64,000 bases of DNA from the NCBI RefSeq assembly GCF_000178155.2, contig NZ_ADKM02000031.1, positions 1 to 64,000 on the forward strand, given 5' to 3'. The position numbers and the translations under genes were made by a program. The stretch comes from Hominimerdicola alba 8 (lineage in GTDB: Bacteria > Bacillota > Clostridia > Oscillospirales > Ruminococcaceae). The notes below the pieces were generated by a model. The model did no database searches, had not been told where the DNA came from, and saw nothing but the letters and a program-made list of their open reading frames with translations. Of the stretch, positions 1-64,000 are shown one piece after another (position 1 is the stretch's first letter; every line of letters begins with the position of its first letter).

Positions 1-2
1 CA

Positions 3-1136
3 AGCAAGTGCGCAGCAGTTCTGTGTGCAATGGCAGTTATGGTACCCGCAGCAGCAGCTGTAGTACCTGCAACCACAGCCGTTAACAGCGGTGCTATCGT
101 GGCAAGCGCTCAGGGCGAGGGTTACAGCTGGATGACAGGCGACCAGTATGTTCCTGTTGGCAAGCAGTTCACTTTTGAGGTAAATCTCGGTCAGACTTAT
201 CTGAACGGCTATCAGCGCAGCGATTTCACATATCAGTGGTATTACAGCGACGATCAGTCCGATAACATGAACTGGACTAAGATCAACGGCGCTACCAACT
301 ATACCTACACCGATACAATGACCAAAGATAAGAACCTGCGTCATTTCAAGGTAGAGGTCAAGAACACCAAGACAGGTGAAGTTCATGACTTTGACTGGTT
401 CGGCATGAGAACAGTTAACTGCTATGCAGTTACTACAAAGCTGGGTGCAGCTTCCATCGTTAAGGAGTCAAGCGGTACTTATGTTAAGATCCCTGTTACT
501 CTGTCAGGTCTGTACAACAACCTGCTGACAGGCTATCACTTCGAGTTCCAGTATGATAACAGCATCTTTGCAAGCGCAGAGTTCGATGACAACACTCGTC
601 TTTCTCCTATGGGCAACGATATGAACGACAAGGGCAGATATATCGTTACAGGTGCAGACGTTTCACCTAAAACTGTTGCTAACGGTTATGTAGGCGACCT
701 GTACCTCGAACTGAAAAACGGTGCTAACCCCAACGGTTCTAAGATCTCTGTTGTAGATCAGGATCTTACCGTAAGCGGCGGCAGCATCAAGGGCGTTATC
801 AACTACGGTTCTACCGATACTGCTGCTACCATCTCTACAGGTACCTCCGCAGTTACTTATCCTACCAACATTCAGGTACAGTACAGCGAGCAGTATCATC
901 AGGTAAGATTTACCTGGGACAAGGTAGCTAACGCTCAGAACTACGGTATCGCAGTATATCTGGCCGGCAAGTGGAGAATTCAGACTCAGGGCATCTCCGC
1001 TAGCACAACTTCCTACACCACTCCTAAGAACCTGACTCCCAAAATGACCTACAAGGTAGCTATCGCTGCTAAGGTAAACGGCACTTGGGACGTTGCTAAC
1101 GCTATCAAGAACGCTGTTACTATAACCGTAAAGTAA
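3..1136 (+). CDS. Secreted cohesin-like protein with C-terminal CBM37-type module (5' partial)
   Basis: The reading frame is already open at the left edge. The first residues look like the hydrophobic core and Ala-rich cleavage region of a signal peptide (LCAMAVMVPAAAAVV, then an ASA site), so the true start is a few codons outside the window. Residues about 140-265 resemble a cohesin fold (KIPVTLSG, then GYHFEFQYD). The last ~90 residues (YSEQYHQVRFTW, YGIAVYLAGKW) are almost the same as the end of the PL1 protein at 43764-46262 and match what I know of the R. albus CBM37 module, which binds polysaccharides and cell surfaces. The likely role is extracellular, tethering or scaffolding at the cell surface. 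The cohesin call rests on pattern only; the CBM37 call is firmer. Confidence 0.7.
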   Translation, partial: SKCAAVLCAMAVMVPAAAAVVPATTAVNSGAIVASAQGEGYSWMTGDQYVPVGKQFTFEVNLGQTYLNGYQRSDFTYQWYYSDDQSDNMNWTKINGATNYTYTDTMTKDKNLRHFKVEVKNTKTGEVHDFDWFGMRTVNCYAVTTKLGAASIVKESSGTYVKIPVTLSGLYNNLLTGYHFEFQYDNSIFASAEFDDNTRLSPMGNDMNDKGRYIVTGADVSPKTVANGYVGDLYLELKNGANPNGSKISVVDQDLTVSGGSIKGVINYGSTDTAATISTGTSAVTYPTNIQVQYSEQYHQVRFTWDKVANAQNYGIAVYLAGKWRIQTQGISASTTSYTTPKNLTPKMTYKVAIAAKVNGTWDVANAIKNAVTITVK

Positions 1137-1165
1137 TAGAGCTTTCCAAATCCAAAAATAATATG

Positions 1166-1203
1166 AAAAAACGGCAGTTCCTTTCGGGGGACTGTCGTTT
1201 TTT
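1166..1203 (+). terminator. Rho-independent terminator
   Basis: A hairpin with arms around CGGCAGTTCC and GGACTGTCG is followed by a run of six or more T, 30 nt after the stop of the cohesin-like gene. Confidence 0.85.
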
Positions 1204-1255
1204 ATGCAAATAGAGCATCAGCACTCCCCTGCCTGCGTTTTTTTAGAATACTGAC

Positions 1256-1288
1256 AAAAAAACACTCTACAGATAAACTGTAGAGTGT
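1256..1288 (-). terminator. Terminator of tRNA-Leu
   Basis: Reading the minus strand, ACACTCTAC and GTAGAGTGT form a perfect stem followed by seven T, just past the 3' end of the tRNA. Confidence 0.85.
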
Positions 1289-1294
1289 CCGTAG

Positions 1295-1378
1295 TGCAGG
1301 TAAGAGGACTTGAACCTCCACGGGGTTGCCCCCACTAGCACCTGAAGCTAGCGCGTCTGCCAATTCCGCCATACCTGC
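1295..1378 (-). tRNA. tRNA-Leu (anticodon CAG)
   Basis: The minus strand reads as a class II tRNA. The acceptor stem is GCAGGTA/TACCTGC with discriminator A. The anticodon stem CTAGC/GCTAG encloses the loop TTCAGGT, giving CAG. There is a long variable arm (GGGGGCAACCCC) and a T arm GGAGG-TTCAAGT-CCTCT. The CCA end is not encoded. It stands alone, with its own promoter and terminator. Confidence 0.95.
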
Positions 1379-1410
1379 ATTTTATGTACTGTGTTTTTCA
1401 CAGCTTATAT

Positions 1411-1439
1411 ATTATAGCATACTCTTTCTGATTTGTCAA
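1411..1439 (-). promoter_or_regulatory. Promoter of tRNA-Leu
   Basis: TTGACA and TATAAT lie 17 nt apart on the minus strand, about 33 nt upstream of the mature tRNA 5' end. Confidence 0.85.
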
Positions 1440-1501
1440 CCCCTTTTTGAAAAAAATCTATCTTTTTTAAACCATGCCTTTTGCCTTTAGATGACAGTCT
1501 G

Positions 1502-1568
1502 CTATAACTTCAGGTTATAGTACTATTTGATTTTAGTATTTTACAAATGGCTGAAACTGTGCTATAAT
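1502..1568 (+). promoter_or_regulatory. Promoter of the cupin/CMD operon with an upstream inverted repeat
   Basis: TTTACA (1540-1545) and TATAAT (1563-1568) are 17 nt apart. An inverted repeat CTATAAC-TTCA-GGTTATAG (1502-1519) sits about 20 nt above the -35 box, where an activator could bind. No adjacent regulator gene is visible. Confidence 0.75.
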
Positions 1569-1611
1569 AAAGAAAAACAGAAATAGTCTGAAAATGAAAG
1601 GCGGTATTATT

Positions 1612-2022
1612 ATGGCAAACAAAGAACTTTCAGATATCTTCCCTCTCGGTGAGAAGAACCCGTTCGGTCAGTTTTTTATCGGGCAGAGCTACCTTGCTCC
1701 GCTGACCACCGAACAAGTCCCCACATACAACGTTACATTTGAGCCTGCCTGCCGCAACAACTGGCATATCCACCATGCGAAGAGCGGCGGCGGTCAGATG
1801 CTTATATGCGTAAGCGGACGCGGCTGGTATCAGGAGTGGGGCAAAGAGCCGAGAGAACTCCATGCGGGCGATGTGGTCAATATACCTGCGGGCGTAAAGC
1901 ACTGGCATGGCGCGGCTAAAAATTCATGGTTCCAGCATCTTGCGATGGAGATACCTGCCGAAGACGGTCACACCGAATGGTGTGAGCCTGTGGACGATGA
2001 ACAGTACAGTAGACTGGACTGA
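1612..2022 (+). CDS. Cupin-domain protein
   Basis: A small single-domain cupin of about 136 residues. The first cupin metal motif is visible as HIHHAKSGGGQML (His ligands plus the usual glycines), followed by PAGVKHWHGA as the second motif, so a mononuclear metal site is likely. The start is set at the ATG preceded by AAAGGCGG at 7 nt; an upstream ATG at 1594 overlaps this ribosome site. It is the first gene of a two-gene operon with a carboxymuconolactone-decarboxylase-like protein, a pairing seen often in Firmicutes, where cupin and CMD domains are sometimes fused. The substrate is unknown; redox or reactive-compound detoxification is an inference from the CMD partner. Confidence 0.85.
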   Translation: MANKELSDIFPLGEKNPFGQFFIGQSYLAPLTTEQVPTYNVTFEPACRNNWHIHHAKSGGGQMLICVSGRGWYQEWGKEPRELHAGDVVNIPAGVKHWHGAAKNSWFQHLAMEIPAEDGHTEWCEPVDDEQYSRLD

Positions 2023-2038
2023 TAGTGAGGTGACGGAT

Positions 2039-2794
2039 ATGGCAGTAAGTGAAAATGCTAAGGCTTATCTTGACAGAATGTTCCCTGAGGGGAAAGAAGG
2101 TCTTGAAAAGACCGACCCCGAATTCTGCGAATTTTTCAGGAATTTCGCATTTGACGAAGTGTTGAACAACGATGACCTTGATGACAAAACACGCTTTATG
2201 GCGATACTTGCAACTTTGCTTGGGTGCGGCGGCACAGACGAATTCAGGGTGATGCTCCCTGCGGCGCTGAATATGGGCGTTACTGCGACAGAAGCCAAAG
2301 AGATAGTCTATCAGGCGGTTGCTTATCTGGGCATCGGTCGGGTGTACCCTTTTCTTAAGGCGGCTAACGATGTCATGGGCGAGATGGGCATATCTCTGCC
2401 GCTTGAAGGTCAGTCTGCGACAACGCCTGAAACCAGACTTGAAAAAGGTGCGCAGGCGCAGGTGGATATTTTTGGCAAGGGCATGAAGGACTTCTACAAG
2501 ACGGGACCAGCCGAAACGGTACACATAAACCGCTGGCTGGCAGACAACTGCTTTGGCGACTACTACACACGCGGCGGACTTGACTACAGACAGCGCGAAA
2601 TGGTGACTTTCTGCTATCTTTCAGCACAGGGCGGATGTGAACCTCAGCTGACTGCCCATGCCGCAGGCAACATGAAAGTCGGCAACGACAAGGCTTTTCT
2701 GATAAAAGTGGTGTCACAATGCCTGCCTTACATCGGCTACCCGCGCAGTCTTAATGCAATCACCTGTATAAACAAAGCGGCTGAGAGCCTTTAA
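2039..2794 (+). CDS. Carboxymuconolactone decarboxylase-family protein, two CMD domains
   Basis: A 251-residue protein with two tandem helical CMD/AhpD-like domains, roughly residues 25-115 and 150-245. The start is the ATG at 2039, with a GAGGTG ribosome site in the gap after the cupin stop; the frame stays open further upstream but overlaps the cupin gene. The second domain has the family-typical CYLSAQGGCEPQLTAHA stretch, with one Cys rather than the CxxC of AhpD. This argues against a peroxidase like AhpD and for the broader CMD hydrolase/decarboxylase group. The operon ends at a strong terminator right after the gene. Confidence 0.85.
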   Translation: MAVSENAKAYLDRMFPEGKEGLEKTDPEFCEFFRNFAFDEVLNNDDLDDKTRFMAILATLLGCGGTDEFRVMLPAALNMGVTATEAKEIVYQAVAYLGIGRVYPFLKAANDVMGEMGISLPLEGQSATTPETRLEKGAQAQVDIFGKGMKDFYKTGPAETVHINRWLADNCFGDYYTRGGLDYRQREMVTFCYLSAQGGCEPQLTAHAAGNMKVGNDKAFLIKVVSQCLPYIGYPRSLNAITCINKAAESL

Positions 2795-2801
2795 TGATAA
2801 C

Positions 2802-2834
2802 AACTGCCCCGATGACATGTCGGGGCAGTTTTCT
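2802..2834 (+). terminator. Terminator of the cupin/CMD operon
   Basis: Perfect 11-bp stem AACTGCCCCGA/TCGGGGCAGTT with a 7-nt loop and short T tail. Confidence 0.85.
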
Positions 2835-2890
2835 GTCAAAATGGGAAAAAGTGCATAAATTAGTCGAAGCAAAGTTGTATGAAATTAATC

Positions 2891-2919
2891 TTGACTATTT
2901 AACTAGGATTTGATATAAT
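2891..2919 (+). promoter_or_regulatory. Promoter of the larE operon
   Basis: TTGACT and TATAAT spaced 17 nt, with the ribosome site GGAGGTG 11 nt after the -10 box, so the leader is very short. Confidence 0.85.
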
Positions 2920-2943
2920 TTAAACGATATGGAGGTGTTCCCG

Positions 2944-3747
2944 ATGGACAAACTTCATGAAAAATACTCACATCTGCTGGAGTATATTAAAGGACTGGGC
3001 AGTGCGGCGGCGGCTTTCTCAGGCGGCGTTGACTCGGCTTTTCTGCTGGCGGCGGCTAAAGAGGCGCTGGGCGATGAAGTGATAGCTGTCACGGCGGTAT
3101 CCCCATCTCTTCCAAAGCGTGAACTTGCTGATGCTGAGGCACTTTGCAGACAGCTCAGTGTGCGGCTGACGGTCTTTCAGTCAGATGAACTGGAACTGGA
3201 GGAATACCGCAAAAACCCGAAAAACAGGTGCTATTACTGCAAGCACAGGCTGTTCACCCGCATATTGGAGATAGCCGAGAAAAACGGCTTGGCGCATGTT
3301 ATCGAAGGCTCGAACAAAGACGATGATGGCGATTACCGTCCGGGTATGCAGGCTTTAGCTAAGTTAGGCATAATAAGTCCGCTGAGAGAATGCGGCTTTA
3401 CCAAAGCTGAGATACGCAGGCTCTCGCAGGAGATGGGTCTGCCGACCTACGATAAACCATCGGCGGCATGTCTTGCATCGCGCATACCATACGGCGATGA
3501 GATAACTGCCGAAAAGCTGTGCATGGCTGAACAGGCTGAAGATATGCTGGTCGGTCTGGGTCTTAAACAGCTGAGGGTGCGCATACACGGTGACATTGCG
3601 CGTATAGAGGTACTGCCCGAACAGTTTGATACCGTTATGATGCACCGTGAAGAGATAGTACATAAATTCAGACTGATAGGTTTCAGATATGTGAGCCTTG
3701 ACTTACAGGGCTACCGCACAGGCAGTCTGAACGAAGCGATAAATTAG
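2944..3747 (+). CDS. larE: ATP-dependent sacrificial sulfur transferase LarE
   Basis: A PP-loop pyrophosphatase-family protein of 267 residues. The PP-loop SGGVDSAFLL lies near residues 26-35, followed by the LarE-typical NRCYYCKHRLF and CLASRIPYG motifs; the Cys of CLASR aligns with the sulfur-donating Cys of known LarE proteins. LarE donates sulfur to the pyridinium precursor of the nickel-pincer cofactor of lactate racemase. The start at 2944 follows GGAGGTG; the in-frame ATG at 2929 lies on top of that ribosome site. No larA, larB or larC is next to it, so it may act with distant partners or in another sulfur-transfer reaction. Two membrane-protein genes follow in the same operon. Confidence 0.88.
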   Translation: MDKLHEKYSHLLEYIKGLGSAAAAFSGGVDSAFLLAAAKEALGDEVIAVTAVSPSLPKRELADAEALCRQLSVRLTVFQSDELELEEYRKNPKNRCYYCKHRLFTRILEIAEKNGLAHVIEGSNKDDDGDYRPGMQALAKLGIISPLRECGFTKAEIRRLSQEMGLPTYDKPSAACLASRIPYGDEITAEKLCMAEQAEDMLVGLGLKQLRVRIHGDIARIEVLPEQFDTVMMHREEIVHKFRLIGFRYVSLDLQGYRTGSLNEAIN

Positions 3748-3760
3748 GAGGAATTTTGAA

Positions 3761-4138
3761 ATGGCATGTTTTATTGTACCTACCACTGAGGCGATAGTCA
3801 CGACCATCGCGGCAAAAGTGATAAAGAAAAAAGAAGCTGACCACCATATTGACAGCAGTGAGCATATCTCGCTTTCAAGGAAGATGGGCTGGCTCAACAA
3901 TATGCTTTGGGGCGGTTCGGCTCTGCTGGCGTTTGAGCATGTGTGGCATGGCGAAGTTCAGCCGTTCTTCCCTTTCCTGACTGCGGCAAGTGACCCTGAG
4001 TCTACTGCCGAGATGCTTCATGAGATGGCAACTTCGGGCACAGCTATGGCGGCTGTGGTAACGCTGGCATGGGCAGGTCTTTGCGCGGCTGTATCGGCTA
4101 TACAGAAGCGCGGCAAGACGGAAGAGGCAGAGGCATGA
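3761..4138 (+). CDS. Small membrane protein of unknown function
   Basis: 125 residues with predicted membrane segments near 48-68 and 92-112 and a charged stretch (KKKEADHH) after the first helix. An AGGAGG ribosome site lies 13 nt after the larE stop, so it is co-transcribed with larE. Its stop overlaps the start of the next gene (ATGA), suggesting translational coupling and perhaps a two-protein membrane complex. I do not recognise the family. Confidence 0.75.
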   Translation: MACFIVPTTEAIVTTIAAKVIKKKEADHHIDSSEHISLSRKMGWLNNMLWGGSALLAFEHVWHGEVQPFFPFLTAASDPESTAEMLHEMATSGTAMAAVVTLAWAGLCAAVSAIQKRGKTEEAEA

Positions 4139-4452
4139 CACTGCTTATAACTGTCATCGCGGCACTTATCACCACTGTTGTATGGTACACAAAGCCGCAT
4201 GCAAGGAAGCTGAGAGTCGGCAGTCTGGCGCTGATGTACTGGGGCGCATCGCTTATGTGGCTGGTAGATGCTGTGGTCGAGTATGCCGAACTCAGGGCAG
4301 AATACTTCACGCCTGCCGCCGCCGACATGCTCAACGACGCATTTTTGGGAATTTGCGTGTCAGCGCTGGGTGTTGTCATCTGGCTGGTAATGGTGCTGTT
4401 GAAAGACCCCGACGGCGTTGTGCGCACTGCGCTCGGCAAAAAAGCTGAATAA
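4135..4452 (+). CDS. Small membrane protein of unknown function
   Basis: 105 residues, started at the ATG that overlaps the upstream stop codon. There are membrane segments at the N-terminus (LLITVIAALITTVVWY), near 30-48, and at about 75-95, and a short charged tail. Third gene of the larE operon, ending in a terminator. It pairs with the preceding protein by overlap; function unknown. Confidence 0.7.
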   Translation: MTLLITVIAALITTVVWYTKPHARKLRVGSLALMYWGASLMWLVDAVVEYAELRAEYFTPAAADMLNDAFLGICVSALGVVIWLVMVLLKDPDGVVRTALGKKAE

Positions 4453-4463
4453 CTTCGTGATAC

Positions 4464-4500
4464 AAGCGGTACTGTCAAGCGCGGCAGTTCCGCTTTTTTT
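4464..4500 (+). terminator. Terminator of the larE operon
   Basis: Stem AAGCGG-ACTG / CAGT-CCGCTT with a single T:T mismatch, followed by seven T. Confidence 0.85.
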
Positions 4501-4569
4501 ATGCGTACACCGCTGATGTTACTGTAACTGCATAGTTACGCCGTTTTTTTGACTTCTCGTCCGAACATG

Positions 4570-4730
4570 AAAACACCCGCCCTGCCTTACAGCAGAACGG
4601 GTCCTTCATCATAATTCTATAAAAATTTCTACGCCGACTTATTTATCGGGCGTGCCGGCACGCCATCTGCGCGGCATCTGACTTGCCGCGAATTTGATGT
4701 TTTGACTGCATTTTTTAGCTGTTTTCTTCT
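4570..4730 (-). ncRNA. Candidate small RNA
   Basis: No ORF of any size fits here, but a good minus-strand promoter (4737-4765) and a minus-strand terminator hairpin (4569-4603, arms ACCCG-CTGC/GCAG-CGGGT then GTTTT) bracket about 160 nt. The predicted transcript has two compact hairpins, one around GCGGCAAGTCAGATGCCGC and one around the palindrome GGCGTGCCGGCACGCC. I could not match it to 6S, SRP, tmRNA or RNase P RNA. Confidence 0.5.
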
Positions 4731-4736
4731 GTTTTA

Positions 4737-4765
4737 ATTATAGCACATATTCACGCTCATGTCAT
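4737..4765 (-). promoter_or_regulatory. Promoter of the candidate small RNA
   Basis: ATGACA and TATAAT with 17-nt spacing on the minus strand; there is no coding gene downstream before the terminator. Confidence 0.6.
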
Positions 4766-4842
4766 TTACCAAAATGGTAAAGAACCTATCTTTGTAGACT
4801 TGCACAAGTTTACCGTAGCTAACATGTACGCATGCAACAATT

Positions 4843-4945
4843 TATAGCAATCCAACTATTTAAATTCACAAAATCCGGTCGCTAAAGCTCGGATTTATGG
4901 GTTTTGTGACCCGATTTTGTCTGAATTTTAAGGCGGATCGCTATA
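4843..4945 (+). repeat. 103-bp palindromic intergenic repeat, copy 1
   Basis: Same sequence family and same length as 24568-24670 and, inverted, 37085-37187. The ends begin TATAGC(G/A)AT, and the interior is self-complementary (AAATTCACAAAATC against GATTTTGTCTGAATTT), so the element can fold into one long hairpin. It lies between convergent genes. Confidence 0.8.
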
Positions 4946-5028
4946 GCGAACTTATTTCTTATCTGTCACAAAAATCGTCAGCGCGAACAGCCACGCTGCC
5001 GAACCATAATTGTTATTATTTGATACAT

Positions 5029-5063
5029 AAAAGGCTGCGCAGAAACTTTTCTGCACAGCCTTT
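5029..5063 (-). terminator. Terminator of the kinase/surface-protein operon
   Basis: Hairpin AAAGGCTG-GCAGAAA/TTCTGC-CAGCCTTT immediately after the stop of the surface protein, with T-rich flanks on both strands. Confidence 0.8.
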
Positions 5064-5070
5064 GAAATTA

Positions 5071-8000
5071 TCAGTTTATTTTTCTGCGGCGTCTTCTTAC
5101 CACAGCGGTTATGCCGCCGATGGTCAGCAGAAGTGCTGATGCACCGCCTACGCCATACCATATTCTGGTGTTGCCCACCGAGAAGTGCTCGACTTCGGTG
5201 ATTATGCGCATGTTGCCTGCCTTATCGACCAGCTTTGCGCCTATTGAATAAGTACCTCTTGGCAGTGTAAGAGAAAGCGCGTCATTCTCGACATTGTAAG
5301 CCGCACTGACCTTCTTGCCGTCAACGCTGATCTTGTTGCCGTCAGGAGTGATCTCCTCACCGTTTATGTAAACAACAGTTTCGCCGTCATCCAGCACCTC
5401 GCTGATATTCGAGAAAGTGATGGTCTGTTCGCCCGAACCCTTTAGCCAGCCCCAGTTTTTGAGATAATCGGGAACTGCGCATTCAGGCTTGGTGTTGTCT
5501 ATGTACATTTCACCGAGATCGATGTACTCGCCATCGTTCTCAGCCCTCAGATAGAGCCTTGTATCAGCATCTTCGGTGAAGTTTGCCGAGAAATATCCGC
5601 CCGGCAGATCATATCTGCGTGCATCGACCATGTACAGGTCATCGTCAATTATCTTTTCGCCAATTGCGGTGGCACCTGTGTCTATCTCTTCTTCGGTGTC
5701 CTTGTCTACCAGCAGCAGCTTAGGCGAAGTGCCTGCCTTAGAGAACATAACTATGTTAAGATCCTCAAAGCTGGTGGGCTGTTTGGATATAGGACCGTAC
5801 TCTTCATCTTCAAAGGAATACCAGCCTGTGCCTTCTTCCTTACTGCTGTTTTCGATATAAGCCAGCAGAGGTGTGTTCATCAGACGAACGAAGGTGTTCT
5901 CGCTGATCTCACTCTTGTTGCCCGCCATATCGACTGCATACATGGTCACAGAGTAGACGCCGTCTTCTTCAAAATCGGGGACTGTGAACCTGATGGTATC
6001 CTGCGAAAGACCCTGCTCTGACTTGTTTATCTCCAGCGCCTTGTCCTTTTCGTAGTCATCATCGTCCTCATCTGCACTCTTCGCCTCAGGCACTATCTCA
6101 CCGATCTCTCTGCCGTAGCTGTATTCGGGCTTGAAAGTTGTCAGTTCATATTCAAGTCTGTAGAGATTTGTGTCCTCAAATTCAACGAAAGGTGCTTCAT
6201 CCTCAAATCTGTCGATGTCATAAACTGCCAGCGCATTGTATTTATCATCGGTCAGTTCAGCGTAATCGCCGTCGCTTCTCGCACCGAGAACGGGGGCAGT
6301 GGTATCTATCTCAAAGATATCGGTCTTGGTTTCAGAACCATCTTTGAGGTCACCTGCGTTTCCTGCGCGGTCCTCAGGATCGATCTCGATCTTGTACACG
6401 CTGTCCTCGTTCAGGTCGAAGGTCAGCTTGTGTGTGTTCTTCTTTTCATCATGTACCCATTTGAAGTCAGGCTGCTCTTCTGTCCACTCAACGCCACCCT
6501 CTTCGTGGGCACTGCCCGGAGCCTTGCTGTAGACTGCAATATGCAGGTCGCTCTCCTCGAAGTTCTTCTCGGTCACATCGACCTCAAATGCTGCACGCCT
6601 GCCGTCCTCATTGTTGTAGTAGAGTTCAGTGGTGCCGCTGACATCATCGGGAGTACCTGTCTTGAAATCTGCAAAGTTATTGGTGATGACAGGCTTGGTC
6701 TTGTCAACTATAAAGTGCTGACCTGCATCGAAAGTGCCGGGATTGCCTGCAAGGTCGGTATACTGTATGGTAACGTTGTAGTCGCCGTCCTCCTTGAAGT
6801 CCAGCTTGGCAGTGTGTGATGTGTTGTTGCCTGTACCCTCACCGTTCTGCCACGACACCTTCTGCTCAACGCCGTTGACCATTACCTTAGCGTCAGCCGC
6901 ATTGAAGTTTCGCTCCAGTATCGTGAAGTTTACAGTCTGGTCTGCATCGTAGTATATGCCGTTCTTCGCTTTGGTGTTTGTTATCGAAGAACTTACCACA
7001 GGTGCAGTCAGGTCAAGAGAATACATCGCAGATGCCGTCAGCTTGTTGCCTGCGTTATCGGTCATCGAGATATTGACAGGATTGTCGTTCTCATCGCTCT
7101 CGACAAGCAGCTGGAATGTGACCTCAGTTATCAGGTTAGCATCGGTAGCTGTTATCTGCTGACCGACATCAACAGTGCTTGAAAGTGTTGTGTCTTCAAC
7201 AGAAGTATCCATGTGACCGCTCTTGTGGTCTTTGCCTATCGACCAGTCTATGTCGGCTATACCCGAGAAGCTGTCACTTACAGTGACATTGAGTGCCAGC
7301 GGGTGGTTGTAGAAACCGTTCACAGGTGTGCCGAGCGGTGTTATGTTGATGTAAGCATGCTCAGAGTGCAGCTGGCTGTCCTCGATGACAGTGCCGTCAG
7401 GCGCATGCTTGCCTGAATCGTGACCAACATTATCGGTGACCATAGCAGCTATATGTCCCTTGAAGCCCTTACGAATGACGAACTCGGCATAAGTGCCGTT
7501 CTCGTCCTGTCTGAGCATGGGAGCGTCCATAGTCATTATCACTGCGTTTCCGCCTGCTTCGTTGGTGTAAAGTGTGACTTCCTTTATGCCCGAAGAAACA
7601 TCGGGGTCGTTCACATAAACCCTTGCGGTAACATCTGTTTCAAAGAAATAGCCGTAAGAACCGTTGTGTATGAACGGTGAGTTCTCGACTGTACTGCTCA
7701 GTGTGAACGCGGTTATCTCAGGCGATCTGTTGTCGATATAGAATTCTTCGTTATCGTATGAAACATTGCCCGCGTTATCCTCAGCAGATGCCTTTAACTT
7801 GTAGTGACCTTCCTGATCTATGCTATATGTATACTCAGGGTCGGTATCAGTATACCTGCCGTCTTCAAAACTCTTGCCGCCATAGCTGTTCTCATCTTGT
7901 ATCAGTTCATTGGTATCGGGGTCGGTAACATTGACTCTGCTTATACCCGATTTCAGGTCGCCCTCATCGTAGGCAACTACCGTGTATTCCACTCTGCCAG

Positions 8001-10917
8001 GGAACCATTTCGTGCCGCCTGCATCGATATAAGTGTAGCTGTCATCTGTCGCGATATCAACATGAGGAGCATTTTTCTCCAGCATCAGCAGTATGCCGTT
8101 ATCATCAAATTCGCCGTTTTCATCGATCGCACTGAGCATCAGTCCGCCAACACGTTCTCTTGGGGAATTTGGTGTGAAGGTGTAGTGGTTCTCATTGTCC
8201 AGCTGGTCTTTTATCACAATGTAAGGCACGCCGACATAATTGAGTTCTATACCGCTGAATACCAGTTTGCCTGTAGCGCTGTCTATCTTAGCTTTATATT
8301 CTTTTTCCCCCCAGTGGAGAACAGCTTCTTTTATGCCGCAGCCTTGATCGTTGTCCTTAGCACTGATCGAGATATCGATCGTTTCATTGCCGTATATGCC
8401 GAACAGCTTATAATTCAGCGAATCCTTGTTTACCGTATATTCTGCGTCATCGATGGTCGGTGCAGTTTTATCAACATAGAAATTCGGATAATCTACTACG
8501 TCGTTCTTCGGGTTCTTGGTAACAGTTCCCGCAACATCAGTCACTTCGGTATCTATTACATACAAGCCGTCAGGTAAATTATTTGGTATCGGGATCGTCA
8601 CTTTTCCGCTGTTGCTAAGTACGAGATCGCTGGAGTATTTCAGTTCCTTTTTAATAACTTCCCTGCCGTCTTTATTCCTGATGATTATATCGGCAGTTTT
8701 CAGTGCCATGTTGTCGCTGAATGTAAAATCGAGCGCATTGTCATCAGCTTTGCCGAAGAATTGTTTCTTTTCTTTTTCGTTCTCAGGCAATTCTTTATGT
8801 AACGAACCTTTGACATCAACAGTGAAAGTCGGTGCAACAGTATCGATGACCAGCTTAACATCGTTGTCATCAGTAGAAAGATTATGTTCGGACTTTGAGT
8901 CAGCAAAATAATATGTTCTGCTGTTGCCTACCTTGTCTTTGACAACGATATACGCTTTGCCATCAAGCATCATGCTTCCGTCCACAGACATTTCGGGCTT
9001 TATGGGGTCAAAAACAAAGCTCCTGTCCTCTTTGTGTGCACTGTACTCTATCGTTCTGTCATCAGTTTCGATATACAGCTTTACATCTTTTTCATCGACA
9101 CCGCTGAAAGTATCGATAACATTAACTGATAATACCAGTTCTTTGTTGCTGTAAACGCCGCCCTTTATATAATTGAGCCTTGCTCCGTTTCGGATCTCAA
9201 ATGATTCCTTATCGATCGAAGGTGCTTCGGTATCCACTGCATAATAGCATGTATCTTTTTTGATATGACCTTCGATATCTTTTACCTCTGTTTCGACAAC
9301 GTATACACCATCGCCTGACAGTTTCACATCCTCAGGGTCAGTTTCCCTGACAGGTATTCTGTAATTACATATATTACCGCAAAAGTCTATAGCCTTTTCA
9401 ACACTGTCATCAATGTTTTTACTTTTGTAATGAATCGTTTCATCGCCTTTAGTTATCTTTATGCTGTAAGCTGCAATGCTGATATCGTCCTTAAAACAGT
9501 ACCGAAGAATATTATCATTTTCGGTATCGCAGAGTATCGCTTCATATGTGTTGTCAACTACAGAACCTTTCACAGCGCGGTTAACAGTTTTGATTTCTGC
9601 AAGTGCATCATTATCACCGATAGTGGAATAGAGATATTCAGATTCGCCGTCGATAGGTCTGGCTATAAACAACTTATCTTTTACACCGATGGTGAAATTG
9701 TATACACCTTTATTTTTAAGTTTCAGCTTACTAAAAGGTATATATACTGTACGAACTTTCTTAGATCCGTCAGATTTTGCTTCAACTTTCGACATTGGAA
9801 AACTTATGATCTGACTATTGCCTTCATTATCTTCACATGTAACATCGATAGTGCAGTCATCGAAGTTCTCATCCTCAAGTTTTACCTTAAGGAAAGAATC
9901 CTCGTTGACATATGTATACTTGGTAATATAAAAACCGTCTTCACCGTCATAGCCGTAATTCTGCTGAGCGGCAGACTGTTCTTTGCCCATATAGTTATTT
10001 ATAGCACCGTCAAAAACTATCTTAGGTACATCTGCATCAGGTACATAGATGCTCTGAACATTCACACGTCCGCATTTGTCTACCGCGTAAACATATACCG
10101 TATTTTCCTTCATTTCAGGTGTGACATGTATATTCACAGTCGGCTTTTTATCGGGTTCACTGATATCTACCGCAGGTGTGATATTAGTGCAGTTATCTAC
10201 CACATCATCCAGCTTTTTATATGCCTCACCATCGCTATAGTTATAGTATATTTTATCGATGCCCGAAGCATTGTCTGTTATTTCGGTCGAAACTATTTCT
10301 ATCTCATCGGAATATTTTTCCTTTTGCTTTAAATCAAGTTTAAAATCATTAGGCTTATGTTTATCGAGCTTGTAACGGAACCAACCGGACGTGCTGTATC
10401 TTTTATAACTGCCTTTCCAGCGTGCATAAAACATCACATAATTGTCGCCCTCAGGCAATTCATCAAATGAGGTTATCGGTTTTGCTTTTTTAGTATCGTC
10501 CTGATATGGAATGCCGTTTGCGGGCACTGCATAATAGTAGACCTCAGCAGACAGACCCTCGCGTCCTTCGAGTCTTATGCTCCAGTCATTGAGTGAAGTT
10601 ACCCATTCATCACCGTTTCTTGCAGGAATGATGACCAGTTTCGGCGGCAGGATCTCATCGACCTCCTGTCCGCCTGTGGTATCTTCATCTTTAGTCGGTT
10701 CATCATCAGGTCTTTTCTCTTCTTCATCAGTCGGAGTTTCATCGCCTGATCTTTCTTCATCATTGACTTGCTCTTCTTCGTTATCAGCATTTTCCCCCAG
10801 TGATCTGTCATTCAAGCCAGCCTCGATCATCGAAGGCATTTTTCCCAGTGCCACGCTATTGTTCGAGATCATCGAAAGTGCTGCTACCATTGATAGTATC
10901 CGCTTAGATAATGTCAT
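5071..10917 (-). CDS. Giant secreted, membrane-anchored surface protein with repeated Ig-like domains
   Basis: About 1,948 residues. A short hydrophobic N-terminus acts as signal peptide, then comes a very acidic Asp/Glu-rich linker (about residues 40-85). The body is repetitive: the motif D(K/T)TAP recurs every 90-150 residues (for example VDKTAPTI, LDLTAPVV, IDTTAPVL), typical of bacterial Ig-like surface domains, with AGN motifs closing many units. The C-terminus has one membrane helix followed by RRRRRK, so the protein is anchored with its body outside. No LPxTG is seen. The ATG at 10917 is chosen because AAAGGGG lies just before it; a TTG 21 nt upstream overlaps the ribosome site. It is the last gene of an operon with a Ser/Thr kinase and a small membrane protein. 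An adhesin or cell-wall structural role is inferred. Confidence 0.8.
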   Translation of the reverse strand: MTLSKRILSMVAALSMISNNSVALGKMPSMIEAGLNDRSLGENADNEEEQVNDEERSGDETPTDEEEKRPDDEPTKDEDTTGGQEVDEILPPKLVIIPARNGDEWVTSLNDWSIRLEGREGLSAEVYYYAVPANGIPYQDDTKKAKPITSFDELPEGDNYVMFYARWKGSYKRYSTSGWFRYKLDKHKPNDFKLDLKQKEKYSDEIEIVSTEITDNASGIDKIYYNYSDGEAYKKLDDVVDNCTNITPAVDISEPDKKPTVNIHVTPEMKENTVYVYAVDKCGRVNVQSIYVPDADVPKIVFDGAINNYMGKEQSAAQQNYGYDGEDGFYITKYTYVNEDSFLKVKLEDENFDDCTIDVTCEDNEGNSQIISFPMSKVEAKSDGSKKVRTVYIPFSKLKLKNKGVYNFTIGVKDKLFIARPIDGESEYLYSTIGDNDALAEIKTVNRAVKGSVVDNTYEAILCDTENDNILRYCFKDDISIAAYSIKITKGDETIHYKSKNIDDSVEKAIDFCGNICNYRIPVRETDPEDVKLSGDGVYVVETEVKDIEGHIKKDTCYYAVDTEAPSIDKESFEIRNGARLNYIKGGVYSNKELVLSVNVIDTFSGVDEKDVKLYIETDDRTIEYSAHKEDRSFVFDPIKPEMSVDGSMMLDGKAYIVVKDKVGNSRTYYFADSKSEHNLSTDDNDVKLVIDTVAPTFTVDVKGSLHKELPENEKEKKQFFGKADDNALDFTFSDNMALKTADIIIRNKDGREVIKKELKYSSDLVLSNSGKVTIPIPNNLPDGLYVIDTEVTDVAGTVTKNPKNDVVDYPNFYVDKTAPTIDDAEYTVNKDSLNYKLFGIYGNETIDISISAKDNDQGCGIKEAVLHWGEKEYKAKIDSATGKLVFSGIELNYVGVPYIVIKDQLDNENHYTFTPNSPRERVGGLMLSAIDENGEFDDNGILLMLEKNAPHVDIATDDSYTYIDAGGTKWFPGRVEYTVVAYDEGDLKSGISRVNVTDPDTNELIQDENSYGGKSFEDGRYTDTDPEYTYSIDQEGHYKLKASAEDNAGNVSYDNEEFYIDNRSPEITAFTLSSTVENSPFIHNGSYGYFFETDVTARVYVNDPDVSSGIKEVTLYTNEAGGNAVIMTMDAPMLRQDENGTYAEFVIRKGFKGHIAAMVTDNVGHDSGKHAPDGTVIEDSQLHSEHAYINITPLGTPVNGFYNHPLALNVTVSDSFSGIADIDWSIGKDHKSGHMDTSVEDTTLSSTVDVGQQITATDANLITEVTFQLLVESDENDNPVNISMTDNAGNKLTASAMYSLDLTAPVVSSSITNTKAKNGIYYDADQTVNFTILERNFNAADAKVMVNGVEQKVSWQNGEGTGNNTSHTAKLDFKEDGDYNVTIQYTDLAGNPGTFDAGQHFIVDKTKPVITNNFADFKTGTPDDVSGTTELYYNNEDGRRAAFEVDVTEKNFEESDLHIAVYSKAPGSAHEEGGVEWTEEQPDFKWVHDEKKNTHKLTFDLNEDSVYKIEIDPEDRAGNAGDLKDGSETKTDIFEIDTTAPVLGARSDGDYAELTDDKYNALAVYDIDRFEDEAPFVEFEDTNLYRLEYELTTFKPEYSYGREIGEIVPEAKSADEDDDDYEKDKALEINKSEQGLSQDTIRFTVPDFEEDGVYSVTMYAVDMAGNKSEISENTFVRLMNTPLLAYIENSSKEEGTGWYSFEDEEYGPISKQPTSFEDLNIVMFSKAGTSPKLLLVDKDTEEEIDTGATAIGEKIIDDDLYMVDARRYDLPGGYFSANFTEDADTRLYLRAENDGEYIDLGEMYIDNTKPECAVPDYLKNWGWLKGSGEQTITFSNISEVLDDGETVVYINGEEITPDGNKISVDGKKVSAAYNVENDALSLTLPRGTYSIGAKLVDKAGNMRIITEVEHFSVGNTRIWYGVGGASALLLTIGGITAVVRRRRRKIN

Positions 10918-10934
10918 TCCGTTACCCCTTTCAG

Positions 10935-11303
10935 TCAATTTGGTTTATTATTTTCATTGTGGAACAATATTCTTCCCAGCGCTCTGTAAGAGCTTCCGTT
11001 TTTGTAAGGCTTACCTATAGAAGAATATCTTCTGTACTTTTTCAGCCCTATAAAAACGGCGTATATAAAAAATGACAGTGCCGCAGCGACAAACAGTTTG
11101 ACCATAAAGATCAGCGCTGCGGAATTGTATCTTATATCCCATTCATTTATGAAATTCTCAAGTTCGCCCGTCAGCCTGAGTATGCCCATAGCTGACACAA
11201 GCAACACAAGTGATATGGCAAAAGTCAGCAGGAACGGCTTTCTGCCATGCTTGAAATAAGCACCGAGCAGTTCCTTGATCTTTGAAAACAAGCCTATCCT
11301 CAA
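10935..11303 (-). CDS. Small two-helix membrane protein
   Basis: 122 residues with membrane segments near residues 24-42 and 66-88 and positively charged ends. It starts with TTG, preceded by GTGAGGT, 12 nt after the kinase stop. It lies between the kinase and the giant surface protein, with only short gaps on both sides, so the three are almost certainly one transcript. It may help assemble or signal for the surface protein, but no family was recognised. Confidence 0.7.
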   Translation of the reverse strand: MRIGLFSKIKELLGAYFKHGRKPFLLTFAISLVLLVSAMGILRLTGELENFINEWDIRYNSAALIFMVKLFVAAALSFFIYAVFIGLKKYRRYSSIGKPYKNGSSYRALGRILFHNENNKPN

Positions 11304-11315
11304 TTACCTCACCCC

Positions 11316-13235
11316 TCACTCTTCAAAGCTGTCGAGATAGTCCTTTACCGAACGCCTTACTATGGCAGAAGGCTCATCGCTTCCCTTGCTCTCGACTATC
11401 TTGTCTATCTTTTGGTCGGTGTTGAGTTGTTTCGCAAGATAGACCAGAAGATTTCTGTACTCTTCCTTTTCGCCGTATTTCACCAGCGTTTTATAGCATT
11501 CACCTGCATAGCGCGGCTGCTTTGATTCATATATCTTTTCAAGCAATTCGTAACCGATACACTCGCTGTCTTCCTTGATATCAAGGTCAGCAGCAGAAAC
11601 ATATTCCGAGAACATCAGCAGCACTTGTCTGTCAGTATTACTGAGCAGTTCATCAAAGCTGCGGCGTGAGAATTCTTCATCAGGCACCTGATCCAACAGC
11701 TGTACCAGATCCTCCGCTTCCTCCTCACTTATGCCGTTTATATCACTGCCATCGTTTTCGTTATAGTAGAAGTCATATATCTTATCGTAGATCGCTTTTC
11801 TGCCTTCTACACCTGTTGCACGCATCTGTTCCTCAGCGGCACGTTTCAGCGATTCGTGCTTGGATATCTGATAATTATCCATGATATTATCTATCTTATG
11901 CGCCGCAAAGTGACCGCCGAAATAATACAGAAATCCCAGAAAGCACAGCAATGTCGTCAGCAGACCGAGAAATACTGCGCTGACCGAAAAGGAGTTGCGC
12001 ACCTTTATGTCATCAGTTCTCAGCACCGCAGGCGAACGCTCACGAGCGTCCATGATATCACTGCGAAGCGTTGCATAATCATGATAATAATTCTTGTTAT
12101 CCCTGTCAAAATAATCGGGCGTTCTTGATCTGGTCGCCTTAATGATTATCTGTTCGAGTTTATCATAGAAATGCACTGATGCCAGCGAAAGATCGCGGTT
12201 GCAGTAGGCATCTTCATTGAGCATCATTTCGGTATCAAAAAAGCGCTGGTAGTGGTATCCGTTGGAGAATTTCTTGCGGTACTCGATGTTGTTCATGTAC
12301 AGCGAGAAAATATTCATGCACTCCCACAAAGTTGCTCCCAACGAAAAGATATCGCTCTCGACCGTCAGACGGCAGGCGTTTTTGAGGTCGCCGTTCAGGT
12401 TCGCAGATGTGAAGTTCGCTTGGGGCTTCATTTCAAGATTATATGCTTCCGGCGCGGCATATCCGACAGTACCGTATTCGTAAACATTCTCTCCGCCGAA
12501 CGGCACAGTCACGTAGTCTTTGCCCTGATCCATGTAGTTTGCCCTGCCAAAGTCGATAAGCACCACTTCATCGCCTGCATTGGTTATCATGATGTTGTCG
12601 GGCTTTATGTCCATATGAAGTATCCTGTTGCGGTGCATGTAATCAAGCACGTCACACAGCTTGACCGCAAAGTTATAGATCACCGACTGGAAACGCAGAC
12701 AGAAATCATTATCTGTCACGTACTTCTCAGTCCTCGCCTTGTTTTCTTCACTGAAATCGCTGTAGCCTGTTACAGCCAGCTTAGTCCTCACCACCAGTGG
12801 GAACTCGCCGTATTCAAGACAGAATTCTTCCAGTGTCTTGCCCTCGATATATTCTTCGACCACACAGAAAAATCCGCGTCGGTCGATATAAAAAGGTTCC
12901 TCACCCTCAGCCACATGCTCGAACTTTATGGAAAAATCTCCGATATCCTCGATAAGGTCATATATCCTTACCACCGAACGACAGCCCTGAAGGTCATTGA
13001 ATATCTTAAGATCCTTGCCTTTGAAACGTTTCAGTATCCTGTCATTGGTACCCCTGCGCTTGAATTTGAGCACACAACTCATGCGGATATTTTCGTTTGC
13101 AATGCTTTCTGCTGCCCTCAAGCCCTTATAGACTATACTCTCGGTGCCGCGTGCGATAAAGCCGTCACCGTATTGAAAAAGATCCTGAAAGCCGGTATCT
13201 ATCGTGTAAGTGAATTTTGTGCCGTGTATCTGCAT
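11316..13235 (-). CDS. Membrane-bound Ser/Thr protein kinase (Hanks type)
   Basis: 639 residues. Kinase domain about 20-400: glycine-rich loop GDGFIARGTESIVYKG (23-38), candidate ATP-binding Lys57 in VLKFK, catalytic HMDIKPDN (207-214), DFG (228-230) and activation-segment end GTVGYAAPE. All residues needed for catalysis are present. A membrane helix follows at about 416-439, then a ~200-residue C-terminal part without PASTA repeats, so the extracellular sensor differs from PknB/PrkC. AGGAG precedes the ATG at a suitable distance. It is the first gene of a three-gene operon; a transmembrane kinase co-transcribed with a giant surface protein suggests phosphorylation-linked sensing of surface state or contact. 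Confidence 0.88.
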   Translation of the reverse strand: MQIHGTKFTYTIDTGFQDLFQYGDGFIARGTESIVYKGLRAAESIANENIRMSCVLKFKRRGTNDRILKRFKGKDLKIFNDLQGCRSVVRIYDLIEDIGDFSIKFEHVAEGEEPFYIDRRGFFCVVEEYIEGKTLEEFCLEYGEFPLVVRTKLAVTGYSDFSEENKARTEKYVTDNDFCLRFQSVIYNFAVKLCDVLDYMHRNRILHMDIKPDNIMITNAGDEVVLIDFGRANYMDQGKDYVTVPFGGENVYEYGTVGYAAPEAYNLEMKPQANFTSANLNGDLKNACRLTVESDIFSLGATLWECMNIFSLYMNNIEYRKKFSNGYHYQRFFDTEMMLNEDAYCNRDLSLASVHFYDKLEQIIIKATRSRTPDYFDRDNKNYYHDYATLRSDIMDARERSPAVLRTDDIKVRNSFSVSAVFLGLLTTLLCFLGFLYYFGGHFAAHKIDNIMDNYQISKHESLKRAAEEQMRATGVEGRKAIYDKIYDFYYNENDGSDINGISEEEAEDLVQLLDQVPDEEFSRRSFDELLSNTDRQVLLMFSEYVSAADLDIKEDSECIGYELLEKIYESKQPRYAGECYKTLVKYGEKEEYRNLLVYLAKQLNTDQKIDKIVESKGSDEPSAIVRRSVKDYLDSFEE

Positions 13236-14245
13236 AAAGCTGTGGTTCTCCTATCCGATCGTTCTTTGTCTGTAACTCCGGTCAGATCAAAGATCTATTT
13301 TATGAAAAATCTCCTCAACTTTTTGTTAAGCCTGCTGAAACGTGAGTATGATACCGAAAACGTTTTCAGCAGAAGTGCCGCCCGTTTCTCTGCCGACCGG
13401 AACAGCTGATGCTGTAACAAAAAAAGTCTGACAACTTTACCGAACAAAAAGCACCGCCGCAATAACAGAACATTTCAAAAGCCATCAGACATACCACTGC
13501 CACATACATTTATAATTGTACAGCAGCCGCCTGCAAAAAGCCGCACCCAACGCATCACTGTCACAGCAGATACCTGTGGCGGGTATAACTTTGCCTTTTT
13601 TACGCTGCGCTTGGAATCAGTGCCGATCCTAGTGCTTAAAATACAATATTTTGACAGAATATAATTTTTTCCACCTTAAATTATATCACCTTTATGAATG
13701 CTTGTCAAGATAATTTTAATAATATTTTGACTAAAAAAGATCCATTCTTTCATGCGGCATTTATCAAATTAGTTTTATCGGCTGAGAAGTCCTGAATTGC
13801 GCACTTCCCGATGCTCGGTCATTTTTATTAATTGTTAGAACGAATTCACTTTTATTTTTCAAAACGATTTTGTCAGCATTTTTCATTGAGCTTCTTGATG
13901 TCCGGCAGATACATGCTTTTCATTAGCGCAAGTACATCACTCGCTATGAGAACAACTGAGGTACGCTGTATTTCACAAAATCTTTCACACTATCCGAGGA
14001 AAATCCGTGTTTCTGATAACAGTTTAATATTTTTATACTTCCGAATGATATCGTCATTTTTACGCTGCCATTATTGACAGGTCATACCAGCGTAAAACTT
14101 ATTTGTAAAACATTAAAAAACAGGTAATTATATTTAACTTATGTTCAGCTGATTTTTGATATATAATTGTAATTGTGGGATATCCGATGTCCAATGGTCG
14201 GATACGCCGAAATGTCATAAAAAGTTTAAGGAGTATATTGAAAAT
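13236..14245. other. Non-coding stretch: kinase-operon leader and acyltransferase upstream region
   Basis: No credible gene. The left two thirds are the transcribed leader of the kinase operon (13236 to about 13672) and contain a CACAG-GTATCTG-CTGTG hairpin at 13560-13580, but no riboswitch class was recognised. The right part, up to the acyltransferase start, is AT-rich with no clear element. Confidence 0.5.
13680..13708 (-). promoter_or_regulatory. Promoter of the kinase operon
   Basis: Consensus TTGACA-N17-TATAAT on the minus strand. It implies a long leader of about 430 nt before the kinase start codon. Confidence 0.75.
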
Positions 14246-15310
14246 ATGCCGTTGCCCAAAAAAGAATACTACTACTCGATAGATGCCGCAAAATTCATAT
14301 GCGCGCTGCTTGTCGTGGCGGTACACTGCATGCCTTTTGGGTACAGTGAAGCATTCCTTATCCCCAACCAGATAGTGAGGAATTACATAGCACGCATAGC
14401 TGTGCCGTTTTTCTTCGTATCGTCCGGGTACTTCTATTTTAAGAGCAATTACTGTTACGACTATAAAAAAGACAAGGAAAGAAAGTTTCTGTCACGGTTT
14501 CTTTTCCTTTACATATTCTGGTGCCTTGTGTATTTCCCGATGCACATACCGGGCATACTTAACGACCCGAAAGGTGCTGCGGTCGGGGCACTGAAATACC
14601 TCAGGGACTTCGTCTTTATTGGCGGACATATACATTTGTGGTACCTGTCAGCGACCGTTTTTGCAATACTGGTGATATCAGCACTGCTGGAAAAAAATCT
14701 CAGTATAGAGAGGATATTCCGATATTCTCTGGTGCTTTACTTCATCGGGCTGCTTGGGCAGGGATATTCTTTCCTGCTTGAACCGCTGAAAAGATACAGC
14801 ATCATCAAAGGTTTCATCGACCTTTACGAGAACGTTTTTGTCACAACAAGGAACGGTCTTTTTGAGGCTTTCACTTTCGTTTCTATGGGGCTGATACTTG
14901 CAGACCACAGGGATCATCTTCCAAAAAGGACTTCACTTATCTGTCTGATACTTTCAATGGCAGGCTTTGCAGGTGAACTGCTGCTGGTAAAACACTTCAG
15001 CGGAAGAATTGAGAACGATTATTACATAAGCCTGCTGCCAGCGATATTTTTCTTTTACAGATATATTTCAAAGATCAAACTTGAACCCAGCGACAAGTAC
15101 AAGACCCTCAGGAAGTCCAGTACGCTGATATATTTCACTCACCCGTGGGTAAAAAATGTACTTGGGTCAGTGCTGAAACGTGTGAACAGCACACTGCCTA
15201 ACACCTGCCTGCTGTTCATACTCACTGTGATATGCTGTATACTGCTTTCGATGGCTGTGATAAAGCTATCAGAGATCAAAGGCTTCAAATGGCTGAAAAA
15301 AATTTACTGA
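14246..15310 (+). CDS. Acyltransferase family 3 membrane protein
   Basis: 354 residues with about ten membrane helices. The N-terminal region has the family hallmark pattern: YSIDAAKFICALLVVAVH (the catalytic His) and then RIAVPFFFVSSGYF. Such proteins move acetyl or other acyl groups onto surface polysaccharides or peptidoglycan precursors; the N-terminal half also resembles the membrane part of VanT-type racemases. The start at 14246 has AAGGAG 12 nt upstream; the frame is open further 5' but that part is poorly conserved in character and lacks a ribosome site. It stands alone and ends at a terminator. The acceptor is unknown. Confidence 0.8.
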   Translation: MPLPKKEYYYSIDAAKFICALLVVAVHCMPFGYSEAFLIPNQIVRNYIARIAVPFFFVSSGYFYFKSNYCYDYKKDKERKFLSRFLFLYIFWCLVYFPMHIPGILNDPKGAAVGALKYLRDFVFIGGHIHLWYLSATVFAILVISALLEKNLSIERIFRYSLVLYFIGLLGQGYSFLLEPLKRYSIIKGFIDLYENVFVTTRNGLFEAFTFVSMGLILADHRDHLPKRTSLICLILSMAGFAGELLLVKHFSGRIENDYYISLLPAIFFFYRYISKIKLEPSDKYKTLRKSSTLIYFTHPWVKNVLGSVLKRVNSTLPNTCLLFILTVICCILLSMAVIKLSEIKGFKWLKKIY

Positions 15311-15316
15311 CATAAT

Positions 15317-15347
15317 AAAAAGGTGAGTTGTGGGACTCACCTTTTTT
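15317..15347 (+). terminator. Terminator of the acyltransferase gene
   Basis: AAAAAGGTGAGT/ACTCACCTTTTTT hairpin directly after the stop codon. Confidence 0.9.
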
Positions 15348-15412
15348 CATTCTTTCTAACCTTTTACTTCGTGCGGACATTCTATCAGTATCACACACGA
15401 CTCTTCGTTAAC

Positions 15413-15802
15413 TCAGTCGTCTTTTCTCTGTTCACGCCTGCGGCGCTGAGGGCGGTTGGCGGCTTCTGACGAAAAAAGTTCCACAACAGCATCAGTCAGC
15501 GCATCGGGTACAGTTTCACCGCTTGAGATGATATCTGCCCACGGACAAAGTTTTTTGTAGTCATCATCGAAAACTACTGTATAGGGTGGTCCGCAACGAT
15601 CGTTGACAGACATGTAGAGATGTCTGCCATCATTTATGATACCGCTCGCTTCACTCTCTGTCATGCCGTTTTCAAGTCTGCCGAACTGTTCAGCGGTCAT
15701 CTCATAGAGATGATACGCCTGAAAACCGCCGTATTCTGCGGTATATCTGCCGTTTTCCTCATCATGGCAGGCTTTCCAGCCCGAACCTTTTTTGAATGTC
15801 AT
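15413..15802 (-). CDS. Hypothetical protein
   Basis: About 129 residues, soluble, no membrane segment. The start is taken at 15802 because GAGGTGG lies at the right distance; an ATG three codons upstream touches that ribosome site. The middle holds a hydrophobic sheet-like part (PYTVVFDDDYKKLCPW) and the C-terminus is very basic (RPQRRRREQRKDD), which suggests nucleic-acid or membrane contact. It is alone between convergent and divergent neighbours. No family recognised. Confidence 0.6.
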   Translation of the reverse strand: MTFKKGSGWKACHDEENGRYTAEYGGFQAYHLYEMTAEQFGRLENGMTESEASGIINDGRHLYMSVNDRCGPPYTVVFDDDYKKLCPWADIISSGETVPDALTDAVVELFSSEAANRPQRRRREQRKDD

Positions 15803-16108
15803 ATCATCCACCTCACTTAATATAATAGATTATGGTTTTTCCCTGCTGTTATGCAGATGATACCATAAGAATATGTACCTTATTTGTCCGAGCGATAACT
15901 ATTCTGTTAATTAGATACTTTTCGCACAATATCGAATGTAATACTTCTGTTTTGCCATTAATTGACTATCAGCGCAATATTTGTTATGAACTTACAAATA
16001 AAACATATCAGACGACAACGCATGCGAACCGATGTTCAAGCGTGCTGACAAGGCAATGTACACCGAAAAGCTGAAATAAAAAGAAAAGTACGGAAGCTAC
16101 AGGTAAAT
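15803..16108. other. Intergenic region without recognisable features
   Basis: About 300 nt of AT-rich sequence between two minus-strand genes; only the likely promoter area of the 15413-15802 gene (TATTATATT near 15825) is suggestive. Confidence 0.4.
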
Positions 16109-16111
16109 ACA

Positions 16112-16152
16112 ATATCCCCCGTCAGGCAGTTATGACTGTATGACGGGGGGAT
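16112..16152 (-). terminator. Hairpin after the ABC ATPase gene
   Basis: Stem TCCCCCGTCA/TGACGGGGGGA with an inner CAGT/ACTG pairing, 10 nt past the stop of the minus-strand ABC gene. The T tail is weak. Confidence 0.6.
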
Positions 16153-16162
16153 TTCTCTTTGG

Positions 16163-17545
16163 TCAGCGGTCTGCAAAAAACTTTTTCAGATCCGTGACTG
16201 TTTCTGCTGTCAGCGGGTAGTTCTCGACAACATGACCTTCTTCCAGTCTGACTATGTGGTCACAGCAGGAGAGGATAAACTCAAGGTCATGGGTGACTAT
16301 CAGCACAGCTTTGCCCAAGCCGCGCAGTCTTGTCATTTCGGCGGCGACCTGCTTCATGTGGTAAAAATCAAGTCCGCTTGTTGGCTCATCAAATATCATC
16401 ACAGGCTTGCTTGAAGCAATGCCGCCCGCGATGGCAGTTCGCTGTTTCTGACCGCCTGAAAGCGCCATCGGGTGGGTGTCGGCAAAGTCGGCAAGGTCAA
16501 GCAGGGAAAGTATGCGTTCAGCGGCGGCAGATTTCTGTTCATCGTCAAAAGTTTTGTCGGTCATGCTGAGTATCACTTCATCGCACACGCTCTCTGTGAA
16601 AAGCTGGTGATTGACATCCTGCATTATCATGTAGCAGTGGTGAAGACGTTCTCTGGCTCTTAATTCCCTGCCGCCGAAAGTCATGATGCCTTTGCATTTC
16701 TTCTCCAGCCCGCAGATGTTGCGCACAAAAGTGCTCTTGCCTGCGCCGTTGTGACCGATCACCGCGATAACGCTGTTTGCGGGAAGTTCAAGCAACGGGA
16801 TATCGATACCGTGTCTGCCGTCTTTGTATGTAAAGCGGAAGTCCTTAAACTCCATGACCGCTGACGATATTTCGCTTTTTGACGGCGAATATGGCACGCT
16901 GTCTGTGTCAAGAGGGCGTATGCCCAGCGCTTCGGTGTCAGAATAGCTGAGGGCTGATATCTCAGCCTTTGAAAGTTCCTTCTTGACCATGCCGTTTTCA
17001 AATATCAGCATACGGTCAGCCAGTTCGCGCAGAAAATAAAGCCTGTGCTCGGCTATTATGACAGTCTTGCCCTGTGACTTCCACTTTGCCAGTATATCTC
17101 TCAGCTTGCTCACCGCGCCGCTGTCAAGGTTGGAAGACGGCTCGTCCAGCACTATGATATCGGGCGACAGCAGGTCAACGCCTGCGCAGGCTATCATCTG
17201 CTTTTCGCCGCCCGAAAGTTCAAAAATGCTGCGGTCGAGCAGCTTCTCTATCTTTAGCGCGGAAGCTGTTTCCTTTATCAGTGCCTCTATCTTTTCGGGC
17301 GGCACGCACTGATTTTCTGCTGCAAACGCTATCTCATCGGTGGTGTTGACATTGAAAAACTGCGAACGCGGGTCTTGAAAAACACTGCCGACATGCCTTG
17401 CAGTTTCATATATCGGTGTATCGGGTATGCTTTTGCCGTCAATGGTGACTTTTCCCGAAAGTTCGCAGTTATAGTAGTGTGGTATCAGACCGTTTATCAG
17501 CCGCGTTACAGTCGTTTTGCCGCAGCCCGATGCCCCTGTGAGCAC
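16163..17545 (-). CDS. ECF-type ABC transporter ATPase, double domain, 5'-truncated
   Basis: Two fused ABC domains: first Walker A TGASGCGKTT at the extreme N-terminus and signature ELSGGEKQ, second Walker A GHNGAGKST and signature ALSGGQKQR, with a DEP Walker B in each. The layout is that of duplicated EcfA proteins that energise vitamin or small-molecule uptake. The N-terminal strand region is missing from the annotated start (a GTG at 17545). In the same frame, homologous coding (NEPVPKNGISGIDLTIKDGE) continues back to about 17611, where a TGA stops it, so the original start and first ~10 codons were lost. No T or S component gene is adjacent; an orphan S component lies at 32501-33073. The 460-residue product may be made at low level or not at all. 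Confidence 0.75.
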   Translation of the reverse strand: MLTGASGCGKTTVTRLINGLIPHYYNCELSGKVTIDGKSIPDTPIYETARHVGSVFQDPRSQFFNVNTTDEIAFAAENQCVPPEKIEALIKETASALKIEKLLDRSIFELSGGEKQMIACAGVDLLSPDIIVLDEPSSNLDSGAVSKLRDILAKWKSQGKTVIIAEHRLYFLRELADRMLIFENGMVKKELSKAEISALSYSDTEALGIRPLDTDSVPYSPSKSEISSAVMEFKDFRFTYKDGRHGIDIPLLELPANSVIAVIGHNGAGKSTFVRNICGLEKKCKGIMTFGGRELRARERLHHCYMIMQDVNHQLFTESVCDEVILSMTDKTFDDEQKSAAAERILSLLDLADFADTHPMALSGGQKQRTAIAGGIASSKPVMIFDEPTSGLDFYHMKQVAAEMTRLRGLGKAVLIVTHDLEFILSCCDHIVRLEEGHVVENYPLTAETVTDLKKFFADR

Positions 17546-17623
17546 TATGAACTCGCCGTCTTTTATAGTCAGGTCTATGCCGCTTATACCGTTTTTGGGA
17601 ACAGGTTCATTATATCACAGCAT

Positions 17624-17652
17624 TTGCAATTTTGGGATTTTCGTGTTATAAT
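17624..17652 (+). promoter_or_regulatory. Promoter of the XRE regulator gene
   Basis: TTGCAA-N17-TATAAT, about 15 nt from the point where the ABC ATPase homology breaks off. Confidence 0.7.
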
Positions 17653-17679
17653 AGTATCAACATTAGGAGGTGTATGATT

Positions 17680-18267
17680 ATGAAAATTAAAGAAACTCAG
17701 GAGTTGCGTGCACAAAGACTAAATGCTGCCATTGAAAAAAGCGGATTAAGTTATCCAGAATTGGAAAAGCTGACCGGCATATCGAAGTCTTCTCTTCAGC
17801 GCTATGCAACAGGAGCAACCAAAAAGATCCCCATTGACTGCTTAGAAAAGCTGGCGAAGGCTTTAAATTTAGACCCTGCGTATCTTGTCTTTGGCGAAGA
17901 TAGTTCACCTTTTAACATGGTAGTAGGAGGTAATAAAATGTTTGACAATAGACTTAAACAACTTCGCGAAGCCAGAGGGCTGACTATGCGTCAGGCTGCC
18001 GCAGACCTTGACATACCATACACAACTTATGTGCATTATGAAAAGGACGAAAACGAAGCAAATAGTACAGCCCTTGTGAAAATGGCTCTTTACTATGGCG
18101 TATCTACTGATTATTTGTTAGGCTTACCAACTAAGACAGAAAAAGACTCCCCGCTCAATTCAGAACGAGAAGCCTTAAATTCACTTATTAATTATTTGCC
18201 AACAGAGCAGATTAATGATGTCTGCCAATTTATGGAGTTTCTGGTTTGGAAGAAGAAACAGGAGTAA
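17680..18267 (+). CDS. Double helix-turn-helix (XRE-type) regulator
   Basis: 195 residues with two Cro/CI-type HTH domains, residues about 10-75 (YPELEKLTGISKSSLQRY) and about 87-150 (LTMRQAAADLDIPYTTY), then a short C-terminal helix region. Each half ends in a typical DPAYL/STDYLLG closing motif. Start 17680 is preceded by AGGAGG at 9 nt; a nearer ATG at 17674 is too close. A second perfect ribosome site (AGGAGG at 17925) precedes an in-frame ATG at 17938, so the second HTH may also be made alone. The gene looks like an in-frame fusion of two phage- or element-type repressors. It lies in a patch of accessory DNA next to a broken ABC gene. Confidence 0.8.
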   Translation: MKIKETQELRAQRLNAAIEKSGLSYPELEKLTGISKSSLQRYATGATKKIPIDCLEKLAKALNLDPAYLVFGEDSSPFNMVVGGNKMFDNRLKQLREARGLTMRQAAADLDIPYTTYVHYEKDENEANSTALVKMALYYGVSTDYLLGLPTKTEKDSPLNSEREALNSLINYLPTEQINDVCQFMEFLVWKKKQE

Positions 18268-18352
18268 CTTTCTGCTTTCTCTTCCGTAGTTCCATCAGGT
18301 CATCATATAACTTCATGACTTTATCAATAAGTTCCTGTCTTTCATCTTTCAT
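18230..18352 (-). CDS. Small charged hypothetical protein
   Basis: About 40 residues beginning MKDERQELIDKVMKLYDDL, mostly one amphipathic helix followed by a basic stretch (RKRKQK). It overlaps the 3' end of the XRE gene on the other strand by 38 nt. A promoter with TTGAAA-N17-TATACT lies just upstream (18387-18415). The ribosome site is weak, which lowers confidence. Possibly a small regulator or antirepressor of the accessory patch. Confidence 0.4.
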   Translation of the reverse strand: MKDERQELIDKVMKLYDDLMELRKRKQKVTPVSSSKPETP

Positions 18353-18386
18353 CTCAGAAAACCCATTTCGTTTTTTTGCTATCCAA

Positions 18387-18415
18387 AGTATAGCACATAT
18401 GTTCTTGTTTTTCAA
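18387..18415 (-). promoter_or_regulatory. Promoter with an SOS-box-like sequence
   Basis: TTGAAA and TATACT at 17-nt spacing on the minus strand; the spacer holds GAACATATGTGC, one base from the Gram-positive LexA box GAAC-N4-GTTC. Confidence 0.45.
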
Positions 18416-18524
18416 GCCCGAACAGGGTGATTAAACACCCTAGAAAAAAGTATACAATATATCGGGCAGCAACACCAGTTTATTTTCCGCTCATTTTCCG
18501 TTTACTTATAAGGAGGTAATGACA

Positions 18525-18728
18525 ATGGAAAAACGTGTCATGTCAAAGAAGATCTCAGTCATCAAGCAGATAAAGGCGGCTCACAATCTGCCAAACGATA
18601 AGATACTTGACCTTGTAGCCCGCAGCGGCGGGTCGTTAGCAGACAGTACCCAGCGCCGCATAAGTATACCTGATGTAACCGCCCATATAGGGCTTGACTT
18701 TACCAAACATTCCTATTCCTTTCCATAA
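18525..18728 (+). CDS. Small HTH-like protein, probably truncated
   Basis: 67 residues starting at an ATG with AAGGAGG 8 nt upstream. The first ~45 residues (ISVIKQIKAAHNLPNDKIL, then VARSGGSLADSTQRRI) look like the N-terminal HTH part of a small DNA-binding protein seen in Clostridia mobile elements. The remainder does not continue that pattern and the gene stops after 20 more residues, so it seems to be a 3'-truncated copy. It lies in the same accessory patch as the XRE regulator. Confidence 0.55.
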   Translation: MEKRVMSKKISVIKQIKAAHNLPNDKILDLVARSGGSLADSTQRRISIPDVTAHIGLDFTKHSYSFP

Positions 18729-18735
18729 GCCCGCA

Positions 18736-19359
18736 TCAGCGGGGTCTTTCAAGCATTATGACCTCTTTCCAGTTAAAAAAGCGGCAGACTATCCTGCAAT
18801 GCTCCTCCATCTGCGCCCACGACATATCATGCACGAACGGCTCACAGACACAAGTCCAGAAAGATGATATCAGCACATGGAATTCCTCCTGAGTGATATC
18901 AGCTTTTGCCATGCCGCGCTTTCTGGCTTCATTGTAGTAACGAACGTAGGCGCGGCTCATTTGCAGTACGAACTCGTGGTTGAAATCCTCATACCGCGTA
19001 CCGGCAGCCTTGCCTATCAGCAGCGCGAAAGTGTCCCGATATTCGTACAGCATTCTGAACATCGGCACCATCGCATCATAACTCATTATCCACGAGGAGT
19101 ATATCTCTTCATTGCTGAATGCTGACAGTTCGACCTCCGAACGGCTCGCCATAAAATCACTCAGCGCATTGACGATATCCTCCACCACTGCACAGAACAG
19201 GTCTTCCTTGCCTTTATATCTTTTATAGACAGCGCCTGTCGTGATATCAGCATTTGCACAGATGGTCTTCAGTTCAGCTTTCAGGAAGCCTTGTTTCATA
19301 AATTCTGCCTTTGCACTTGCAAGCAAGCGTGGGTCAATGCTTTTATCGGGTGTTGACAT
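18736..19359 (-). CDS. TetR-family transcriptional regulator
   Basis: 207 residues. The N-terminal HTH is clear (LKTICANADITTGAVYKRYKGKEDLF, split here as ADITTGAVYKRY and GKEDLF), followed by an all-helical ligand/dimer domain. AAGGAG precedes the ATG. One of three TetR genes in this window (also 33176 and 36317). A near-palindrome just upstream (19383-19404) is a candidate self-operator. Convergent with the small gene on its left; the target gene is not obvious. Confidence 0.9.
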   Translation of the reverse strand: MSTPDKSIDPRLLASAKAEFMKQGFLKAELKTICANADITTGAVYKRYKGKEDLFCAVVEDIVNALSDFMASRSEVELSAFSNEEIYSSWIMSYDAMVPMFRMLYEYRDTFALLIGKAAGTRYEDFNHEFVLQMSRAYVRYYNEARKRGMAKADITQEEFHVLISSFWTCVCEPFVHDMSWAQMEEHCRIVCRFFNWKEVIMLERPR

Positions 19360-19382
19360 ATTGTTCTCCTTACCAAAAATCA

Positions 19383-19404
19383 GATTATCGATAAACCGAT
19401 TATC
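19383..19404. promoter_or_regulatory. Candidate operator of the TetR gene
   Basis: ATTATCG-ATAAAC-CGATTAT inverted repeat, one mismatch pair, in the promoter region 25 nt upstream of the TetR start codon. Confidence 0.5.
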
Positions 19405-19738
19405 ATTTTTTCACACCATTATTTTGTTGTCAAGGGGTGCATCCAAATAAATGAATTAATATTTTATGAATTCAGCCACGAAAAGGGGCTGCTGCAACCG
19501 CAGCACCCTCTAACCATATCCGAACATCAGAGTAAAAATACATAATTACCGGTGAAATAAGCTGTTTCAGTGCGCACCCCCCAAGCCTTCTTCAAAAAAA
19601 GAGGACTCGGGGGTGTTATGTTCTGCTGGTTTTTATGCCGTTTTCAGTTCAAAAACGGTCGGGGAGTTTATTTTTCGCCCGAAACGAAATAGGTATATAC
19701 GGTCATCAGGTATTTTTTTCATGGATAGACCCCTTTTC

Positions 19739-20040
19739 TTGACAATTCCAAAGTTGACAAAGTTGACATAAATCGACACTGCTTTGTCAACTTTTAAAAG
19801 CCCTATTTTACGGCGTTTAAGCCTTGTTTTTGAGAAAATTGACAATGTTGACAAGGTAAGGGGAAAAATGAAAAAATAGCAGGTATTTTCCAATATATGG
19901 TAAATTTATTTTTTAAAGTATCCTTACTACCCTGTCAATTTTGTCAACTTTTATGTTTTGACCCCTGAAAGCCCTATTTTTCGGGGTTTATATAGTTGAC
20001 ACTTTCGTGTCAGCTTTTGTCAATTTTGTCAATTTTTATG
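19739..20040. repeat. Non-coding region dense in TTGACA/TGTCAA motifs
   Basis: At least ten copies of GTTGACA or TGTCAA in both orientations occur within 300 nt, and a longer unit (AAAGCCCTATTTT, then CGG and GTTTA) appears at 19797 and 19969. No gene fits; a 29-codon ORF (MKKIPDDRIYLFRFGRK, minus strand, ending at 19633) with an AAGGGG site abuts it. It may be a relic of a replication or control region of a lost mobile element. Confidence 0.5.
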
Positions 20041-20075
20041 TATGGTTTTTGCAATTATATTATACCACAAAAAGA

Positions 20076-20113
20076 AGAGCTTGGCACTACCTTTCAGGTC
20101 TGTGCCAGGCTCT
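20076..20113 (-). terminator. Terminator of nrnA
   Basis: Stem AGAGC-TGGCAC/GTGCCA-GCTCT about 100 nt past the nrnA stop, with T-rich sequence on the minus strand. Confidence 0.6.
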
Positions 20114-20214
20114 ATTTTCTTTGTTGGGGCTGCAACAGCCCCATTTTATTAATACATATAAACCCGAATGCCTGCCAACAATTATGAATTATGAATTCAG
20201 AAAGCGCTTACCTG

Positions 20215-21165
20215 TCAGTACCCTTTGCTTTCGAGATATTCACGGCAGGTCTTTTCGATGACATCTCTTGCTTCCGATGCACTCATATCAAGTTCACAGC
20301 ATGCGGCATGAAAGTGACCGCCGCCCCCGTGAGATTTGCAGATATCATTGGCAGAAAGTTCACCGCCGGTCCTCATCGAACATCTCATTCGCCCGTCAGG
20401 CAGTTCCCTGATTGTCACACCTATACGCAGACCCTCTATCTGCTCGACAAAACTGTTTATGCCTTCAAGGTCGGAATCCGCCACACCTGCTGTTTCAAGG
20501 TCTTTCAGCATGATGATGCCCGTAACTATCTTATCATCATAAGTGAAATGGAAACTGTCACGCAGGATATTCTCTATCTTCATTCTGCCTGCCGACTTTA
20601 TGAAAGTGTTTATCCTGCCGATATGATAGACATCTGCTCCTGCTTTTGCAAGTTCGGCGGCGACCTCAAAAGTCTGCACATCTGTGTCAGTAGTCCTGAA
20701 ACATAGGGTGTCGGTGACGACCGCTGTGTAAAGCAGGTCGGCTATCGGTTTGGTGACAGTTATGCCCATCTCTCTTATAACCTTGAAGATTATCTCTGCA
20801 CAGGCACCCGTATCTGTTTCCACATAGCGATAGTCCACATTGTCAAAAGTGTTTTGATGATGGTCAATGCAGAAAGTGAAATGCTTATCACCATAAGTTC
20901 CGACCCTGTAGCGCGAAGCGCAGTCAACAGCGATATAAACAGGCTCACCGACATCATCGCACCGAACTTTGTCGGTCATATATCGGTGTATGCGCGGTAT
21001 CTCGTCCTGACCTCTGACTGTACATTTTTTACTTACAGACTGCAACGCAAGACACAGCCCGAATGCTGACCCGATACAGTCACCATCGGGACGGATATGG
21101 TAGACGATGCAGTAATTATCATATTCTCTCAGTTTCTCAGCCATTTTGCGAACAGATATATCCAT
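20215..21165 (-). CDS. nrnA: DHH-family phosphoesterase, NrnA-like (oligoribonuclease / pAp phosphatase)
   Basis: 316 residues. The DHH domain motifs are in order: HIRPDGDCIGS (metal-binding Asp residues), VAVD-like IAVDCAS, CIDHHQN and VVTDT. The C-terminal DHHA1 domain ends with GGGGHFHAA, the substrate-binding glycine motif. NrnA degrades 2-5-nt RNA and in many Firmicutes dephosphorylates 3'-phosphoadenosine 5'-phosphate. The length is normal for the family. AGGAGG precedes the ATG. It has its own promoter at 21240-21268, and the transcript begins with a hairpin (21191-21225). Confidence 0.9.
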   Translation of the reverse strand: MDISVRKMAEKLREYDNYCIVYHIRPDGDCIGSAFGLCLALQSVSKKCTVRGQDEIPRIHRYMTDKVRCDDVGEPVYIAVDCASRYRVGTYGDKHFTFCIDHHQNTFDNVDYRYVETDTGACAEIIFKVIREMGITVTKPIADLLYTAVVTDTLCFRTTDTDVQTFEVAAELAKAGADVYHIGRINTFIKSAGRMKIENILRDSFHFTYDDKIVTGIIMLKDLETAGVADSDLEGINSFVEQIEGLRIGVTIRELPDGRMRCSMRTGGELSANDICKSHGGGGHFHAACCELDMSASEARDVIEKTCREYLESKGY

Positions 21166-21190
21166 CGACAGCTCCTCCTATATTTCCGAC

Positions 21191-21268
21191 AAACGGGAAC
21201 AGCCCGCTGTGAGCCATTCCCGTTTATCTTACATTTTACATTATACTTCGTTATAACAAAACTGTCAA
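21191..21268 (-). promoter_or_regulatory. nrnA promoter and leader hairpin
   Basis: TTGACA-N17-TATAAT at 21240-21268. The leader then contains AAACGGGAA/TTCCCGTTT (21191-21225) before the ribosome site. Because the promoter lies upstream of it, this hairpin is part of the nrnA leader; it might also end read-through from the ABC operon. Confidence 0.7.
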
Positions 21269-21356
21269 GTGAAAATGCGGATATATTTATTTCTGCATTC
21301 ATCACTCAAATACGCTGCGCTTTTTGCAGCTGTGAGTGCTGAATGAGCCTTATCAT

Positions 21357-21372
21357 AAGGCGGATCACTATA
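21357..21372 (-). repeat. Fragment of the 103-bp repeat
   Basis: AAGGCGGATCACTATA matches one end of the 103-bp element with one mismatch; the remainder is absent. Confidence 0.4.
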
Positions 21373-21379
21373 ATTCCCG

Positions 21380-23674
21380 CTACTCCATGCCCTTGAGTAC
21401 TTCGACCATATCTATCTTTCTTATCCTCTTCCGGAACATGAAACCTACCACAACAGAAACAAGCATAACGAAAGCTGCTGCGATAACATATGTCACAGGG
21501 CTTATGTAGCATGGCCAATCCACCTGATCGCCGTTTGAATCCATCATTGCCCGCAAAGGTGCCTGTCCCAGAGGTATACCGATGATAACGCCTATCACCG
21601 ACAGCCAGAGGTTCTGCACCGATATCAGCCGCCTGATGGCAGAACTCTTGAAGCCCAGCACTTTCAGTGTAGCAAACTCCTTTTCGCGCTCATTGAAAGA
21701 CAGGTTGCCCGAATTGTACAGCACCACGATTATCAGCAGTGCCGCAAAGAATACCATGAAAAATACCAGCAGATCCATGACTTCCATACTCTTGTCAAAA
21801 GCAGCTTTAAGGTCGTCCATACTGTGTACGGCGGAAACAAAATCAAGATCTTCGGCACCATCACAACTCTGCTTTGATACCAGCATCGCAGGTCTGAATT
21901 CAAAGCCCATCGCTTCGTAATCTTCCCTGAGCATAGTTATACCCATTATCGAGGGGTGCCTTGAAATGAATCCTATCCTGCTCTCGTTCCACTTGTCATC
22001 TGCGGCGCGTTTCCAGTAGACCGTGTCGCCCTTTTTAAGACCAAGTCTGTCAGCCTGCTTCATGGTCAGCGCCACACTGCCCGCTTCCAGCGGAGTTACA
22101 TCCAGCGCATCGTCGGATACTCTGAACAGCCCCTTTCCCTCAGTGACGGTCAGTTTACAGCTTACTATATCGTCAGAAGTCGGGTGGCTTTCGGCGGCGA
22201 TGGAGATAAGATCTGCCGATATGAGTTCGCCGTCATATTCATCAGCTATGCTGAGTGCATCTTCGGGGGTGCAGCTGTCTTTGAAAAGCACCTGTGTTTC
22301 ATAGTTCTGTATATCACTGAAATACCAGTTCCTCACATAGCCGAGAGTGTCGTAAGCACCAAGACCCAGCGTCATGATGACCATGCCCATCATAGTGCCT
22401 GCGATGCCCATTACAGCCCTCAGCTTTGAGCGTGCGATATCTCTGAGGTCATACCTTGCAGTGAAGCCCAGCTTGTTCCAGAAAGGCAGCTTCTCGAAAA
22501 TGCAGGGCTTTGCCGTCTTTGCAGCAGCAGGTCTGAGGGCTTCCGAAGGGTGTACTTTCAGTATCATGCGGCAGCTGAAAAATGCAGCGGCAGCGCATAT
22601 GACAACGATGACCGCCGAGAGCAGTATGCTCTTGCCGTCATAACCCGCTCTCCAGCCCGGTACACAGTAAAACTCACCGAAAAGGTCTACCATCATTTTG
22701 CCGAATGTGAATACGCCCAGCACCACGCCCACGATACAGCCCAGTGCAGTTATTACGACACTGAAACTAATGTAGTGCGCCATTATCTTGCGGTTTTTCA
22801 TGCCCAGAGCGTTCAGCGTACCTATCTGTGTGCGCTGACGTGCTACCATACGCTTCATGGTGGTGGTGATGACCAGCAGTGCTATCGCCACGAACACAGC
22901 CGAGAACACGTAGGAAAAACTGTCATGCTGTGAAAGTTCATCGGTCAGGCGGTTGTAGCCGTCGATGCTCTTGCGGTCGGCAAGGAAAGCATAGCTGCCA
23001 TCAAGGGCATCTGAGATATCCTCTTCAAGTTTGAGCGGGTCGCCGTCACAGGTAAAGACTATCTCGTTGTAATTTCTCAGTTCTTCGGGCAGCACCTTAA
23101 CAGACATATACGCAAAGCTGATGTTGTGATAATCGGTATCAGCATCGGTGCTGGCACAGGCATACTCATATTCGGGGGTAGCTACAAGACCTTTTATGGT
23201 CTTTGTCAGGTCAAGCCCCATCACATGCGAAGTAAAGCTGTCACCGACTTTAAGCCCCCACGCTTCGGCAAACCGCTGGAAGAGCCACACGCCGTCTTCA
23301 TCATCGGGGTCATAGTCCTCACCCTCGATAGTGTAAGGCTTTGTGACTTTCTGCGATGACTGAAAATAGCAGTAAAGTTCGGCAGAATGGTATTTTTCGT
23401 CAGCCTTGCCGAGAACTTCCGTCCTCAGCTGAACATCATTTACACCGTCAACGTCAGCCACCGCATCTGCCTGTTCTTCCGAAAAAGCTGCGCCGTATAT
23501 CCAGCCGTCAGAGAAATTTGTTGTTTTGTTGAGTTCCTCGCGTGCTTTGCTGCCGCCGATGACATTCGCCTGAAATCCTGTATAGCACCACATCGCCACC
23601 GCCGCAAGGATAAAGATAGAAAAGAACTGTGCAAAACCGCTCTTTATATCTCTGAGCATTTTACGCTTAAGCAT
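21380..23674 (-). CDS. ABC transporter permease, two FtsX domains
   Basis: 764 residues. N-terminal helix (SIFILAAVAMWCYTGFQ), a large extracytoplasmic domain, a first FtsX core of three helices around residues 255-370 (ending HPSEALRP, the usual coupling motif), a second helix and extracytoplasmic domain, and a second FtsX core at the C-terminus. This is the MacB/FtsX-like arrangement of Gram-positive exporters of peptides, antibiotics or lipids. A GGGG ribosome site lies before the ATG, 12 nt after the ATPase gene stop. Its operon promoter carries the GTTAG-N6-CTAAY operator. Confidence 0.88.
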   Translation of the reverse strand: MLKRKMLRDIKSGFAQFFSIFILAAVAMWCYTGFQANVIGGSKAREELNKTTNFSDGWIYGAAFSEEQADAVADVDGVNDVQLRTEVLGKADEKYHSAELYCYFQSSQKVTKPYTIEGEDYDPDDEDGVWLFQRFAEAWGLKVGDSFTSHVMGLDLTKTIKGLVATPEYEYACASTDADTDYHNISFAYMSVKVLPEELRNYNEIVFTCDGDPLKLEEDISDALDGSYAFLADRKSIDGYNRLTDELSQHDSFSYVFSAVFVAIALLVITTTMKRMVARQRTQIGTLNALGMKNRKIMAHYISFSVVITALGCIVGVVLGVFTFGKMMVDLFGEFYCVPGWRAGYDGKSILLSAVIVVICAAAAFFSCRMILKVHPSEALRPAAAKTAKPCIFEKLPFWNKLGFTARYDLRDIARSKLRAVMGIAGTMMGMVIMTLGLGAYDTLGYVRNWYFSDIQNYETQVLFKDSCTPEDALSIADEYDGELISADLISIAAESHPTSDDIVSCKLTVTEGKGLFRVSDDALDVTPLEAGSVALTMKQADRLGLKKGDTVYWKRAADDKWNESRIGFISRHPSIMGITMLREDYEAMGFEFRPAMLVSKQSCDGAEDLDFVSAVHSMDDLKAAFDKSMEVMDLLVFFMVFFAALLIIVVLYNSGNLSFNEREKEFATLKVLGFKSSAIRRLISVQNLWLSVIGVIIGIPLGQAPLRAMMDSNGDQVDWPCYISPVTYVIAAAFVMLVSVVVGFMFRKRIRKIDMVEVLKGME

Positions 23675-23686
23675 GAACGTGCCCCC

Positions 23687-24394
23687 TTACCATTCGATAT
23701 CCCGCGCAGAAGCGGGTTCATCGTTGGTCTTTATGGACTTTATCTTACCGTTGCGCATGTGTATTACCTTGTTGGCGCACTTGGCGAAATCGGCGTTGTG
23801 TGTTACCAGTATGACCGTGTTGCCCTGTTCGGTGGAGAGTTTCTGCAACATCTCCAGAACTATCAGACCCGTTTCCGAATCCAGCGCACCTGTAGGTTCG
23901 TCGCCCAGTATTATCTTAGGGTCTTTAGCCAGTGCGCGGGCGATGGAAACGCGCTGTTGCTGACCGCCCGACATCTGCGACGGAAACTTGTTTTTCTGGT
24001 CTGCAAGACCTACCCGTTCAAGCATCTCATCAGCATCAAGAGAATCTTTCTTTATATCCTTGACCAGTGCCACATTCTCATAAGCTGTCAGACCCGGTAT
24101 CAGGTTATAGAACTGAAAGATAAATCCTATCATATCAGCGCGGAACTGCGAAAGCTGGCGGTCATTCATGGCAGAAACTTCCTGCCCGCCCACTATTACC
24201 TTGCCCTCAGTGGGCTTATCCATTCCGCCCAGCATGTTGAGCACAGTTGACTTGCCCGCACCCGAACGCCCCAGTATCACAACGAATTCGCCCTCTTCTA
24301 TGGTGAAGCTGACATGATCCACCGCGATCTGCTGACCGTCGCCTTTACCGAAGACCCTTACTACATCTTTGAATTCAACTGCTGTCTTTGACAA
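23687..24394 (-). CDS. ABC transporter ATP-binding protein (MacB/LolD type)
   Basis: 236 residues: Walker A GRSGAGKST, Q-loop, signature MSGGQQQRVSIARAL, Walker B IILGDEP and the H-switch VTHN. Partner of the FtsX permease directly downstream. The start is likely the TTG at 24394, with ATGGAG 8 nt before it; an in-frame GTG at 24403 lies inside that ribosome site. The promoter and operator (24426-24473) are right upstream. Export of a toxic compound or remodelling of the envelope is plausible; the substrate is unknown. Confidence 0.9.
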   Translation of the reverse strand: MSKTAVEFKDVVRVFGKGDGQQIAVDHVSFTIEEGEFVVILGRSGAGKSTVLNMLGGMDKPTEGKVIVGGQEVSAMNDRQLSQFRADMIGFIFQFYNLIPGLTAYENVALVKDIKKDSLDADEMLERVGLADQKNKFPSQMSGGQQQRVSIARALAKDPKIILGDEPTGALDSETGLIVLEMLQKLSTEQGNTVILVTHNADFAKCANKVIHMRNGKIKSIKTNDEPASARDIEW

Positions 24395-24425
24395 TTTATA
24401 CACTCCATTTCTTTTGTGATAGTTA

Positions 24426-24473
24426 GTTAGTCTAAACTAATCACATTATACACCTTTTGAATATCTTTGTCAA
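24426..24473 (-). promoter_or_regulatory. Promoter and operator of the FtsX-type ABC operon
   Basis: TTGACA-N17-TATAAT (24445-24473). Three nt beyond the -10 box lies GTTAG-TCTAAA-CTAAT (24426-24441), flanked by a further TTAG. The site covers the expected transcription start. Confidence 0.8.
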
Positions 24474-24567
24474 TTAAATTTTCTCGGAGATAAGAAGTTT
24501 GTATTTTTACACGTTTTCTTTTAACAATCACATTTCTGCTTTCAGCAGACTCAACCATTCACTCACC

Positions 24568-24670
24568 TATAGCGATACAACTTTTTAAATTCACAAAATT
24601 CGGTCACAAGACCTCCGATATATGGTTTTTGTGACCGTGTCTTGTCTGTATTTTAAGGCGGATCGCTATA
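24568..24670 (+). repeat. 103-bp palindromic intergenic repeat, copy 2
   Basis: Same orientation as 4843-4945. Ends with GGCGGATCGCTATA; TATAGCGAT at the other end. Lies between divergent promoters. Confidence 0.85.
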
Positions 24671-24707
24671 AGAACTGCGTATCAAAAAATAACTCTGCCG
24701 ATAAATA

Positions 24708-24755
24708 TTGACTTGACGGCGGCAGTGTGATATAATCAGGTTAGTTTTAAATAAC
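24708..24755 (+). promoter_or_regulatory. Promoter and operator of the ATC-hydrolase-like gene
   Basis: TTGACT-N17-TATAAT (24708-24736), then three nt later GTTAG-TTTTAA-ATAAC (24740-24755), a one-mismatch form of the shared operator. Confidence 0.75.
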
Positions 24756-24799
24756 TGATATTTCACACTGAACTTTCGGCATTGAGGAGGTTGTATGCC

Positions 24800-25408
24800 A
24801 TGAAAACTATCAGCAGTTCTATCATTTATAAAAAGCTGTTCAGAGAACTGGAAACAGAATTCGGCTGCGAAGAAGCGCGTAAGATATGGGCACTGGCAGA
24901 AAGGCTGAACAGACATCTGTATGAAAAATACTCGGCAGAGGACGAATTTGATACAGCAGGCATGCTGTTCCCTGCGGCGGCGGTATACACTGCACTGAAA
25001 AAGCGTCAGCCCGAATATCCCGCTATGGAACTTCTGAGGTCATACGGCACAAAAACGGGCGAACGTTTGCGCAGGCTGATACACGCATTCACCATGATAC
25101 CCTGTGTACCTGCGCTGATATGGAAAAACATCGACAAGATAACAGACCATGCCAGCAGTGAGAAACTGGGCTACACAAGGCGTGATATGGTGGTCACAGA
25201 AAATACTTCCCGCGTAGATGTGCTTAGCTGTCCGCTTCATGAAATGGCTAAAAAACTCGGCATGCCCGAAGTCTGTCAGACCATATGTGCGATGGATAAG
25301 GTGTACATGACAGGTTTCAGACACATTCAGTACAAGCGCACAAGATCGGTGGCTGAGGGCGACGACTGCTGTGACTACAGACTTTGGTGGGACAAGGATA
25401 AGGGTTGA
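24800..25408 (+). CDS. L-2-amino-thiazoline-4-carboxylic acid hydrolase-like protein
   Basis: 202 residues, all-alpha. The region CPLHEMAKKLGMPEVCQTIC and the closing pattern with DDCCDYRL match what I recall of the ATC-hydrolase family, and the protein resembles the one at 38015-38620 in order of motifs. The family was named for an enzyme of L-cysteine formation from thiazoline, but most members in gut Firmicutes are uncharacterised. Start 24800 has GAGGAGGT at 8 nt. It is a single gene under an operator of the same type as five other loci in this window, which suggests a role in a shared stress response. Confidence 0.7.
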   Translation: MKTISSSIIYKKLFRELETEFGCEEARKIWALAERLNRHLYEKYSAEDEFDTAGMLFPAAAVYTALKKRQPEYPAMELLRSYGTKTGERLRRLIHAFTMIPCVPALIWKNIDKITDHASSEKLGYTRRDMVVTENTSRVDVLSCPLHEMAKKLGMPEVCQTICAMDKVYMTGFRHIQYKRTRSVAEGDDCCDYRLWWDKDKG

Positions 25409-25662
25409 ACAAGTATGACAAAATTGTATAAGAACAACATTTCCGGATCATTTGGCTGCATCTGTTTCTGTATAAGTGAACGGCTGCCTGGCTTTGCCTA
25501 ACCGACAGCTGTGTTAACTGACAAAAAGATATTCTGTTTTACAGGCGAGGTTCACGGGGCAGATGGGGCGGCAGTCATACCTGCTGATACTGCCGATGTA
25601 CGTTCTGCTGCTGTTACAGTATGGGTCAGCTATGATCTGTTCGCAAAGGAGGCATCGTAAGA

Positions 25663-26266
25663 ATGAAGCACGCTGAAGATCTGACGGAAAAAGAACTGGA
25701 AAGGATACGTTTTGTAACAGGCGAGGCTTTTGTCACAAACGAACTTTTTCACGAGTTCGGCAGCATTGAAGAACGCAGACCGCTGGTGCTTAAGTATATG
25801 TCTGCTTTTGTGGACTTTGCTTACGAAAGCGGTTCGCTTTACATGACAGATGACGGCTGCGGTTTTATCGGTCTGCAATACATCAAAGATAACGCCGTTC
25901 TGCCGCAGCTGAAAATGCTGGTGCGGCTGTTCACAGGTCTGCCATTCGGCAAACTGAAAAAAATGCTGGGGCATGTCGGACAGATAGCTGATGCAGACAA
26001 ACAGTTAAAAAAAGTTACCGCATATAGATGTCCTCATGGTGGCGGTAAACAAGGATTCGCAAGGCAAGGGCTATGCCCGGCAGCTGGTTGACTTTGCCAA
26101 GAAAATGTCTGAAGAGAAAAACCTCCCGCTGCTTATAGGCACAGATATGAAAGACTATGCCGATATGTACTGTCATTACGGTTTCAGACTTGCATGCAGC
26201 AAAACCGCTGACAACGGCGTTACAAGATACGTTCTCACATGGCAGCCGTCTGATAAAACCAAATAA
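25663..26266 (+). pseudogene. GNAT-family acetyltransferase, frameshifted
   Basis: Two overlapping frames together form one GNAT protein. The first (from 25663, AAAGGAGG upstream) gives ~115 N-terminal residues. The second carries the acetyl-CoA-binding region QGKGYARQLVDFA and the C-terminus. Dropping one base in the run of seven A at 26007-26013 joins them as KKLPHIDVLMVAV, a normal GNAT passage. As read, the first frame continues out of register and stops at 26091. This could be a sequencing slip, a true mutation or slippage at the A run. Confidence 0.75.
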
Positions 26267-26318
26267 TGCCGCCAAAACCCTTTATTACGGCATATCTGAA
26301 AAAAGTTGCAAGCAGTGG

Positions 26319-26374
26319 TTGACAATTGATAAAAAAAGTGTTATTATAGACTTACCGAGTTAGTACTAGCTAAT
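26319..26374 (+). promoter_or_regulatory. Promoter and operator of the P-type ATPase operon
   Basis: TTGACA-N17-TATTAT (26319-26347), then GTTAG-TACTAG-CTAAT (26359-26374), matching the shared operator without mismatch in the arms. Confidence 0.8.
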
Positions 26375-26400
26375 ATTTTTAACAGAAAGGATGTATCATT

Positions 26401-26661
26401 ATGATAGATTTACAGAAATTAGCGATATTTGCAGGCGGTCTACTCTGCGGAACAGCAGGCGTAAAGCTGCTGAAAAGCAAGGAAGCTAAGAAAGTATACG
26501 CTCACACGACCGCTGCCGCGCTGAGAGCAAAAGAGTGCGTTATGACCGATGTCACAAAGGTGCGTGAGGGCTGCGGCGACATCGTGGCTGAGGCTAAGGA
26601 GATAAACGAGAAGAAGTCTTCTGATAGCGCTGTTGAAATCATTGAGGATACATGTGAATAA
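26401..26661 (+). CDS. Small P-type-ATPase partner protein (DUF6110-like)
   Basis: 86 residues: an N-terminal membrane segment (LAIFAGGLLCGTAGVKLL), then a helical region with KEAKKVYAHTTAAALRAKECVM, and an acidic tail. I recall this family (DUF6110) as a regular neighbour of heavy-metal P-type ATPases in Clostridia. AGAAAGGA precedes the ATG. Its stop overlaps the ATPase start (TAATG), so translation is coupled. The single N-terminal helix suggests membrane attachment close to the ATPase; its role there is unknown. Confidence 0.75.
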   Translation: MIDLQKLAIFAGGLLCGTAGVKLLKSKEAKKVYAHTTAAALRAKECVMTDVTKVREGCGDIVAEAKEINEKKSSDSAVEIIEDTCE

Positions 26662-28736
26662 TGAAGTGTGAGATACTTCACGAAAGCAGAGGGCGCATAA
26701 GGGTACACTGTGTCTGCGGCAGAATGACTCTGCACCAGGCTGATATACTGGAATTCTTCCTCAGGGCAAAGCCTTTTGTTACAAACGCAAAGGTCTACGA
26801 CCGCACAGGCGATGCCGTGATATGGTATGACGGCGAACGCAGGAATGTCATAAAAGCACTGGCAGGCTTTTCCTTTGCTGATGAAAGTGCTGAAGCACTC
26901 GTGCCTGAACACACCGGCCGCGAACTTGACCGCAGTTTTGAGAACAAGCTGATAGCGATGCTCATGTGGCGTGCCGCAAAACGCACGATAGTACCTGCAC
27001 CCATAAGGTTCGTACTGACGGTGATAAATGCACTGAAACACATCAAAGAAGCACTGACAGCACTGTCACACGGCAGAATAGAAGTTTCTGTGCTGGACGC
27101 AACGGCAATAACCGTTTCACTGCTGAGAAACGACTGCGGCACTGCATCTTCGGTGATGTTTATGCTGGGACTGGGCGAACTGCTTGAGGAATGGACACGC
27201 AAAAAATCAGTGGATGAACTTGCCGGCGTGATGTCACTGGGTATAGACAAAGTGTGGGTCATAAAAGACGGCACTGAGGTGCTTGTGCCCACAAACGCCA
27301 TCAATGCGGGCGATGAAGTCATCGTGCGCAGCGGCAGCATGATACCACTTGACGGCGTGGTGCTTTCGGGCGAAGCTGAGGTCAATCAGGCATCTCTCAC
27401 AGGTGAGAGCCTGCCTGTACACAAAACCGTCGGCAGCTATGTCTACGCAGGCACAGTAGTTGAAGACGGCAGCTGCGTATTCAGGGTCGATAAGACATCA
27501 GGCTGCGGCAAGTACGACCGCATAGTCAAGATGATAGAAGAATCCGAGAAAATGAAATCACAGGCTGAGAGCAAGGCTGTGCATCTGGCTGACAAGCTGG
27601 TGCCATACAGTCTGGCGGCAACTTTGCTGACCTATCTGCTGACAGGTGACAGTGTTAAGGCGATATCGATACTTATGGTCGATTACTCCTGTGCTCTGAA
27701 ACTGGCGATACCGATATCTGTAATTTCAGCAATGCGTGAGAGCAGTGTTCACGGCATAACTGTCAAGGGCGGAAAGTTCCTTGAAGCTGTAAGCGAGGCT
27801 GACACCATAGTGTTTGACAAGACCGGCACGCTGACCCATTCAACGCCGCGCGTGGCAGAGATATTCACATTTGGCGGCAGCAGCGAGGAAGAAGCACTGC
27901 GGCTGGCGGCTTGCCTTGAAGAGCATTACCCGCATTCGATAGCAAACGCCGTTGTCGAAGAAGCAAAGCGTCGCGGCATCGACCACGAAGAAAAGCACTC
28001 AACGGTGGAATATGTGGTAGCACACGGCATATCAAGTTCGATAGACGGCAAAAAAGCTGTCATCGGAAGCTATCACTTTGTTTTTGAAGACGAGGGCTGC
28101 ACTATCCCCGCAGATGAGCAGGAGAAGTTCGACAGTCTGCCGCATCAGTATTCTCACCTGTTCTTGGCTGTCGGCGGAGCACTGGCGGCTGTACTCTGCA
28201 TTGAAGACCCGCTGAGGGACGAAGCCGCAGAAGTGGTATCATCGCTGAGAGAACTTGGTTTTGAAAAGATAGTCATGATGACAGGCGACAGCAAGCGGGT
28301 CGCCAGATGCGTTGCCGAAAAGGTGGGCGTTGACGAACTGCATTACGAAGTACTGCCCGAAGACAAGGCTGAATTCATAAGACAGCAGAAAGCGGAGGGA
28401 AGAAAGGTCATAATGGTCGGTGACGGCATGAATGACTCCCCTGCCCTTTCAGAAGCCGATGCAGGCATAGCCATTAGTTCCGGCGCTGCCATCGCGCGGG
28501 AGATAGCGGACATCACCATCTCGGCTGATGACCTCTACTGTCTGCTGACACTGCGTAAGATAAGTCGTGCGCTTATGACGCGCATCGACCGCAATTACCG
28601 CTTTATAATGACTTTCAACACCGCACTGATGGTGCTGGGCGCATTCGGCATAATAACGCCGACGACTTCGGCACTGCTTCACAACGGATCGACCATATCG
28701 ACAGCACTTTCGGATATGCGTGCATATCTGCCATAA
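26661..28736 (+). CDS. Heavy-metal-type P-type ATPase
   Basis: 691 residues. Phosphorylation motif DKTGTLT (Asp386), actuator TGES, nucleotide-domain HP motif (YPHSIAN) and hinge MVGDGMNDSPAL are all present. The N-terminus has no CxxC metal-binding domain. The membrane metal site, usually CPC, reads DYSCALKLAIP, an unusual variant without the Pro that separates the cysteines, so the metal is uncertain: Fe, Mn or Zn are possible. It shares an operon with the DUF6110-like protein and an operator type with the feo genes, which makes metal or envelope stress a reasonable context. Confidence 0.88.
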   Translation: MKCEILHESRGRIRVHCVCGRMTLHQADILEFFLRAKPFVTNAKVYDRTGDAVIWYDGERRNVIKALAGFSFADESAEALVPEHTGRELDRSFENKLIAMLMWRAAKRTIVPAPIRFVLTVINALKHIKEALTALSHGRIEVSVLDATAITVSLLRNDCGTASSVMFMLGLGELLEEWTRKKSVDELAGVMSLGIDKVWVIKDGTEVLVPTNAINAGDEVIVRSGSMIPLDGVVLSGEAEVNQASLTGESLPVHKTVGSYVYAGTVVEDGSCVFRVDKTSGCGKYDRIVKMIEESEKMKSQAESKAVHLADKLVPYSLAATLLTYLLTGDSVKAISILMVDYSCALKLAIPISVISAMRESSVHGITVKGGKFLEAVSEADTIVFDKTGTLTHSTPRVAEIFTFGGSSEEEALRLAACLEEHYPHSIANAVVEEAKRRGIDHEEKHSTVEYVVAHGISSSIDGKKAVIGSYHFVFEDEGCTIPADEQEKFDSLPHQYSHLFLAVGGALAAVLCIEDPLRDEAAEVVSSLRELGFEKIVMMTGDSKRVARCVAEKVGVDELHYEVLPEDKAEFIRQQKAEGRKVIMVGDGMNDSPALSEADAGIAISSGAAIAREIADITISADDLYCLLTLRKISRALMTRIDRNYRFIMTFNTALMVLGAFGIITPTTSALLHNGSTISTALSDMRAYLP

Positions 28737-28740
28737 CAGA

Positions 28741-28772
28741 AAAAAAGAAGTCGGGCAGCCGACTTCTTTTTT
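28741..28772 (+). terminator. Terminator of the P-type ATPase operon
   Basis: AAAAAAGAAGTCGG/CCGACTTCTTTTTT hairpin; symmetrical, so it can also serve the opposing gene. Confidence 0.9.
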
Positions 28773-28799
28773 GTTGCTGAGGAGCAAGCCCAATATATA

Positions 28800-29717
28800 T
28801 CATTTTTCGCCTTTTACCCATGCGACTATCTCCTTTTCGGCGCGTGCAAAATACTCCATGTTCTCTTTGCGGTATCTGCCGAAAGTTCGATAAAACAGCC
28901 CTATCAGCGGTATCATGCGGTAGAGTTTCCGCTCGCGCTGACGGTTCGGCATTAGCCCGTTGAGATGACTGCCATGCGGAAAAACAACAGTCTTTACCTG
29001 CCTGCAAAAGCCTTTTCTTTTAAGCCTTGCAGAAAGCCGCTTGACCGAATATCCCGCATACCAGCATTCGTCCATAGCGCCCGCTATCAGCAGTACATCT
29101 GCACCGCATCTCTCTATCGGAAGTTCGGCTTTCTCAACGCCCTCTTTGTCGCAGTACGCTTTGTAATAAGCCGCCCACATGCCCGTGACCTTGTAAGGGA
29201 CTGCGGGATGGCGCATGTACCTGCCTGCGCGGAAATGCGAGAAATCTGCCGTAACATACGGTATCTCCTTGCCAAGATAAGTCACCACGCTGTGACCTGT
29301 CATGGTCTTTTTGTCGGCAAGTGTTCCCTCAAACGGAACATGAGTCGGCGATACCATTATCAGCTTCTCAAAACCGCCGATATACACCGCACACAACAGT
29401 GCAAATATGGAACCCATCGACTGCCCGTAAACACTGATATGAGCGATATGCTTTGCCTCACGCAGATATCTGACCGCAGGTCTGAACATATCAAGCGGTA
29501 TCCTGTCAGGCGAAGCAGGCAGACCCTCTGCCCCGAAAAGCGACACCGCCAGACCCGTGATGCCGTAGTCCGCAAATCGCTCTGCAAATTTGATACCTGG
29601 CAGAAGACTCTGTTCGCCACCCATTATTATTATAACTGCCCTGTCACTGCCGCCGTCAGGTTCGGCAAGATGCCCCGTAAAGCCGTCTTTTTTCATCGTG
29701 AAATTTTCGTATATCAT
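28800..29717 (-). CDS. Alpha/beta hydrolase (dienelactone hydrolase / BAAT-like)
   Basis: 305 residues. Oxyanion region IIIMGGEQ, nucleophile elbow VYGQSMGS, catalytic acid near GAMDECWYAG and the His in FPHGSH. The spacing and the C-terminal acid-His arrangement resemble acyl-CoA thioester hydrolase or dienelactone-hydrolase-like enzymes. The start is placed at the ATG after GGTGAGGG; an in-frame GTG 15 nt upstream is less likely. Its promoter carries a one-mismatch copy of the shared operator. Substrate unknown. Confidence 0.8.
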   Translation of the reverse strand: MIYENFTMKKDGFTGHLAEPDGGSDRAVIIIMGGEQSLLPGIKFAERFADYGITGLAVSLFGAEGLPASPDRIPLDMFRPAVRYLREAKHIAHISVYGQSMGSIFALLCAVYIGGFEKLIMVSPTHVPFEGTLADKKTMTGHSVVTYLGKEIPYVTADFSHFRAGRYMRHPAVPYKVTGMWAAYYKAYCDKEGVEKAELPIERCGADVLLIAGAMDECWYAGYSVKRLSARLKRKGFCRQVKTVVFPHGSHLNGLMPNRQRERKLYRMIPLIGLFYRTFGRYRKENMEYFARAEKEIVAWVKGEK

Positions 29718-29739
29718 TCCCTCACCCCGCACTTTTTAA

Positions 29740-29792
29740 GTTATGCAAAACTAACTAAAAACAATTATATCACATCATACCCCAAAAGTCAA
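29740..29792 (-). promoter_or_regulatory. Promoter and operator of the alpha/beta hydrolase gene
   Basis: TTGACT-N17-TATAAT (29764-29792), then GTTAG-TTTTGC-ATAAC read on the minus strand (29740-29755), one mismatch from the shared operator. Confidence 0.75.
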
Positions 29793-29802
29793 TAATGAAT
29801 GT

Positions 29803-29962
29803 GATTATCCCGCTGATACACCAAAATAAACGATGTTATATCGGGAATTGAATACAGTTGGCGGTTATCTTTCCCCCGCCTGCGGCGGGGGGAAAGATAA
29901 CATCAACTCAGTTTTTCCTCATTGATAAAGGTATTTTGCAGTGGTGTGCTAAAGGGATAGTC
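29803..29962 (-). repeat. Palindromic repeat of the TATCCC family, copy A (with GC-rich inner hairpin)
   Basis: Ends GATTATCCCGCTGATACACCA and TGGTGTGCTAAAGGGATAGTC are imperfect inverted repeats. The centre has a near-perfect hairpin (ATCTTTCCCCC...GGGGGAAAGAT). Inverted relative to 31024-31180 and 43502-43620. It fills most of the gap between the hydrolase and luxS. Confidence 0.75.
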
Positions 29963-30037
29963 ATAATAATGAATGCACTTATCGCGGTATATGCAGAACA
30001 TATTTCCACACACGGCAAGTATAACACAGTCATGATA

Positions 30038-30066
30038 TTGACATCATCAACTCAATGGTGTATAAT
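30038..30066 (+). promoter_or_regulatory. luxS promoter
   Basis: TTGACA-N17-TATAAT. The leader that follows holds a TGCCGCAT/ATGCGGCA hairpin (30072-30108) before the ribosome site. Confidence 0.8.
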
Positions 30067-30157
30067 TTAAATATGGTGCCGCATAGCATACAGAATTCTT
30101 TCCATGCGGCATTATGTAAAAGTATTCAATGACCGATATCTGAAAGGAGATACAAAT

Positions 30158-30682
30158 ATGGATCTTATCCCCAGCTTTTCCGTTGACCACACAAAGATCG
30201 TTCCAGGCATATTCACCAGCAGAGTGGATATTCTGGGCGATGAGAAGATAACAACTTACGATGTGAGGGTCACAAGACCTAATATCGAACCCGCGATCGA
30301 TGTGGGTGCCATGCACACGCTGGAACATGTGATCGCCACCTACCTCAGAAACGACCCCGACTGGAAAGACAGCGTCATCTACTGGGGTCCGATGGGCTGT
30401 CTGACGGGCTTCTACCTTATACTTAAGGGCAACCGCGCACCAAGCGAGATATATGATCTTATACTCGGTGCTTTCAAATCGGTGGAAGAAGCGGAAGAAG
30501 TTCCCGGTGCTTCTGCTGTGAACTGCGGCAATTATCTGCTGCACAATCTCGGCATGGCAAAGTGGTATGCCCGCAGATTTGCTGACTATCTGACCGAGAA
30601 TGCAGGCAACAGTGTGATTTTCGAGTATCCGAGATCTGAAAGACTTGTCACCGATGACGGCAGACAGTTCTTCGATTCTTAA
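30158..30682 (+). CDS. luxS: S-ribosylhomocysteine lyase
   Basis: 174 residues, a little longer than typical (about 155). The zinc motif HTLEH (residues 53-57), catalytic Cys81 in GPMGCLTGFY, and Cys123 in VNCGNYLLHNL are all there. The enzyme splits S-ribosylhomocysteine into homocysteine and DPD, the AI-2 precursor, in the activated methyl cycle. Start 30158 has AAAGGAG upstream. It stands alone with its own promoter and terminator; no pfs/mtn or methionine genes are next to it. Confidence 0.97.
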   Translation: MDLIPSFSVDHTKIVPGIFTSRVDILGDEKITTYDVRVTRPNIEPAIDVGAMHTLEHVIATYLRNDPDWKDSVIYWGPMGCLTGFYLILKGNRAPSEIYDLILGAFKSVEEAEEVPGASAVNCGNYLLHNLGMAKWYARRFADYLTENAGNSVIFEYPRSERLVTDDGRQFFDS

Positions 30683-30707
30683 TTCCCGCACACACATCTA
30701 TAAAGGC

Positions 30708-30740
30708 AAGGCACTCCTGAATGCAGAAGTGCCTTTTTTT
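30708..30740 (+). terminator. luxS terminator
   Basis: AAGGCACT/AGTGCCTT hairpin with a run of T, 25 nt after the stop. Confidence 0.85.
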
Positions 30741-30991
30741 CATCTTTCGGTATATCCCTCAAACTCCACCGATATTATCTTTGAACCACTGCCTGTGACC
30801 ACCTGCAAAGTGTCGTCCTGCACCGGATGTTTAATGGCGGCGGCATTCTTCTCAACTGTCCTGTAGACCACCTTAAGATATATCAGCGCATTTATGGGAT
30901 TTTTCACTCTGACCTATTAAACTGTAGATCCTTTGTCTTGCCACTCTTTCACCGCCCTGTCAAGGTCGTGTATAGTGTAAATGATATGTCC
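30740..30991 (-). pseudogene. Remnant of a VOC/glyoxalase-fold protein
   Basis: On the minus strand, a short frame (HIIYTIHDLDRAVKEWQDKG) has the typical first strand-helix of a VOC domain and ends in a stop. Shortly after, in another frame, KNPINALIYL continues like the next VOC strands and runs to a stop at 30740. No start codon or ribosome site is visible. It looks like a decayed gene. Confidence 0.5.
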
Positions 30992-31023
30992 TCAACACAT
31001 TGAGCTCTCTTATTTATTTTTAT

Positions 31024-31180
31024 GACTATCCCTTTAGCACACCTGCTGAAAATGCGGTAAACAAAAGGATAATTGATCGCAGGATATCTTTCCCCCGCCT
31101 GCGGCGGGGGAAAGATATCCGCCAACCACTTTAAGTTCTGCCAGATCGCTGTTTTTTTTGTGGTGTGTCAGCGGGATAAC
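31024..31180 (+). repeat. Palindromic repeat of the TATCCC family, copy B (with GC-rich inner hairpin)
   Basis: Starts GACTATCCCTTTAGCACACC and ends GTGTGTCAGCGGGATAAC. Contains the same GATATCTTTCCCCC.. inner hairpin as copy A (31080-31120). Directly upstream of the promoter of the cystatin-like gene. Confidence 0.8.
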
Positions 31181-31218
31181 CATGTTTATTTTTAATTGAA
31201 ACAATTGCCCAAAAGGTA

Positions 31219-31247
31219 TTGACATTTTATTGGATATAATGTATAAT
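31219..31247 (+). promoter_or_regulatory. Promoter of the cystatin-like gene
   Basis: TTGACA-N17-TATAAT, with a second overlapping TATAAT inside the spacer. The leader is about 80 nt and T/A-rich. Confidence 0.8.
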
Positions 31248-31334
31248 ATATTCACATCGATGTAAACCAAATATTTCTTTATTTAATTTTTATCATAATT
31301 AAATTAAAACCATTATTTTTTAGGAGGGCTTATT

Positions 31335-32246
31335 ATGAGCATTGAAAACACAACTGTTAAAGGCGGCTGGACTATCACTCATGGAGATACAAGCATTGAA
31401 AAACACCCTGATGCACTTGCTGCATTTGAAAAGGCTACAGCAGGATTTATAGGCGTAAAATTTACACCTGTAGCTCTTCTTGCAACACAGATAGTTTCGG
31501 GAAAGAATTATGCCATACTCTGTAAAGCTACCCCCGCAACACTGGATCCTGCAACTACTCTTAAAGTTGTGATCGTTTATGAAGATCTTAATGGCAATGC
31601 AACTATTACAGGTATAAAAGATGTATTAGGTGCTGATTATCCTGTATTCGCAGCTACCTGCGATTGTTCAGCAAACGATAATATCGTTCTCGGCGGCTGG
31701 AATATCACTCTTGGTGATCCGAGCATTGATAAGCATCCTGATGCACTTGCTGCAATTGAAAAGGCTACAGCGGGTATGTTAGGTGCAAAATATGAACCTA
31801 TTGCTTTACTTGGCACTCAGATAGTTGCAGGAAAGAATTACTGTATCCTCTGCAGGATCACCCCTGTTACACTTGATCCTAAGCCGACTATGAAGCTCGT
31901 TTATGTATATGAAGATACAGAAGGTAACGCTGTTATTACAGAAATCAAGGAAATAATTGGCGCTCCTGTTCCGGGTGGATTTATTGCCAATGACGGTGCT
32001 ACAGACCTTAACAGCAATCCTGAAGTAAAAAATGCTTTTGAAAAGGCTACAAAGGATCTCTTGGGTGTAGACTATGAGCCTATCGCTTATCTTGGCTATC
32101 AGATAGTTGCAGGCAAGAATTATCTTATCCTTTGTGAAAGCAAGATAGTTGTTCCGGATCCCATCCCTTCTCTTACACTTGTAACTGTCTATGAAGATCT
32201 TGACGGCAACTGCAAGATCATAAATACCGAACCTGTAGTCCTTTAA
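31335..32246 (+). CDS. Three-domain cystatin-like protein
   Basis: 303 residues made of three tandem ~100-residue repeats (about 9-100, 116-207, 213-303). The first two begin with GGW (the third with GGF), and all contain a helix (ALAAFEKATAG), then QIV(S/A)GKNY, then a strand ending YEDL(N/D)GN-type. The Gly-rich start and Q-x-V-x-G loop are the two hallmarks of cystatins (inhibitors of papain-like cysteine proteases), so a cystatin fold is likely. There is no signal peptide, so it acts in the cytoplasm unless released by lysis. Strong TAGGAGG ribosome site. It is monocistronic. Whether it inhibits a protease is an inference. Confidence 0.7.
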   Translation: MSIENTTVKGGWTITHGDTSIEKHPDALAAFEKATAGFIGVKFTPVALLATQIVSGKNYAILCKATPATLDPATTLKVVIVYEDLNGNATITGIKDVLGADYPVFAATCDCSANDNIVLGGWNITLGDPSIDKHPDALAAIEKATAGMLGAKYEPIALLGTQIVAGKNYCILCRITPVTLDPKPTMKLVYVYEDTEGNAVITEIKEIIGAPVPGGFIANDGATDLNSNPEVKNAFEKATKDLLGVDYEPIAYLGYQIVAGKNYLILCESKIVVPDPIPSLTLVTVYEDLDGNCKIINTEPVVL

Positions 32247-32275
32247 GTTTTAAGATATAAGCTGAAAATGTAAAT

Positions 32276-32320
32276 GTTCCCCCGATCTATGGCTTTATGT
32301 TACAGATTCGGGGGATCTTT
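32276..32320 (+). terminator. Terminator of the cystatin-like gene
   Basis: CCCCCGA-TCT/AGA-TTCGGGGG hairpin followed by T-rich sequence. Confidence 0.8.
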
Positions 32321-32500
32321 TTATGAATATGATATGTGGTCATTCCGCTGACATATTGTGCTTAACAGACTTTCTGCGACTATTGACCATAGTCGGCGGT
32401 TTTCTTTACATGTGTGAACGCATGGAAAGAAAACATCTCATAACTGTTTCTTGTTATACCTTTATTCCCGGTGGTGTATTAAAATGGTTAACCATATATT

Positions 32501-33073
32501 TCAATCAACATTAAGCCTGAACAGCTTCCTTGTGATAAATGCCGCGCACACCGAAAGCCCTATACCGACTATGACCACCGCAGGCAGCGCCCACGCGGGA
32601 CTACAGTCCATAAGCTGCTGTGCGTAGCCTGCGGGCATCTCTTCAACTGCGCAGTCATATGTGAAATCGCGGTTGAACCATATCTGACCGTAATAACCGA
32701 AGGTCGAAAAACTCATCACAACGCTTTTAGCGACTATCGCCGCCCACTTTTCATTGCCTATCACCAGACCTATGACCTCTGCAAGAATGCCTATGACCGC
32801 TATTGGCAGTGCGTGCCATAGGTTGAACTCCCCTATCAGCAGAAATATCAGCATAAGCCCCAAAGAAAAAGAAAGCGCCACGAACGGTGCTTGTATACGT
32901 TCAAAGGCTTTCACCGTTATACCTGTGATAAGCACGCCTGCCGTTACCTGATACAGCACAAACAGTACAGGGTGTACCGCACCCATTCCGCAGACCGCCA
33001 GCGTAGCCACAAAGTACAGCAGCACATACACCAACTGCCACAAGGCATTTTTCTTGTTCCATCGTTTTTCCAT
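32501..33073 (-). CDS. ECF transporter S component, MptD/Trep_Strep family (orphan)
   Basis: 190 residues with five to six membrane helices. The C-terminal pattern GYAQQLMDCSPAWALPAVV matches the Trep_Strep/MptD substrate-binding family. These S components need an ECF module (two ATPases and a T protein); none is adjacent. A double ECF ATPase gene with a broken 5' end lies at 16163-17545. AAGGAGTT precedes the ATG. A 10-bp sequence upstream (33106-33115) also occurs in the promoter of the TetR gene on its right, so that regulator may control it. Confidence 0.7.
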   Translation of the reverse strand: MEKRWNKKNALWQLVYVLLYFVATLAVCGMGAVHPVLFVLYQVTAGVLITGITVKAFERIQAPFVALSFSLGLMLIFLLIGEFNLWHALPIAVIGILAEVIGLVIGNEKWAAIVAKSVVMSFSTFGYYGQIWFNRDFTYDCAVEEMPAGYAQQLMDCSPAWALPAVVIVGIGLSVCAAFITRKLFRLNVD

Positions 33074-33105
33074 AAAAACAACTCCTTAAGTTAATTTTTC
33101 GGGGA

Positions 33106-33115
33106 AGTATTAACT
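33106..33115. promoter_or_regulatory. Candidate TetR operator of the S-component gene
   Basis: AGTATTAACT, identical to 33801-33810 in the neighbouring TetR promoter; here it sits in the loop of a GGGGAA/TTCCCC hairpin. Confidence 0.45.
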
Positions 33116-33130
33116 TTCCCCATAAAAGCA

Positions 33131-33158
33131 AAAAATCCGCTTAATAAGCGGAATTTTT
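33131..33158 (-). terminator. Terminator of the TetR gene
   Basis: AAAAATCCGCTT/AAGCGGAATTTTT hairpin, 18 nt after the TetR stop codon. Confidence 0.8.
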
Positions 33159-33175
33159 GTATCTCTGATATTTAT

Positions 33176-33778
33176 TCACAACCCGAATATCTCTTTCCAG
33201 CCGGGATACAGCAACGTCTTGACAAACTCCATATGTCGGACGGCTTCCTCCCTCGTCAGGTCGTGCCTGACTATCTCAAAGACCAGATGGATATATTCGG
33301 TAGAAAGTATATGCCACTCCATTTCGGTCAGTTGTCTTACATTCCTGCCCGACTTTCTGAGTATCTCGGCGTACTGCTTGTTAGATGACGTTTCGCTTTC
33401 TATCAGTTCTTCCTCGAAATCCTCAAATACTGAACCTGCCGAACAGCATACCAGCAGTTTTACGCCATCATAGTTGGAAAAGATGAAATCTGTCATAGCA
33501 GATGACCATTCTTCACCAAAAGGGTCAAAAGATGTGATATCACCCGACATATTCTCACTGCCGTCAGCCTGCATTGCTTTTAACGCATCAAGAGTGTCTT
33601 TGACAAGATAGTAAAACATATCCTCCTTGCCGCTGAAATGCTTATACAGACCTGCTGTGGTGATACCTACCTCAGCCGATATGCGGTTGAGCGATGCCTT
33701 GTCATAACCATGCGTCAGGAACTCATTCTTCATACATTCGATTATCCTGCGGTTGGTGGCTGTTTTATCCTTTGGCAT
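33176..33778 (-). CDS. TetR-family transcriptional regulator
   Basis: 200 residues. HTH VGITTAGLYKHFSGKEDMF near residues 30-50, then a helical effector domain. It starts at the ATG preceded by GAGGTG; an ATG three codons earlier lies in that site. Paralogous to the TetR at 36317-36931 (both begin MP(K/R)DKT). Likely represses itself and the S-component gene downstream, since both promoters share AGTATTAACT. Confidence 0.88.
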   Translation of the reverse strand: MPKDKTATNRRIIECMKNEFLTHGYDKASLNRISAEVGITTAGLYKHFSGKEDMFYYLVKDTLDALKAMQADGSENMSGDITSFDPFGEEWSSAMTDFIFSNYDGVKLLVCCSAGSVFEDFEEELIESETSSNKQYAEILRKSGRNVRQLTEMEWHILSTEYIHLVFEIVRHDLTREEAVRHMEFVKTLLYPGWKEIFGL

Positions 33779-33800
33779 TGCATACACCTCATTAGCTAAC

Positions 33801-33845
33801 AGTATTAACTATCTTTAGTTTATCATATTAACTCACGTTTGTCAA
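33801..33845 (-). promoter_or_regulatory. Promoter and candidate operator of TetR (33176)
   Basis: TTGACA-N17-TAAACT (33817-33845), with AGTATTAACT (33801-33810) just beyond the -10 box. Confidence 0.6.
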
Positions 33846-33873
33846 GGGGGGTAAAAAATTTTTTTCACAGATA

Positions 33874-33917
33874 AAAGCGCCCGCCGAGCATTCGATGATG
33901 CTTCGGCAAGGCGCTTT
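33874..33917 (-). terminator. Terminator of the feo operon
   Basis: AAAGCGCC/GGCGCTTT outer stem with a CCGAGCAT/ATGCTTCGG inner stem, 40 nt after the feoB stop. Confidence 0.75.
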
Positions 33918-33955
33918 CGGTCTTTATTCAGAATATTTATCAGCGTTTAACAGCA

Positions 33956-35797
33956 TCACATGAAAAGTTCAGCCACATGGTAAACGATGCAGGAAAGCAC
34001 CAGCGCATTGCAGATGTAGAAAAGTGCGACCTTGACTGTCCATTTAAGCGAATGCGACTCCTTGTAGGTGGTAGAAAGCGCCATCAGGCATGGTACACTG
34101 AAAGTCGTTGCGAACATGAATGCGAGGGCTTCTGCGGCAGATACAGCCTGCGACATCGCTGTGCCAAGCAGTGCGGTATCGGTGGAAGTTCCCTGTGAGA
34201 AGAATGCGGCTTCCATAACGGAGTTGCCGCCCATGAAAACAGCGTTCAGCGTACCAAGTACCGCTTCCTTAGCGAAAGCACCGCTTAAGAACGCCACAAA
34301 TGTCTGCCAGCCCATGCCGAAGAACTTTGTGACAGGTTCGATGGTCGTGCCAACGCGGTAAAGCAGGCTGTTGTTGACGTTGCCGTCCCTGCTGAAAGAA
34401 AGCACATAGAATATAAGCGAAACAAGTGTTACAGTGCCCAGCGCCCTTTTGAATATATCCCATGCCTTGAAGAAGGCTTCTTTCAGGATATGCTTCCAGT
34501 GTGCCTTATGGTAGGGCGGAAGTTCCATTATCATGCCGCTTCTTGTTTCCATCGGCGCGAGTTTTCTGCCGAACACTTTTGACACTATTATCATCGAAAC
34601 GACCACATAAGCCAGTATGCCGACACACACAAGCATAGTCTGCCACCATGTAAAGAACATGCCCGATACCACAGGTATTATCGACCAGATCGACGCACAC
34701 GGTATCGCCCAGACTATGGACATCGCCAGCATTCGCTGACCCCAGTTATCCATGACCCTTGTGCCGCATGCGCCGCCGATAGTACAGCCGAAGCCCATCA
34801 GCATCGGACAGATAGCCTTGCCCTGCAAGCCCAGCTTTGAAAGCAGTCCGTCAAACTGATATGCCGCGCGTGCGATAAAGCCTGTTTCTTCAAGAAAGCC
34901 GAAAACAATGTTAACACCGAGAACAAAGCTCGCCATAGATATTGTGAATGACAGTGTGTTCGGTATCATCATGCTGAATATGTTCACTATCCAGGGGTGA
35001 ACGTTCCAGCCTGTAAGCAGTTTGTCAACGGGTTCGTGCAGAAGTGTGGGTATCATCTGACCGACACCCGCAAACGGCAGCATGACTATCATCGATACCA
35101 TGAATGCCAGCAGCACCACCGCGATACAGATGACCTTGCCCAGTATCGGTCTTGTCATAACACGGTCGAATTTCGACATCTTGTAGACCGATTCCCTTGT
35201 CCTTGTGACATTTTCGAGTATCTCGCTTACCCAGTCAAATTTCGCCTTGCTGTCAGCCTTTACATCAGCCTTGCCTTCGGGGGCTTTTACAGACAGCTTG
35301 TGAGGTTTTTTGAGTTCTTCGGCTATCAGCTTTTTCAGCTTGTCATAATCCTTTGTATCTGTGGCATTGAAAGGCAGGACGGGTATGCCCAGCTTTTTCG
35401 CCAGCGCATCGGTGTCTATATCCTTGCCCATATCCTTTGCAACGTCCATCATGTTAAGCACCAGCATGGCAGGTTTGTCAAGGCGTGCAAACTCCGCCAG
35501 CATGAACATGCTTCTTTCAAGCTGTGATGCGTCCACCAGCACCACTGTCAGTTCGCTCTTGCCCGACTTTATGAAATCCGTTGTGATTATCTCCTCGTCC
35601 GAATTGCCCGAAAGACCGTAGCTTCCCGGCAGGTCGGTGACTGTGTACTTTACGCCGTTGTATGTGAAGCTGCCCTCGTTCTTCTCAACGGTCTTGCCTG
35701 CCCAGTTGCCCACATGCTGACGTGCGCCTGTCAGGTTGTTGTATATGGTCGATTTGCCCGAATTCGGCTGACCCAGAAGTGCGATACTGCCTGTCAT
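33956..35797 (-). CDS. feoB: Ferrous iron transport protein B
   Basis: 613 residues. The N-terminal G domain has G1 GQPNSGKST, G3 DLPG, and G4 NMMD, followed by a helical GDI-like spacer (about 165-210) and a membrane domain of about eight helices with two Gate repeats; the conserved Cys in MGFGCTIGG and IPCASIW are present. It imports Fe(II). Shorter than the E. coli protein (773) but normal for Clostridia. Its start overlaps the feoA stop (ATGA). Order in the operon: Cys-rich membrane protein, feoA, feoB. Confidence 0.97.
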   Translation of the reverse strand: MTGSIALLGQPNSGKSTIYNNLTGARQHVGNWAGKTVEKNEGSFTYNGVKYTVTDLPGSYGLSGNSDEEIITTDFIKSGKSELTVVLVDASQLERSMFMLAEFARLDKPAMLVLNMMDVAKDMGKDIDTDALAKKLGIPVLPFNATDTKDYDKLKKLIAEELKKPHKLSVKAPEGKADVKADSKAKFDWVSEILENVTRTRESVYKMSKFDRVMTRPILGKVICIAVVLLAFMVSMIVMLPFAGVGQMIPTLLHEPVDKLLTGWNVHPWIVNIFSMMIPNTLSFTISMASFVLGVNIVFGFLEETGFIARAAYQFDGLLSKLGLQGKAICPMLMGFGCTIGGACGTRVMDNWGQRMLAMSIVWAIPCASIWSIIPVVSGMFFTWWQTMLVCVGILAYVVVSMIIVSKVFGRKLAPMETRSGMIMELPPYHKAHWKHILKEAFFKAWDIFKRALGTVTLVSLIFYVLSFSRDGNVNNSLLYRVGTTIEPVTKFFGMGWQTFVAFLSGAFAKEAVLGTLNAVFMGGNSVMEAAFFSQGTSTDTALLGTAMSQAVSAAEALAFMFATTFSVPCLMALSTTYKESHSLKWTVKVALFYICNALVLSCIVYHVAELFM

Positions 35798-36015
35798 ACT
35801 GCCTCCACCTCTATCCTCTCTGCATCTGCCCTGTTCAGTGAGATGAGCGTTTCTCTGAGATATATCAGCACAGGCATTTTCCTGTCATTTCTCACCGTCT
35901 GGAAGGCTGTGCCCTCCGTTATGCCGATGGAAGTTATGCGGTTCATGAAATGGTCATCGCCGCCCACCGAAAGTATCCTGCCCTGCATATCGGCAGTTGA
36001 GTCTGTCAGCTTCAT
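35794..36015 (-). CDS. feoA: Ferrous iron transport protein A
   Basis: 73 residues with the SH3-like FeoA pattern: GRILSVGGDDHFMNRITSIG, then hydrophobic strands and the closing SLNRADAERIEV. FeoA binds and aids FeoB. A TTGGAGG ribosome site lies 7 nt before the ATG, and it overlaps feoB by 4 nt. Confidence 0.93.
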   Translation of the reverse strand: MKLTDSTADMQGRILSVGGDDHFMNRITSIGITEGTAFQTVRNDRKMPVLIYLRETLISLNRADAERIEVEAV

Positions 36016-36038
36016 GTTTTTTCCTCCAATTCTGATAT

Positions 36039-36209
36039 TTACTTTTTATCCTTTCCCGCGCCGCAGCTGCACCCGCTGCAGCCCGAACAGCCGCACCCGC
36101 AGCCGCCCGACTTTTTCGCTCTTATCTTGCTCCTCACAATAAAGAACACTATGAGCGCCACAACTGCCAGCAGCACCACCGACATGATGTTTTCGGCAAG
36201 CCATGTCAT
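36039..36209 (-). CDS. FeoB-associated Cys-rich membrane protein
   Basis: 56 residues: one N-terminal membrane helix (SVVLLAVVALIVFFIV), a basic stretch (RSKIRAKK) and a C-terminal cluster of seven cysteines alternating with Gly and Ser. This is the small protein often found next to feoAB in Firmicutes; it may shuttle or sense iron at the membrane. GGAGG precedes the ATG. The stop is 23 nt upstream of feoA. It is the first gene of the feo operon, below an exact GTTAG-N6-CTAAC operator. Confidence 0.9.
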   Translation of the reverse strand: MTWLAENIMSVVLLAVVALIVFFIVRSKIRAKKSGGCGCGCSGCSGCSCGAGKDKK

Positions 36210-36230
36210 ATGAATTACCTCCTTATAAAA

Positions 36231-36246
36231 GTTAGTCCGCGCTAAC
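36231..36246 (-). promoter_or_regulatory. Operator upstream of the feo operon
   Basis: GTTAG-TCCGCG-CTAAC, a perfect inverted repeat 22 nt upstream of the first start codon. The -10/-35 boxes are not clear here. Confidence 0.75.
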
Positions 36247-36316
36247 TCTTATGCAAATTTATATCGGCACAAAGCCGACATAAACATATCCGTTCTTACC
36301 GCAGATACACTGCCCG

Positions 36317-36931
36317 TCATTCCATTCCGCAGAGCCACTTCCAGCCCTTTGAGAAAAACGTGTTTATCGTCTTTGCATAGTGCAATGCCGCCTCACGGTC
36401 GAAATCGTGTCTTATAGGCTGTAAGACCGCCTCGACATTTGAGGATACCAGCAGATGGAACTCGCGCCTGTCAAAATCAGGCACACAGTCACCGCGCATG
36501 CGCAGTGCCTCGATGTGCTTCAGCGAACTCTCCTCCTCCATCTCGGTGAGCTTATGGGCATAGTCCTCATACCGCGTCCCCTTTGAACAGCATACCAGCA
36601 GTTTGAACTCGTCAAAATGGTCATACACAAACTCCATAGCGAACACCGCATCTTCATTAAGAAATGCCGCCGCCGCACCTATTTCTGCGATGGCATCATG
36701 CTCCTCCTGCTCTTTGCGGCGGTAAAGCTCATAAAAGCTGTCAAGTATCGGCTGTACTAAGTGGGCAAACATATCCTCTTTACTAGGGAAATGCTTATAC
36801 AGCCCCGAAACAGTCATACCTGCGCCTGCCGCTATACGCCGCATCGAAGCATTCTCAAAGCCGCAGTTCAGAAACTCTTCTTTTGCCGCCGCCACGATGC
36901 GCTCACGGCTCTCTGTCTTATCTCTTGGCAT
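36317..36931 (-). CDS. TetR-family transcriptional regulator
   Basis: 204 residues; HTH AGMTVSGLYKHFPSKEDMF near residues 32-50, then a helical domain rich in Glu. Paralogue of the TetR at 33176. CAGGAG precedes the ATG. Its own promoter region contains GAAC-GGC-GTTC and AAGAGAAC repeats, different from the GTTAG operator, so it probably regulates itself but not necessarily the feo genes downstream. Confidence 0.88.
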   Translation of the reverse strand: MPRDKTESRERIVAAAKEEFLNCGFENASMRRIAAGAGMTVSGLYKHFPSKEDMFAHLVQPILDSFYELYRRKEQEEHDAIAEIGAAAAFLNEDAVFAMEFVYDHFDEFKLLVCCSKGTRYEDYAHKLTEMEEESSLKHIEALRMRGDCVPDFDRREFHLLVSSNVEAVLQPIRHDFDREAALHYAKTINTFFSKGWKWLCGME

Positions 36932-36948
36932 TTTGTTATCTCCTGTCT

Positions 36949-37004
36949 TTTTAGTGAACGCCGTTCTCTTATATAAGAATACACTGTTCTCTTACGTTTG
37001 TCAA
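36949..37004 (-). promoter_or_regulatory. Promoter and candidate operators of TetR (36317)
   Basis: TTGACA-N17-TATTCT (36976-37004). Two AAGAGAAC repeats, one of them part of the perfect palindrome GAAC-GGC-GTTC (36956-36966), flank the -10 box. Confidence 0.55.
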
Positions 37005-37084
37005 GGGTGTCAGTTTATTTTTAGCGTTTTGAATAATATGGTTAGATTAAACAAACTTCCATTTGATGATAAGCGCCAGTTAAC

Positions 37085-37187
37085 TATAGCGATCCGCCTT
37101 AAAATTCAGACAAAATCCAGTCACAAAACCCATAAATCCCAGCTTTTGCGACCGGATTTTGTGAATTTAAAAAGTTGGCTTGCAATA
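37085..37187 (-). repeat. 103-bp palindromic intergenic repeat, copy 3 (inverted)
   Basis: Reverse complement of copies 1 and 2 over the whole 103 bp with scattered mismatches. Its right end supplies the -35 box of the next promoter. Confidence 0.85.
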
Positions 37188-37208
37188 ACACATCAGATGT
37201 GCTATACT
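37180..37208 (+). promoter_or_regulatory. Promoter of the MBL-fold hydrolase gene
   Basis: TTGCAA-N17-TATACT; the -35 hexamer (37180-37185) is inside the end of the repeat element. Confidence 0.7.
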
Positions 37209-37245
37209 ATTTTCGGTAATTACTTGCTGAAAAAGGGGTGTCACT

Positions 37246-37956
37246 ATGCCGTTAAAGTTTTTCGGACGCGGTTCTGCCTTTGCGGACGCGCACAATTCTG
37301 CTTTTTTTATTGAAAACAACGAACTTGTAATCATCGACTGTCCCGCATCGACTTTTCAGAAAGTCAAGCGTATGGAGTGGGAGAAGTTCGATAATATATT
37401 CATACTCATCACCCATACTCACGGCGACCACGCAGGCGGTGTGGGCATGATGCTTCAATTCGTATGGTTTGCAAGCCTCATGAAAAAGCGTGTCACTGTC
37501 GTTGCCCCGTCAGATGAAGTCAGAGAAGACCTGACTATACTGCTTAACAGGATAGAGGGCTGTGAGCCCGAATGGTATGATATCACCACAGCTGACTGTC
37601 TGCAAAAAAGCTGGTTTGTAAAATCAGTCCCCACGACCCATTCAAGCACTCTTGCAGGCAAATGTTTCGGCTACCGGCTGAAAATAAACGGCAGAAATGT
37701 GGTATACACAGGCGATACTGCAACATTGTGCCCTTTCCTCCCGCTGCTGTCAGAGGGTTCGTTCCTTTACGCCGAAGCTGCAACTTTCAGGAGTGATGTT
37801 CACCTTTATCTTGAAGATGTTCTGCCCACATTTGAGAAGCTGACAGCTGATGGTGTAAGAGTCTGCCTGATGCACCTTGACCGCGAAGATGTGGTAAAGA
37901 AGGTCATAGCAGGAAAAAACATAACGCTCGCGCCCTTATACGAGAATGACATATAA
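37246..37956 (+). CDS. MBL-fold metallo-hydrolase (RNase Z-like)
   Basis: 236 residues. The metal motif THTHGDHAGG, the later His in TTHSS, the Asp in YTGDTATL and the C-terminal His in LMHLD give a full set of ligands for a dinuclear zinc site. The organisation is like ribonuclease Z and related phosphodiesterases or lactonases, without the RNase Z exosite arm being obvious. The ribosome site is weak (AAGGGG). It stands alone and ends at a strong bidirectional terminator. Confidence 0.85.
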   Translation: MPLKFFGRGSAFADAHNSAFFIENNELVIIDCPASTFQKVKRMEWEKFDNIFILITHTHGDHAGGVGMMLQFVWFASLMKKRVTVVAPSDEVREDLTILLNRIEGCEPEWYDITTADCLQKSWFVKSVPTTHSSTLAGKCFGYRLKINGRNVVYTGDTATLCPFLPLLSEGSFLYAEAATFRSDVHLYLEDVLPTFEKLTADGVRVCLMHLDREDVVKKVIAGKNITLAPLYENDI

Positions 37957-37967
37957 CTGCGATAAAA

Positions 37968-38001
37968 AGCCCCCGCAGACTTTGGTCGGTCTGCGGGGGC
38001 T
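37968..38001. terminator. Bidirectional terminator
   Basis: AGCCCCCGCAGAC/GTCTGCGGGGGCT, a 13-bp perfect stem between convergent genes. Confidence 0.85.
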
Positions 38002-38014
38002 GTATGACGGGCTT

Positions 38015-38620
38015 TCAGGCTCTTCTTATGTAGAAATCGCACCTTTCCGCACCCTTGCCGAGTGTGCCTTTGCGCTCAAAGACAAGTCCGGGAAGAGCGC
38101 CGTAAACACGCTCGTCATTTTCACAGAATATCTTTGTCAGTTCGGGACAGCCAAGTTCTGTCAGATAAGTCTTGTAGGGACATTTCAGTATATCCATGCG
38201 ATAGGCATTTTTCTCTTTGGGATAAAACCTGTTCTCAAAACCGCAGGAAGCCCCAAAATTCTTCTTGGTCATCGGGTCCCACATCTTTATGAAAAGCGAG
38301 GGCATAAAGGGTATCTTCATTATATTTTTGAGGGGACTTGCCTTTGCGCATATCTTAACTGCCGCATTTTCAATGACTGCATATGCCTGCTCATCGGTCA
38401 TGTATTCCCTTGCAGTCAGGTACATCGCCGCCGCAGGGAATATCTTAGTATCGGTGTGCGAATGGACACCCTCAGGCAGGCTCTCATACTTTTTAAGATA
38501 ATCATTCAGACGTGATGCCGCCTTGCGCCACAGCAGGTCGCATTTTTCTTTGTCAAGCACCATTTCTATCTCTTCTCTGTACTCCTTTTTGGAGTCAAGT
38601 ATTTTTATTGCAGATTCCAT
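38015..38620 (-). CDS. L-2-amino-thiazoline-4-carboxylic acid hydrolase-like protein
   Basis: 201 residues, helical. The C-terminal motif FERKGTLGKGAERCDFYI is the hallmark I associate with the ATC-hydrolase family, and CPYKTYLTELGCPELTKIFC aligns with the corresponding part of the protein at 24800-25408. GAAAGGA precedes the ATG. It is the third gene of an operon with an alpha/beta hydrolase and a membrane protein, under the shared GTTAG operator (40231). Two members of this family under the same operator type suggest a common physiological role. Confidence 0.75.
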   Translation of the reverse strand: MESAIKILDSKKEYREEIEMVLDKEKCDLLWRKAASRLNDYLKKYESLPEGVHSHTDTKIFPAAAMYLTAREYMTDEQAYAVIENAAVKICAKASPLKNIMKIPFMPSLFIKMWDPMTKKNFGASCGFENRFYPKEKNAYRMDILKCPYKTYLTELGCPELTKIFCENDERVYGALPGLVFERKGTLGKGAERCDFYIRRA

Positions 38621-38635
38621 ATATTCTTTCCTTTC

Positions 38636-39247
38636 TCAAATCATAAAACACAGTCCGAGAAACATGACTGCATTGGCTATGTTGCCCTTAGCGGGCAGTT
38701 TTGTAGGGGCAAGTATCACAAACAGCGGCAGAGTATTGAACAAGCATGCCCATATCGGCAGTGCCGTCCTGCCCGATATGACCAGCACAAGAAGCGTCAC
38801 CGCAAATACCAGCAGACCCAGATATGCTATGGCAGCTGCGGCTGTCCGCCTGAAAAAGCACAGAACCGTTTCAAGGGCTTGTTCAGTCCTGCCGAGTTTT
38901 ACATAGAACCACTCCACTGCGCCGCATAAAACATGGTGGGCAGTTATCGGCACTATGAAAAACATCCCCGATATGTACATTATCTTACCTGATAATTCTG
39001 AATATCCCCCAGCCCAGCGGCTAAGTTCCAGATACCCGAAACCTGCCATAAAAAGCGCCAACACACCGACAAGCATCGACGCTTCTATACGGCTGAGCGG
39101 CATTTTTTCAAACAGCTTTTTCATTTTTTCACTGTCTTTTGTATCTTTGCCCATGTCAAATCTGCCTGCGGGCGTATAGGCAAGCATACGATCAGTAATT
39201 CCGCAGATGATGTGTCCCAGACAGGCTATCATAAGTGCGGTCTTCAT
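38636..39247 (-). CDS. Multi-pass membrane protein of unknown function
   Basis: 203 residues with about six membrane helices, no signal peptide and a cytoplasmic charged loop (GKDTKDSEKMKKLFEKM). Its start overlaps the stop of the alpha/beta hydrolase gene (ATGA). His pairs in the helices (PITAHHVLCG) might bind a metal or haem but this is speculative. I do not know the family by function. Confidence 0.75.
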   Translation of the reverse strand: MKTALMIACLGHIICGITDRMLAYTPAGRFDMGKDTKDSEKMKKLFEKMPLSRIEASMLVGVLALFMAGFGYLELSRWAGGYSELSGKIMYISGMFFIVPITAHHVLCGAVEWFYVKLGRTEQALETVLCFFRRTAAAAIAYLGLLVFAVTLLVLVISGRTALPIWACLFNTLPLFVILAPTKLPAKGNIANAVMFLGLCFMI

Positions 39248-40176
39248 TGGTCACCACCATCGGACAGGGCTTTGAAATACTCCTGCCTTACCGCCTTTGC
39301 TTCCGGCACAAATTCCATCGCGCCCCAGCAGTGCATCATACCCTCACCTACATGGACTTTCAGCGGAACACTGTGCCTCTCACAATGCGCTTTCAGGTCA
39401 TCAAGATAAGCGTACATGACCTCATGGGTGCCGTAAAAAACTTCAATGGCAGGAAAACCCGAAATATCGCAGAGCAGGGGGCTGAGCAGATAAGCATCAT
39501 CTCCATTTGCAAGAACAGGCGCTATCCTGTCAAAAAATGCGGGCGGTATCATCACATCGAACTTTTTGAGTTTTTCCATCTCAGCCTTCTGCTTACTGTC
39601 GGGCGGTACCTGCATACCGGGAGATTGCAGTACCAGTTTGCGCGGGAGCGGCACTTCGGGATATCTGTTCTTTATGTAAAGGCAAAGCGACATTGCCTGT
39701 CCGCCGCCCGATGATGTGCCGAATAACCGCACATTCTCGCTCTTGTATCTTGTGAGTATATGGCGGTAGACTTTGAGCGTGCTTTCGAGTGTTTCAACCA
39801 GCTTGTGGTCGGGTGCCATCGGATATATCGGAAACCATACCTCAGCATCGCAAGCCCTTGCTATCTGCCCGCAGAGGATAAGGTCACCTGTATCGGGGGG
39901 AAGTATATACCCGCCGCCAAACAGATACAGCACCGCACTTTCGGGCTTGCTGCCGCTGACCCTCAGCGCATATACCGTCACTCCGTCAAAGTCCTTTCTG
40001 ATCATCTCAAAGCCGTCTTTTTTCAACTTTTTGAAAGGAACTTTCAGCGGCTTTTTCTGTTTCTTTGAATATTCTGACAGCAGTTTCTCCCACTGCTCGC
40101 CCTCTTTATCGAGCATCTTGTTCACGCCTATCAGCGAGAACATTTTTTCAAGCGCTCGGTATCTTAAACTTGGCAT
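39244..40176 (-). CDS. Alpha/beta hydrolase (HSL/esterase type)
   Basis: 310 residues. The HSL-family oxyanion motif appears as FGGGY (in place of HGGG), the nucleophile as GTSSGGG, and the acid and His near YGTHEVM and EGMMHCWG. This is the esterase/lipase family that hydrolyses small acyl esters. The start is placed at MPSLRYR, with GTGGGG upstream; the frame is open 25 codons further but would overlap the promoter. First gene of a three-gene operon whose promoter carries the shared operator. Confidence 0.85.
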   Translation of the reverse strand: MPSLRYRALEKMFSLIGVNKMLDKEGEQWEKLLSEYSKKQKKPLKVPFKKLKKDGFEMIRKDFDGVTVYALRVSGSKPESAVLYLFGGGYILPPDTGDLILCGQIARACDAEVWFPIYPMAPDHKLVETLESTLKVYRHILTRYKSENVRLFGTSSGGGQAMSLCLYIKNRYPEVPLPRKLVLQSPGMQVPPDSKQKAEMEKLKKFDVMIPPAFFDRIAPVLANGDDAYLLSPLLCDISGFPAIEVFYGTHEVMYAYLDDLKAHCERHSVPLKVHVGEGMMHCWGAMEFVPEAKAVRQEYFKALSDGGDQ

Positions 40177-40230
40177 TTTATGACCCCACTTTTCTTTTTC
40201 TTGAACTGCGGCTGTTGGTACAGTCAAGTG

Positions 40231-40284
40231 ATTAGCCAACGCTAACTGCATATCAATTATATCACACTAACCACGAAACGTCAA
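40231..40284 (-). promoter_or_regulatory. Promoter and operator of the hydrolase operon
   Basis: TTGACG-N17-TATAAT (40256-40284), then the minus-strand GTTAG-CGTTGG-CTAAT (40231-40246), an exact match in both arms. Confidence 0.8.
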
Positions 40285-40389
40285 TATCCCAAAGGCAAAA
40301 AAGAAATTGTATGACAGGCAGTCCGCTTAACTTTATCATTGCGATTTGATATGATCACAGTAAGAAAAAAATCGCTGTTTCTCAGGCAT

Positions 40390-40840
40390 ATGGAGGTATC
40401 ACAGTGGAAAAAAACAGTGATAAAAGTTGACCCTTTCGTATCGGTCAACGGCATAAAGTTCGGAACAGCAAGAGAAAAGGTGCATGAGATATTGGGCAAG
40501 CCCGAAGACTCTTTCTTCAAGGGTGATGATGATATCGAAACAGATGTCTACAGTTGTTTCCACACCTGCTATGACAGCGAGTATAAATTTTGAAGCGCCG
40601 GAAGTTATCTATGTTGATGAAGCGGATATCTTCTGCGGCGGCGAAAAAGTGCCGAAACTTATAAAGAGGTGCTGGGATTTTTTTCAAAAGCGCTTTGACG
40701 ATGTTGAGGAAGACGATGCAGGTTTTGTGTCGGTAAAAGGTTCGGTAGGCATCTATGTCGAAGATGCGGACGAAGACGAATACGAATACGATACCATACT
40801 GTTTGCCAAAAAGGATCATTACAGCGATACGGATATCTGA
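40390..40840 (+). pseudogene. Unknown protein, frameshifted
   Basis: The first frame (GIKFGTAREKVHEILGKPED) stops at 40593. Removing one T from the run at 40589-40592 joins it to the second frame as SEYKFEAPEVIYVDEA, giving one protein of about 150 residues. The N-terminal part looks like the G-x-x-F-G-x-x-(R/K)-E-x-V-x-x-x-L-G-x-P pattern of some bacterial immunity or SMI1-like proteins; the C-terminus is acidic. The real start may be the GTG at 40405 (GGAGGT upstream), which would require a second frame correction. A terminator follows. Confidence 0.55.
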
Positions 40841-40864
40841 GCGGAGATATCTCATACAGATCGT

Positions 40865-40900
40865 AAAAGACAGCCGCATTTGTCAGGCGGCTGTCTTTTT
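40865..40900 (+). terminator. Terminator
   Basis: AAAAGACAGCCGC/GCGGCTGTCTTTTT, after the frameshifted gene. Confidence 0.9.
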
Positions 40901-40979
40901 CTTTTATGGCGTTTAGTATAAGTTAAGTGCCAAAAAACTGTGAAAAGCGAGAAAATCGGTGAAATTTTCGGGCATACTG

Positions 40980-41008
40980 TTGACAATCCGCTTGTTATAT
41001 TGTATAAT
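40980..41008 (+). promoter_or_regulatory. Promoter of the GH5 gene
   Basis: TTGACA-N17-TATAAT; the leader is about 150 nt. Confidence 0.85.
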
Positions 41009-41022
41009 ATCAGTAAATTAAA

Positions 41023-41145
41023 CCGCCTGATCTGTTATAGTAAACGACATGTTTATTTCTGCATTGAGCGCTCGCTGACGCTGTGATCAGCATTGACTGC
41101 ACCGAATTCCCTGAAATCAATGTCGTTAACTATACTGACAGGCGG
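41023..41145 (+). promoter_or_regulatory. Long stem structure in the GH5 leader
   Basis: CCGCCTG (41023) pairs with CAGGCGG (41139), and TATAGTAAACGACAT (41036) with ATGTCGTTAACTATA (41120; 14 of 15). The ~69-nt apical part contains no clear riboswitch. The ribosome site lies just after the structure. Confidence 0.65.
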
Positions 41146-41167
41146 CAGAAGAGAGGTAAAGTATCAT

Positions 41168-42907
41168 ATGTTGAAAAAGATCATTTCAGGGGTGACCGCA
41201 GCAGCGTCCGCATGCACTATAGTGCTTTCGACTGCTTCGGGCGTTATCGTGCATGATGCACCTGCCGCTTCAACTGTATCTGCGGCATCTGCACCCGACA
41301 GCTACCACGATGACTGGCTTCATGTAAATGAAAACGCTGAAGTCGTTGATATGTACGGCAATCCTGTCTGGATGACAGGCGTAAACTGGTTCGGCTACAA
41401 CGTTGGCAGTCAGGTGTTTGACGGCGTGTGGTCGGCTAATATGCACGACTGCCTTGACCTTATCGCAGATCACGGCTTCAATCTGCTTCGTGTACCCATG
41501 TCCACCGAGATAATATTGCAGTGGAAGAACAGAGAGCCTGACCCGATGATAAAGGTCAATGCTTACACCAACCCCGAACTTGTAAAGACATTTGATGAGA
41601 ACGGTACTCCCATAGAGTACATGTACAGCTATGATGTCTGGAACAAGGCTGTTGAATGGTGCAGAGAAAACGGTATCAAGATAATGATAGATATTCACTC
41701 TGCGTCCACTAATGCGGCGGGTCATACCTATCCGCTGTGGTATGATGACAGATTTTCCACTGAGGACTGGCTGGAAGCACTGTCATGGTTCTGTGAGCAG
41801 TACAAGGACGATGATACAATTATCGCCATCGACCTGAAAAATGAGCCGCACGGCAAGCCTGAGGAAGGCAAATTTGCGAAGTGGGACGACTCCACAGACC
41901 TCAACAACTGGAAATACGCCGCTGAAAGAGGCGCTATGGCTTGTCTTGAACAGAACCCCAACCTGCTTATAATGATCGAGGGCATCGAATGCTATCCCGA
42001 TTTTTCAAGGGGTGCTGACTGGTCAACACCTTCCATCGACTACGCACACTACGGTGAACCCAGCAAGATATTCGGCGCATGGTGGGGCGGAAACCTGCGC
42101 GGTGTAAAGGATAAGCCTGTTGATCTGGGTAAATACACAAAGCAGATAGTTTATTCTCCGCATGATTACGGTCCGCTGGTATATGCTCAAAGCTGGTTCC
42201 ATCTTGAGGGTGAAAGCCCGAATTTCACAAACTATGAATTCGATACCGAATCTCTGCTGAATGAGTACTGGCGTGATTCGTGGGCTTATCTGGTAGAAGA
42301 AAAGCGCTATCCTCTGCTTATGGGCGAATGGGGCGGCTTTGTGGATTCAAAGCACGACCCGTCGGGCGCAAATACTCAGTGGCTCACACTTCTGCGTGAC
42401 TACATGATCGAAAAGCGCATACACCACACATTCTGGTGCTTCAATGAGAACTCCTCCGATACGGGCGGACTTGTCTATGATAACTTCGGCAAGTGGGACG
42501 ATGAGAAATATGAGTTCGTAAAGCCCTCGCTGTGGCAGGACGAGAACGGCAAATTCATCAGCCTTGACCATACCATCAAACTCGGCAGAGCAGGCAACGG
42601 CATATCGCTCAGCGATTATTATTCCACCACACATACCGAACCTGTGCAGGATACGACCCCGAACTATGGCGATGTCAATGCTGACGGCAAGGTAGATATC
42701 TCCGATGCTGTGCTTATAATGCAGTATGTTTCCGACCCGAAGAAATACCCTCTCACCGAACAGGGCAAGAAAAATGCTGACTGTGTCGATGCAGGCAGCG
42801 GGCTGAACAAATCAGATGCGACTGCTGTGCAAATGGTCGCAAACGGCACTATCTCGGCATCAGACCTGCCTGTCACGGCGGAAAAACTCAGCAAGCTACA
42901 AAAATAA
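41168..42907 (+). CDS. Glycoside hydrolase family 5 (endoglucanase-type) with type I dockerin
   Basis: 579 residues. A signal peptide covers about residues 1-40. The GH5 catalytic domain spans about 48-480, with the acid/base Glu226 in DLKNEP and the nucleophile Glu387 in MGEWGG; HDYGP and the aromatic WWGG region fit the substrate cleft. The C-terminal dockerin (about 505-570) has a clear first calcium loop DVNADGKVDISD and a weaker second one (DAGSGLNKSD). It should be secreted and attach to a cohesin, while cutting beta-glucan or cellulose. GAGGT precedes the ATG used. Monocistronic, with a structured leader and a terminator. Confidence 0.93.
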   Translation: MLKKIISGVTAAASACTIVLSTASGVIVHDAPAASTVSAASAPDSYHDDWLHVNENAEVVDMYGNPVWMTGVNWFGYNVGSQVFDGVWSANMHDCLDLIADHGFNLLRVPMSTEIILQWKNREPDPMIKVNAYTNPELVKTFDENGTPIEYMYSYDVWNKAVEWCRENGIKIMIDIHSASTNAAGHTYPLWYDDRFSTEDWLEALSWFCEQYKDDDTIIAIDLKNEPHGKPEEGKFAKWDDSTDLNNWKYAAERGAMACLEQNPNLLIMIEGIECYPDFSRGADWSTPSIDYAHYGEPSKIFGAWWGGNLRGVKDKPVDLGKYTKQIVYSPHDYGPLVYAQSWFHLEGESPNFTNYEFDTESLLNEYWRDSWAYLVEEKRYPLLMGEWGGFVDSKHDPSGANTQWLTLLRDYMIEKRIHHTFWCFNENSSDTGGLVYDNFGKWDDEKYEFVKPSLWQDENGKFISLDHTIKLGRAGNGISLSDYYSTTHTEPVQDTTPNYGDVNADGKVDISDAVLIMQYVSDPKKYPLTEQGKKNADCVDAGSGLNKSDATAVQMVANGTISASDLPVTAEKLSKLQK

Positions 42908-42971
42908 TACGCTAAATAAATACACTAAAAAAAATTGCAAGCATATTTTGCTTGCAGTCAGTCTGTCCTCC

Positions 42972-43009
42972 AAAGCCCCTATTCCTTGCGGATCAGGGGC
43001 TTTTTTTGA
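42972..43009 (+). terminator. Terminator of the GH5 gene
   Basis: AAAGCCCCT/AGGGGCTTTTTTT; an additional TGCAAGCA/TGCTTGCA hairpin lies 20 nt upstream. Confidence 0.85.
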
Positions 43010-43137
43010 TAGACTGCCATATATTTTTTAACTTCAAACCATATATGATTTTTTTGGCTCCGAATTTTCTTGTATAATAATAAATGAAGGTCTTCACATT
43101 TACGATTTCAACATGAAAATGAAAGGACACATTTATT

Positions 43138-43423
43138 ATGAATAAGAAAAGAAGAAAAAATAGAAAAACAACCCCCCCCCCGTAAGATGAACCACACAAA
43201 TAATAAAGCAGCATCGCCTAAAACAGATGTTTTTACGATCTGTGTGGCTCTTGCAAATATCGGTATAACCCACTTGGCACATATATATTTAGATAAACTC
43301 TACAATAATAAAGGCATCTATGCTGAGATAAAACTGGTTAGCGCATTGTATGTTATAGCATTTTTCGGCTATAAAATAGCTCCGCTTTTTTTAAAGAAAA
43401 TCCATAAATATCTGAAAAAGTAA
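43138..43423 (+). CDS. Small two-helix membrane protein interrupted by a C10 tract
   Basis: An ATG at 43138 with AAAGGA upstream starts a very basic N-terminus (MNKKRRKNRKTT). A run of ten C (43172-43181) follows and, as read, brings in a stop codon immediately. With nine C the frame would continue into the 78-codon ORF from 43187 (NHTNNKAASPKTDVF, then two membrane helices) up to 43423. Without the upstream start, the ORF from 43187 lacks a ribosome site. The product would be about 94 residues, a small basic membrane protein. Length change in the C tract could switch the gene on and off. Confidence 0.5.
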
Positions 43424-43501
43424 TGTTTTTATCCGAATAATCCATTTTCACCTTTGCAGATCAGTGATATCATGCTATTGTGGAGTATTATTTCCATATA
43501 T

Positions 43502-43620
43502 GACTATCCCTTTAGCACACCAACTAAAAATGCGGTAAACAAAAGGATAATTGAGCGCCATACGCCAAGAACCTTAAGTTCTGTATAGCCGCTGTTTTTG
43601 TAGTGTGTCAGCGGGATAAC
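43502..43620 (+). repeat. Palindromic repeat of the TATCCC family, copy C (without inner hairpin)
   Basis: Same ends as 31024-31180 (GACTATCCCTTTAGCACACC and GTGTGTCAGCGGGATAAC) but about 38 bp shorter, because the GC-rich hairpin is missing. Confidence 0.8.
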
Positions 43621-43763
43621 CACATTTCCATAATACAGGTATATGTAGCGTTATTAACAACACGGCAAGCCCGCTGGCACACTACATCGCAAAACTTCCT
43701 CGTTATAAATAAATACGATCAGTGTACCACAGGTGCAGCCACATTAAGATCGGAGGATATGTT

Positions 43764-46262
43764 ATGAAGAAAAAAACCAAACGCGCTGCCGCTGTATTGC
43801 TGTGTGCTTTGCTTGCGGCGTCTTCTGTCCCGTTGGCAGATGCACCGTCGGGCGCACTTACAGCTTCGGCGGCTTCATCAAAGCTCGTGGCTTTTCCTGG
43901 CGCAGTCGGCGGCGGCAAATATGCCACAGGCGGTCGCGGCGGCGAGGTCTACCATGTCACCAACCTGAATGACAGCGGCGCAGGTTCGCTGCGTGATGCT
44001 GTCAGCAAGTCGGGTCGTATCGTAGTATTCGATGTCAGCGGCACTATCACACTAAGCAGCAACATAGTATGCAGCAGCAACATTACCATCGCGGGGCAGA
44101 CCGCACCCGGCGGTTCCGGCATAACCCTTAAGGACTACAAGTTCGGCATGGGCGGCGATAATATCATCGTGCGCTATCTCAGTTCCCGTCCCGGTCCCGA
44201 TAAGGCAACAAGTTCGGGCAACGATGCTTGGGGCGGCGCAAAAGGCTCAAACTCCATCGTTGACCACTGCTCACTTGGCTGGACGACTGACGAACAGTGG
44301 GGTCTTTACTCAAATAACGACCACTACACTGTGCAGTATTCGGTCATCGGTCCTGCGAATTCGTGGGGCGGTCATGTCAAGGGCGTTCACGGTTTCGGTC
44401 TTATGATGGGCAGAAGCAACCTTACATTCGACCACAACCTTATCTGTCATAACGTTTCCCGAAACTTTCGCGGAAAAGTCGTAGGCACTGAAACTGCCGA
44501 TTTTACCAACAATGTCATCTATGACTGGGGCTACCAGACAGCCTACGGCACTATAGGTCATGTGAATTATGTGAATAATACCCTTAAAGCAGGTAACTCC
44601 ACAGCAAGCGGCTATCACTATGTACAGGTGTCGGCAAACGATAATTTCAAGCTGTATCTGAGCGGCAACCGCATACTCAATAAAGACGGTTCCTACCGCA
44701 ACAGCGAAAATGATAACTGGTCTGCCATATCCTACGGCAGCAGCGATAAAAACCGCAGCAATACCGAGTCAACCACGCCTTTCACCATCCTGTCTGACAG
44801 CGGCGAGAACATTTCTTCTGCGCTCAACTGTGAAAGCGCGGCGGCATCTTATGACCACGTTATCAGCTTTGCAGGCAACGGCATCTCTCCCGACAAGCGC
44901 ACCGCCATTGACAAACAGTGCGCTCAGGAAACTGCAAACGGCACAGGCTCATGCAGTGGTACCGACCCATACAGCGCCGACCAGTCAGAACTGAGCAAAT
45001 ATAACATTCAGTGCGGCGTTAAGTACGAATACCCATCTGCTGTGACCCGCAAAGAGATAACCGATAATGACAACGACGGCATGGACGACAGCTGGGAACT
45101 GGCAAGAGGTCTTGACCCCACCGACTCCACCGACTATAAGGGCGACTACTGCGGTCAGGGCTATATGAATATCGAGTACTATATAAATGACCTTACCGTT
45201 GACTCGTTCCCTGAGGGCGTTGTGACGCTCTCACCTGCTACAGGTGATGCGAAATACGGCGCTGTTATGGATACTTCCGTAAAATATGAGATAACCGACA
45301 GCAATGGCGGCGCATTACAGGCAAATACCGCAGGCTGGCGCCTTGCAGAGGCGGGAAACGGCTATTACCGCATCATATCCGCTGACAGCGGAATCGACCT
45401 TTCAAGCGGTGAACAGTACAAGTTCGTCAGAAAAGGCGCAGGCTATGTCATCTATACCAGATCATCAGATGATAAACAGTGTGTCGGCGGTGACGGCACT
45501 GTCTGGAATGTCACTGTCATGGTCGAACCTCTCAGCGGCGAACTGTTCAAAGAACTGAAAGTACTGGATACACCTCGCAGTTCTTTCTGGAAGATAGAAA
45601 AAGGTCTTTCAGCAGGCGCACTGCTTTACGGTGACCGTGATGTGGTGTATACCTCGATCCCCGACAGCTTAACAGGTGCCGAATATCTTGTGACTTCCTG
45701 CGACTCCAAACTGACAGACTCCGACCTTGCAACATTCAAAGCGGGTAAGAATATGACAGTCTATGTCGCACTTGACAACAGAGTAACGGCGCGCCCCGCA
45801 TGGCTCTCAAACTACACTAAAACAGGCATGACTGTTCAGAACAGCGGTTCTGTGACATTTGACATCTACCAACAGGAAGTCAAAAGTGGTACTACCGTCA
45901 CTCTCGGCACAAACGGTCAGAGTTCGGGCTGTGTGAATTATACCGTGTTTGCAACAGCTTCCGCTGTTCCCGCATCTGAGGTATATCCCGAAATAACAAG
46001 CGTAGAGTACAGCGAGCAGTTCCACCAGATAAGATTTACATGGAAGCCTGTTGACGGCGCTTCAAACTACGGCATCGCAGTATATCTCGCAGGCAAGTGG
46101 AGAATTCAGACTAAGAACATCTCAGCATCAACACTCAGCTATACCACCCCGAAAAACCTCACACCCGGCAAGACCTACAAGGTAGCTGTTGCCGCTAAGG
46201 TCAACGGCGAATGGACAGCCGCAGAATCGATCAAACATGCCGTTACTGTCACTGTAAGATAG
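43764..46262 (+). CDS. Secreted pectate lyase-like protein (PL1 fold) with CBM37-type module
   Basis: 832 residues. Signal peptide about 1-37. A right-handed beta-helix of the pectate lyase superfamily follows: AFPGAVGGGKYATGGRGGEV and VTNLNDSGAGSLRDAV are standard N-terminal PL1 signatures, with ITIAGQTAPG and the later DHCSLGW and RNFRGK regions (candidate Ca2+ site and catalytic Arg). A middle part carries a calcium-type DNDNDGMDDSWEL segment, then a less clear domain, and the last ~90 residues are a CBM37-type module matching 3-1136. A CGGAGG site precedes the ATG. Likely degrades pectin outside the cell. Confidence 0.88.
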   Translation: MKKKTKRAAAVLLCALLAASSVPLADAPSGALTASAASSKLVAFPGAVGGGKYATGGRGGEVYHVTNLNDSGAGSLRDAVSKSGRIVVFDVSGTITLSSNIVCSSNITIAGQTAPGGSGITLKDYKFGMGGDNIIVRYLSSRPGPDKATSSGNDAWGGAKGSNSIVDHCSLGWTTDEQWGLYSNNDHYTVQYSVIGPANSWGGHVKGVHGFGLMMGRSNLTFDHNLICHNVSRNFRGKVVGTETADFTNNVIYDWGYQTAYGTIGHVNYVNNTLKAGNSTASGYHYVQVSANDNFKLYLSGNRILNKDGSYRNSENDNWSAISYGSSDKNRSNTESTTPFTILSDSGENISSALNCESAAASYDHVISFAGNGISPDKRTAIDKQCAQETANGTGSCSGTDPYSADQSELSKYNIQCGVKYEYPSAVTRKEITDNDNDGMDDSWELARGLDPTDSTDYKGDYCGQGYMNIEYYINDLTVDSFPEGVVTLSPATGDAKYGAVMDTSVKYEITDSNGGALQANTAGWRLAEAGNGYYRIISADSGIDLSSGEQYKFVRKGAGYVIYTRSSDDKQCVGGDGTVWNVTVMVEPLSGELFKELKVLDTPRSSFWKIEKGLSAGALLYGDRDVVYTSIPDSLTGAEYLVTSCDSKLTDSDLATFKAGKNMTVYVALDNRVTARPAWLSNYTKTGMTVQNSGSVTFDIYQQEVKSGTTVTLGTNGQSSGCVNYTVFATASAVPASEVYPEITSVEYSEQFHQIRFTWKPVDGASNYGIAVYLAGKWRIQTKNISASTLSYTTPKNLTPGKTYKVAVAAKVNGEWTAAESIKHAVTVTVR

Positions 46263-46322
46263 CTGATACACGTATTTTCCACCATACCGCCCATATCATC
46301 GGCAGTGTGAAAAAAACTAAAT

Positions 46323-46358
46323 AAAGAGAGGCTGTTGCATAACCGCAGCAGCCTCTTT
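46323..46358 (+). terminator. Terminator of the PL1 gene
   Basis: AAAGAG-GGCTGTTGC/GCAGCAGCC-TCTTT hairpin. Confidence 0.75.
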
Positions 46359-46599
46359 GCTTTAATATAACTTTAACGACCATCTTTCGCCATAGCTTCA
46401 CTATCCATCTATTTTATGCAAGGCACTTTATCCTCAAGAAAAGCGTCATGCACTGGGTATAGCTGTTGTCGGGTAGATGTTAGTTTTCATGGTTTAATTC
46501 TTTTGTGATATTTGTATTAATGTACAAAAATATAGTGGCAGATTTGTGAATAATCACACTCGAAAACGGTGCTACCTATATGTTATTATATATAAATCT

Positions 46600-46851
46600 A
46601 TGATAATTCAGAAAATTCCTATTATTCCGACACTGACGGCGGCGGGCTATAATCCCGCTCGCATACGGCGGGAAAAGCTGATCGGAGAAAAGTATATGAC
46701 GGCGCTCCGGCATAGTCACGCCCCGTCACACGGTCTACTAGATACACTTTGCCGACTGCTGGACTGTCAGCCCGGTGACCTGATCGCATATGTCCCCGAT
46801 GATGCACCCGCCGCAGAGCAGGCACTGCCCGCAGATGATCCAGATACTTGA
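46600..46851 (+). CDS. Small Cro/CI-type HTH protein
   Basis: About 84 residues. The segment ARIRREKLIGEKYMTALRH and the closing LDTLCRLLDCQPGDLIAYV are typical of the small XRE-like regulators in Firmicutes mobile elements. The start is uncertain: no good ribosome site precedes the ATG at 46600, and the frame is open from 46546. The first HTH helices appear shortened, so the gene may be partly deleted. A CGCCCCCGA/TCGGGGGCG hairpin follows (46863-46896). Confidence 0.5.
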   Translation: MIIQKIPIIPTLTAAGYNPARIRREKLIGEKYMTALRHSHAPSHGLLDTLCRLLDCQPGDLIAYVPDDAPAAEQALPADDPDT

Positions 46852-46922
46852 TACACTACACCCGCCCCCGATGGTTTCCGCGCCGTCGGGGGCGTTGCAT
46901 TGTAAAAAATCAAAACAAAAAA

Positions 46923-46947
46923 GTCCGCAAACGAAAAGTTTACGGAC
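46923..46947 (-). terminator. Terminator belonging to the tRNA fragment
   Basis: GTCCGTAAACT/GTTTGCGGAC then six T on the minus strand, directly downstream of the tRNA 3' fragment. Confidence 0.75.
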
Positions 46948-46955
46948 AAAGGAAG

Positions 46956-46997
46956 CAGGGGCACCAAGGATCGAACTCGGGACACGCGGTTTTGGAG
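46956..46997 (-). other. tRNA-Trp 3' fragment: probable attachment site and left edge of an integrative element
   Basis: The minus strand reads CTCCAAA (anticodon loop, CCA), ACCGC, a full T arm (CCGAG-TTCGATC-CTTGG) and the acceptor strand TGCCCCTG, then a native terminator. The D arm and 5' acceptor half are absent; the sequence to the right is unrelated. This is what an integrase acting at a tRNA 3' end leaves at one junction. Confidence 0.7.
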
Positions 46998-47050
46998 TTC
47001 TAGGGTCATCGTTTACAATAATTCCCTTTTATTTTTACTTTTTAGAAATT

Positions 47051-47066
47051 TGTGTCTATAGACACA
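47051..47066. repeat. 16-bp palindrome, copy 1
   Basis: TGTGTCTATAGACACA, perfect palindrome, 205 nt upstream of parA. Confidence 0.9.
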
Positions 47067-47155
47067 GTTTTCTATCCCGTTTTCTTTCTCAGGGATAATC
47101 GAATAAGGTAAAAGATAGCGTTTGACAGAAGTCAGGCGCTATTTTTTATGGCAGC

Positions 47156-47235
47156 GGCAGGGTCGCTCCCTGCGGGCAGTGCTTAGTGTTTTTCTCACTG
47201 CCCTTTCCGCTGTCAATAGATTGAAAAACACTAAG
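47156..47235 (+). promoter_or_regulatory. parA leader with competing hairpins
   Basis: Three hairpins are possible: GCAGGG/CCCTGC (47156-47173), GGGCAGTG/CACTGCCC (47174-47203) and CTTAGTGTTTTTC/GAAAAACACTAAG (47182-47235). The last two share bases and cannot form together. Confidence 0.6.
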
Positions 47236-47270
47236 ATTAAAATCCGCAACAGCGGTGAAAGGAAAAAACC

Positions 47271-48068
47271 ATGAAAAACACAAAAATAATTGCAGTAGCA
47301 AATCAAAAAGGAGGCGTGGGCAAGACCACTACGACGATCAATGTAGGTGCAGCACTTGCTCTTACGGGCAAAAAGGTCCTGCTAATTGACTTGGACACTC
47401 AGGAATCCCTTTCAAATTTTCTTGGGATATACAATACAGAGAACAATATAGGAAAAGCGCTCTACAAGACAGTTAACCGCGAAACTATTGACCTTGCAGA
47501 TTACATTGTCACAAACGAGGTCAACAGAGTTGACATAATCCCGGCAGAACTGAACACAATGCAGCGTATAGCGATTGACCTTGTATCGGTAAGAAGCAAG
47601 GAAACAGTTTTCCGCAGACTTATAAATCAGAACAGTGAACTGCTTGACAGATACGACTATATACTGCTCGATTGCCCACCGTCCCTTAATGTTATATTGG
47701 ATAACGCACTTACGGCGAGCCGATATGTGCTTATCCCCTGTCAGGCTCACCCTCTGAGCTATCCCCCACTGCCTAATCTGCTTTTGCAGATTGACGAGAT
47801 ACAGGCAGAATTGAACGAAAGTATTGAGGTCATCGGCATTGTGCCAACAATGGTCGACCGAAGTACCAACAGCAGACAGACAGTCGATATGCTGCGTGAA
47901 AACTATGCTGACGTTGTCTTTGAAACAGAGGTCGAACGCATGGCTGTTGCCGCAAATTCAGCGCTTACAGAAAAAGCTGTCGTGCTTTCCAATGCAAAGG
48001 ACAACCGCGTTTCCCGTGAATACAAGGAACTCGCAAACGAGCTGGTCAACCGTATCGAGGGGGTGTAA
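47271..48068 (+). CDS. parA: ParA-family partition ATPase
   Basis: 265 residues. Deviant Walker A KGGVGKTTTT near residues 13-22 with the signature Lys, Walker A' LLIDLDTQ, Walker B YILLDCPPS. GAAAGG precedes the ATG. It is followed 3 nt later by a ParB-like gene, so they form a partition pair. On an integrative element these help keep an excised or replicating form. It is the first gene inside the element's left end. No N-terminal HTH, so it is of the small (type Ib or chromosomal-like) class. Confidence 0.93.
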   Translation: MKNTKIIAVANQKGGVGKTTTTINVGAALALTGKKVLLIDLDTQESLSNFLGIYNTENNIGKALYKTVNRETIDLADYIVTNEVNRVDIIPAELNTMQRIAIDLVSVRSKETVFRRLINQNSELLDRYDYILLDCPPSLNVILDNALTASRYVLIPCQAHPLSYPPLPNLLLQIDEIQAELNESIEVIGIVPTMVDRSTNSRQTVDMLRENYADVVFETEVERMAVAANSALTEKAVVLSNAKDNRVSREYKELANELVNRIEGV

Positions 48069-48071
48069 GGC

Positions 48072-48965
48072 ATGAAATTTGATAAAGTCAGCGAAACCTT
48101 TTCCGAGAGGAAAGAAAAAGGCAGTATAAAAGAAAGCCTTATCTCAGCTGAGGAAGTGCTGAACGAGATAACCGAGATAGCTATGCACAAGCTGGATATG
48201 TACACCGATGAGGACGGCAATCAGCCCTTTGACATAGACGAAGAAAAGGTCGAGGCTCTGAGCGAGAGCATCAAAGAAAACGGTCAGCTGGAGCCTATGA
48301 TCGTCCGCAAAAAAGACGGCAGATACCAGATACTCAGCGGTCATCACAGATACCTTGCTATGAGGTCGATGTTAGCTAAGTATGCACTTGCAACAGTGGT
48401 CGATGTTTCAGACCTGAAAGCCTACATGATAGTATGCGAGAGCAACATACACCATGCAGCACCCCCGCCGTCCAAATTGTGTAAGATCTTCCTGCGGTAT
48501 CGTGCCGCAGGAAAGGAAGAAAAGCTGACCGCCGATCAGCTTGCTAAGATGTTCGGCATCAGCCGTGAGCAGATGTACAGAATAATCGCTATGGAACATC
48601 TGACCGAACCTACAAAAGAGCTTATAGATGCAGGACTTATCTCTACCAACAGCATAAAGCAGCTGAGAACACTTACTCCCGATCAGCAGGATACACTTGC
48701 TGACTACGTGTACAATGAGGACAAGAAACTCACTAAGGGTAAGTGTGACAAGGTCATTGATCTGTTCATCGGCAAGCCCGATGCAACAGCAGAAGATATT
48801 GACGAGTGTTTGAATAGTGATGATAAAGAAAAAGATCCTGCCAACAACTACACTGCCATGAAGAAGATGAGCAAAGAACAGCTATCCGAGTATCTCTTTG
48901 AAAACCTTTCAAGATTTACTTCGGCGGGCGATATCCTTTCTTTTCTCTGTGAGAAGGAGGTTTAA
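48072..48965 (+). CDS. parB: ParB-like partition protein
   Basis: 297 residues. ParB/Srx domain about residues 50-140 (VEALSESIKENGQLEPMIVRK and YQILSGHHRYLAMRSM, each shown in part), then an HTH (ADQLAKMFGISREQMYRII). In the CTP-binding region, the usual GERR motif is replaced by GHHR. It starts 3 nt after parA. It would bind a specific DNA site; the repeated 16-bp palindrome in this element is a candidate. Confidence 0.88.
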   Translation: MKFDKVSETFSERKEKGSIKESLISAEEVLNEITEIAMHKLDMYTDEDGNQPFDIDEEKVEALSESIKENGQLEPMIVRKKDGRYQILSGHHRYLAMRSMLAKYALATVVDVSDLKAYMIVCESNIHHAAPPPSKLCKIFLRYRAAGKEEKLTADQLAKMFGISREQMYRIIAMEHLTEPTKELIDAGLISTNSIKQLRTLTPDQQDTLADYVYNEDKKLTKGKCDKVIDLFIGKPDATAEDIDECLNSDDKEKDPANNYTAMKKMSKEQLSEYLFENLSRFTSAGDILSFLCEKEV

Positions 48966-48968
48966 ACT

Positions 48969-49451
48969 ATGCCAAAAATAACACGATGCGAGTATGAGGA
49001 ACTCTATGAGAATGCCGGAATAAAAAACTATCAGTTACGTGATCTGACTGATATAGAGCTGATACACGGCTACGATCTGACACTTCTCCCCGGATACGAG
49101 GAATTATCCACGGAGAACAAAAAACTTTTTGAAGACACTGTAGTGCGTTTGTTCAACGGACACGGTCTTGATACCCGCAAGGATCTTCTTCCGAAATGTG
49201 TTCACTATGTTGAAGAAATAAATTTCTATAAATTTATTGAAGAGGAAGATTGCAACTCGGTTATCGGGCAGGAAGTATACTCGCTCATCAAAAACAGAAA
49301 CGGCAAGTATGTACATAAAAAACGCATTCATAGGTTTACGTATGAAAAAGGCATACCTTTTAAAGAATGCAAAACTTACTCAAAAACATATCTCCGATTT
49401 GAACTGAAAGGTGTATGGTATCACTTTACCGAAGCCTATGAATGGTACTGA
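48969..49451 (+). CDS. Hypothetical protein
   Basis: 160 residues, soluble and mixed alpha/beta by appearance, with many aromatic and charged residues. GAAGGAGG overlaps the parB end, so it is in the same operon. No motif was recognised. Position after parAB suggests a maintenance or replication accessory function for the element. Confidence 0.65.
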   Translation: MPKITRCEYEELYENAGIKNYQLRDLTDIELIHGYDLTLLPGYEELSTENKKLFEDTVVRLFNGHGLDTRKDLLPKCVHYVEEINFYKFIEEEDCNSVIGQEVYSLIKNRNGKYVHKKRIHRFTYEKGIPFKECKTYSKTYLRFELKGVWYHFTEAYEWY

Positions 49452-49454
49452 GTT

Positions 49455-49658
49455 ATGGAAATAAGGATTATAGGCACTGAGGAAGAACTATCACAGGCGG
49501 CGGAACTTATCTCTTCCGCCTGTGATGTTGCTTATAAAAGTCGGTTCTATCGCTGCCGAAACAAGAATAATGCTTATCGGCTATATATCAAAACAAAGGA
49601 TAACACCAATAAAGAAGAAAAGCAACTGGAAGGTCAGATGTCTTTTGATGAGGTGTGA
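49455..49658 (+). CDS. Small protein (DUF3970-like)
   Basis: 67 residues. MEIRIIGTEEELSQAAELI and then a Y-rich strand with YRLYIKTK resemble the short DUF3970 family. It starts 3 nt after the upstream stop. The C-terminus (QMSFDEV) lies in a 27-bp sequence repeated exactly at 50229-50255. Confidence 0.6.
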   Translation: MEIRIIGTEEELSQAAELISSACDVAYKSRFYRCRNKNNAYRLYIKTKDNTNKEEKQLEGQMSFDEV

Positions 49659-49661
49659 TAA

Positions 49662-49850
49662 ATGCTGAAAGACTATGATATAAGTAAGTATATCAATAAA
49701 GAAATACATGATCCAAAAGCAGAGATAATATTAAAAACAAAGGATAAACTTAATGAATATCGAAAAGAAACAATTAAAACAGATCCAAACTCTGATTTCA
49801 AAGACAAGCTGTATCGGATCTGTTGTACAATTATATCTAAATATAAATAA
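49662..49850 (+). CDS. Small hypothetical protein
   Basis: 62 residues, Lys/Asp-rich and helical (DKLNEYRKETIKTD). It starts 3 nt after the previous stop, continuing the tight parAB operon, and a terminator hairpin follows at 49875-49906. Confidence 0.5.
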   Translation: MLKDYDISKYINKEIHDPKAEIILKTKDKLNEYRKETIKTDPNSDFKDKLYRICCTIISKYK

Positions 49851-49874
49851 CGATTTCCGATAATAGCAAACGTC

Positions 49875-49906
49875 AAAGCAGTCGAACATTTTCGGCTGCT
49901 TTTTTT
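49875..49906 (+). terminator. Terminator (duplicated type)
   Basis: AAAGCAGTCGAA/TTCGGCTGCTTT with seven T. An almost identical terminator is at 51113-51143. Confidence 0.85.
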
Positions 49907-49941
49907 GTTAAAAAGTAAAAAAACGAAAGGAAGAATAAAAA

Positions 49942-50244
49942 ATGGACGAAAATATTATTATGGCTTTCAGCAGACCTCGCGTAATAAAGCCTATATACAA
50001 TCAGAAGCTAAACACCTCCAATATAATGAAGATCACTTCACCAACTGAAGAAAGTGTAAAGAAATATGTGGAGAAGTATCATATTAAAGGTTTTGATATG
50101 AACTCGGCTACATACGGTTACGATTCTAACGTGATGATAACGATCAATACCGAAACCGATGAGTGCAAGTTGCAAGTGTTTGATTGCGCTACTGGTAAAA
50201 TGATAGCCTCATACACTGGATCAAATAAGTCAGATGTCTTTTGA
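49942..50244 (+). CDS. Hypothetical protein
   Basis: 100 residues; GAAAGGAAG precedes the ATG. Mixed beta/alpha character (VMITINTETDECKLQVFDC). No membrane segment or known motif. The 3' end and the following gap hold the second copy of the 27-bp direct repeat. Confidence 0.6.
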   Translation: MDENIIMAFSRPRVIKPIYNQKLNTSNIMKITSPTEESVKKYVEKYHIKGFDMNSATYGYDSNVMITINTETDECKLQVFDCATGKMIASYTGSNKSDVF

Positions 50245-50290
50245 TGAGGTGTGATGATAGCACAAAATGTCGATATAGGAGATAGCTCAA

Positions 50291-51073
50291 ATGAGCAATA
50301 GAAACAACGAGATCACTGAATGCTTAAATGACACGATACAGCTGCTGAAAGAAGTAGAAGCAGGAATAGATATGAATAAATCAAACTATTGTAGGTTGTG
50401 CGATACTCCTTTACGACACACCGATACCCTCGGCAAACTTCTGGGCGAAAAACTTGGCTGCGTATATGTAAAAAGAGAGTCTACTTATTTTTGCTTCAAT
50501 TTCGATGGTGATACAGAAACAGAGATACACATTTCGATTAATGAACCATTCAACGTAGATATATTCCTAGAGCATTACTATACCAGAAGAGATTTCTTTT
50601 GGGGCGGTCTCGATCCATTTCACTACGATGCGTCTACGATATTAGAGAACATCAGAGTTAAAATAAGGAATTTAAAAAAACTTGATGAAAAACTGCAATA
50701 CCTAAAAGCAAAGAAATCAAGAATTGAAGAAACAATAGCAAAGGCAAACCAAAGCAGAAGTGTTATTTGGAAACTATTGAGTAGGTTTCAGACTTTTCAG
50801 TCCGATGATTGCTTCAAAGCAATCTTAGAAGAAACCCAAAAAGAAATAACAACAATCGAAGAACGAATAAAATGTTTACCGCCATTGCAAGAATTAAAAA
50901 TATCCGAACAGTATGCGGAAGAGGAAGCAAACCGCATTGAAAATGAAATGAAAATAACGCTTGAAAAGCAAAAAGCTAAGATTGAAGAGTATAGCATGAT
51001 ACTCTTCAAATGGACTGATACGGTTATGGTTTATGATCGAAGCGGTCAGAATGTTGGAAGATTATCAAAATAA
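50291..51073 (+). CDS. Hypothetical coiled-coil protein
   Basis: 260 residues. The N-terminal ~110 residues contain two Cys pairs (YCRLCD) and an aromatic-rich region; the rest (about 115-245) is mostly charged helix with heptad character (KKLDEKLQYLKAKKSRIEE and later KMTLEKQKAKIEE-type stretches). TAGGAG precedes the ATG. Ends before the duplicate terminator. No family recognised. Confidence 0.65.
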   Translation: MSNRNNEITECLNDTIQLLKEVEAGIDMNKSNYCRLCDTPLRHTDTLGKLLGEKLGCVYVKRESTYFCFNFDGDTETEIHISINEPFNVDIFLEHYYTRRDFFWGGLDPFHYDASTILENIRVKIRNLKKLDEKLQYLKAKKSRIEETIAKANQSRSVIWKLLSRFQTFQSDDCFKAILEETQKEITTIEERIKCLPPLQELKISEQYAEEEANRIENEMKITLEKQKAKIEEYSMILFKWTDTVMVYDRSGQNVGRLSK

Positions 51074-51112
51074 TCTACAATATGATTTAGACACACTTTA
51101 ATAGTAAACAGC

Positions 51113-51143
51113 AAAGCAGTCGAACACTTTCGGCTGCTTTTTT
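51113..51143 (+). terminator. Terminator (duplicated type)
   Basis: AAAGCAGTCGAA/TTCGGCTGCTTT; matches the one at 49875-49906 including the loop bases. Confidence 0.85.
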
Positions 51144-51188
51144 GTTTTCAAATTACGAAAAGACTATAAAGAGAAAGGAAAAAGATAG

Positions 51189-51554
51189 ATGTACAGCCTT
51201 GAAGAAGTTAAAAACGGACAATGTTCGTTGACAGTTACTGTGGTCGAAACAGACTACGGCAGATTTGTCACCGACGAATACATAGACGATGATGATCTGT
51301 ATTCTTCCTCGGCATTAGCCGATCATTTTGAAAACTGCGACTGTGGAGATGCAGATTATGCGGATATTGAAGTCGGTGTATACAGATACGGCGATCTCGA
51401 TGTTGATGCAGATGATATGCTCCCCGATGATGTACGTGAATATATCGAAAGTGACATCGAGAACTTTCTCAGCAAATGCGACCCTCTTGAAACTAACAAC
51501 TATGAGGTCGATCTGAGGGAACTGCTTGGACGAGAAGATGGAAGGAGTTACTAA
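51189..51554 (+). CDS. Acidic hypothetical protein
   Basis: 121 residues, very rich in Asp and Glu (YIDDDDLYSS, DVDADDMLPDD), with no basic patch. AGAAAGGAAA precedes the ATG. Strongly acidic small proteins on mobile elements are sometimes DNA mimics such as anti-restriction factors, but nothing more supports that here. It is 3 nt upstream of the exonuclease-domain gene and in the same operon. Confidence 0.6.
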   Translation: MYSLEEVKNGQCSLTVTVVETDYGRFVTDEYIDDDDLYSSSALADHFENCDCGDADYADIEVGVYRYGDLDVDADDMLPDDVREYIESDIENFLSKCDPLETNNYEVDLRELLGREDGRSY

Positions 51555-51557
51555 AAT

Positions 51558-53513
51558 ATGAACAGAGAAGATAACTTACAGATAATAGAGAACTCTGTAA
51601 CGCAGGAAACTTATAAAAAGATAGTGAGCAGGAACTATTCGGACGATGTTCTTAACTACATTTCAGGATACGGACCGACAATAGAGGTTTTTGCAGATAC
51701 TAAGTACAAAACCGAAACTGTTCACAAGCTGGCTGATGCACTGAGCAATCACAGGATAAGCACCTATGATATGATGGATATTATGAAAAGTTCGGTGAAC
51801 AGCGCTAAGAACGAACCATACACCGATGACTTTATCAAAAATATCGGCATAACTAACTTTAGGGAAAATATGGCGGCTTTTCTGACTTCAAATACTGCCG
51901 ATGTTTCCTATAATGATATAATATCAGGCTTAAGCAGCGGAATATATGAAGAAAACACTGTCGGCAGATTGCAGATAAATGATATGCTTGCATCTGAGAT
52001 GCGAAAGGCAGGCATAAATCTTACAGTTGAAAGCTATGAAGATGTGAACTACACACCTGTTCAGAAGCACATACTTTGCGAACGCATAAACTATATGCGC
52101 AAGAGTCCTGACTGGGAAGGAGTACGCAAGTCATTTGCCGAACCTATCATATCCGAGAATTTTGATGATATGATAATTCTTGATACCGAAACGACAGGAC
52201 TTTCACCTTCATACGATGAACTGCTGCAAGTGTCGATCATAAACGGCAAAGGTGAGGTTCTGTTTGACAGCTACTTTAAACCAAATGCAGCGTCATGGGA
52301 CGAAGCGCAGGCAGTAAACCACATCAGTCCTGAGATGGTGAAAAATTCACCGCGATTAAATGAAAAGGCTTACGAAATATCTCAGATACTCGATAAAGCG
52401 CACAAGATAGTCGGCTATAACGTGGATTTTGACCTCGATTTTCTTTGGCTCAACGGTGCAGGCGGCAGTAACGATAATTTCAAGAAAGTCGATGTAATGC
52501 AGATGTTTGCGCCGATATATGGAGAGATAAATGAAAAGTACGGCGGCTACAAATGGCAGAAGCTGACCAAAGCTGCCGACTATTATGGCTATGACTGGGA
52601 TAGCCACGCCGAGAGCGCACACAATTCTCTGGGCGATTGTTACGCGACACTGCATGTATACAAGTCTGTGCTTAGCGATCTTAAAAAGAAAGAAATATTC
52701 AGTGAGTATTGTAAACCACTGGACAGCGATGATGACCTCAGTGGAAAACTCCTAATACTTGTGCCGGAGGCGCTCAACGAAGATAATCAGAACAAGGCTA
52801 TGCTTTTCTTCTACGCAGAAAGTGCTGTACCTTCTGTCGTAGATGGCCGTCCGATGATAGTGTCCGGAAAATATCTAGCTGACGATATACGAGCAAGATA
52901 TGACCTTGACGCTATACTAGGTATCGCTGACAAAGATAAACTGCCTGCGTGGGCTGAAAACAAGTTGAGAACACTTGAAAAAGAACAGCTGGAGATCAAC
53001 GCAGAAATGAAGCAAACTGCTTATGACGAAAACATGGCTGCGTACAGATATATCAACGGCTTAGATGATCATGATGAACCGAGTGAGCAGGATGATGACG
53101 ACTACAGCTATGAGAATTTAAGTCACAGCATATTCCTCGACGAGATAAAAGATCAGTATGCAGATTTTCGCGATAATACACTTCGCATGACAGCAAAAGA
53201 TATTTTTGCGGCGGCATATGAGATCACCGCAAAGACTGCCATCAAAGAGAAACTCGTAAATGAAGATGTGATGCTCTCAGATGAACAGGAAACTGCACTT
53301 ATGCAGAGCGATAATATGCTCGATGAGATCTATCAGGATTGGCTTAAGACAGACAGTGAAGACTTTGCAGACTTGCCTACGGTAATAGTAAACACTGCCG
53401 AATATAGACACCTTTGTTCCAATCTTGAAAAACAGAATATCAACGATAGTGCAGTTGTTTATGAAGAAGAAACAGACGATACTCCCGCTGTAAGTACATG
53501 CAGAGGGCGCTGA
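51558..53513 (+). CDS. Large protein with a DnaQ-like 3'-5' exonuclease domain
   Basis: 651 residues. Residues about 205-380 form a DEDDh exonuclease: ILDTETTGLSP (first Asp and Glu), a middle GYNVDFDLDFL (second Asp) and HNSLGDC close to an A-S-A-H context (final His and Asp). The ~200 residues before it and ~270 after it show no known domain; the C-terminus is acidic. GAAGGAG lies before the ATG. It may proofread or process DNA ends during element transfer. Longer than free-standing exonucleases, so a multi-domain element-specific protein. Confidence 0.8.
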   Translation: MNREDNLQIIENSVTQETYKKIVSRNYSDDVLNYISGYGPTIEVFADTKYKTETVHKLADALSNHRISTYDMMDIMKSSVNSAKNEPYTDDFIKNIGITNFRENMAAFLTSNTADVSYNDIISGLSSGIYEENTVGRLQINDMLASEMRKAGINLTVESYEDVNYTPVQKHILCERINYMRKSPDWEGVRKSFAEPIISENFDDMIILDTETTGLSPSYDELLQVSIINGKGEVLFDSYFKPNAASWDEAQAVNHISPEMVKNSPRLNEKAYEISQILDKAHKIVGYNVDFDLDFLWLNGAGGSNDNFKKVDVMQMFAPIYGEINEKYGGYKWQKLTKAADYYGYDWDSHAESAHNSLGDCYATLHVYKSVLSDLKKKEIFSEYCKPLDSDDDLSGKLLILVPEALNEDNQNKAMLFFYAESAVPSVVDGRPMIVSGKYLADDIRARYDLDAILGIADKDKLPAWAENKLRTLEKEQLEINAEMKQTAYDENMAAYRYINGLDDHDEPSEQDDDDYSYENLSHSIFLDEIKDQYADFRDNTLRMTAKDIFAAAYEITAKTAIKEKLVNEDVMLSDEQETALMQSDNMLDEIYQDWLKTDSEDFADLPTVIVNTAEYRHLCSNLEKQNINDSAVVYEEETDDTPAVSTCRGR

Positions 53514-53533
53514 AATATGAAAGGTTGAAAAAA

Positions 53534-53851
53534 ATGGCAAAGAAAAACAACTTTCTGGAAAAACTCGATTTGCAGATCGACGAGGAAAAGATCTCAATAA
53601 TCGAGTTTTATCTCAGAGAAAATAAAGAAACGATCGATATAAGTGCGGAGATCTCCGCACTTATAAACAGCTACATCGACAAGCTGTATGTTAAGAAAGT
53701 ACCAAAATCAGTAAGACATTTTATTGACAACAAGGACAAGGAGGTCAAAAGTAATGAAAATGAAAGAAACGGATCAGAGGACAAAGGCACTGCTGGGAAT
53801 ATCGAATTACCCGATGCGCAATCAGTTCTCGATAATGGACGCGGCGGCTAG
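53534..53851 (+). CDS. DUF6103-like protein
   Basis: 105 residues. The region NFLEKLDLQIDEEKISIIEF and DISAEISALINSYIDKLY (each a partial quote) resemble a small helical family (DUF6103) found near recombinase genes of Clostridia elements. GAAAGG precedes the ATG at 53534. Its C-terminus overlaps the next gene by ~100 nt in another frame. DNA binding by a ribbon-helix-helix-like part is possible. Confidence 0.65.
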   Translation: MAKKNNFLEKLDLQIDEEKISIIEFYLRENKETIDISAEISALINSYIDKLYVKKVPKSVRHFIDNKDKEVKSNENERNGSEDKGTAGNIELPDAQSVLDNGRGG

Positions 53852-54266
53852 AGCCAGAGAACTGGGCTACACCGTCAAGGTGATAGTTGATACCCGCACA
53901 AAAGCCGTCTGCGAAATGATAGTTTTTGACAGAGATAACATTTTCTACTGCTCGGCGGCTGATCTTATAGATAATACTAAGGACACGTCGCTTATCAAGT
54001 ACGGTACAGTGACTGACAGCGGTGCTGCCCTTACTTTTAATGAGATCGGTACTGTTACCGCTGACGAACTGAAATATGCGGTGAGCGAAGGCAGGCTGTT
54101 CCCGATAGACCCTATCCCAAGAGAAAAGAAAAAAACAGGCAGACTTGTAGAAACTGAAGCGGCTTTTTCACGCTGGGTCAGAGCGAGGGGAATGCACCCT
54201 TTCGTAAAAGGCAGGCGCATAAAGACCGACTCGGGTTCTGAGGTCGTCTATACAACAATATACTGA
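53754..54266 (+). CDS. Hypothetical protein
   Basis: 170 residues, started at an ATG with AAGGAGG 10 nt before; it overlaps the end of the DUF6103-like gene. Looks like a compact alpha/beta protein with a basic C-terminus (WVRARGMHPFVKGRRIK). Overlaps the next gene by one base (TGATG). No family recognised. Confidence 0.65.
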   Translation: MKMKETDQRTKALLGISNYPMRNQFSIMDAAARARELGYTVKVIVDTRTKAVCEMIVFDRDNIFYCSAADLIDNTKDTSLIKYGTVTDSGAALTFNEIGTVTADELKYAVSEGRLFPIDPIPREKKKTGRLVETEAAFSRWVRARGMHPFVKGRRIKTDSGSEVVYTTIY

Positions 54267-54916
54267 TGCCTAAGATCATCGAGGACAGCGCTGTATATAC
54301 GGGCAAGAATGGCAGGCTGTATGAGCTGGGCAAAGTCTTCATGTATACAGCAGTTGTTCAAGATTTTCAAAGCCGTACCTATGCGGTCATCACAAAACCT
54401 AATATTTCTGATGATGGACTTCTGTGGTGGCGCACCAAGCAGGACGGTTTCAAAAGCAGAACCAAAGCCACCAAAACAGCAAAGGAGCTAGATCAGATGT
54501 ACTCACTGATGGAAAAGAACCAAGAGATAAAAAATGTTGCAGAAGATATTGACGATCTTATATCAAAATCATATATAAGTAACTTCAACTATGATCTTGA
54601 TGAAGCATTCAATAAGATCATAGAAAAGCACAGCGAATTCGAGGTCGCACAGGCTGTTGCTCTCACTATTAATGCCAAATCATGGGACGGTCGTTTTTCA
54701 CAGCTTAATAAAGCATGGGCTGATAATTTCATAACTTTCAACGGCATAAAGACCGAAGAGTATGACCGCTTCTATGGCTGCAATACTCACTCGGCGCTTC
54801 TTGACGGATTTACAGATGTTGTCCGCAAGAATATAGCTAACCGCAGCATTACTGAACTGCGCGGCGAGAGTATCGCGGAAGAGCAGTTCATCGAGCAGAG
54901 TGCGGGCAGGAAGTAG
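54266..54916 (+). CDS. Hypothetical protein
   Basis: 216 residues, mostly helical and charged in the second half (KSRTKATKTAKELDQMY). Translationally coupled to the gene before it. No motif recognised; last gene of the operon that began at 51189. Confidence 0.6.
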   Translation: MPKIIEDSAVYTGKNGRLYELGKVFMYTAVVQDFQSRTYAVITKPNISDDGLLWWRTKQDGFKSRTKATKTAKELDQMYSLMEKNQEIKNVAEDIDDLISKSYISNFNYDLDEAFNKIIEKHSEFEVAQAVALTINAKSWDGRFSQLNKAWADNFITFNGIKTEEYDRFYGCNTHSALLDGFTDVVRKNIANRSITELRGESIAEEQFIEQSAGRK

Positions 54917-55024
54917 CACACTGCACAAATTGCTAACTACAATTTTATACACTTTTACTTTAACTCAATAACGCCATAGTGATTTTATCACTTTAAAGTG
55001 GTAAAATTTTGTGCATTATTGCTC

Positions 55025-55053
55025 TTGAAGTATATACGTATATATGTTATATT
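55025..55053 (+). promoter_or_regulatory. Promoter of the 55105 gene
   Basis: TTGAAG-N17-TATATT in an AT-rich gap; a palindrome AGTGATTTTATCACT lies at 54978-54992. Confidence 0.55.
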
Positions 55054-55104
55054 ATAGATAGAAGAAAACCAATATCTTGCAAAAATGAAAGGTGGGCTAA
55101 GACT

Positions 55105-56007
55105 ATGAACGATTACTATGCTCCATACTATGAGGAATATAAAAAGCGCAGCGCTATGCTTGAACTTGTAAGACCAGCCGATGAGGTCTATGCGTTCATT
55201 AACGAACAACTGGAACTGCATGAACGCTACATGAAACTAATGCGCGAAAATGCACCGGATGAAGAGTATGAGAAGTTCGACTCACCGTTCTGGCGTGACA
55301 ATGTGCGGAAGTTTGTCGGAGAAGAATTCTGGCAGGCATCTCACCTTGAACAGTACGACTACGCTCTCAGAACAAATGCTGATGTCTGGTGTCGTATGTA
55401 CGAATATTACTACGACATTTTCCGCGCAATGCTGAAATGCGAGCTGGAAGAGAATGACCGCATTGTTAATGCTCCTCTGGTTCTTGACAGACAGCACTTC
55501 GTAGAAAGCTGGGACGCGGCGAACATTCGCTTTTTGAAGTATGTTGCGGATCACAACATCAATAAGGATGAGTACTGGCAGAACTACGCTTATCATGTAT
55601 ACACCAAGTATTACGTGGAGTATTGTTCATATGTTAACAGAACTTCGCCTTCAAAGGAAATGGTAAAGAACCGTGAGCGTGAGGGGGAGATACCTTCTCT
55701 TGACAGGATACATTATAATAACTGGGCGCATGAGTATGCGTTGGAGATCGTTAACAGTCAGTACACCAACAGCCGTGATCTGGCAAAGGGGGCAAACTCC
55801 GACGGCATGATATGGGATAAGAGTTTTATCCCCAAGAAAGAAGAAAACATCAAGTGGGCAGCATTCAATCAGTACGAGTTCATGGCAGACCCTCGCTTCG
55901 TTGACTTGCTTGAACGGCTTGCCGCAGATAAGGGTGTTACACTCCCCGAAGCGTATGAGATATACAAAAGCGGGAAGTACACACCTATAATAATATCAGG
56001 CAGCTGA
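55105..56007 (+). CDS. Hypothetical protein, Tyr-rich
   Basis: 300 residues, mostly helical and unusually rich in Tyr and Trp (for example MYEYYYDIFRAML). Start at an ATG after GAAAGGTGGG. It resembles large hypothetical proteins (DUF3848/3849-like groups) common in Clostridia conjugative elements, but I cannot place it in a family with confidence. Single gene. Confidence 0.6.
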   Translation: MNDYYAPYYEEYKKRSAMLELVRPADEVYAFINEQLELHERYMKLMRENAPDEEYEKFDSPFWRDNVRKFVGEEFWQASHLEQYDYALRTNADVWCRMYEYYYDIFRAMLKCELEENDRIVNAPLVLDRQHFVESWDAANIRFLKYVADHNINKDEYWQNYAYHVYTKYYVEYCSYVNRTSPSKEMVKNREREGEIPSLDRIHYNNWAHEYALEIVNSQYTNSRDLAKGANSDGMIWDKSFIPKKEENIKWAAFNQYEFMADPRFVDLLERLAADKGVTLPEAYEIYKSGKYTPIIISGS

Positions 56008-56008
56008 T

Positions 56009-56058
56009 TTGACAATTTCTGCTTGATGTGGTATTATAAAGTGTGTCTAAAGACACAC
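56009..56058 (+). promoter_or_regulatory. Promoter of the HEPN/MNT operon with palindrome copy 2 over the start site
   Basis: TTGACA-N17-TATTAT (56009-56037), then GTGTGTCTAAAGACACAC at 56041-56058, followed at once by AAGGAGG. This position is that of a classical operator. Confidence 0.8.
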
Positions 56059-56076
56059 TTTAAGGAGGCATGACTG

Positions 56077-56382
56077 ATGGTTACGCTCGAAGAAATGTTA
56101 AACGACGAAACTATTCAAGACATAATCAAATATGCCAAACAGTATGACCTTGACAAAGTCGTGCTGTTCGGTTCAAGAGCGAAAGGCATTGCGCGAAAGT
56201 TCAGCGATTATGATCTGCTTATATACGGCGATGAACCGTCAATGCTAGATTATTATTTATTCCTTACAGATGAATACTTGTCACCATATTCTTTTGATGT
56301 GGTCATTGACGGTCACTATTCAAAAGAGTTGAAAGAAGAGGTAGATAATACGGGGGTTGTGATCTATGAAAAGGTACGATAA
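56077..56382 (+). CDS. Minimal nucleotidyltransferase (MNT) of a HEPN/MNT pair
   Basis: 101 residues. Pol-beta-type motif LFGSRAKGIARKFSDYDLLI: Gly-Ser, then the Asp-x-Asp pair (SDYDLL), and a third Asp in FDVVID. In HEPN/MNT systems the MNT protein inactivates the HEPN RNase, often by adding AMP to it. AAGGAGG precedes the start. Its end overlaps the HEPN start by 17 nt. Confidence 0.88.
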   Translation: MVTLEEMLNDETIQDIIKYAKQYDLDKVVLFGSRAKGIARKFSDYDLLIYGDEPSMLDYYLFLTDEYLSPYSFDVVIDGHYSKELKEEVDNTGVVIYEKVR

Positions 56383-56872
56383 ATATATTTCCGCTGTTAC
56401 TTCACTTAACAATTTTAAAGCTAAAATGCCGATGTATGAAGAAATGCAGGATAGTGATACAAAATCACTCATATACTCAGGCTATATAAATCATTATCAG
56501 CACACTTTTGAACTTTCGTGGAAGATCTGCAAGCAGCTTATGGGTTACGAGGGAATTGCTGATGCAGAAACAGGTTCTCCAAACACTATACTTCGTGCCT
56601 GTTTACATAACGGTTATATAGATAACTGGAATTTATGGAAGAAAGCACTTACAAGCCGAAATGACTGGACACACATATATAGCGGTGATGACGTAGAAGA
56701 TGCAGTAAAAACCATAAGCACAGACTACGTTCCCATGTTCAATGAGCTGGCTGATAAAGTGGAAGAAAAGATAGTTGAACTGTATAATGATGGTCTTATC
56801 CCTGAAGCGGAGATAGATGATACCATCATAGAACTTGCTGAGAACGGCAAGCCTTACTCGCCAAAACGATAA
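56366..56872 (+). CDS. HEPN-domain protein (HI0074 family), putative RNase toxin
   Basis: 168 residues, all helical. The HEPN RNase motif R-x4-H is present as RNDWTH (Arg98-His103). HI0074-type proteins pair with MNT proteins. The long C-terminal tail (about residues 130-168) is acidic. Overlaps the MNT gene. Together they form a toxin-antitoxin module that may stabilise the element. Confidence 0.85.
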   Translation: MKRYDKYISAVTSLNNFKAKMPMYEEMQDSDTKSLIYSGYINHYQHTFELSWKICKQLMGYEGIADAETGSPNTILRACLHNGYIDNWNLWKKALTSRNDWTHIYSGDDVEDAVKTISTDYVPMFNELADKVEEKIVELYNDGLIPEAEIDDTIIELAENGKPYSPKR

Positions 56873-56873
56873 A

Positions 56874-56891
56874 GTGTGTCTATAGACACAC
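56874..56891. repeat. 16-bp palindrome, copy 3
   Basis: GTGTGTCTATAGACACAC (core TGTGTCTATAGACACA) immediately after the HEPN stop and upstream of the lipoprotein gene. Confidence 0.9.
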
Positions 56892-56913
56892 TAAGAGAAT
56901 GGAGTTGACATAT

Positions 56914-58047
56914 ATGAAGATAAAAGCAGCAATATCTGCGTTACTGACAGCTGTGATGCTGACCGCCTGCGGGCAGACAGAACAGCCTGTATCTGATAGG
57001 GTAGATGTATCTGCCGCTGAAACTGCGGTCACTACCTCAGCTTACAGTGAAGATATAACAACAAGCGCTGAAACTACTACCACCACTACCGTTACAACTT
57101 CGATAGCTGATGAGGATAGTTCTGCGGTCGTATCATCTACGCCCAGCAGCACACAGCGTACAGTATCATCAACAAGTAAAGCTGCAACGGGCAAGGCGGC
57201 AACTACTACGAAGAAGTCTTCTACCACCACCAGACAGTCTTCTGCGAACGGTGGAACTGTCAACAACAATAACAATGTCAGCGGAAACAGCGGCGGCGCG
57301 GCTGCTCAGGCACAAGCACATCAGTCATCGTCGGGCGGAACAACAGCCGCTAGGCAGACACAAGCGCCTGTGACCACCACAACGCCCGCACCCGTAGTTA
57401 CTGCGGCACCTCCCCAGACTACCACCACAACAACTACAACTCAATATGTACCTGAGCCTGAACCTCAGCCTGAACCTGAACAGCGCTTATCAATTGATGA
57501 TGGCGTTATGGATCTGAAGCTGTATGACCCCGATCTTCTTAATGAATTATCAAGTATTTACGGCTCATTTTCCGATTACTTAGATCTTCAGCTTTGGACA
57601 TTCATTGACAGCTATCCTATAAATTGTCTTGACTTGTATAATGCCGGACAAAATCTCCAGTATGATGGCACAGAAGTTGGCAGACTTAGGGCTGTATGTC
57701 AGTATGCGTATGATTTAGGCGGTCGTAACTGCATAGAGTATGCACTTAATGCTTATTTCATAGCAAAAGGCGCTGGACTGGAATGCTATTTGGCGCGTTC
57801 AAATCAGTACGGCTGGTACGGTCATGTGTCAAACGTAGTAAATTATGAAGGTAATTATTATTTCATGGAACCACAAGTAAATATTCCAATAGATTGGAGC
57901 AGTATCGCTTTCGAAGGCTATGCAGACGATGGTTCAGGATTAGTAGGTGCATGCCAACTTGATCTTTTCTTCGATATAAATGAAAATCATTATTCATTTG
58001 ACATTAAACAAGATCTACAGATAACACAAAGCGAAATTCGCAATTAA
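56914..58047 (+). CDS. Lipoprotein with Thr-rich linker and transglutaminase-like domain
   Basis: 377 residues. A lipobox LTAC (Cys19) marks membrane anchoring by lipid. Residues about 25-190 are a low-complexity Thr/Ser/Ala linker ending in a Pro/Glu repeat (PEPEPQPEPEQ). The C-terminal ~180 residues contain NCIEYALNAYFIAKGAG, YGWYGHVSNV and YYFMEPQ, matching the Cys and His of transglutaminase-like proteases or cross-linkers; the acid position would be Glu rather than Asp. ATGGAG precedes the ATG at 56914. It could process or attach envelope proteins during transfer. Not tied to neighbours by overlap. Confidence 0.7.
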   Translation: MKIKAAISALLTAVMLTACGQTEQPVSDRVDVSAAETAVTTSAYSEDITTSAETTTTTTVTTSIADEDSSAVVSSTPSSTQRTVSSTSKAATGKAATTTKKSSTTTRQSSANGGTVNNNNNVSGNSGGAAAQAQAHQSSSGGTTAARQTQAPVTTTTPAPVVTAAPPQTTTTTTTTQYVPEPEPQPEPEQRLSIDDGVMDLKLYDPDLLNELSSIYGSFSDYLDLQLWTFIDSYPINCLDLYNAGQNLQYDGTEVGRLRAVCQYAYDLGGRNCIEYALNAYFIAKGAGLECYLARSNQYGWYGHVSNVVNYEGNYYFMEPQVNIPIDWSSIAFEGYADDGSGLVGACQLDLFFDINENHYSFDIKQDLQITQSEIRN

Positions 58048-58068
58048 CTTTTAATAAAGAATATCACT

Positions 58069-58101
58069 AAGCACTTAACAATTTTGTTAGGTGCTTTTTT
58101 T
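58069..58101 (+). terminator. Terminator of the lipoprotein gene
   Basis: AAGCAC-TTAACA/TGTTAG-GTGCTT with seven T. Confidence 0.85.
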
Positions 58102-58156
58102 AGTGCTTTAATAGAAATCTATTGCAATGTTTTTTGATGATGAAAGGAAATTAAAA

Positions 58157-58318
58157 ATGACGATATATAACGTAATTATGACGGCTTTTTTTGTTGTAGC
58201 AATTTTACTGATTGCTTTCGGGCTTCCTCGTATAATAGATAAGTATTATGACGGAGAGATCTCACGAATACAAGCTGAAAGGCGACACTCCCATTACGGC
58301 AGGCTTCAGAAGATATGA
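58157..58318 (+). CDS. Small single-helix membrane protein
   Basis: 53 residues with one membrane helix (MTAFFVVAILLIAFGL). Ribosome site GAAAGGAAA at suitable distance. Its 3' end overlaps the topoisomerase fragment by ~70 nt, where a deletion joined the two; the tail after the helix may be partly created by that event. Confidence 0.5.
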   Translation: MTIYNVIMTAFFVVAILLIAFGLPRIIDKYYDGEISRIQAERRHSHYGRLQKI

Positions 58319-59201
58319 GCCGAAAAAGAACGAGGAAAACAGTGATGACAGTCCGCCCGTTCTTCCTTCTTTTTCTCAGGGAGAGTTATTGCAGATAACA
58401 TGGATCATAGACAGCAAAATGACAAAAGCGCCGCCGCGATACACCATCGACAGCCTGAACACCTACCTTAAAGCGCCTTTTGCGAAAACTGAAACTGTGA
58501 AAGGCGATGACAGCGAAGCAGATGACAGTGAACTGTATAATGCCGTAAAAAAGGGCATGGAGATAGGAAGTGTTGCAACACGAACAGGTATCATCACCAA
58601 AACAGTCAAACAGTACGGTTATCTGGAGATCAAGAAAAATCAGTATTACTGCACAGATAAAGGCGCGGCTTTCATCGGCTATCTGCATCAGCTGAATATT
58701 GACCTTTTCTTAGAGCGCAACGTAGAATTCAACATGATGCTCAAATCGGTCGAACTCGGCACTACTTCCATGCAGGAAACCATTGACCGCACTGCCGATG
58801 AACTGCGAAAAATAATCTCACAAGATGTTGAAATAAGTTCTGCGGCAAGATTTGAAAGTGATGATAGTCTGGGTAAATGCCCGTTCTGCGGCAGTGAAGT
58901 CCGCGATGGCAAGAAAAATTACTACTGTGCAGGATATAAGTCAGGCTGCAAGTTCGTGATATTCAAAAGTTCTTACTGCAAGTTCTCGTTTGTCAAAGAC
59001 GGAAAAGTCATAGAGTATTCAAAGCCGTTCTCAGTCACCAAAGCAAATGCCAAAGCACTTCTGAATGGCGGCAAAACAACAGTTTCCATAGAAGAAAAGA
59101 GCGGCAAAGGCAAATACAAGATCGGCGTTACGTTCAAGCCTGACAACAAACACGAATTTGTGGGAATAGAACGTATCCCTGAGAAAAAGAAAGGTGGATA
59201 A
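58248..59201 (+). pseudogene. 5'-truncated type IA topoisomerase (TopB, topoisomerase III-like)
   Basis: The 317-codon frame starts inside the small membrane gene. It matches the C-terminal half of topoisomerase III: LPSFSQGELL, RYTIDSLNTYLKAP-type gate region (IGSVATRTGIITKTVKQYGY quoted in part) and a zinc-finger-like CPFCGSEVRDGKKNYYCAG. The TOPRIM domain and the catalytic Tyr, some 400 residues in normal TopB, are missing. No ribosome site fits the first ATG. Such topB genes are common on conjugative elements; this copy cannot be an active topoisomerase. Confidence 0.75.
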
Positions 59202-59204
59202 GTT

Positions 59205-59432
59205 ATGAAATACTATGACGGCGAAGGATCTGACAGGATAGAACTCACACCATCGGCAGGCGGCAAGGACTGTCTTGGAAATGGTGAGCATGAAGGCATC
59301 GAGATACGCTGTGACGAATGTGACTTTCTTATGTTATGCTCAAAAACTGTGTCTATAGACACACTTCCCCGCCCGAAGGTAAATCGTTCGGGTGGGGACT
59401 TTTATGGTATTGACAAATTAAAAAAAATGTAG
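59205..59432 (+). CDS. Small hypothetical protein
   Basis: 75 residues. The first ~47 residues are compact with a CDECDF Cys pair. The last part runs across the palindrome copy 4 and a hairpin (59367-59398), so the original gene may have ended earlier and been altered by a sequence insertion. AAAGGTGG precedes the ATG. Confidence 0.4.
   Translation: MKYYDGEGSDRIELTPSAGGKDCLGNGEHEGIEIRCDECDFLMLCSKTVSIDTLPRPKVNRSGGDFYGIDKLKKM
59348..59363. repeat. 16-bp palindrome, copy 4
   Basis: TGTGTCTATAGACACA, followed by a CCCCGCCCGAA/TTCGGGTGGGG hairpin. Confidence 0.9.
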
Positions 59433-59438
59433 TATAAT
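59410..59438 (+). promoter_or_regulatory. Promoter of brnTA
   Basis: TTGACA-N17-TATAAT; repeated ATAATTAT motifs (59436-59468) just downstream may be the BrnA operator. Confidence 0.8.
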
Positions 59439-59464
59439 AATTATAGGATAATTATGACATAATT

Positions 59465-59770
59465 ATGGTGGTGATTAGCTTGGATACCTTGAACTTTGAG
59501 TGGGACGAACATAAAAATGAGATAAATAAAAAGAAACATGGCTTATCATTTGAAACTGCAACAGAAGTATTCTATGATGAACTTGCTATTTTATTTGACG
59601 ATCCTGACCATTCTGATGATGAAGAACGTTTCCTGATTATAGGGACGCTCAAATCGTCAAAAATCTGTATAGTAAGCCATTGTTACAGAGATAATGATAA
59701 TGTTATCCGACTTATTTCAGCAAGAATGGCAACCAAATCAGAGATCCGTTATTACCAAGAGGGAGTGTGA
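59465..59770 (+). CDS. brnT: BrnT-family toxin
   Basis: 101 residues. The BrnT signature FEWDEHKNEINKKKHGLSFE is near the start, followed by the strand pattern FLIIGTLKSS and ISARMATKSEIRYY. BrnT is a RelE-fold RNase that stops translation and is held by BrnA. The gene begins at the ATG 59465 or the TTG at 59480; the latter has GGTGG upstream. Directly followed by the antitoxin gene. Confidence 0.88.
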   Translation: MVVISLDTLNFEWDEHKNEINKKKHGLSFETATEVFYDELAILFDDPDHSDDEERFLIIGTLKSSKICIVSHCYRDNDNVIRLISARMATKSEIRYYQEGV

Positions 59771-59775
59771 GCAGC

Positions 59776-59991
59776 ATGAGAGAAGAATACAATATCAATG
59801 AATTAAATCCGCGTAAAAATCCATATGCAAGCAGATTAAAGAAACAGATAACCATCAACATTGACAGCAGTACCATAGATTTCTTTAAACAACAGTCTGC
59901 TGATACGGGTATTCCCTATCAAATACTGATAAACCTTTATTTAGCTGACTGCGTTAAAAATAATAAAAAGCCGGAAATCACATGGAAGTGA
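59776..59991 (+). CDS. brnA: BrnA-family antitoxin
   Basis: 71 residues. The C-terminal ribbon-helix-helix region ITINIDSSTIDFFKQQSADTG (partly quoted: ITINIDSSTIDFFKQ) ending IPYQILINLYLADC is typical BrnA. Start 59776 lies 5 nt after the BrnT stop. Likely represses the brnTA promoter together with BrnT. Confidence 0.85.
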   Translation: MREEYNINELNPRKNPYASRLKKQITINIDSSTIDFFKQQSADTGIPYQILINLYLADCVKNNKKPEITWK

Positions 59992-59994
59992 AAA

Positions 59995-60053
59995 GTGTGT
60001 CTATATACACACTTCCTCGCCCGAAGGACAAAAATTCGGGCGAGGCTTTTTTT
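59995..60053. repeat. Palindrome variant, copy 5, with terminator hairpin
   Basis: GTGTGTCTATATACACAC (59995-60012, one change from the consensus), then CCTCGCCCGAA/TTCGGGCGAGG and seven T (60015-60053). Confidence 0.85.
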
Positions 60054-60073
60054 GATCTGAAAGGAGTTTAAAA

Positions 60074-60511
60074 ATGGCAAAAAAATATTATTTAGTCGAG
60101 AAAGAGTCTATTACATTGATAGGTCCGTTAACTATTATTTTCTTTCGCGATGCGGTGTCTGCCGCTGTTACAGCAAGGATGTTTCATGTAGAGTGGAAGT
60201 ATGTTTTTCCGATTGCGATCGTATCAGCAATATTATTGATAGCATCATCACTGGTAAAATATCGGGCTGTGCGTATAATATTAGGGGGTATCTCAAACTT
60301 AGGTTACGGCTGGCTGATAATATTGATATTAGGCGTAATCATAAGGTTATTCGGACACGAAATGCCCGACCCGCTATTCTACATAATATTGCTCTGGTCA
60401 TTCGGTGTCGGCGCAGGCGGACACTACATGATCGGCGAAACTTTTTATGAAGTAGTGAGCATTCTGAAAGATAAAAAATCCCAGCCCGCCGAACAGCGAA
60501 CTAATAATTAG
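60074..60511 (+). CDS. Multi-pass membrane protein
   Basis: 145 residues with three to four membrane helices (FPIAIVSAILLIASSLV, YGWLIILILGVIIRLF, and one near 100-120). AAAGGAG precedes the ATG. No motif recognised. Sits between brnTA and a kinase-like gene, each with its own signals. Confidence 0.65.
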   Translation: MAKKYYLVEKESITLIGPLTIIFFRDAVSAAVTARMFHVEWKYVFPIAIVSAILLIASSLVKYRAVRIILGGISNLGYGWLIILILGVIIRLFGHEMPDPLFYIILLWSFGVGAGGHYMIGETFYEVVSILKDKKSQPAEQRTNN

Positions 60512-60520
60512 TACACAATC

Positions 60521-60552
60521 CTCTCCCCACGCAAGTCGGGAGAGGGATATTT
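60521..60552 (+). terminator. Terminator
   Basis: CTCTCCC/GGGAGAG hairpin then T-rich, nearly the same as 61771-61803 at the end of the kinase gene; both are followed by TTTTCTCAG(G/A)GATAGTC. Confidence 0.8.
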
Positions 60553-60577
60553 TTCTCAGGGATAGTCGCAGTTTCGA

Positions 60578-60606
60578 TTGACAGTCAGCACGGGCTGTGT
60601 TATAAT
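60578..60606 (+). promoter_or_regulatory. Promoter of the HipA-like gene
   Basis: TTGACA-N17-TATAAT, 20 nt before the start codon; GGCGG is the ribosome site. Confidence 0.85.
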
Positions 60607-60626
60607 ATAGCAAAGGCGGTGAAACA

Positions 60627-61760
60627 ATGAACGAATACCTTATCATGCACAGAAACACGGTTATAGCAAAAGCTGATGATGAAGTCGTAACTGAAATCAT
60701 CAACAAACCGCTCTGCCCCGCCATGATATTTGAGGGTGCATATCTTGAACGCTGGCTCAGAAGCCGAAGCGTTGATACTCACCGTTCTAATTCACGGCGG
60801 CTGTATAAAGCACTCAGACTGAAAAACGATGCAGGCATAAGTGAGATAATATCAGTCGGTCACGGAATAACCATTAACGATAACTGGTGGATAAAAAGAA
60901 AAGACGAGAATATCAACTATGATACGATAACAGATTACAACAGTGAGATAGCTGATATATCGTTGAACGGGTTCTCTGACAAGTCTGTAAATATAAGCGG
61001 CTACACTCAGCTGGGAACAACAGGAAGTTACGAAAAGGCTTGGCGTTATATCGACGGCAGTTGGTACATGTTCAAACAGGGCAGCAAAACAGAACTTATC
61101 TCCGAATACTTTGCCTTCAATTTTCTTAAATCACTCGAAAAAAATGTAGCTGAATACCGGGTCAACAGGCAGACACTCGAAACAGGTCTTGAACAGGAGT
61201 ATATAGTCACCCGCGATTTTACAGAGAACGGCAAGTACGATTTTGAGCCGTTTTTCAATTACTTTGATGAGAATGAGGACTACGATTTCATTATCTCACA
61301 TCTTGAAAATATAGAGAGAGGTTCAGCAGTCAGCGGACTTGTGGACGATTATGCGGAGATGTGTTTCTATGATGCACTGCTCTTCAACGTTGACAGGCAC
61401 AATCTCAATGCGGGCTTTCTGCGTGACAGCAATAGTGGCAGGATAGTTTGTCTTTCGCCGCTATTTGACTACAACATATCACTTTCAGCCGCAGGAACAC
61501 TGCATTTTACAGATGCAAAAGCAGATCTGATGAGATATTTCATGAGCAACGAGACCTGCATGAACATCATCAAGCCGCTCATGCCTGAGCGTGATGAAAT
61601 CGAATATGCCATAAACAGAGCCACCCGCGAATGCCGACTCGCCTTTCCAAATGACAATTTCAACTATTCACTTTTTGAGAATTATATCCTCAGCGCATAC
61701 GATCATTGCAGTTCGGGCATCGAGCGGAGCAACAGTCAGAACTCCGGCATAAAAAGATAG
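60627..61760 (+). CDS. HipA-like Ser/Thr kinase (no HipB partner)
   Basis: 377 residues. The C-terminal half shows the HipA kinase signature: LLFNVDRHNLNAGFL (catalytic Asp and Asn) and then LSPLFDYNISL (metal-binding Asp). The N-terminal ~120 residues include a cluster of Arg (RWLRSRS.. RRLYKALRLK) that could bind DNA. No HTH antitoxin lies upstream, so it is unlike standard hipBA; it may be of the stand-alone CtkA-like or capsid-kinase-like type. Own promoter and terminator. A toxin or signalling role is inferred. Confidence 0.75.
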   Translation: MNEYLIMHRNTVIAKADDEVVTEIINKPLCPAMIFEGAYLERWLRSRSVDTHRSNSRRLYKALRLKNDAGISEIISVGHGITINDNWWIKRKDENINYDTITDYNSEIADISLNGFSDKSVNISGYTQLGTTGSYEKAWRYIDGSWYMFKQGSKTELISEYFAFNFLKSLEKNVAEYRVNRQTLETGLEQEYIVTRDFTENGKYDFEPFFNYFDENEDYDFIISHLENIERGSAVSGLVDDYAEMCFYDALLFNVDRHNLNAGFLRDSNSGRIVCLSPLFDYNISLSAAGTLHFTDAKADLMRYFMSNETCMNIIKPLMPERDEIEYAINRATRECRLAFPNDNFNYSLFENYILSAYDHCSSGIERSNSQNSGIKR

Positions 61761-61770
61761 GACAGCATAT

Positions 61771-61803
61771 CCCTCTCCCACGTTAGTCGGGAGAGGGATA
61801 TTT
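61771..61803 (+). terminator. Terminator of the HipA-like gene
   Basis: CCCTCTCCC/GGGAGAGGG with T6, shortly after the stop codon. Confidence 0.85.
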
Positions 61804-61828
61804 TTTCTTTTCTCAGAGATAGTCAGAC

Positions 61829-61844
61829 TGTGTCTATAGACACA
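61829..61844. repeat. 16-bp palindrome, copy 6
   Basis: TGTGTCTATAGACACA, 2 nt past the integrase stop codon on the minus strand. Confidence 0.9.
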
Positions 61845-61846
61845 CT

Positions 61847-62821
61847 TTAGTATAGATCATCCAGCTTGCGAATAGCAGTGTTTTTCTGTTCCTCGACCAC
61901 ATGATAGTAAAACTTCATCGTGATCGTTACATCAGAATGCCCCAGCAACTCAGACACCATCTTAATATCCACACCTCGACGAATGAGCAAAGTTGCGAAC
62001 GTGTGTCTGAGAGCATGTACAATATCAGTCTTGCCGTGTATGCCGCAGTTATTTAGAATGCTCTGCATTGTGCGGCGCACGTTCCCACCATCAACATAAT
62101 TGCCGTTCTCAGTGGCAACTACCAGCTTACAATTCATTTCAGCCTGCATCGAATTCAGCTTCACAAGAGCATCCATCGCATTATCATTGAGCGGTATGCG
62201 TCGCACAGACTTGTCAGATTTAGGCATCTGAATTATCTTCGTGTAACTCTTGTCACCGTTTCGGCTTTTTACGTTCTCAACATTTTTGCAGATATGTATA
62301 CTGCGTTTCGGCCAATCAACATCTTCCCATTGAAGAGCCAACGCTTCACCCAGACGCATACCTGTGTTGAGCAGCAGCACGATCAGATAACCGTAGCGGT
62401 ACTTGAAAGTACCATTTTTGTACGTTGAAACTGCTTCGGAAACTATCATCTGCACTTGCTCGGCAGAATAAAAAGACACCTCATTTGGCGAGGTGTTGCG
62501 TGGCAGAACGACTGCATGTATGGGATTTTTCTTTATATCTTCCCGTATCTCAGCCATCTTTAGACAGCTTTTCAGATTTACATATGCCTTTTTTACTGTG
62601 CTGTGAGAGTATACCTCGCTCAGGCTGTTGAGCATGATCTGTATATCATCAGATGACAGTTTTTTCATTTTGATCGTTCCGATGCGCGGGAATATCTGAT
62701 ACTTAAGCGACAACTCCACACGATCAAATGAAGTCGGCTTCAAAGTTGGTTTTTTGACTGTTATCAGCCATTTGGTCATATACTCCTCAACGGTTTCATT
62801 TGTTTGTTTGTCAAAAAACAT
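61847..62821 (-). CDS. int: Tyrosine recombinase / phage-type integrase
   Basis: 324 residues. N-terminal SAM-like core-binding domain (about 10-110) and catalytic domain with Arg in [10 protein letters not shown], His-x-x-Arg in HALRHTFAT, His in LLGHSD and the Tyr nucleophile in KFYYHVV. It starts at the ATG preceded by CAGGAG; a longer frame upstream is unlikely. Integrases of this type use tRNA 3' ends; the element's left junction is a tRNA-Trp fragment at 46956. It points leftward, and at least 1.1 kb of possible element sequence follows to its right. Confidence 0.93.
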
Positions 62822-63299
62822 TTTAATCACTCCTGTGAAATAATATTTGTGCTGACGCACAGAGAACATATTAGCACAAGCGGTGATGATATGGGTAATG
62901 TAATTTTATAAATGGCATCAAGATAAAAAAAGGCTGTTGCAACGTGAGAGTAATGAATGAATTCACTGAACCAATGCGTTTTCGGGGGTTATTGTTTTAT
63001 CCGGTATTTTATTTATGGCGGCAAATTTTCAAAAAAGTCGTCCTATTACAGCACCTATTTCAGCATTCTCATTTTAAGTCTTTGCCTTTTCATTGTGGAA
63101 CTTGTTAAAAACCATAGCCGCCTTTTATGCAACTATACAAAAGTTACAAGTAACTCAACTTTTTTATCAAAACGCTTGACTTGCAAGCAAATCTATGCTA
63201 TAATATAGTCAGAACAAGGGAAACAGAAAACCCTTTGTGATATACTGGGAATGCCAAAGAAAACAGGGCGAGAGCCTACAACACGAAAGGATAGTTACT
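62822..63299. other. Gap of ~480 nt with promoter
   Basis: No gene with a ribosome site. A promoter TTGACT-N17-TATAAT is at 63176-63204 and its leader contains AAGGG/CCCTT pairing (63217-63234). The rest is AT-rich. Confidence 0.5.
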
Positions 63300-63392
63300 A
63301 TGACAGGGTTTGAACTTAAAACAACTATGTGGATGAAGCAAGAACCGCTGTTATCGTTTTTAAGTACGGAAAATATGCGAATTCCGCGATAA
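63300..63392 (+). CDS. Very short peptide ORF
   Basis: 30 codons starting MTGFELKTTMWMKQEPLLSF, with GAAAGGA 8 nt upstream. It is the first ORF after the promoter at 63176 and may be a leader peptide or a truncated gene. No family recognised. Confidence 0.4.
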   Translation: MTGFELKTTMWMKQEPLLSFLSTENMRIPR

Positions 63393-63408
63393 GGATGTGA
63401 TATGCTAT

Positions 63409-63723
63409 ATGGACGAAGTAAAAAATATTTGTGTAACTTATGATAAGATAGGCAGTATCAGAGGTACTGCAAGACAGCTTGAAATAAGTTGGAACAGAGT
63501 TGTCAAGGTATTGTCAACAGAAGGTTATATCCTTAACAACAAACACAAACAAATTATTATACTACATAACCAAGGTTTATCTATACAAGAAATCGCTGAT
63601 AAAGTTAAGTTATCAGCAAAGACTGTACAGTCATACGTTCCTGCACGACGACCATACTATAAGTATAAGCAAAGTAAGAACGCAAAAAAGATAGCTCAAT
63701 GGAGAGCGAAAAAGGAGGTATAA
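63409..63723 (+). CDS. Helix-turn-helix protein
   Basis: About 104 residues with two HTH-like segments (IRGTARQLEISWNRVVKVL near 17-35 and IQEIADKVKLSAKTVQSYV near 60-78), followed by a very basic tail. It resembles phage- or transposon-type DNA-binding proteins. Start chosen at the ATG 63409; a GTG at 63397 overlaps AAGGATG. Followed by a gene with AAAGGAGG. Confidence 0.65.
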   Translation: MDEVKNICVTYDKIGSIRGTARQLEISWNRVVKVLSTEGYILNNKHKQIIILHNQGLSIQEIADKVKLSAKTVQSYVPARRPYYKYKQSKNAKKIAQWRAKKEV

Positions 63724-63725
63724 CC

Positions 63726-64000
63726 ATGAAAAAGTTTTACATAGCAAATATATTTTTGCTCAAAATGAATTCATTAAAGAAGGCCACAATTATGTGGTCA
63801 ATGTACTTCGCTCCAGATTTCGGTAAGGAATTCTCGTGGGTCTATGACCATGAAGAATTTCTCAACGCTTTGGAAAGAAAAGATGGAAAAAGCATTGAAG
63901 AACTCGTTGAACTCTTCAAAGATATACCGATCCCGTATGAGGAATGGCTCGTTGCTACGCCTCCAAAGAGATTAATAATGGAACCAAGTGGAGAGAAGTT
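63726..64000 (+). CDS. Hypothetical protein (3' partial)
   Basis: An ATG with AAAGGAGG upstream opens a frame that stays open to the right edge (91 codons seen). It starts MKKFYIANIFLLKMNSLKKA and has an acidic middle (EELVELFKDIP). It is part of the operon that begins near 63200. No family recognised from this part. Confidence 0.6.
   Translation, partial: MKKFYIANIFLLKMNSLKKATIMWSMYFAPDFGKEFSWVYDHEEFLNALERKDGKSIEELVELFKDIPIPYEEWLVATPPKRLIMEPSGEK

What the first reader, a model, noticed from the sequence alone, without database searches (positions are those of the whole stretch)
31335..32246. Cytoplasmic protein with three tandem cystatin-like domains
Each ~100-residue repeat has an N-terminal Gly (GGW/GGF) and QIV(S/A)GKNY, matching the two contact sites of cystatins. 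Multi-domain cystatins in bacteria are rare in my knowledge. A strong promoter suggests high expression. There is no signal peptide, so the target would be an internal papain-like protease or a protease met after lysis.
Basis: partly seen in the sequence, partly recalled or inferred. Interest (0 to 1): 0.6.

Follow-up and report, generated by a model that had tools for sequence, protein, structure and literature searches.

The report
Three-headed bacterial cystatin-type protease inhibitor
A bacterium related to Ruminococcus albus makes a protein built from three copies of the cystatin fold, the fold with which animals and plants block papain-like protein-cutting enzymes; it carries no export signal and no papain-like enzyme was found in its own genome, so its target is probably another organism's enzyme.

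Summary
ORF 31335-32246 encodes three tandem repeats, each with an N-terminal Gly-Gly and a QIV[S/A]GKNY loop in register. It is homologous to cystatins: hhalign of 27 bacterial domains with 8 eukaryotic cystatin fragments gives probability 96.4, E 1.4e-9; 100 column-shuffled controls reach at most 4.2. AlphaFold2 gives a confident cystatin fold (pLDDT 93.5); the 12 listed structural matches with Z 8 or more are all cystatins. Pfam's score is below cut-off, NCBIfam has nothing. Two R. albus orthologues show purifying selection, different neighbourhoods, and the same consensus promoter plus palindrome. Of 36 distinct proteins of the family, 29 look exported, mostly with two domains; this one does not. 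No C1A or C1B peptidase was found in its genome. Most likely it is a multivalent inhibitor of foreign papain-like peptidases, perhaps those of grazing ciliates met after engulfment; inhibition and target are inferred. Bacterial stefins and one triple bacterial cystatin are in print, so this is a new variant of a known kind.

The parts
31219..31247 (+). sigma-70-type promoter TTGACA-17-TATAAT, 12 of 12 matches
   Evidence: conserved upstream of the L002 and L003 orthologues while the sequence further up does not align
31254..31263 (.). palindrome ACATCGATGT just after the -10 box, possible repressor operator
   Evidence: present just after the -10 box in L002 and L003 too; TATAAT followed within 2-20 bases by this exact palindrome occurs only at this place in the own genome. 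Operator role is inference
31322..31327 (+). ribosome binding site AGGAGG
   Evidence: read directly
31335..32246 (+). gene for a 303-aa protein of three cystatin-type domains, no signal peptide
31356..31625 (+). domain 1 (GGW at 31362-31370; QIVSG at 31488-31502)
   Evidence: profile hit E 3.1e-36
31629..31694 (+). flexible linker between domains 1 and 2 (residues 99-120)
   Evidence: pLDDT under 50; highest dN of the segments compared in each of three orthologue pairs (residues 101-117)
31686..31955 (+). domain 2 (GGW at 31692-31700; QIVAG at 31818-31832)
   Evidence: profile hit E 2.2e-37
31968..32237 (+). domain 3 (GGF at 31974-31982; QIVAG at 32100-32114)
   Evidence: profile hit E 2.7e-35
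32278..32315 (+). probable intrinsic terminator hairpin followed by a T-rich stretch
   Evidence: -22.6 kcal/mol for 32264-32328, z -3.79 against shuffles; not listed by the simple terminator scan; the stretch also aligns in L002 and L003

Best explanation
The gene makes a three-headed inhibitor of papain-like (C1A) cysteine peptidases, homologous to cystatins and stefins. Each domain is a wedge: the N-terminal segment ending in Gly-Gly and the QIV[S/A]G hairpin loop enter the active-site cleft of the enzyme and block it reversibly, so one molecule could hold up to three enzymes. Shown: homology, predicted fold, in-register contact sites in all three domains, purifying selection, no signal peptide, own promoter. 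Inferred: that it inhibits, and what it inhibits. The target is most likely a foreign enzyme, because no C1A or C1B peptidase was found in the genome and most relatives look exported. For this cytoplasmic form the likeliest encounter is after the cell is broken open, for example in the food vacuole of a rumen ciliate, with plant papain-like enzymes, or in a lysed biofilm.
For: Homology: hhalign of A1 (27 bacterial domains) with A4 (8 tick and fluke cystatin fragments) gives probability 96.4, E 1.4e-9 over 55 columns. 100 column shuffles reach probability 4.2 at most; four cystatins not taken from the A1 search give 95.2; the six R. albus-type rows alone give 67.8. A single-domain relative, L014, finds a Fasciola stefin by plain phmmer at E 7e-5 and is itself found by tblastn from the window protein at E 5.4e-7. 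Fold: pLDDT 93.5, pTM 0.84; VIA-align rows 1-12 (Z 9.8 to 8.0) are cystatins, among them 1stf and 3ima solved with papain; the full-length model's top match is potato multicystatin 4lzi, Z 10.0. Sites: first Gly invariant, second Gly and Q, V, G, N of QxVxGxN at 90% or more in 27 domains. Selection: dN/dS about 0.07-0.09 in three orthologue pairs (from the values). Foreign target: no PF00112 and no PF03051 hit in the own genome. Ciliate route: Entodinium caudatum transcripts include abundant cathepsins B and F (PMC6925433, passages).
Against: No inhibition was measured. Pfam Cystatin scores 16 bits against a cut-off of 22.2; Foldseek had no hit at E 1e-3 or below (best 1.4e-3); the best profile hit in the PDB is only E 0.0036. 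The PW hairpin, the third contact of classical cystatins, is absent. In the order sample the domain and PF00112 co-occur more than chance gives (8 genomes with both, p 0.015), which could mean own-enzyme control in other species. In mixed rumen fluid the cysteine-protease inhibitor iodoacetamide affected protozoa least of three inhibitors, and it did not significantly lower total counts (PMC6908469). E. caudatum itself expresses a cystatin-B-like protein. The genome is a 136-contig draft, so a peptidase could be missed.
Confidence: 0.65

Rival explanations
1. The fold is kept but the job has changed: the domains bind something other than a C1 peptidase (another protease class or a protein partner), as is known for SQAPI and monellin (PMC2784779) and, from recall, latexin and CRES.
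For: SQAPI, latexin, monellin and CRES are among the structural matches. A Cys after the QxVxG strand is invariant in 27 of 27 domains, a feature I do not recall from eukaryotic cystatins. No C1 target was found in the own genome.
Against: The positions that contact papain in cystatins are among the most conserved in 27 domains and are kept in all three repeats of all three orthologues. A scaffold role would not demand that.
Confidence: 0.15
2. It is an inhibitor as in the main explanation, but it is exported without a classical signal, or released by routine lysis, and protects the cell's extracellular enzymes from community proteases (overlaps with the main explanation).
For: 29 of 36 distinct family proteins look exported: 22 lipoprotein-like and 4 secreted-like by regular expression, 3 more by eye. 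Domain 3 groups with domain 2 of secreted proteins of the same genus (97/93). R. flavefaciens cellulosomes include putative peptidases and serpins (PMC3573020, passages).
Against: No signal peptide by eye in any of three orthologues. Cytosolic-looking single-domain relatives also exist (L010, L014, L028), so the cytosol may be the real site.
Confidence: 0.12
3. It is an antidote in the cytosol against injected papain-fold toxins of rival bacteria.
For: No signal peptide; free-standing gene in three different neighbourhoods; a palindrome at the promoter suggests control by a repressor.
Against: PADLOC best E 0.016 to a restriction enzyme model; no match in phage records; no toxin among the neighbours scanned.
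Confidence: 0.06
4. It regulates one of the cell's own cysteine peptidases of a family not searched here.
For: Cytosolic by sequence; purifying selection; in the order sample the domain co-occurs with PF00112.
Against: C1A and C1B were not found in the own genome; none of 6 genomes of the genus with the domain has PF00112. Other peptidase families were not searched.
Confidence: 0.07

Closest known systems
Stefins (type-1 cystatins), e.g. human stefin B with papain (1stf), Dictyostelium cystatin A2 (8gqq)
   Same: Fold (Z 8.1 and 9.8), N-terminal Gly, QxVxG loop, no signal peptide; no PW hairpin (that stefins lack PW is recalled)
   Different: Three domains instead of one; an invariant Cys in the third strand; Pfam score below cut-off
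Potato multicystatin (4lzi)
   Same: Tandem cystatin domains in one chain; best match of the full-length model, Z 10.0 over 251 residues
   Different: rmsd 12.6, so the arrangement of domains is not shared; 20% identity; flexible linker between domains 1 and 2 here
Bacterial stefins and cystatins of Kordis and Turk 2009 (PMC2784779), including the triple-cystatin Polaribacter protein EAQ42446
   Same: Bacterial, patchy; stefins reported in Clostridia; triplication has a precedent (passages)
   Different: Ruminococcus is not named in the main text (0 occurrences); the Polaribacter protein is fused to another gene; no direct sequence comparison was made here
Exported two-domain proteins of the same order
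   Same: Same domain family by profile; domain 3 groups with domain 2 of the secreted ones of the genus
   Different: Export signal; two domains; some with long C-terminal regions

Membership tests
Cystatin superfamily | One helix packed across an antiparallel sheet, order beta-alpha-beta-beta-beta-beta | tested here: met
   AlphaFold2 model pLDDT 93.5 with that order; the 12 listed VIA-align rows with Z 8.0 or more are cystatins
Cystatin superfamily | Conserved N-terminal Gly | tested here: met
   First Gly of GG in 27 of 27 domains, second at 90% or more
Cystatin superfamily | QxVxG first hairpin loop | tested here: met
   QIVSG, QIVAG, QIVAG in the three repeats; Q, V and G at 90% or more in 27 domains
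Cystatin superfamily | Sequence homology to known cystatins | tested here: met
   hhalign probability 96.4, E 1.4e-9 over 55 columns, i.e. up to the strand after QxVxG; shuffles at most 4.2
Pfam PF00031 model | Score over the curated cut-off (a detection limit, not a biological feature) | tested here: not met
   16 bits against 22.2 for the window protein; 2 of 27 domains match at E 0.1 or below
Type-2 cystatins | PW second hairpin and signal peptide | tested here: not met
   The only two Trp residues are in the GGW motifs; no signal peptide by eye. PW region and signal peptide as features: PMC2784779 passages
Stefins (type 1) | Gly plus QxVxG, no signal peptide | tested here: met
   features from PMC2784779 passages and the start of the PMC4390278 abstract
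Stefins (type 1) | Single domain of about 100 residues (size recalled) | tested here: not met
   Three domains in 303 residues; so it is stefin-like, not a canonical stefin
Functional C1 peptidase inhibitor | Tight reversible inhibition of papain-like peptidases | not testable with these tools
   No assay possible

The most novel reading that the evidence does not exclude
The cell stocks its cytoplasm with a three-headed cystatin that acts only after the cell has been eaten and lysed, jamming the cathepsins of grazing rumen ciliates: a post-mortem, kin-protecting defence against predation, derived from an exported two-domain inhibitor by duplication of one domain and loss of the signal peptide.
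Probability: 0.17. Interest if true: 0.75.

Novelty: new variant of a known kind. Interest (0 to 1): 0.45.

Why it matters
It exposes a bacterial branch of the cystatin superfamily that standard libraries pass over: the window protein is below the Pfam cut-off and has no convincing NCBIfam match, 7 of 8 further relatives have no Cystatin hit at E 0.1 and the eighth is below the cut-off, and an Aureibacter relative is annotated 'hypothetical protein'. The domain is in 21 of 394 sampled genomes of the order, the own one included. A multivalent cytosolic inhibitor in a relative of R. albus whose genome shows no matching protease raises a testable question: do gut bacteria arm themselves against the proteases of predators and competitors? 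If so it bears on ciliate grazing in the rumen, and it offers small cysteine-protease inhibitors.

Tried and rejected
Chance resemblance of a short motif: rejected, since profile homology with shuffle controls and the predicted fold agree.

Chorismate mutase AroH, 5 of the 22 sequences listed (E 0.023-0.16): taken as chance, because none is among the 50 structural rows listed.

MetN and F420-reductase matches of the single sequence (E 0.46-0.66): chance level.

Phage or plasmid origin: tblastn against phage records gave no match; the two plasmid matches are distant Bacteroidota relatives; PHROGs (best E 0.027) and PADLOC (best E 0.016) gave nothing convincing. A first scan of viral contigs with the window protein found no relative; with A1 it found four, two of them near a contig end, so perhaps host flanks; not followed. 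Foldseek against viral models: best a Catovirus cystatin-domain protein, E 0.016.

Mutual exclusion with C1 peptidases inside the genus (domain in 6 of 29, PF00112 in 17 of 29, none with both; p 0.0019): not relied on, because the six genomes may form one clade and no correction for kinship was made. In the order sample the association is the other way (p 0.015), also uncorrected, and several of its PF00112 matches cover only a short end of the model.

Operon logic: the neighbours scanned (LuxS, Trep_Strep, TetR, FeoB, FeoA, alpha/beta hydrolase, P-type ATPase) suggest no function, and the two orthologues sit elsewhere (within the fetched flanks of about 4-6 kb). In G722 a cystatin lipoprotein and a dockerin-bearing C1 peptidase lie about 3 kb apart, with htpG-like and peptidyl-prolyl-isomerase-like genes between (named by eye); one case proves nothing.

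The PF00031 search of 398 genomes gave 0, but its control rang nowhere, so it says nothing about absence.

Signal-peptide calls are by regular expression plus reading, not by a trained predictor. Some of the 22 'lipoprotein' calls (L006, L007, L015, L017) may be ordinary secreted proteins; L008, L093 and L094, called 'none', look exported by eye; L103 is a fragment. Dropped before the count: duplicates by their last 60 residues, L044 and L057 (cut copies of counted proteins); L029 (a 44-aa frame) never entered. L105-L110, found later, are not in the count of 36.

Full report
OBSERVATION. The ORF at 31335-32246 (+) is 303 aa long; its ATG, behind AGGAGG, is the first start codon after the upstream stop, so no longer start adds a signal peptide. 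A family profile finds three domains, at 31356-31625, 31686-31955 and 31968-32237, E 3.1e-36, 2.2e-37 and 2.7e-35 (these domains are part of the profile). Domain 1 is 66% identical to domain 2 and 43% to domain 3. The repeats start GGW, GGW and GGF and carry QIVSGKNY, QIVAGKNY and QIVAGKNY in register. A 12-of-12 sigma-70 promoter lies at 31219-31247. A hairpin with a T-rich tail follows the gene (z -3.79), though the simple terminator scan did not list it.

HOMOLOGY. Pfam Cystatin scores 16 bits, E 0.015, below its cut-off of 22.2; NCBIfam has nothing convincing; single-sequence phmmer against solved structures finds only chance hits. With 27 domains (A1) the best solved structure is a tick cystatin at E 0.0036; of 22 sequences listed at E up to 10, 16 are cystatins or stefins by name, 5 chorismate mutases and 1 a sodium channel. 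Profile-profile comparison of A1 with 8 tick and fluke cystatin fragments (A4) gives probability 96.4, E 1.4e-9 over 55 columns, from the Gly-Gly to the strand after QxVxG. Controls: 100 column-shuffled copies of A1 reach probability 4.2 and score 17.5 at most, against 96.4 and 50.0; reversed A1 gives 0.1; four cystatins whose letters were not taken give 95.2; A1 without L014 gives 96.1; the six R. albus-type rows alone give 67.8, E 4.9e-5. A single-domain relative without a signal peptide, L014, bridges the gap: the window protein finds it at E 5.4e-7 and it finds a Fasciola stefin by phmmer at E 7e-5. Accepted cystatins are about as far from one another (fragment of the Fasciola stefin to stefin A chains, E 6e-4 to 1.4e-3; fragment of a tick cystatin to cystatin C, best E 0.014).

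FOLD. AlphaFold2 on domain 1 with A1: pLDDT 93.5, pTM 0.84, order E-H-E-E-E-E. VIA-align: Z 9.8 with Dictyostelium cystatin A2, 8.6 tarocystatin (with papain), 8.5 potato multicystatin, 8.1 human stefin B (with papain); the 12 listed rows with Z 8.0 or more are cystatins (that 1yvb_I is the cystatin chain of a falcipain complex is recalled). Foldseek: best E 1.4e-3, probability 1.00, no hit at E 1e-3 or below. Full length: pLDDT 81.6, pTM 0.61; three such domains; residues 1-7 and 99-120 under 50, no such break between domains 2 and 3; best match potato multicystatin, Z 10.0 over 251 residues with rmsd 12.6, so the arrangement of domains is not shared.

CONTACT SITES AND SELECTION. In 27 domains the first Gly, a Pro and a Cys are invariant; the second Gly and the Q, V, G and N of QxVxGxN are at 90% or more. 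The classical PW hairpin is absent (the only two Trp are in GGW). The start of the PMC4390278 abstract gives G and QxVxG as the conserved marks of stefins (listing). Between the window gene and the orthologues in L002 and L003 (90 and 89% identical) dN and dS are 0.058 and 0.83 (window-L002), 0.067 and 0.75 (window-L003), 0.033 and 0.41 (L002-L003); the linker has the highest dN in each pair.

GENE AS A UNIT. Upstream, -35, -10 and the palindrome ACATCGATGT are shared by the three orthologues, while the sequence further up does not align. TATAAT followed within 2-20 bases by this exact palindrome occurs only at this place in the own genome. Among ORFs of 100 aa or more in the fetched flanks (about 4-6 kb), at E 1e-15, only this gene and its antisense frames match between the window and L002 or L003 at the same place; one L002 ORF partly matches two distant window ORFs. 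So the gene seems to travel with its own promoter and is not tied to LuxS, Trep_Strep, TetR or FeoAB near it. That the palindrome is an operator is inference.

RELATIVES. Own genome included, 12 of 100 relatives have a match, 6 of 29 in the genus, 21 of 394 in a sample of the order and 4 of 398 in a sample of the phylum. Of 36 distinct proteins a regular expression called 22 lipoprotein-like, 4 secreted-like and 10 none. Of the 10, three look exported by eye (L008, L093, L094), one is a fragment (L103) and six lack a signal: the window protein and its two orthologues, and the single-domain L010, L014 and L028. 27 of the 36 have two detected domains. Later finds, not in that count: two-domain proteins without an apparent signal in Aureibacter tunicatorum (plasmid, annotated hypothetical) and in L107, and single-domain ones in L105, L106 and L110. 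In a domain tree of 69 rows with few columns and an unsettled bootstrap, domain 3 groups with domain 2 of six secreted proteins of the genus and of L027 (97/93), and domains 1 and 2 group together (99/99); the root is unknown. This fits an exported two-domain ancestor, duplication of the first domain and loss of the signal peptide; it does not prove it.

TARGET. No PF00112 or PF03051 was found in the own genome, a draft of 136 contigs, 98.78% complete; the searches rang in 3 and 2 of 14 control genomes. In the genus 17 of 29 genomes have PF00112, 6 of 29 have the domain, none has both (p 0.0019). In the order sample 67 of 394 have PF00112 and 21 of 394 the domain, 8 both (odds ratio 3.3, p 0.015). 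Of nine genomes with the domain outside the genus that were searched apart, four have PF00112. None of these tests corrects for kinship. The rumen offers foreign targets: Entodinium caudatum has abundant transcripts for cathepsins B and F, and also for a cystatin-B-like protein (PMC6925433, passages); rumen protozoa depend on lysozyme and peptidases to digest engulfed cells (PMC6908469, passages). Against: in that study iodoacetamide, the cysteine-protease inhibitor, did least to the protozoa and did not significantly lower total counts, though the authors cite it as effective on E. caudatum in monoculture. That this organism lives in a rumen is inferred from its kinship with R. albus.

MECHANISM. 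I commit to a multivalent, reversible cystatin-type inhibitor of foreign papain-like peptidases (0.65 for the whole statement). Shown: homology, predicted fold, contact sites, selection, no signal peptide. Inferred: inhibition, stoichiometry, target, and encounter after lysis.

KNOWN OR NEW. Bacterial stefins and cystatins are in print, stefins also in Clostridia, and a triple-cystatin Polaribacter protein (PMC2784779, passages). Ruminococcus has 0 occurrences in its main text. Searches for cystatin with stefin and prokaryotes (13 papers), Ruminococcus albus with cystatin, rumen terms, bacterial cystatin or stefin phrases, gut lipoprotein terms, predation terms and Ruminococcus albus with papain, dockerin, cysteine (12 of 27 listed) showed, by title and start of abstract, no description of this protein. 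Verdict: new variant of a known kind, interest 0.45.

Noticed in passing
31254-31263: A 10-bp palindrome right after the -10 box, conserved in two orthologues whose upstream flanks are unrelated; looks like a private operator.
   Followed up: partly
L020, L021, L022, L009, L011, L080: Two-domain cystatin-like lipoproteins share a C-terminal region (about 130 residues, with an ISGDYNEY-type stretch); the L021 protein gave no Pfam match.
   Followed up: no
L108:1-3246: A cystatin-type domain sits at the end of a protein of more than 1000 residues with a Ser/Pro/Thr-rich linker on an IMG/VR contig.
   Followed up: no
L104:2521-8026: A cystatin-like lipoprotein and a papain-family protease with a dockerin lie about 3 kb apart in one genome.
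   Followed up: partly
window residues C63, C173, C267 (A1 column of C57): One Cys in the third strand is invariant in 27 of 27 domains of exported and cytosolic relatives; its role is unexplained.
   Followed up: no
43713-46259: An open frame of 849 codons without a Pfam match; parts of an ORF beside the L002 orthologue resemble it and another window ORF (3-1133).
   Followed up: no
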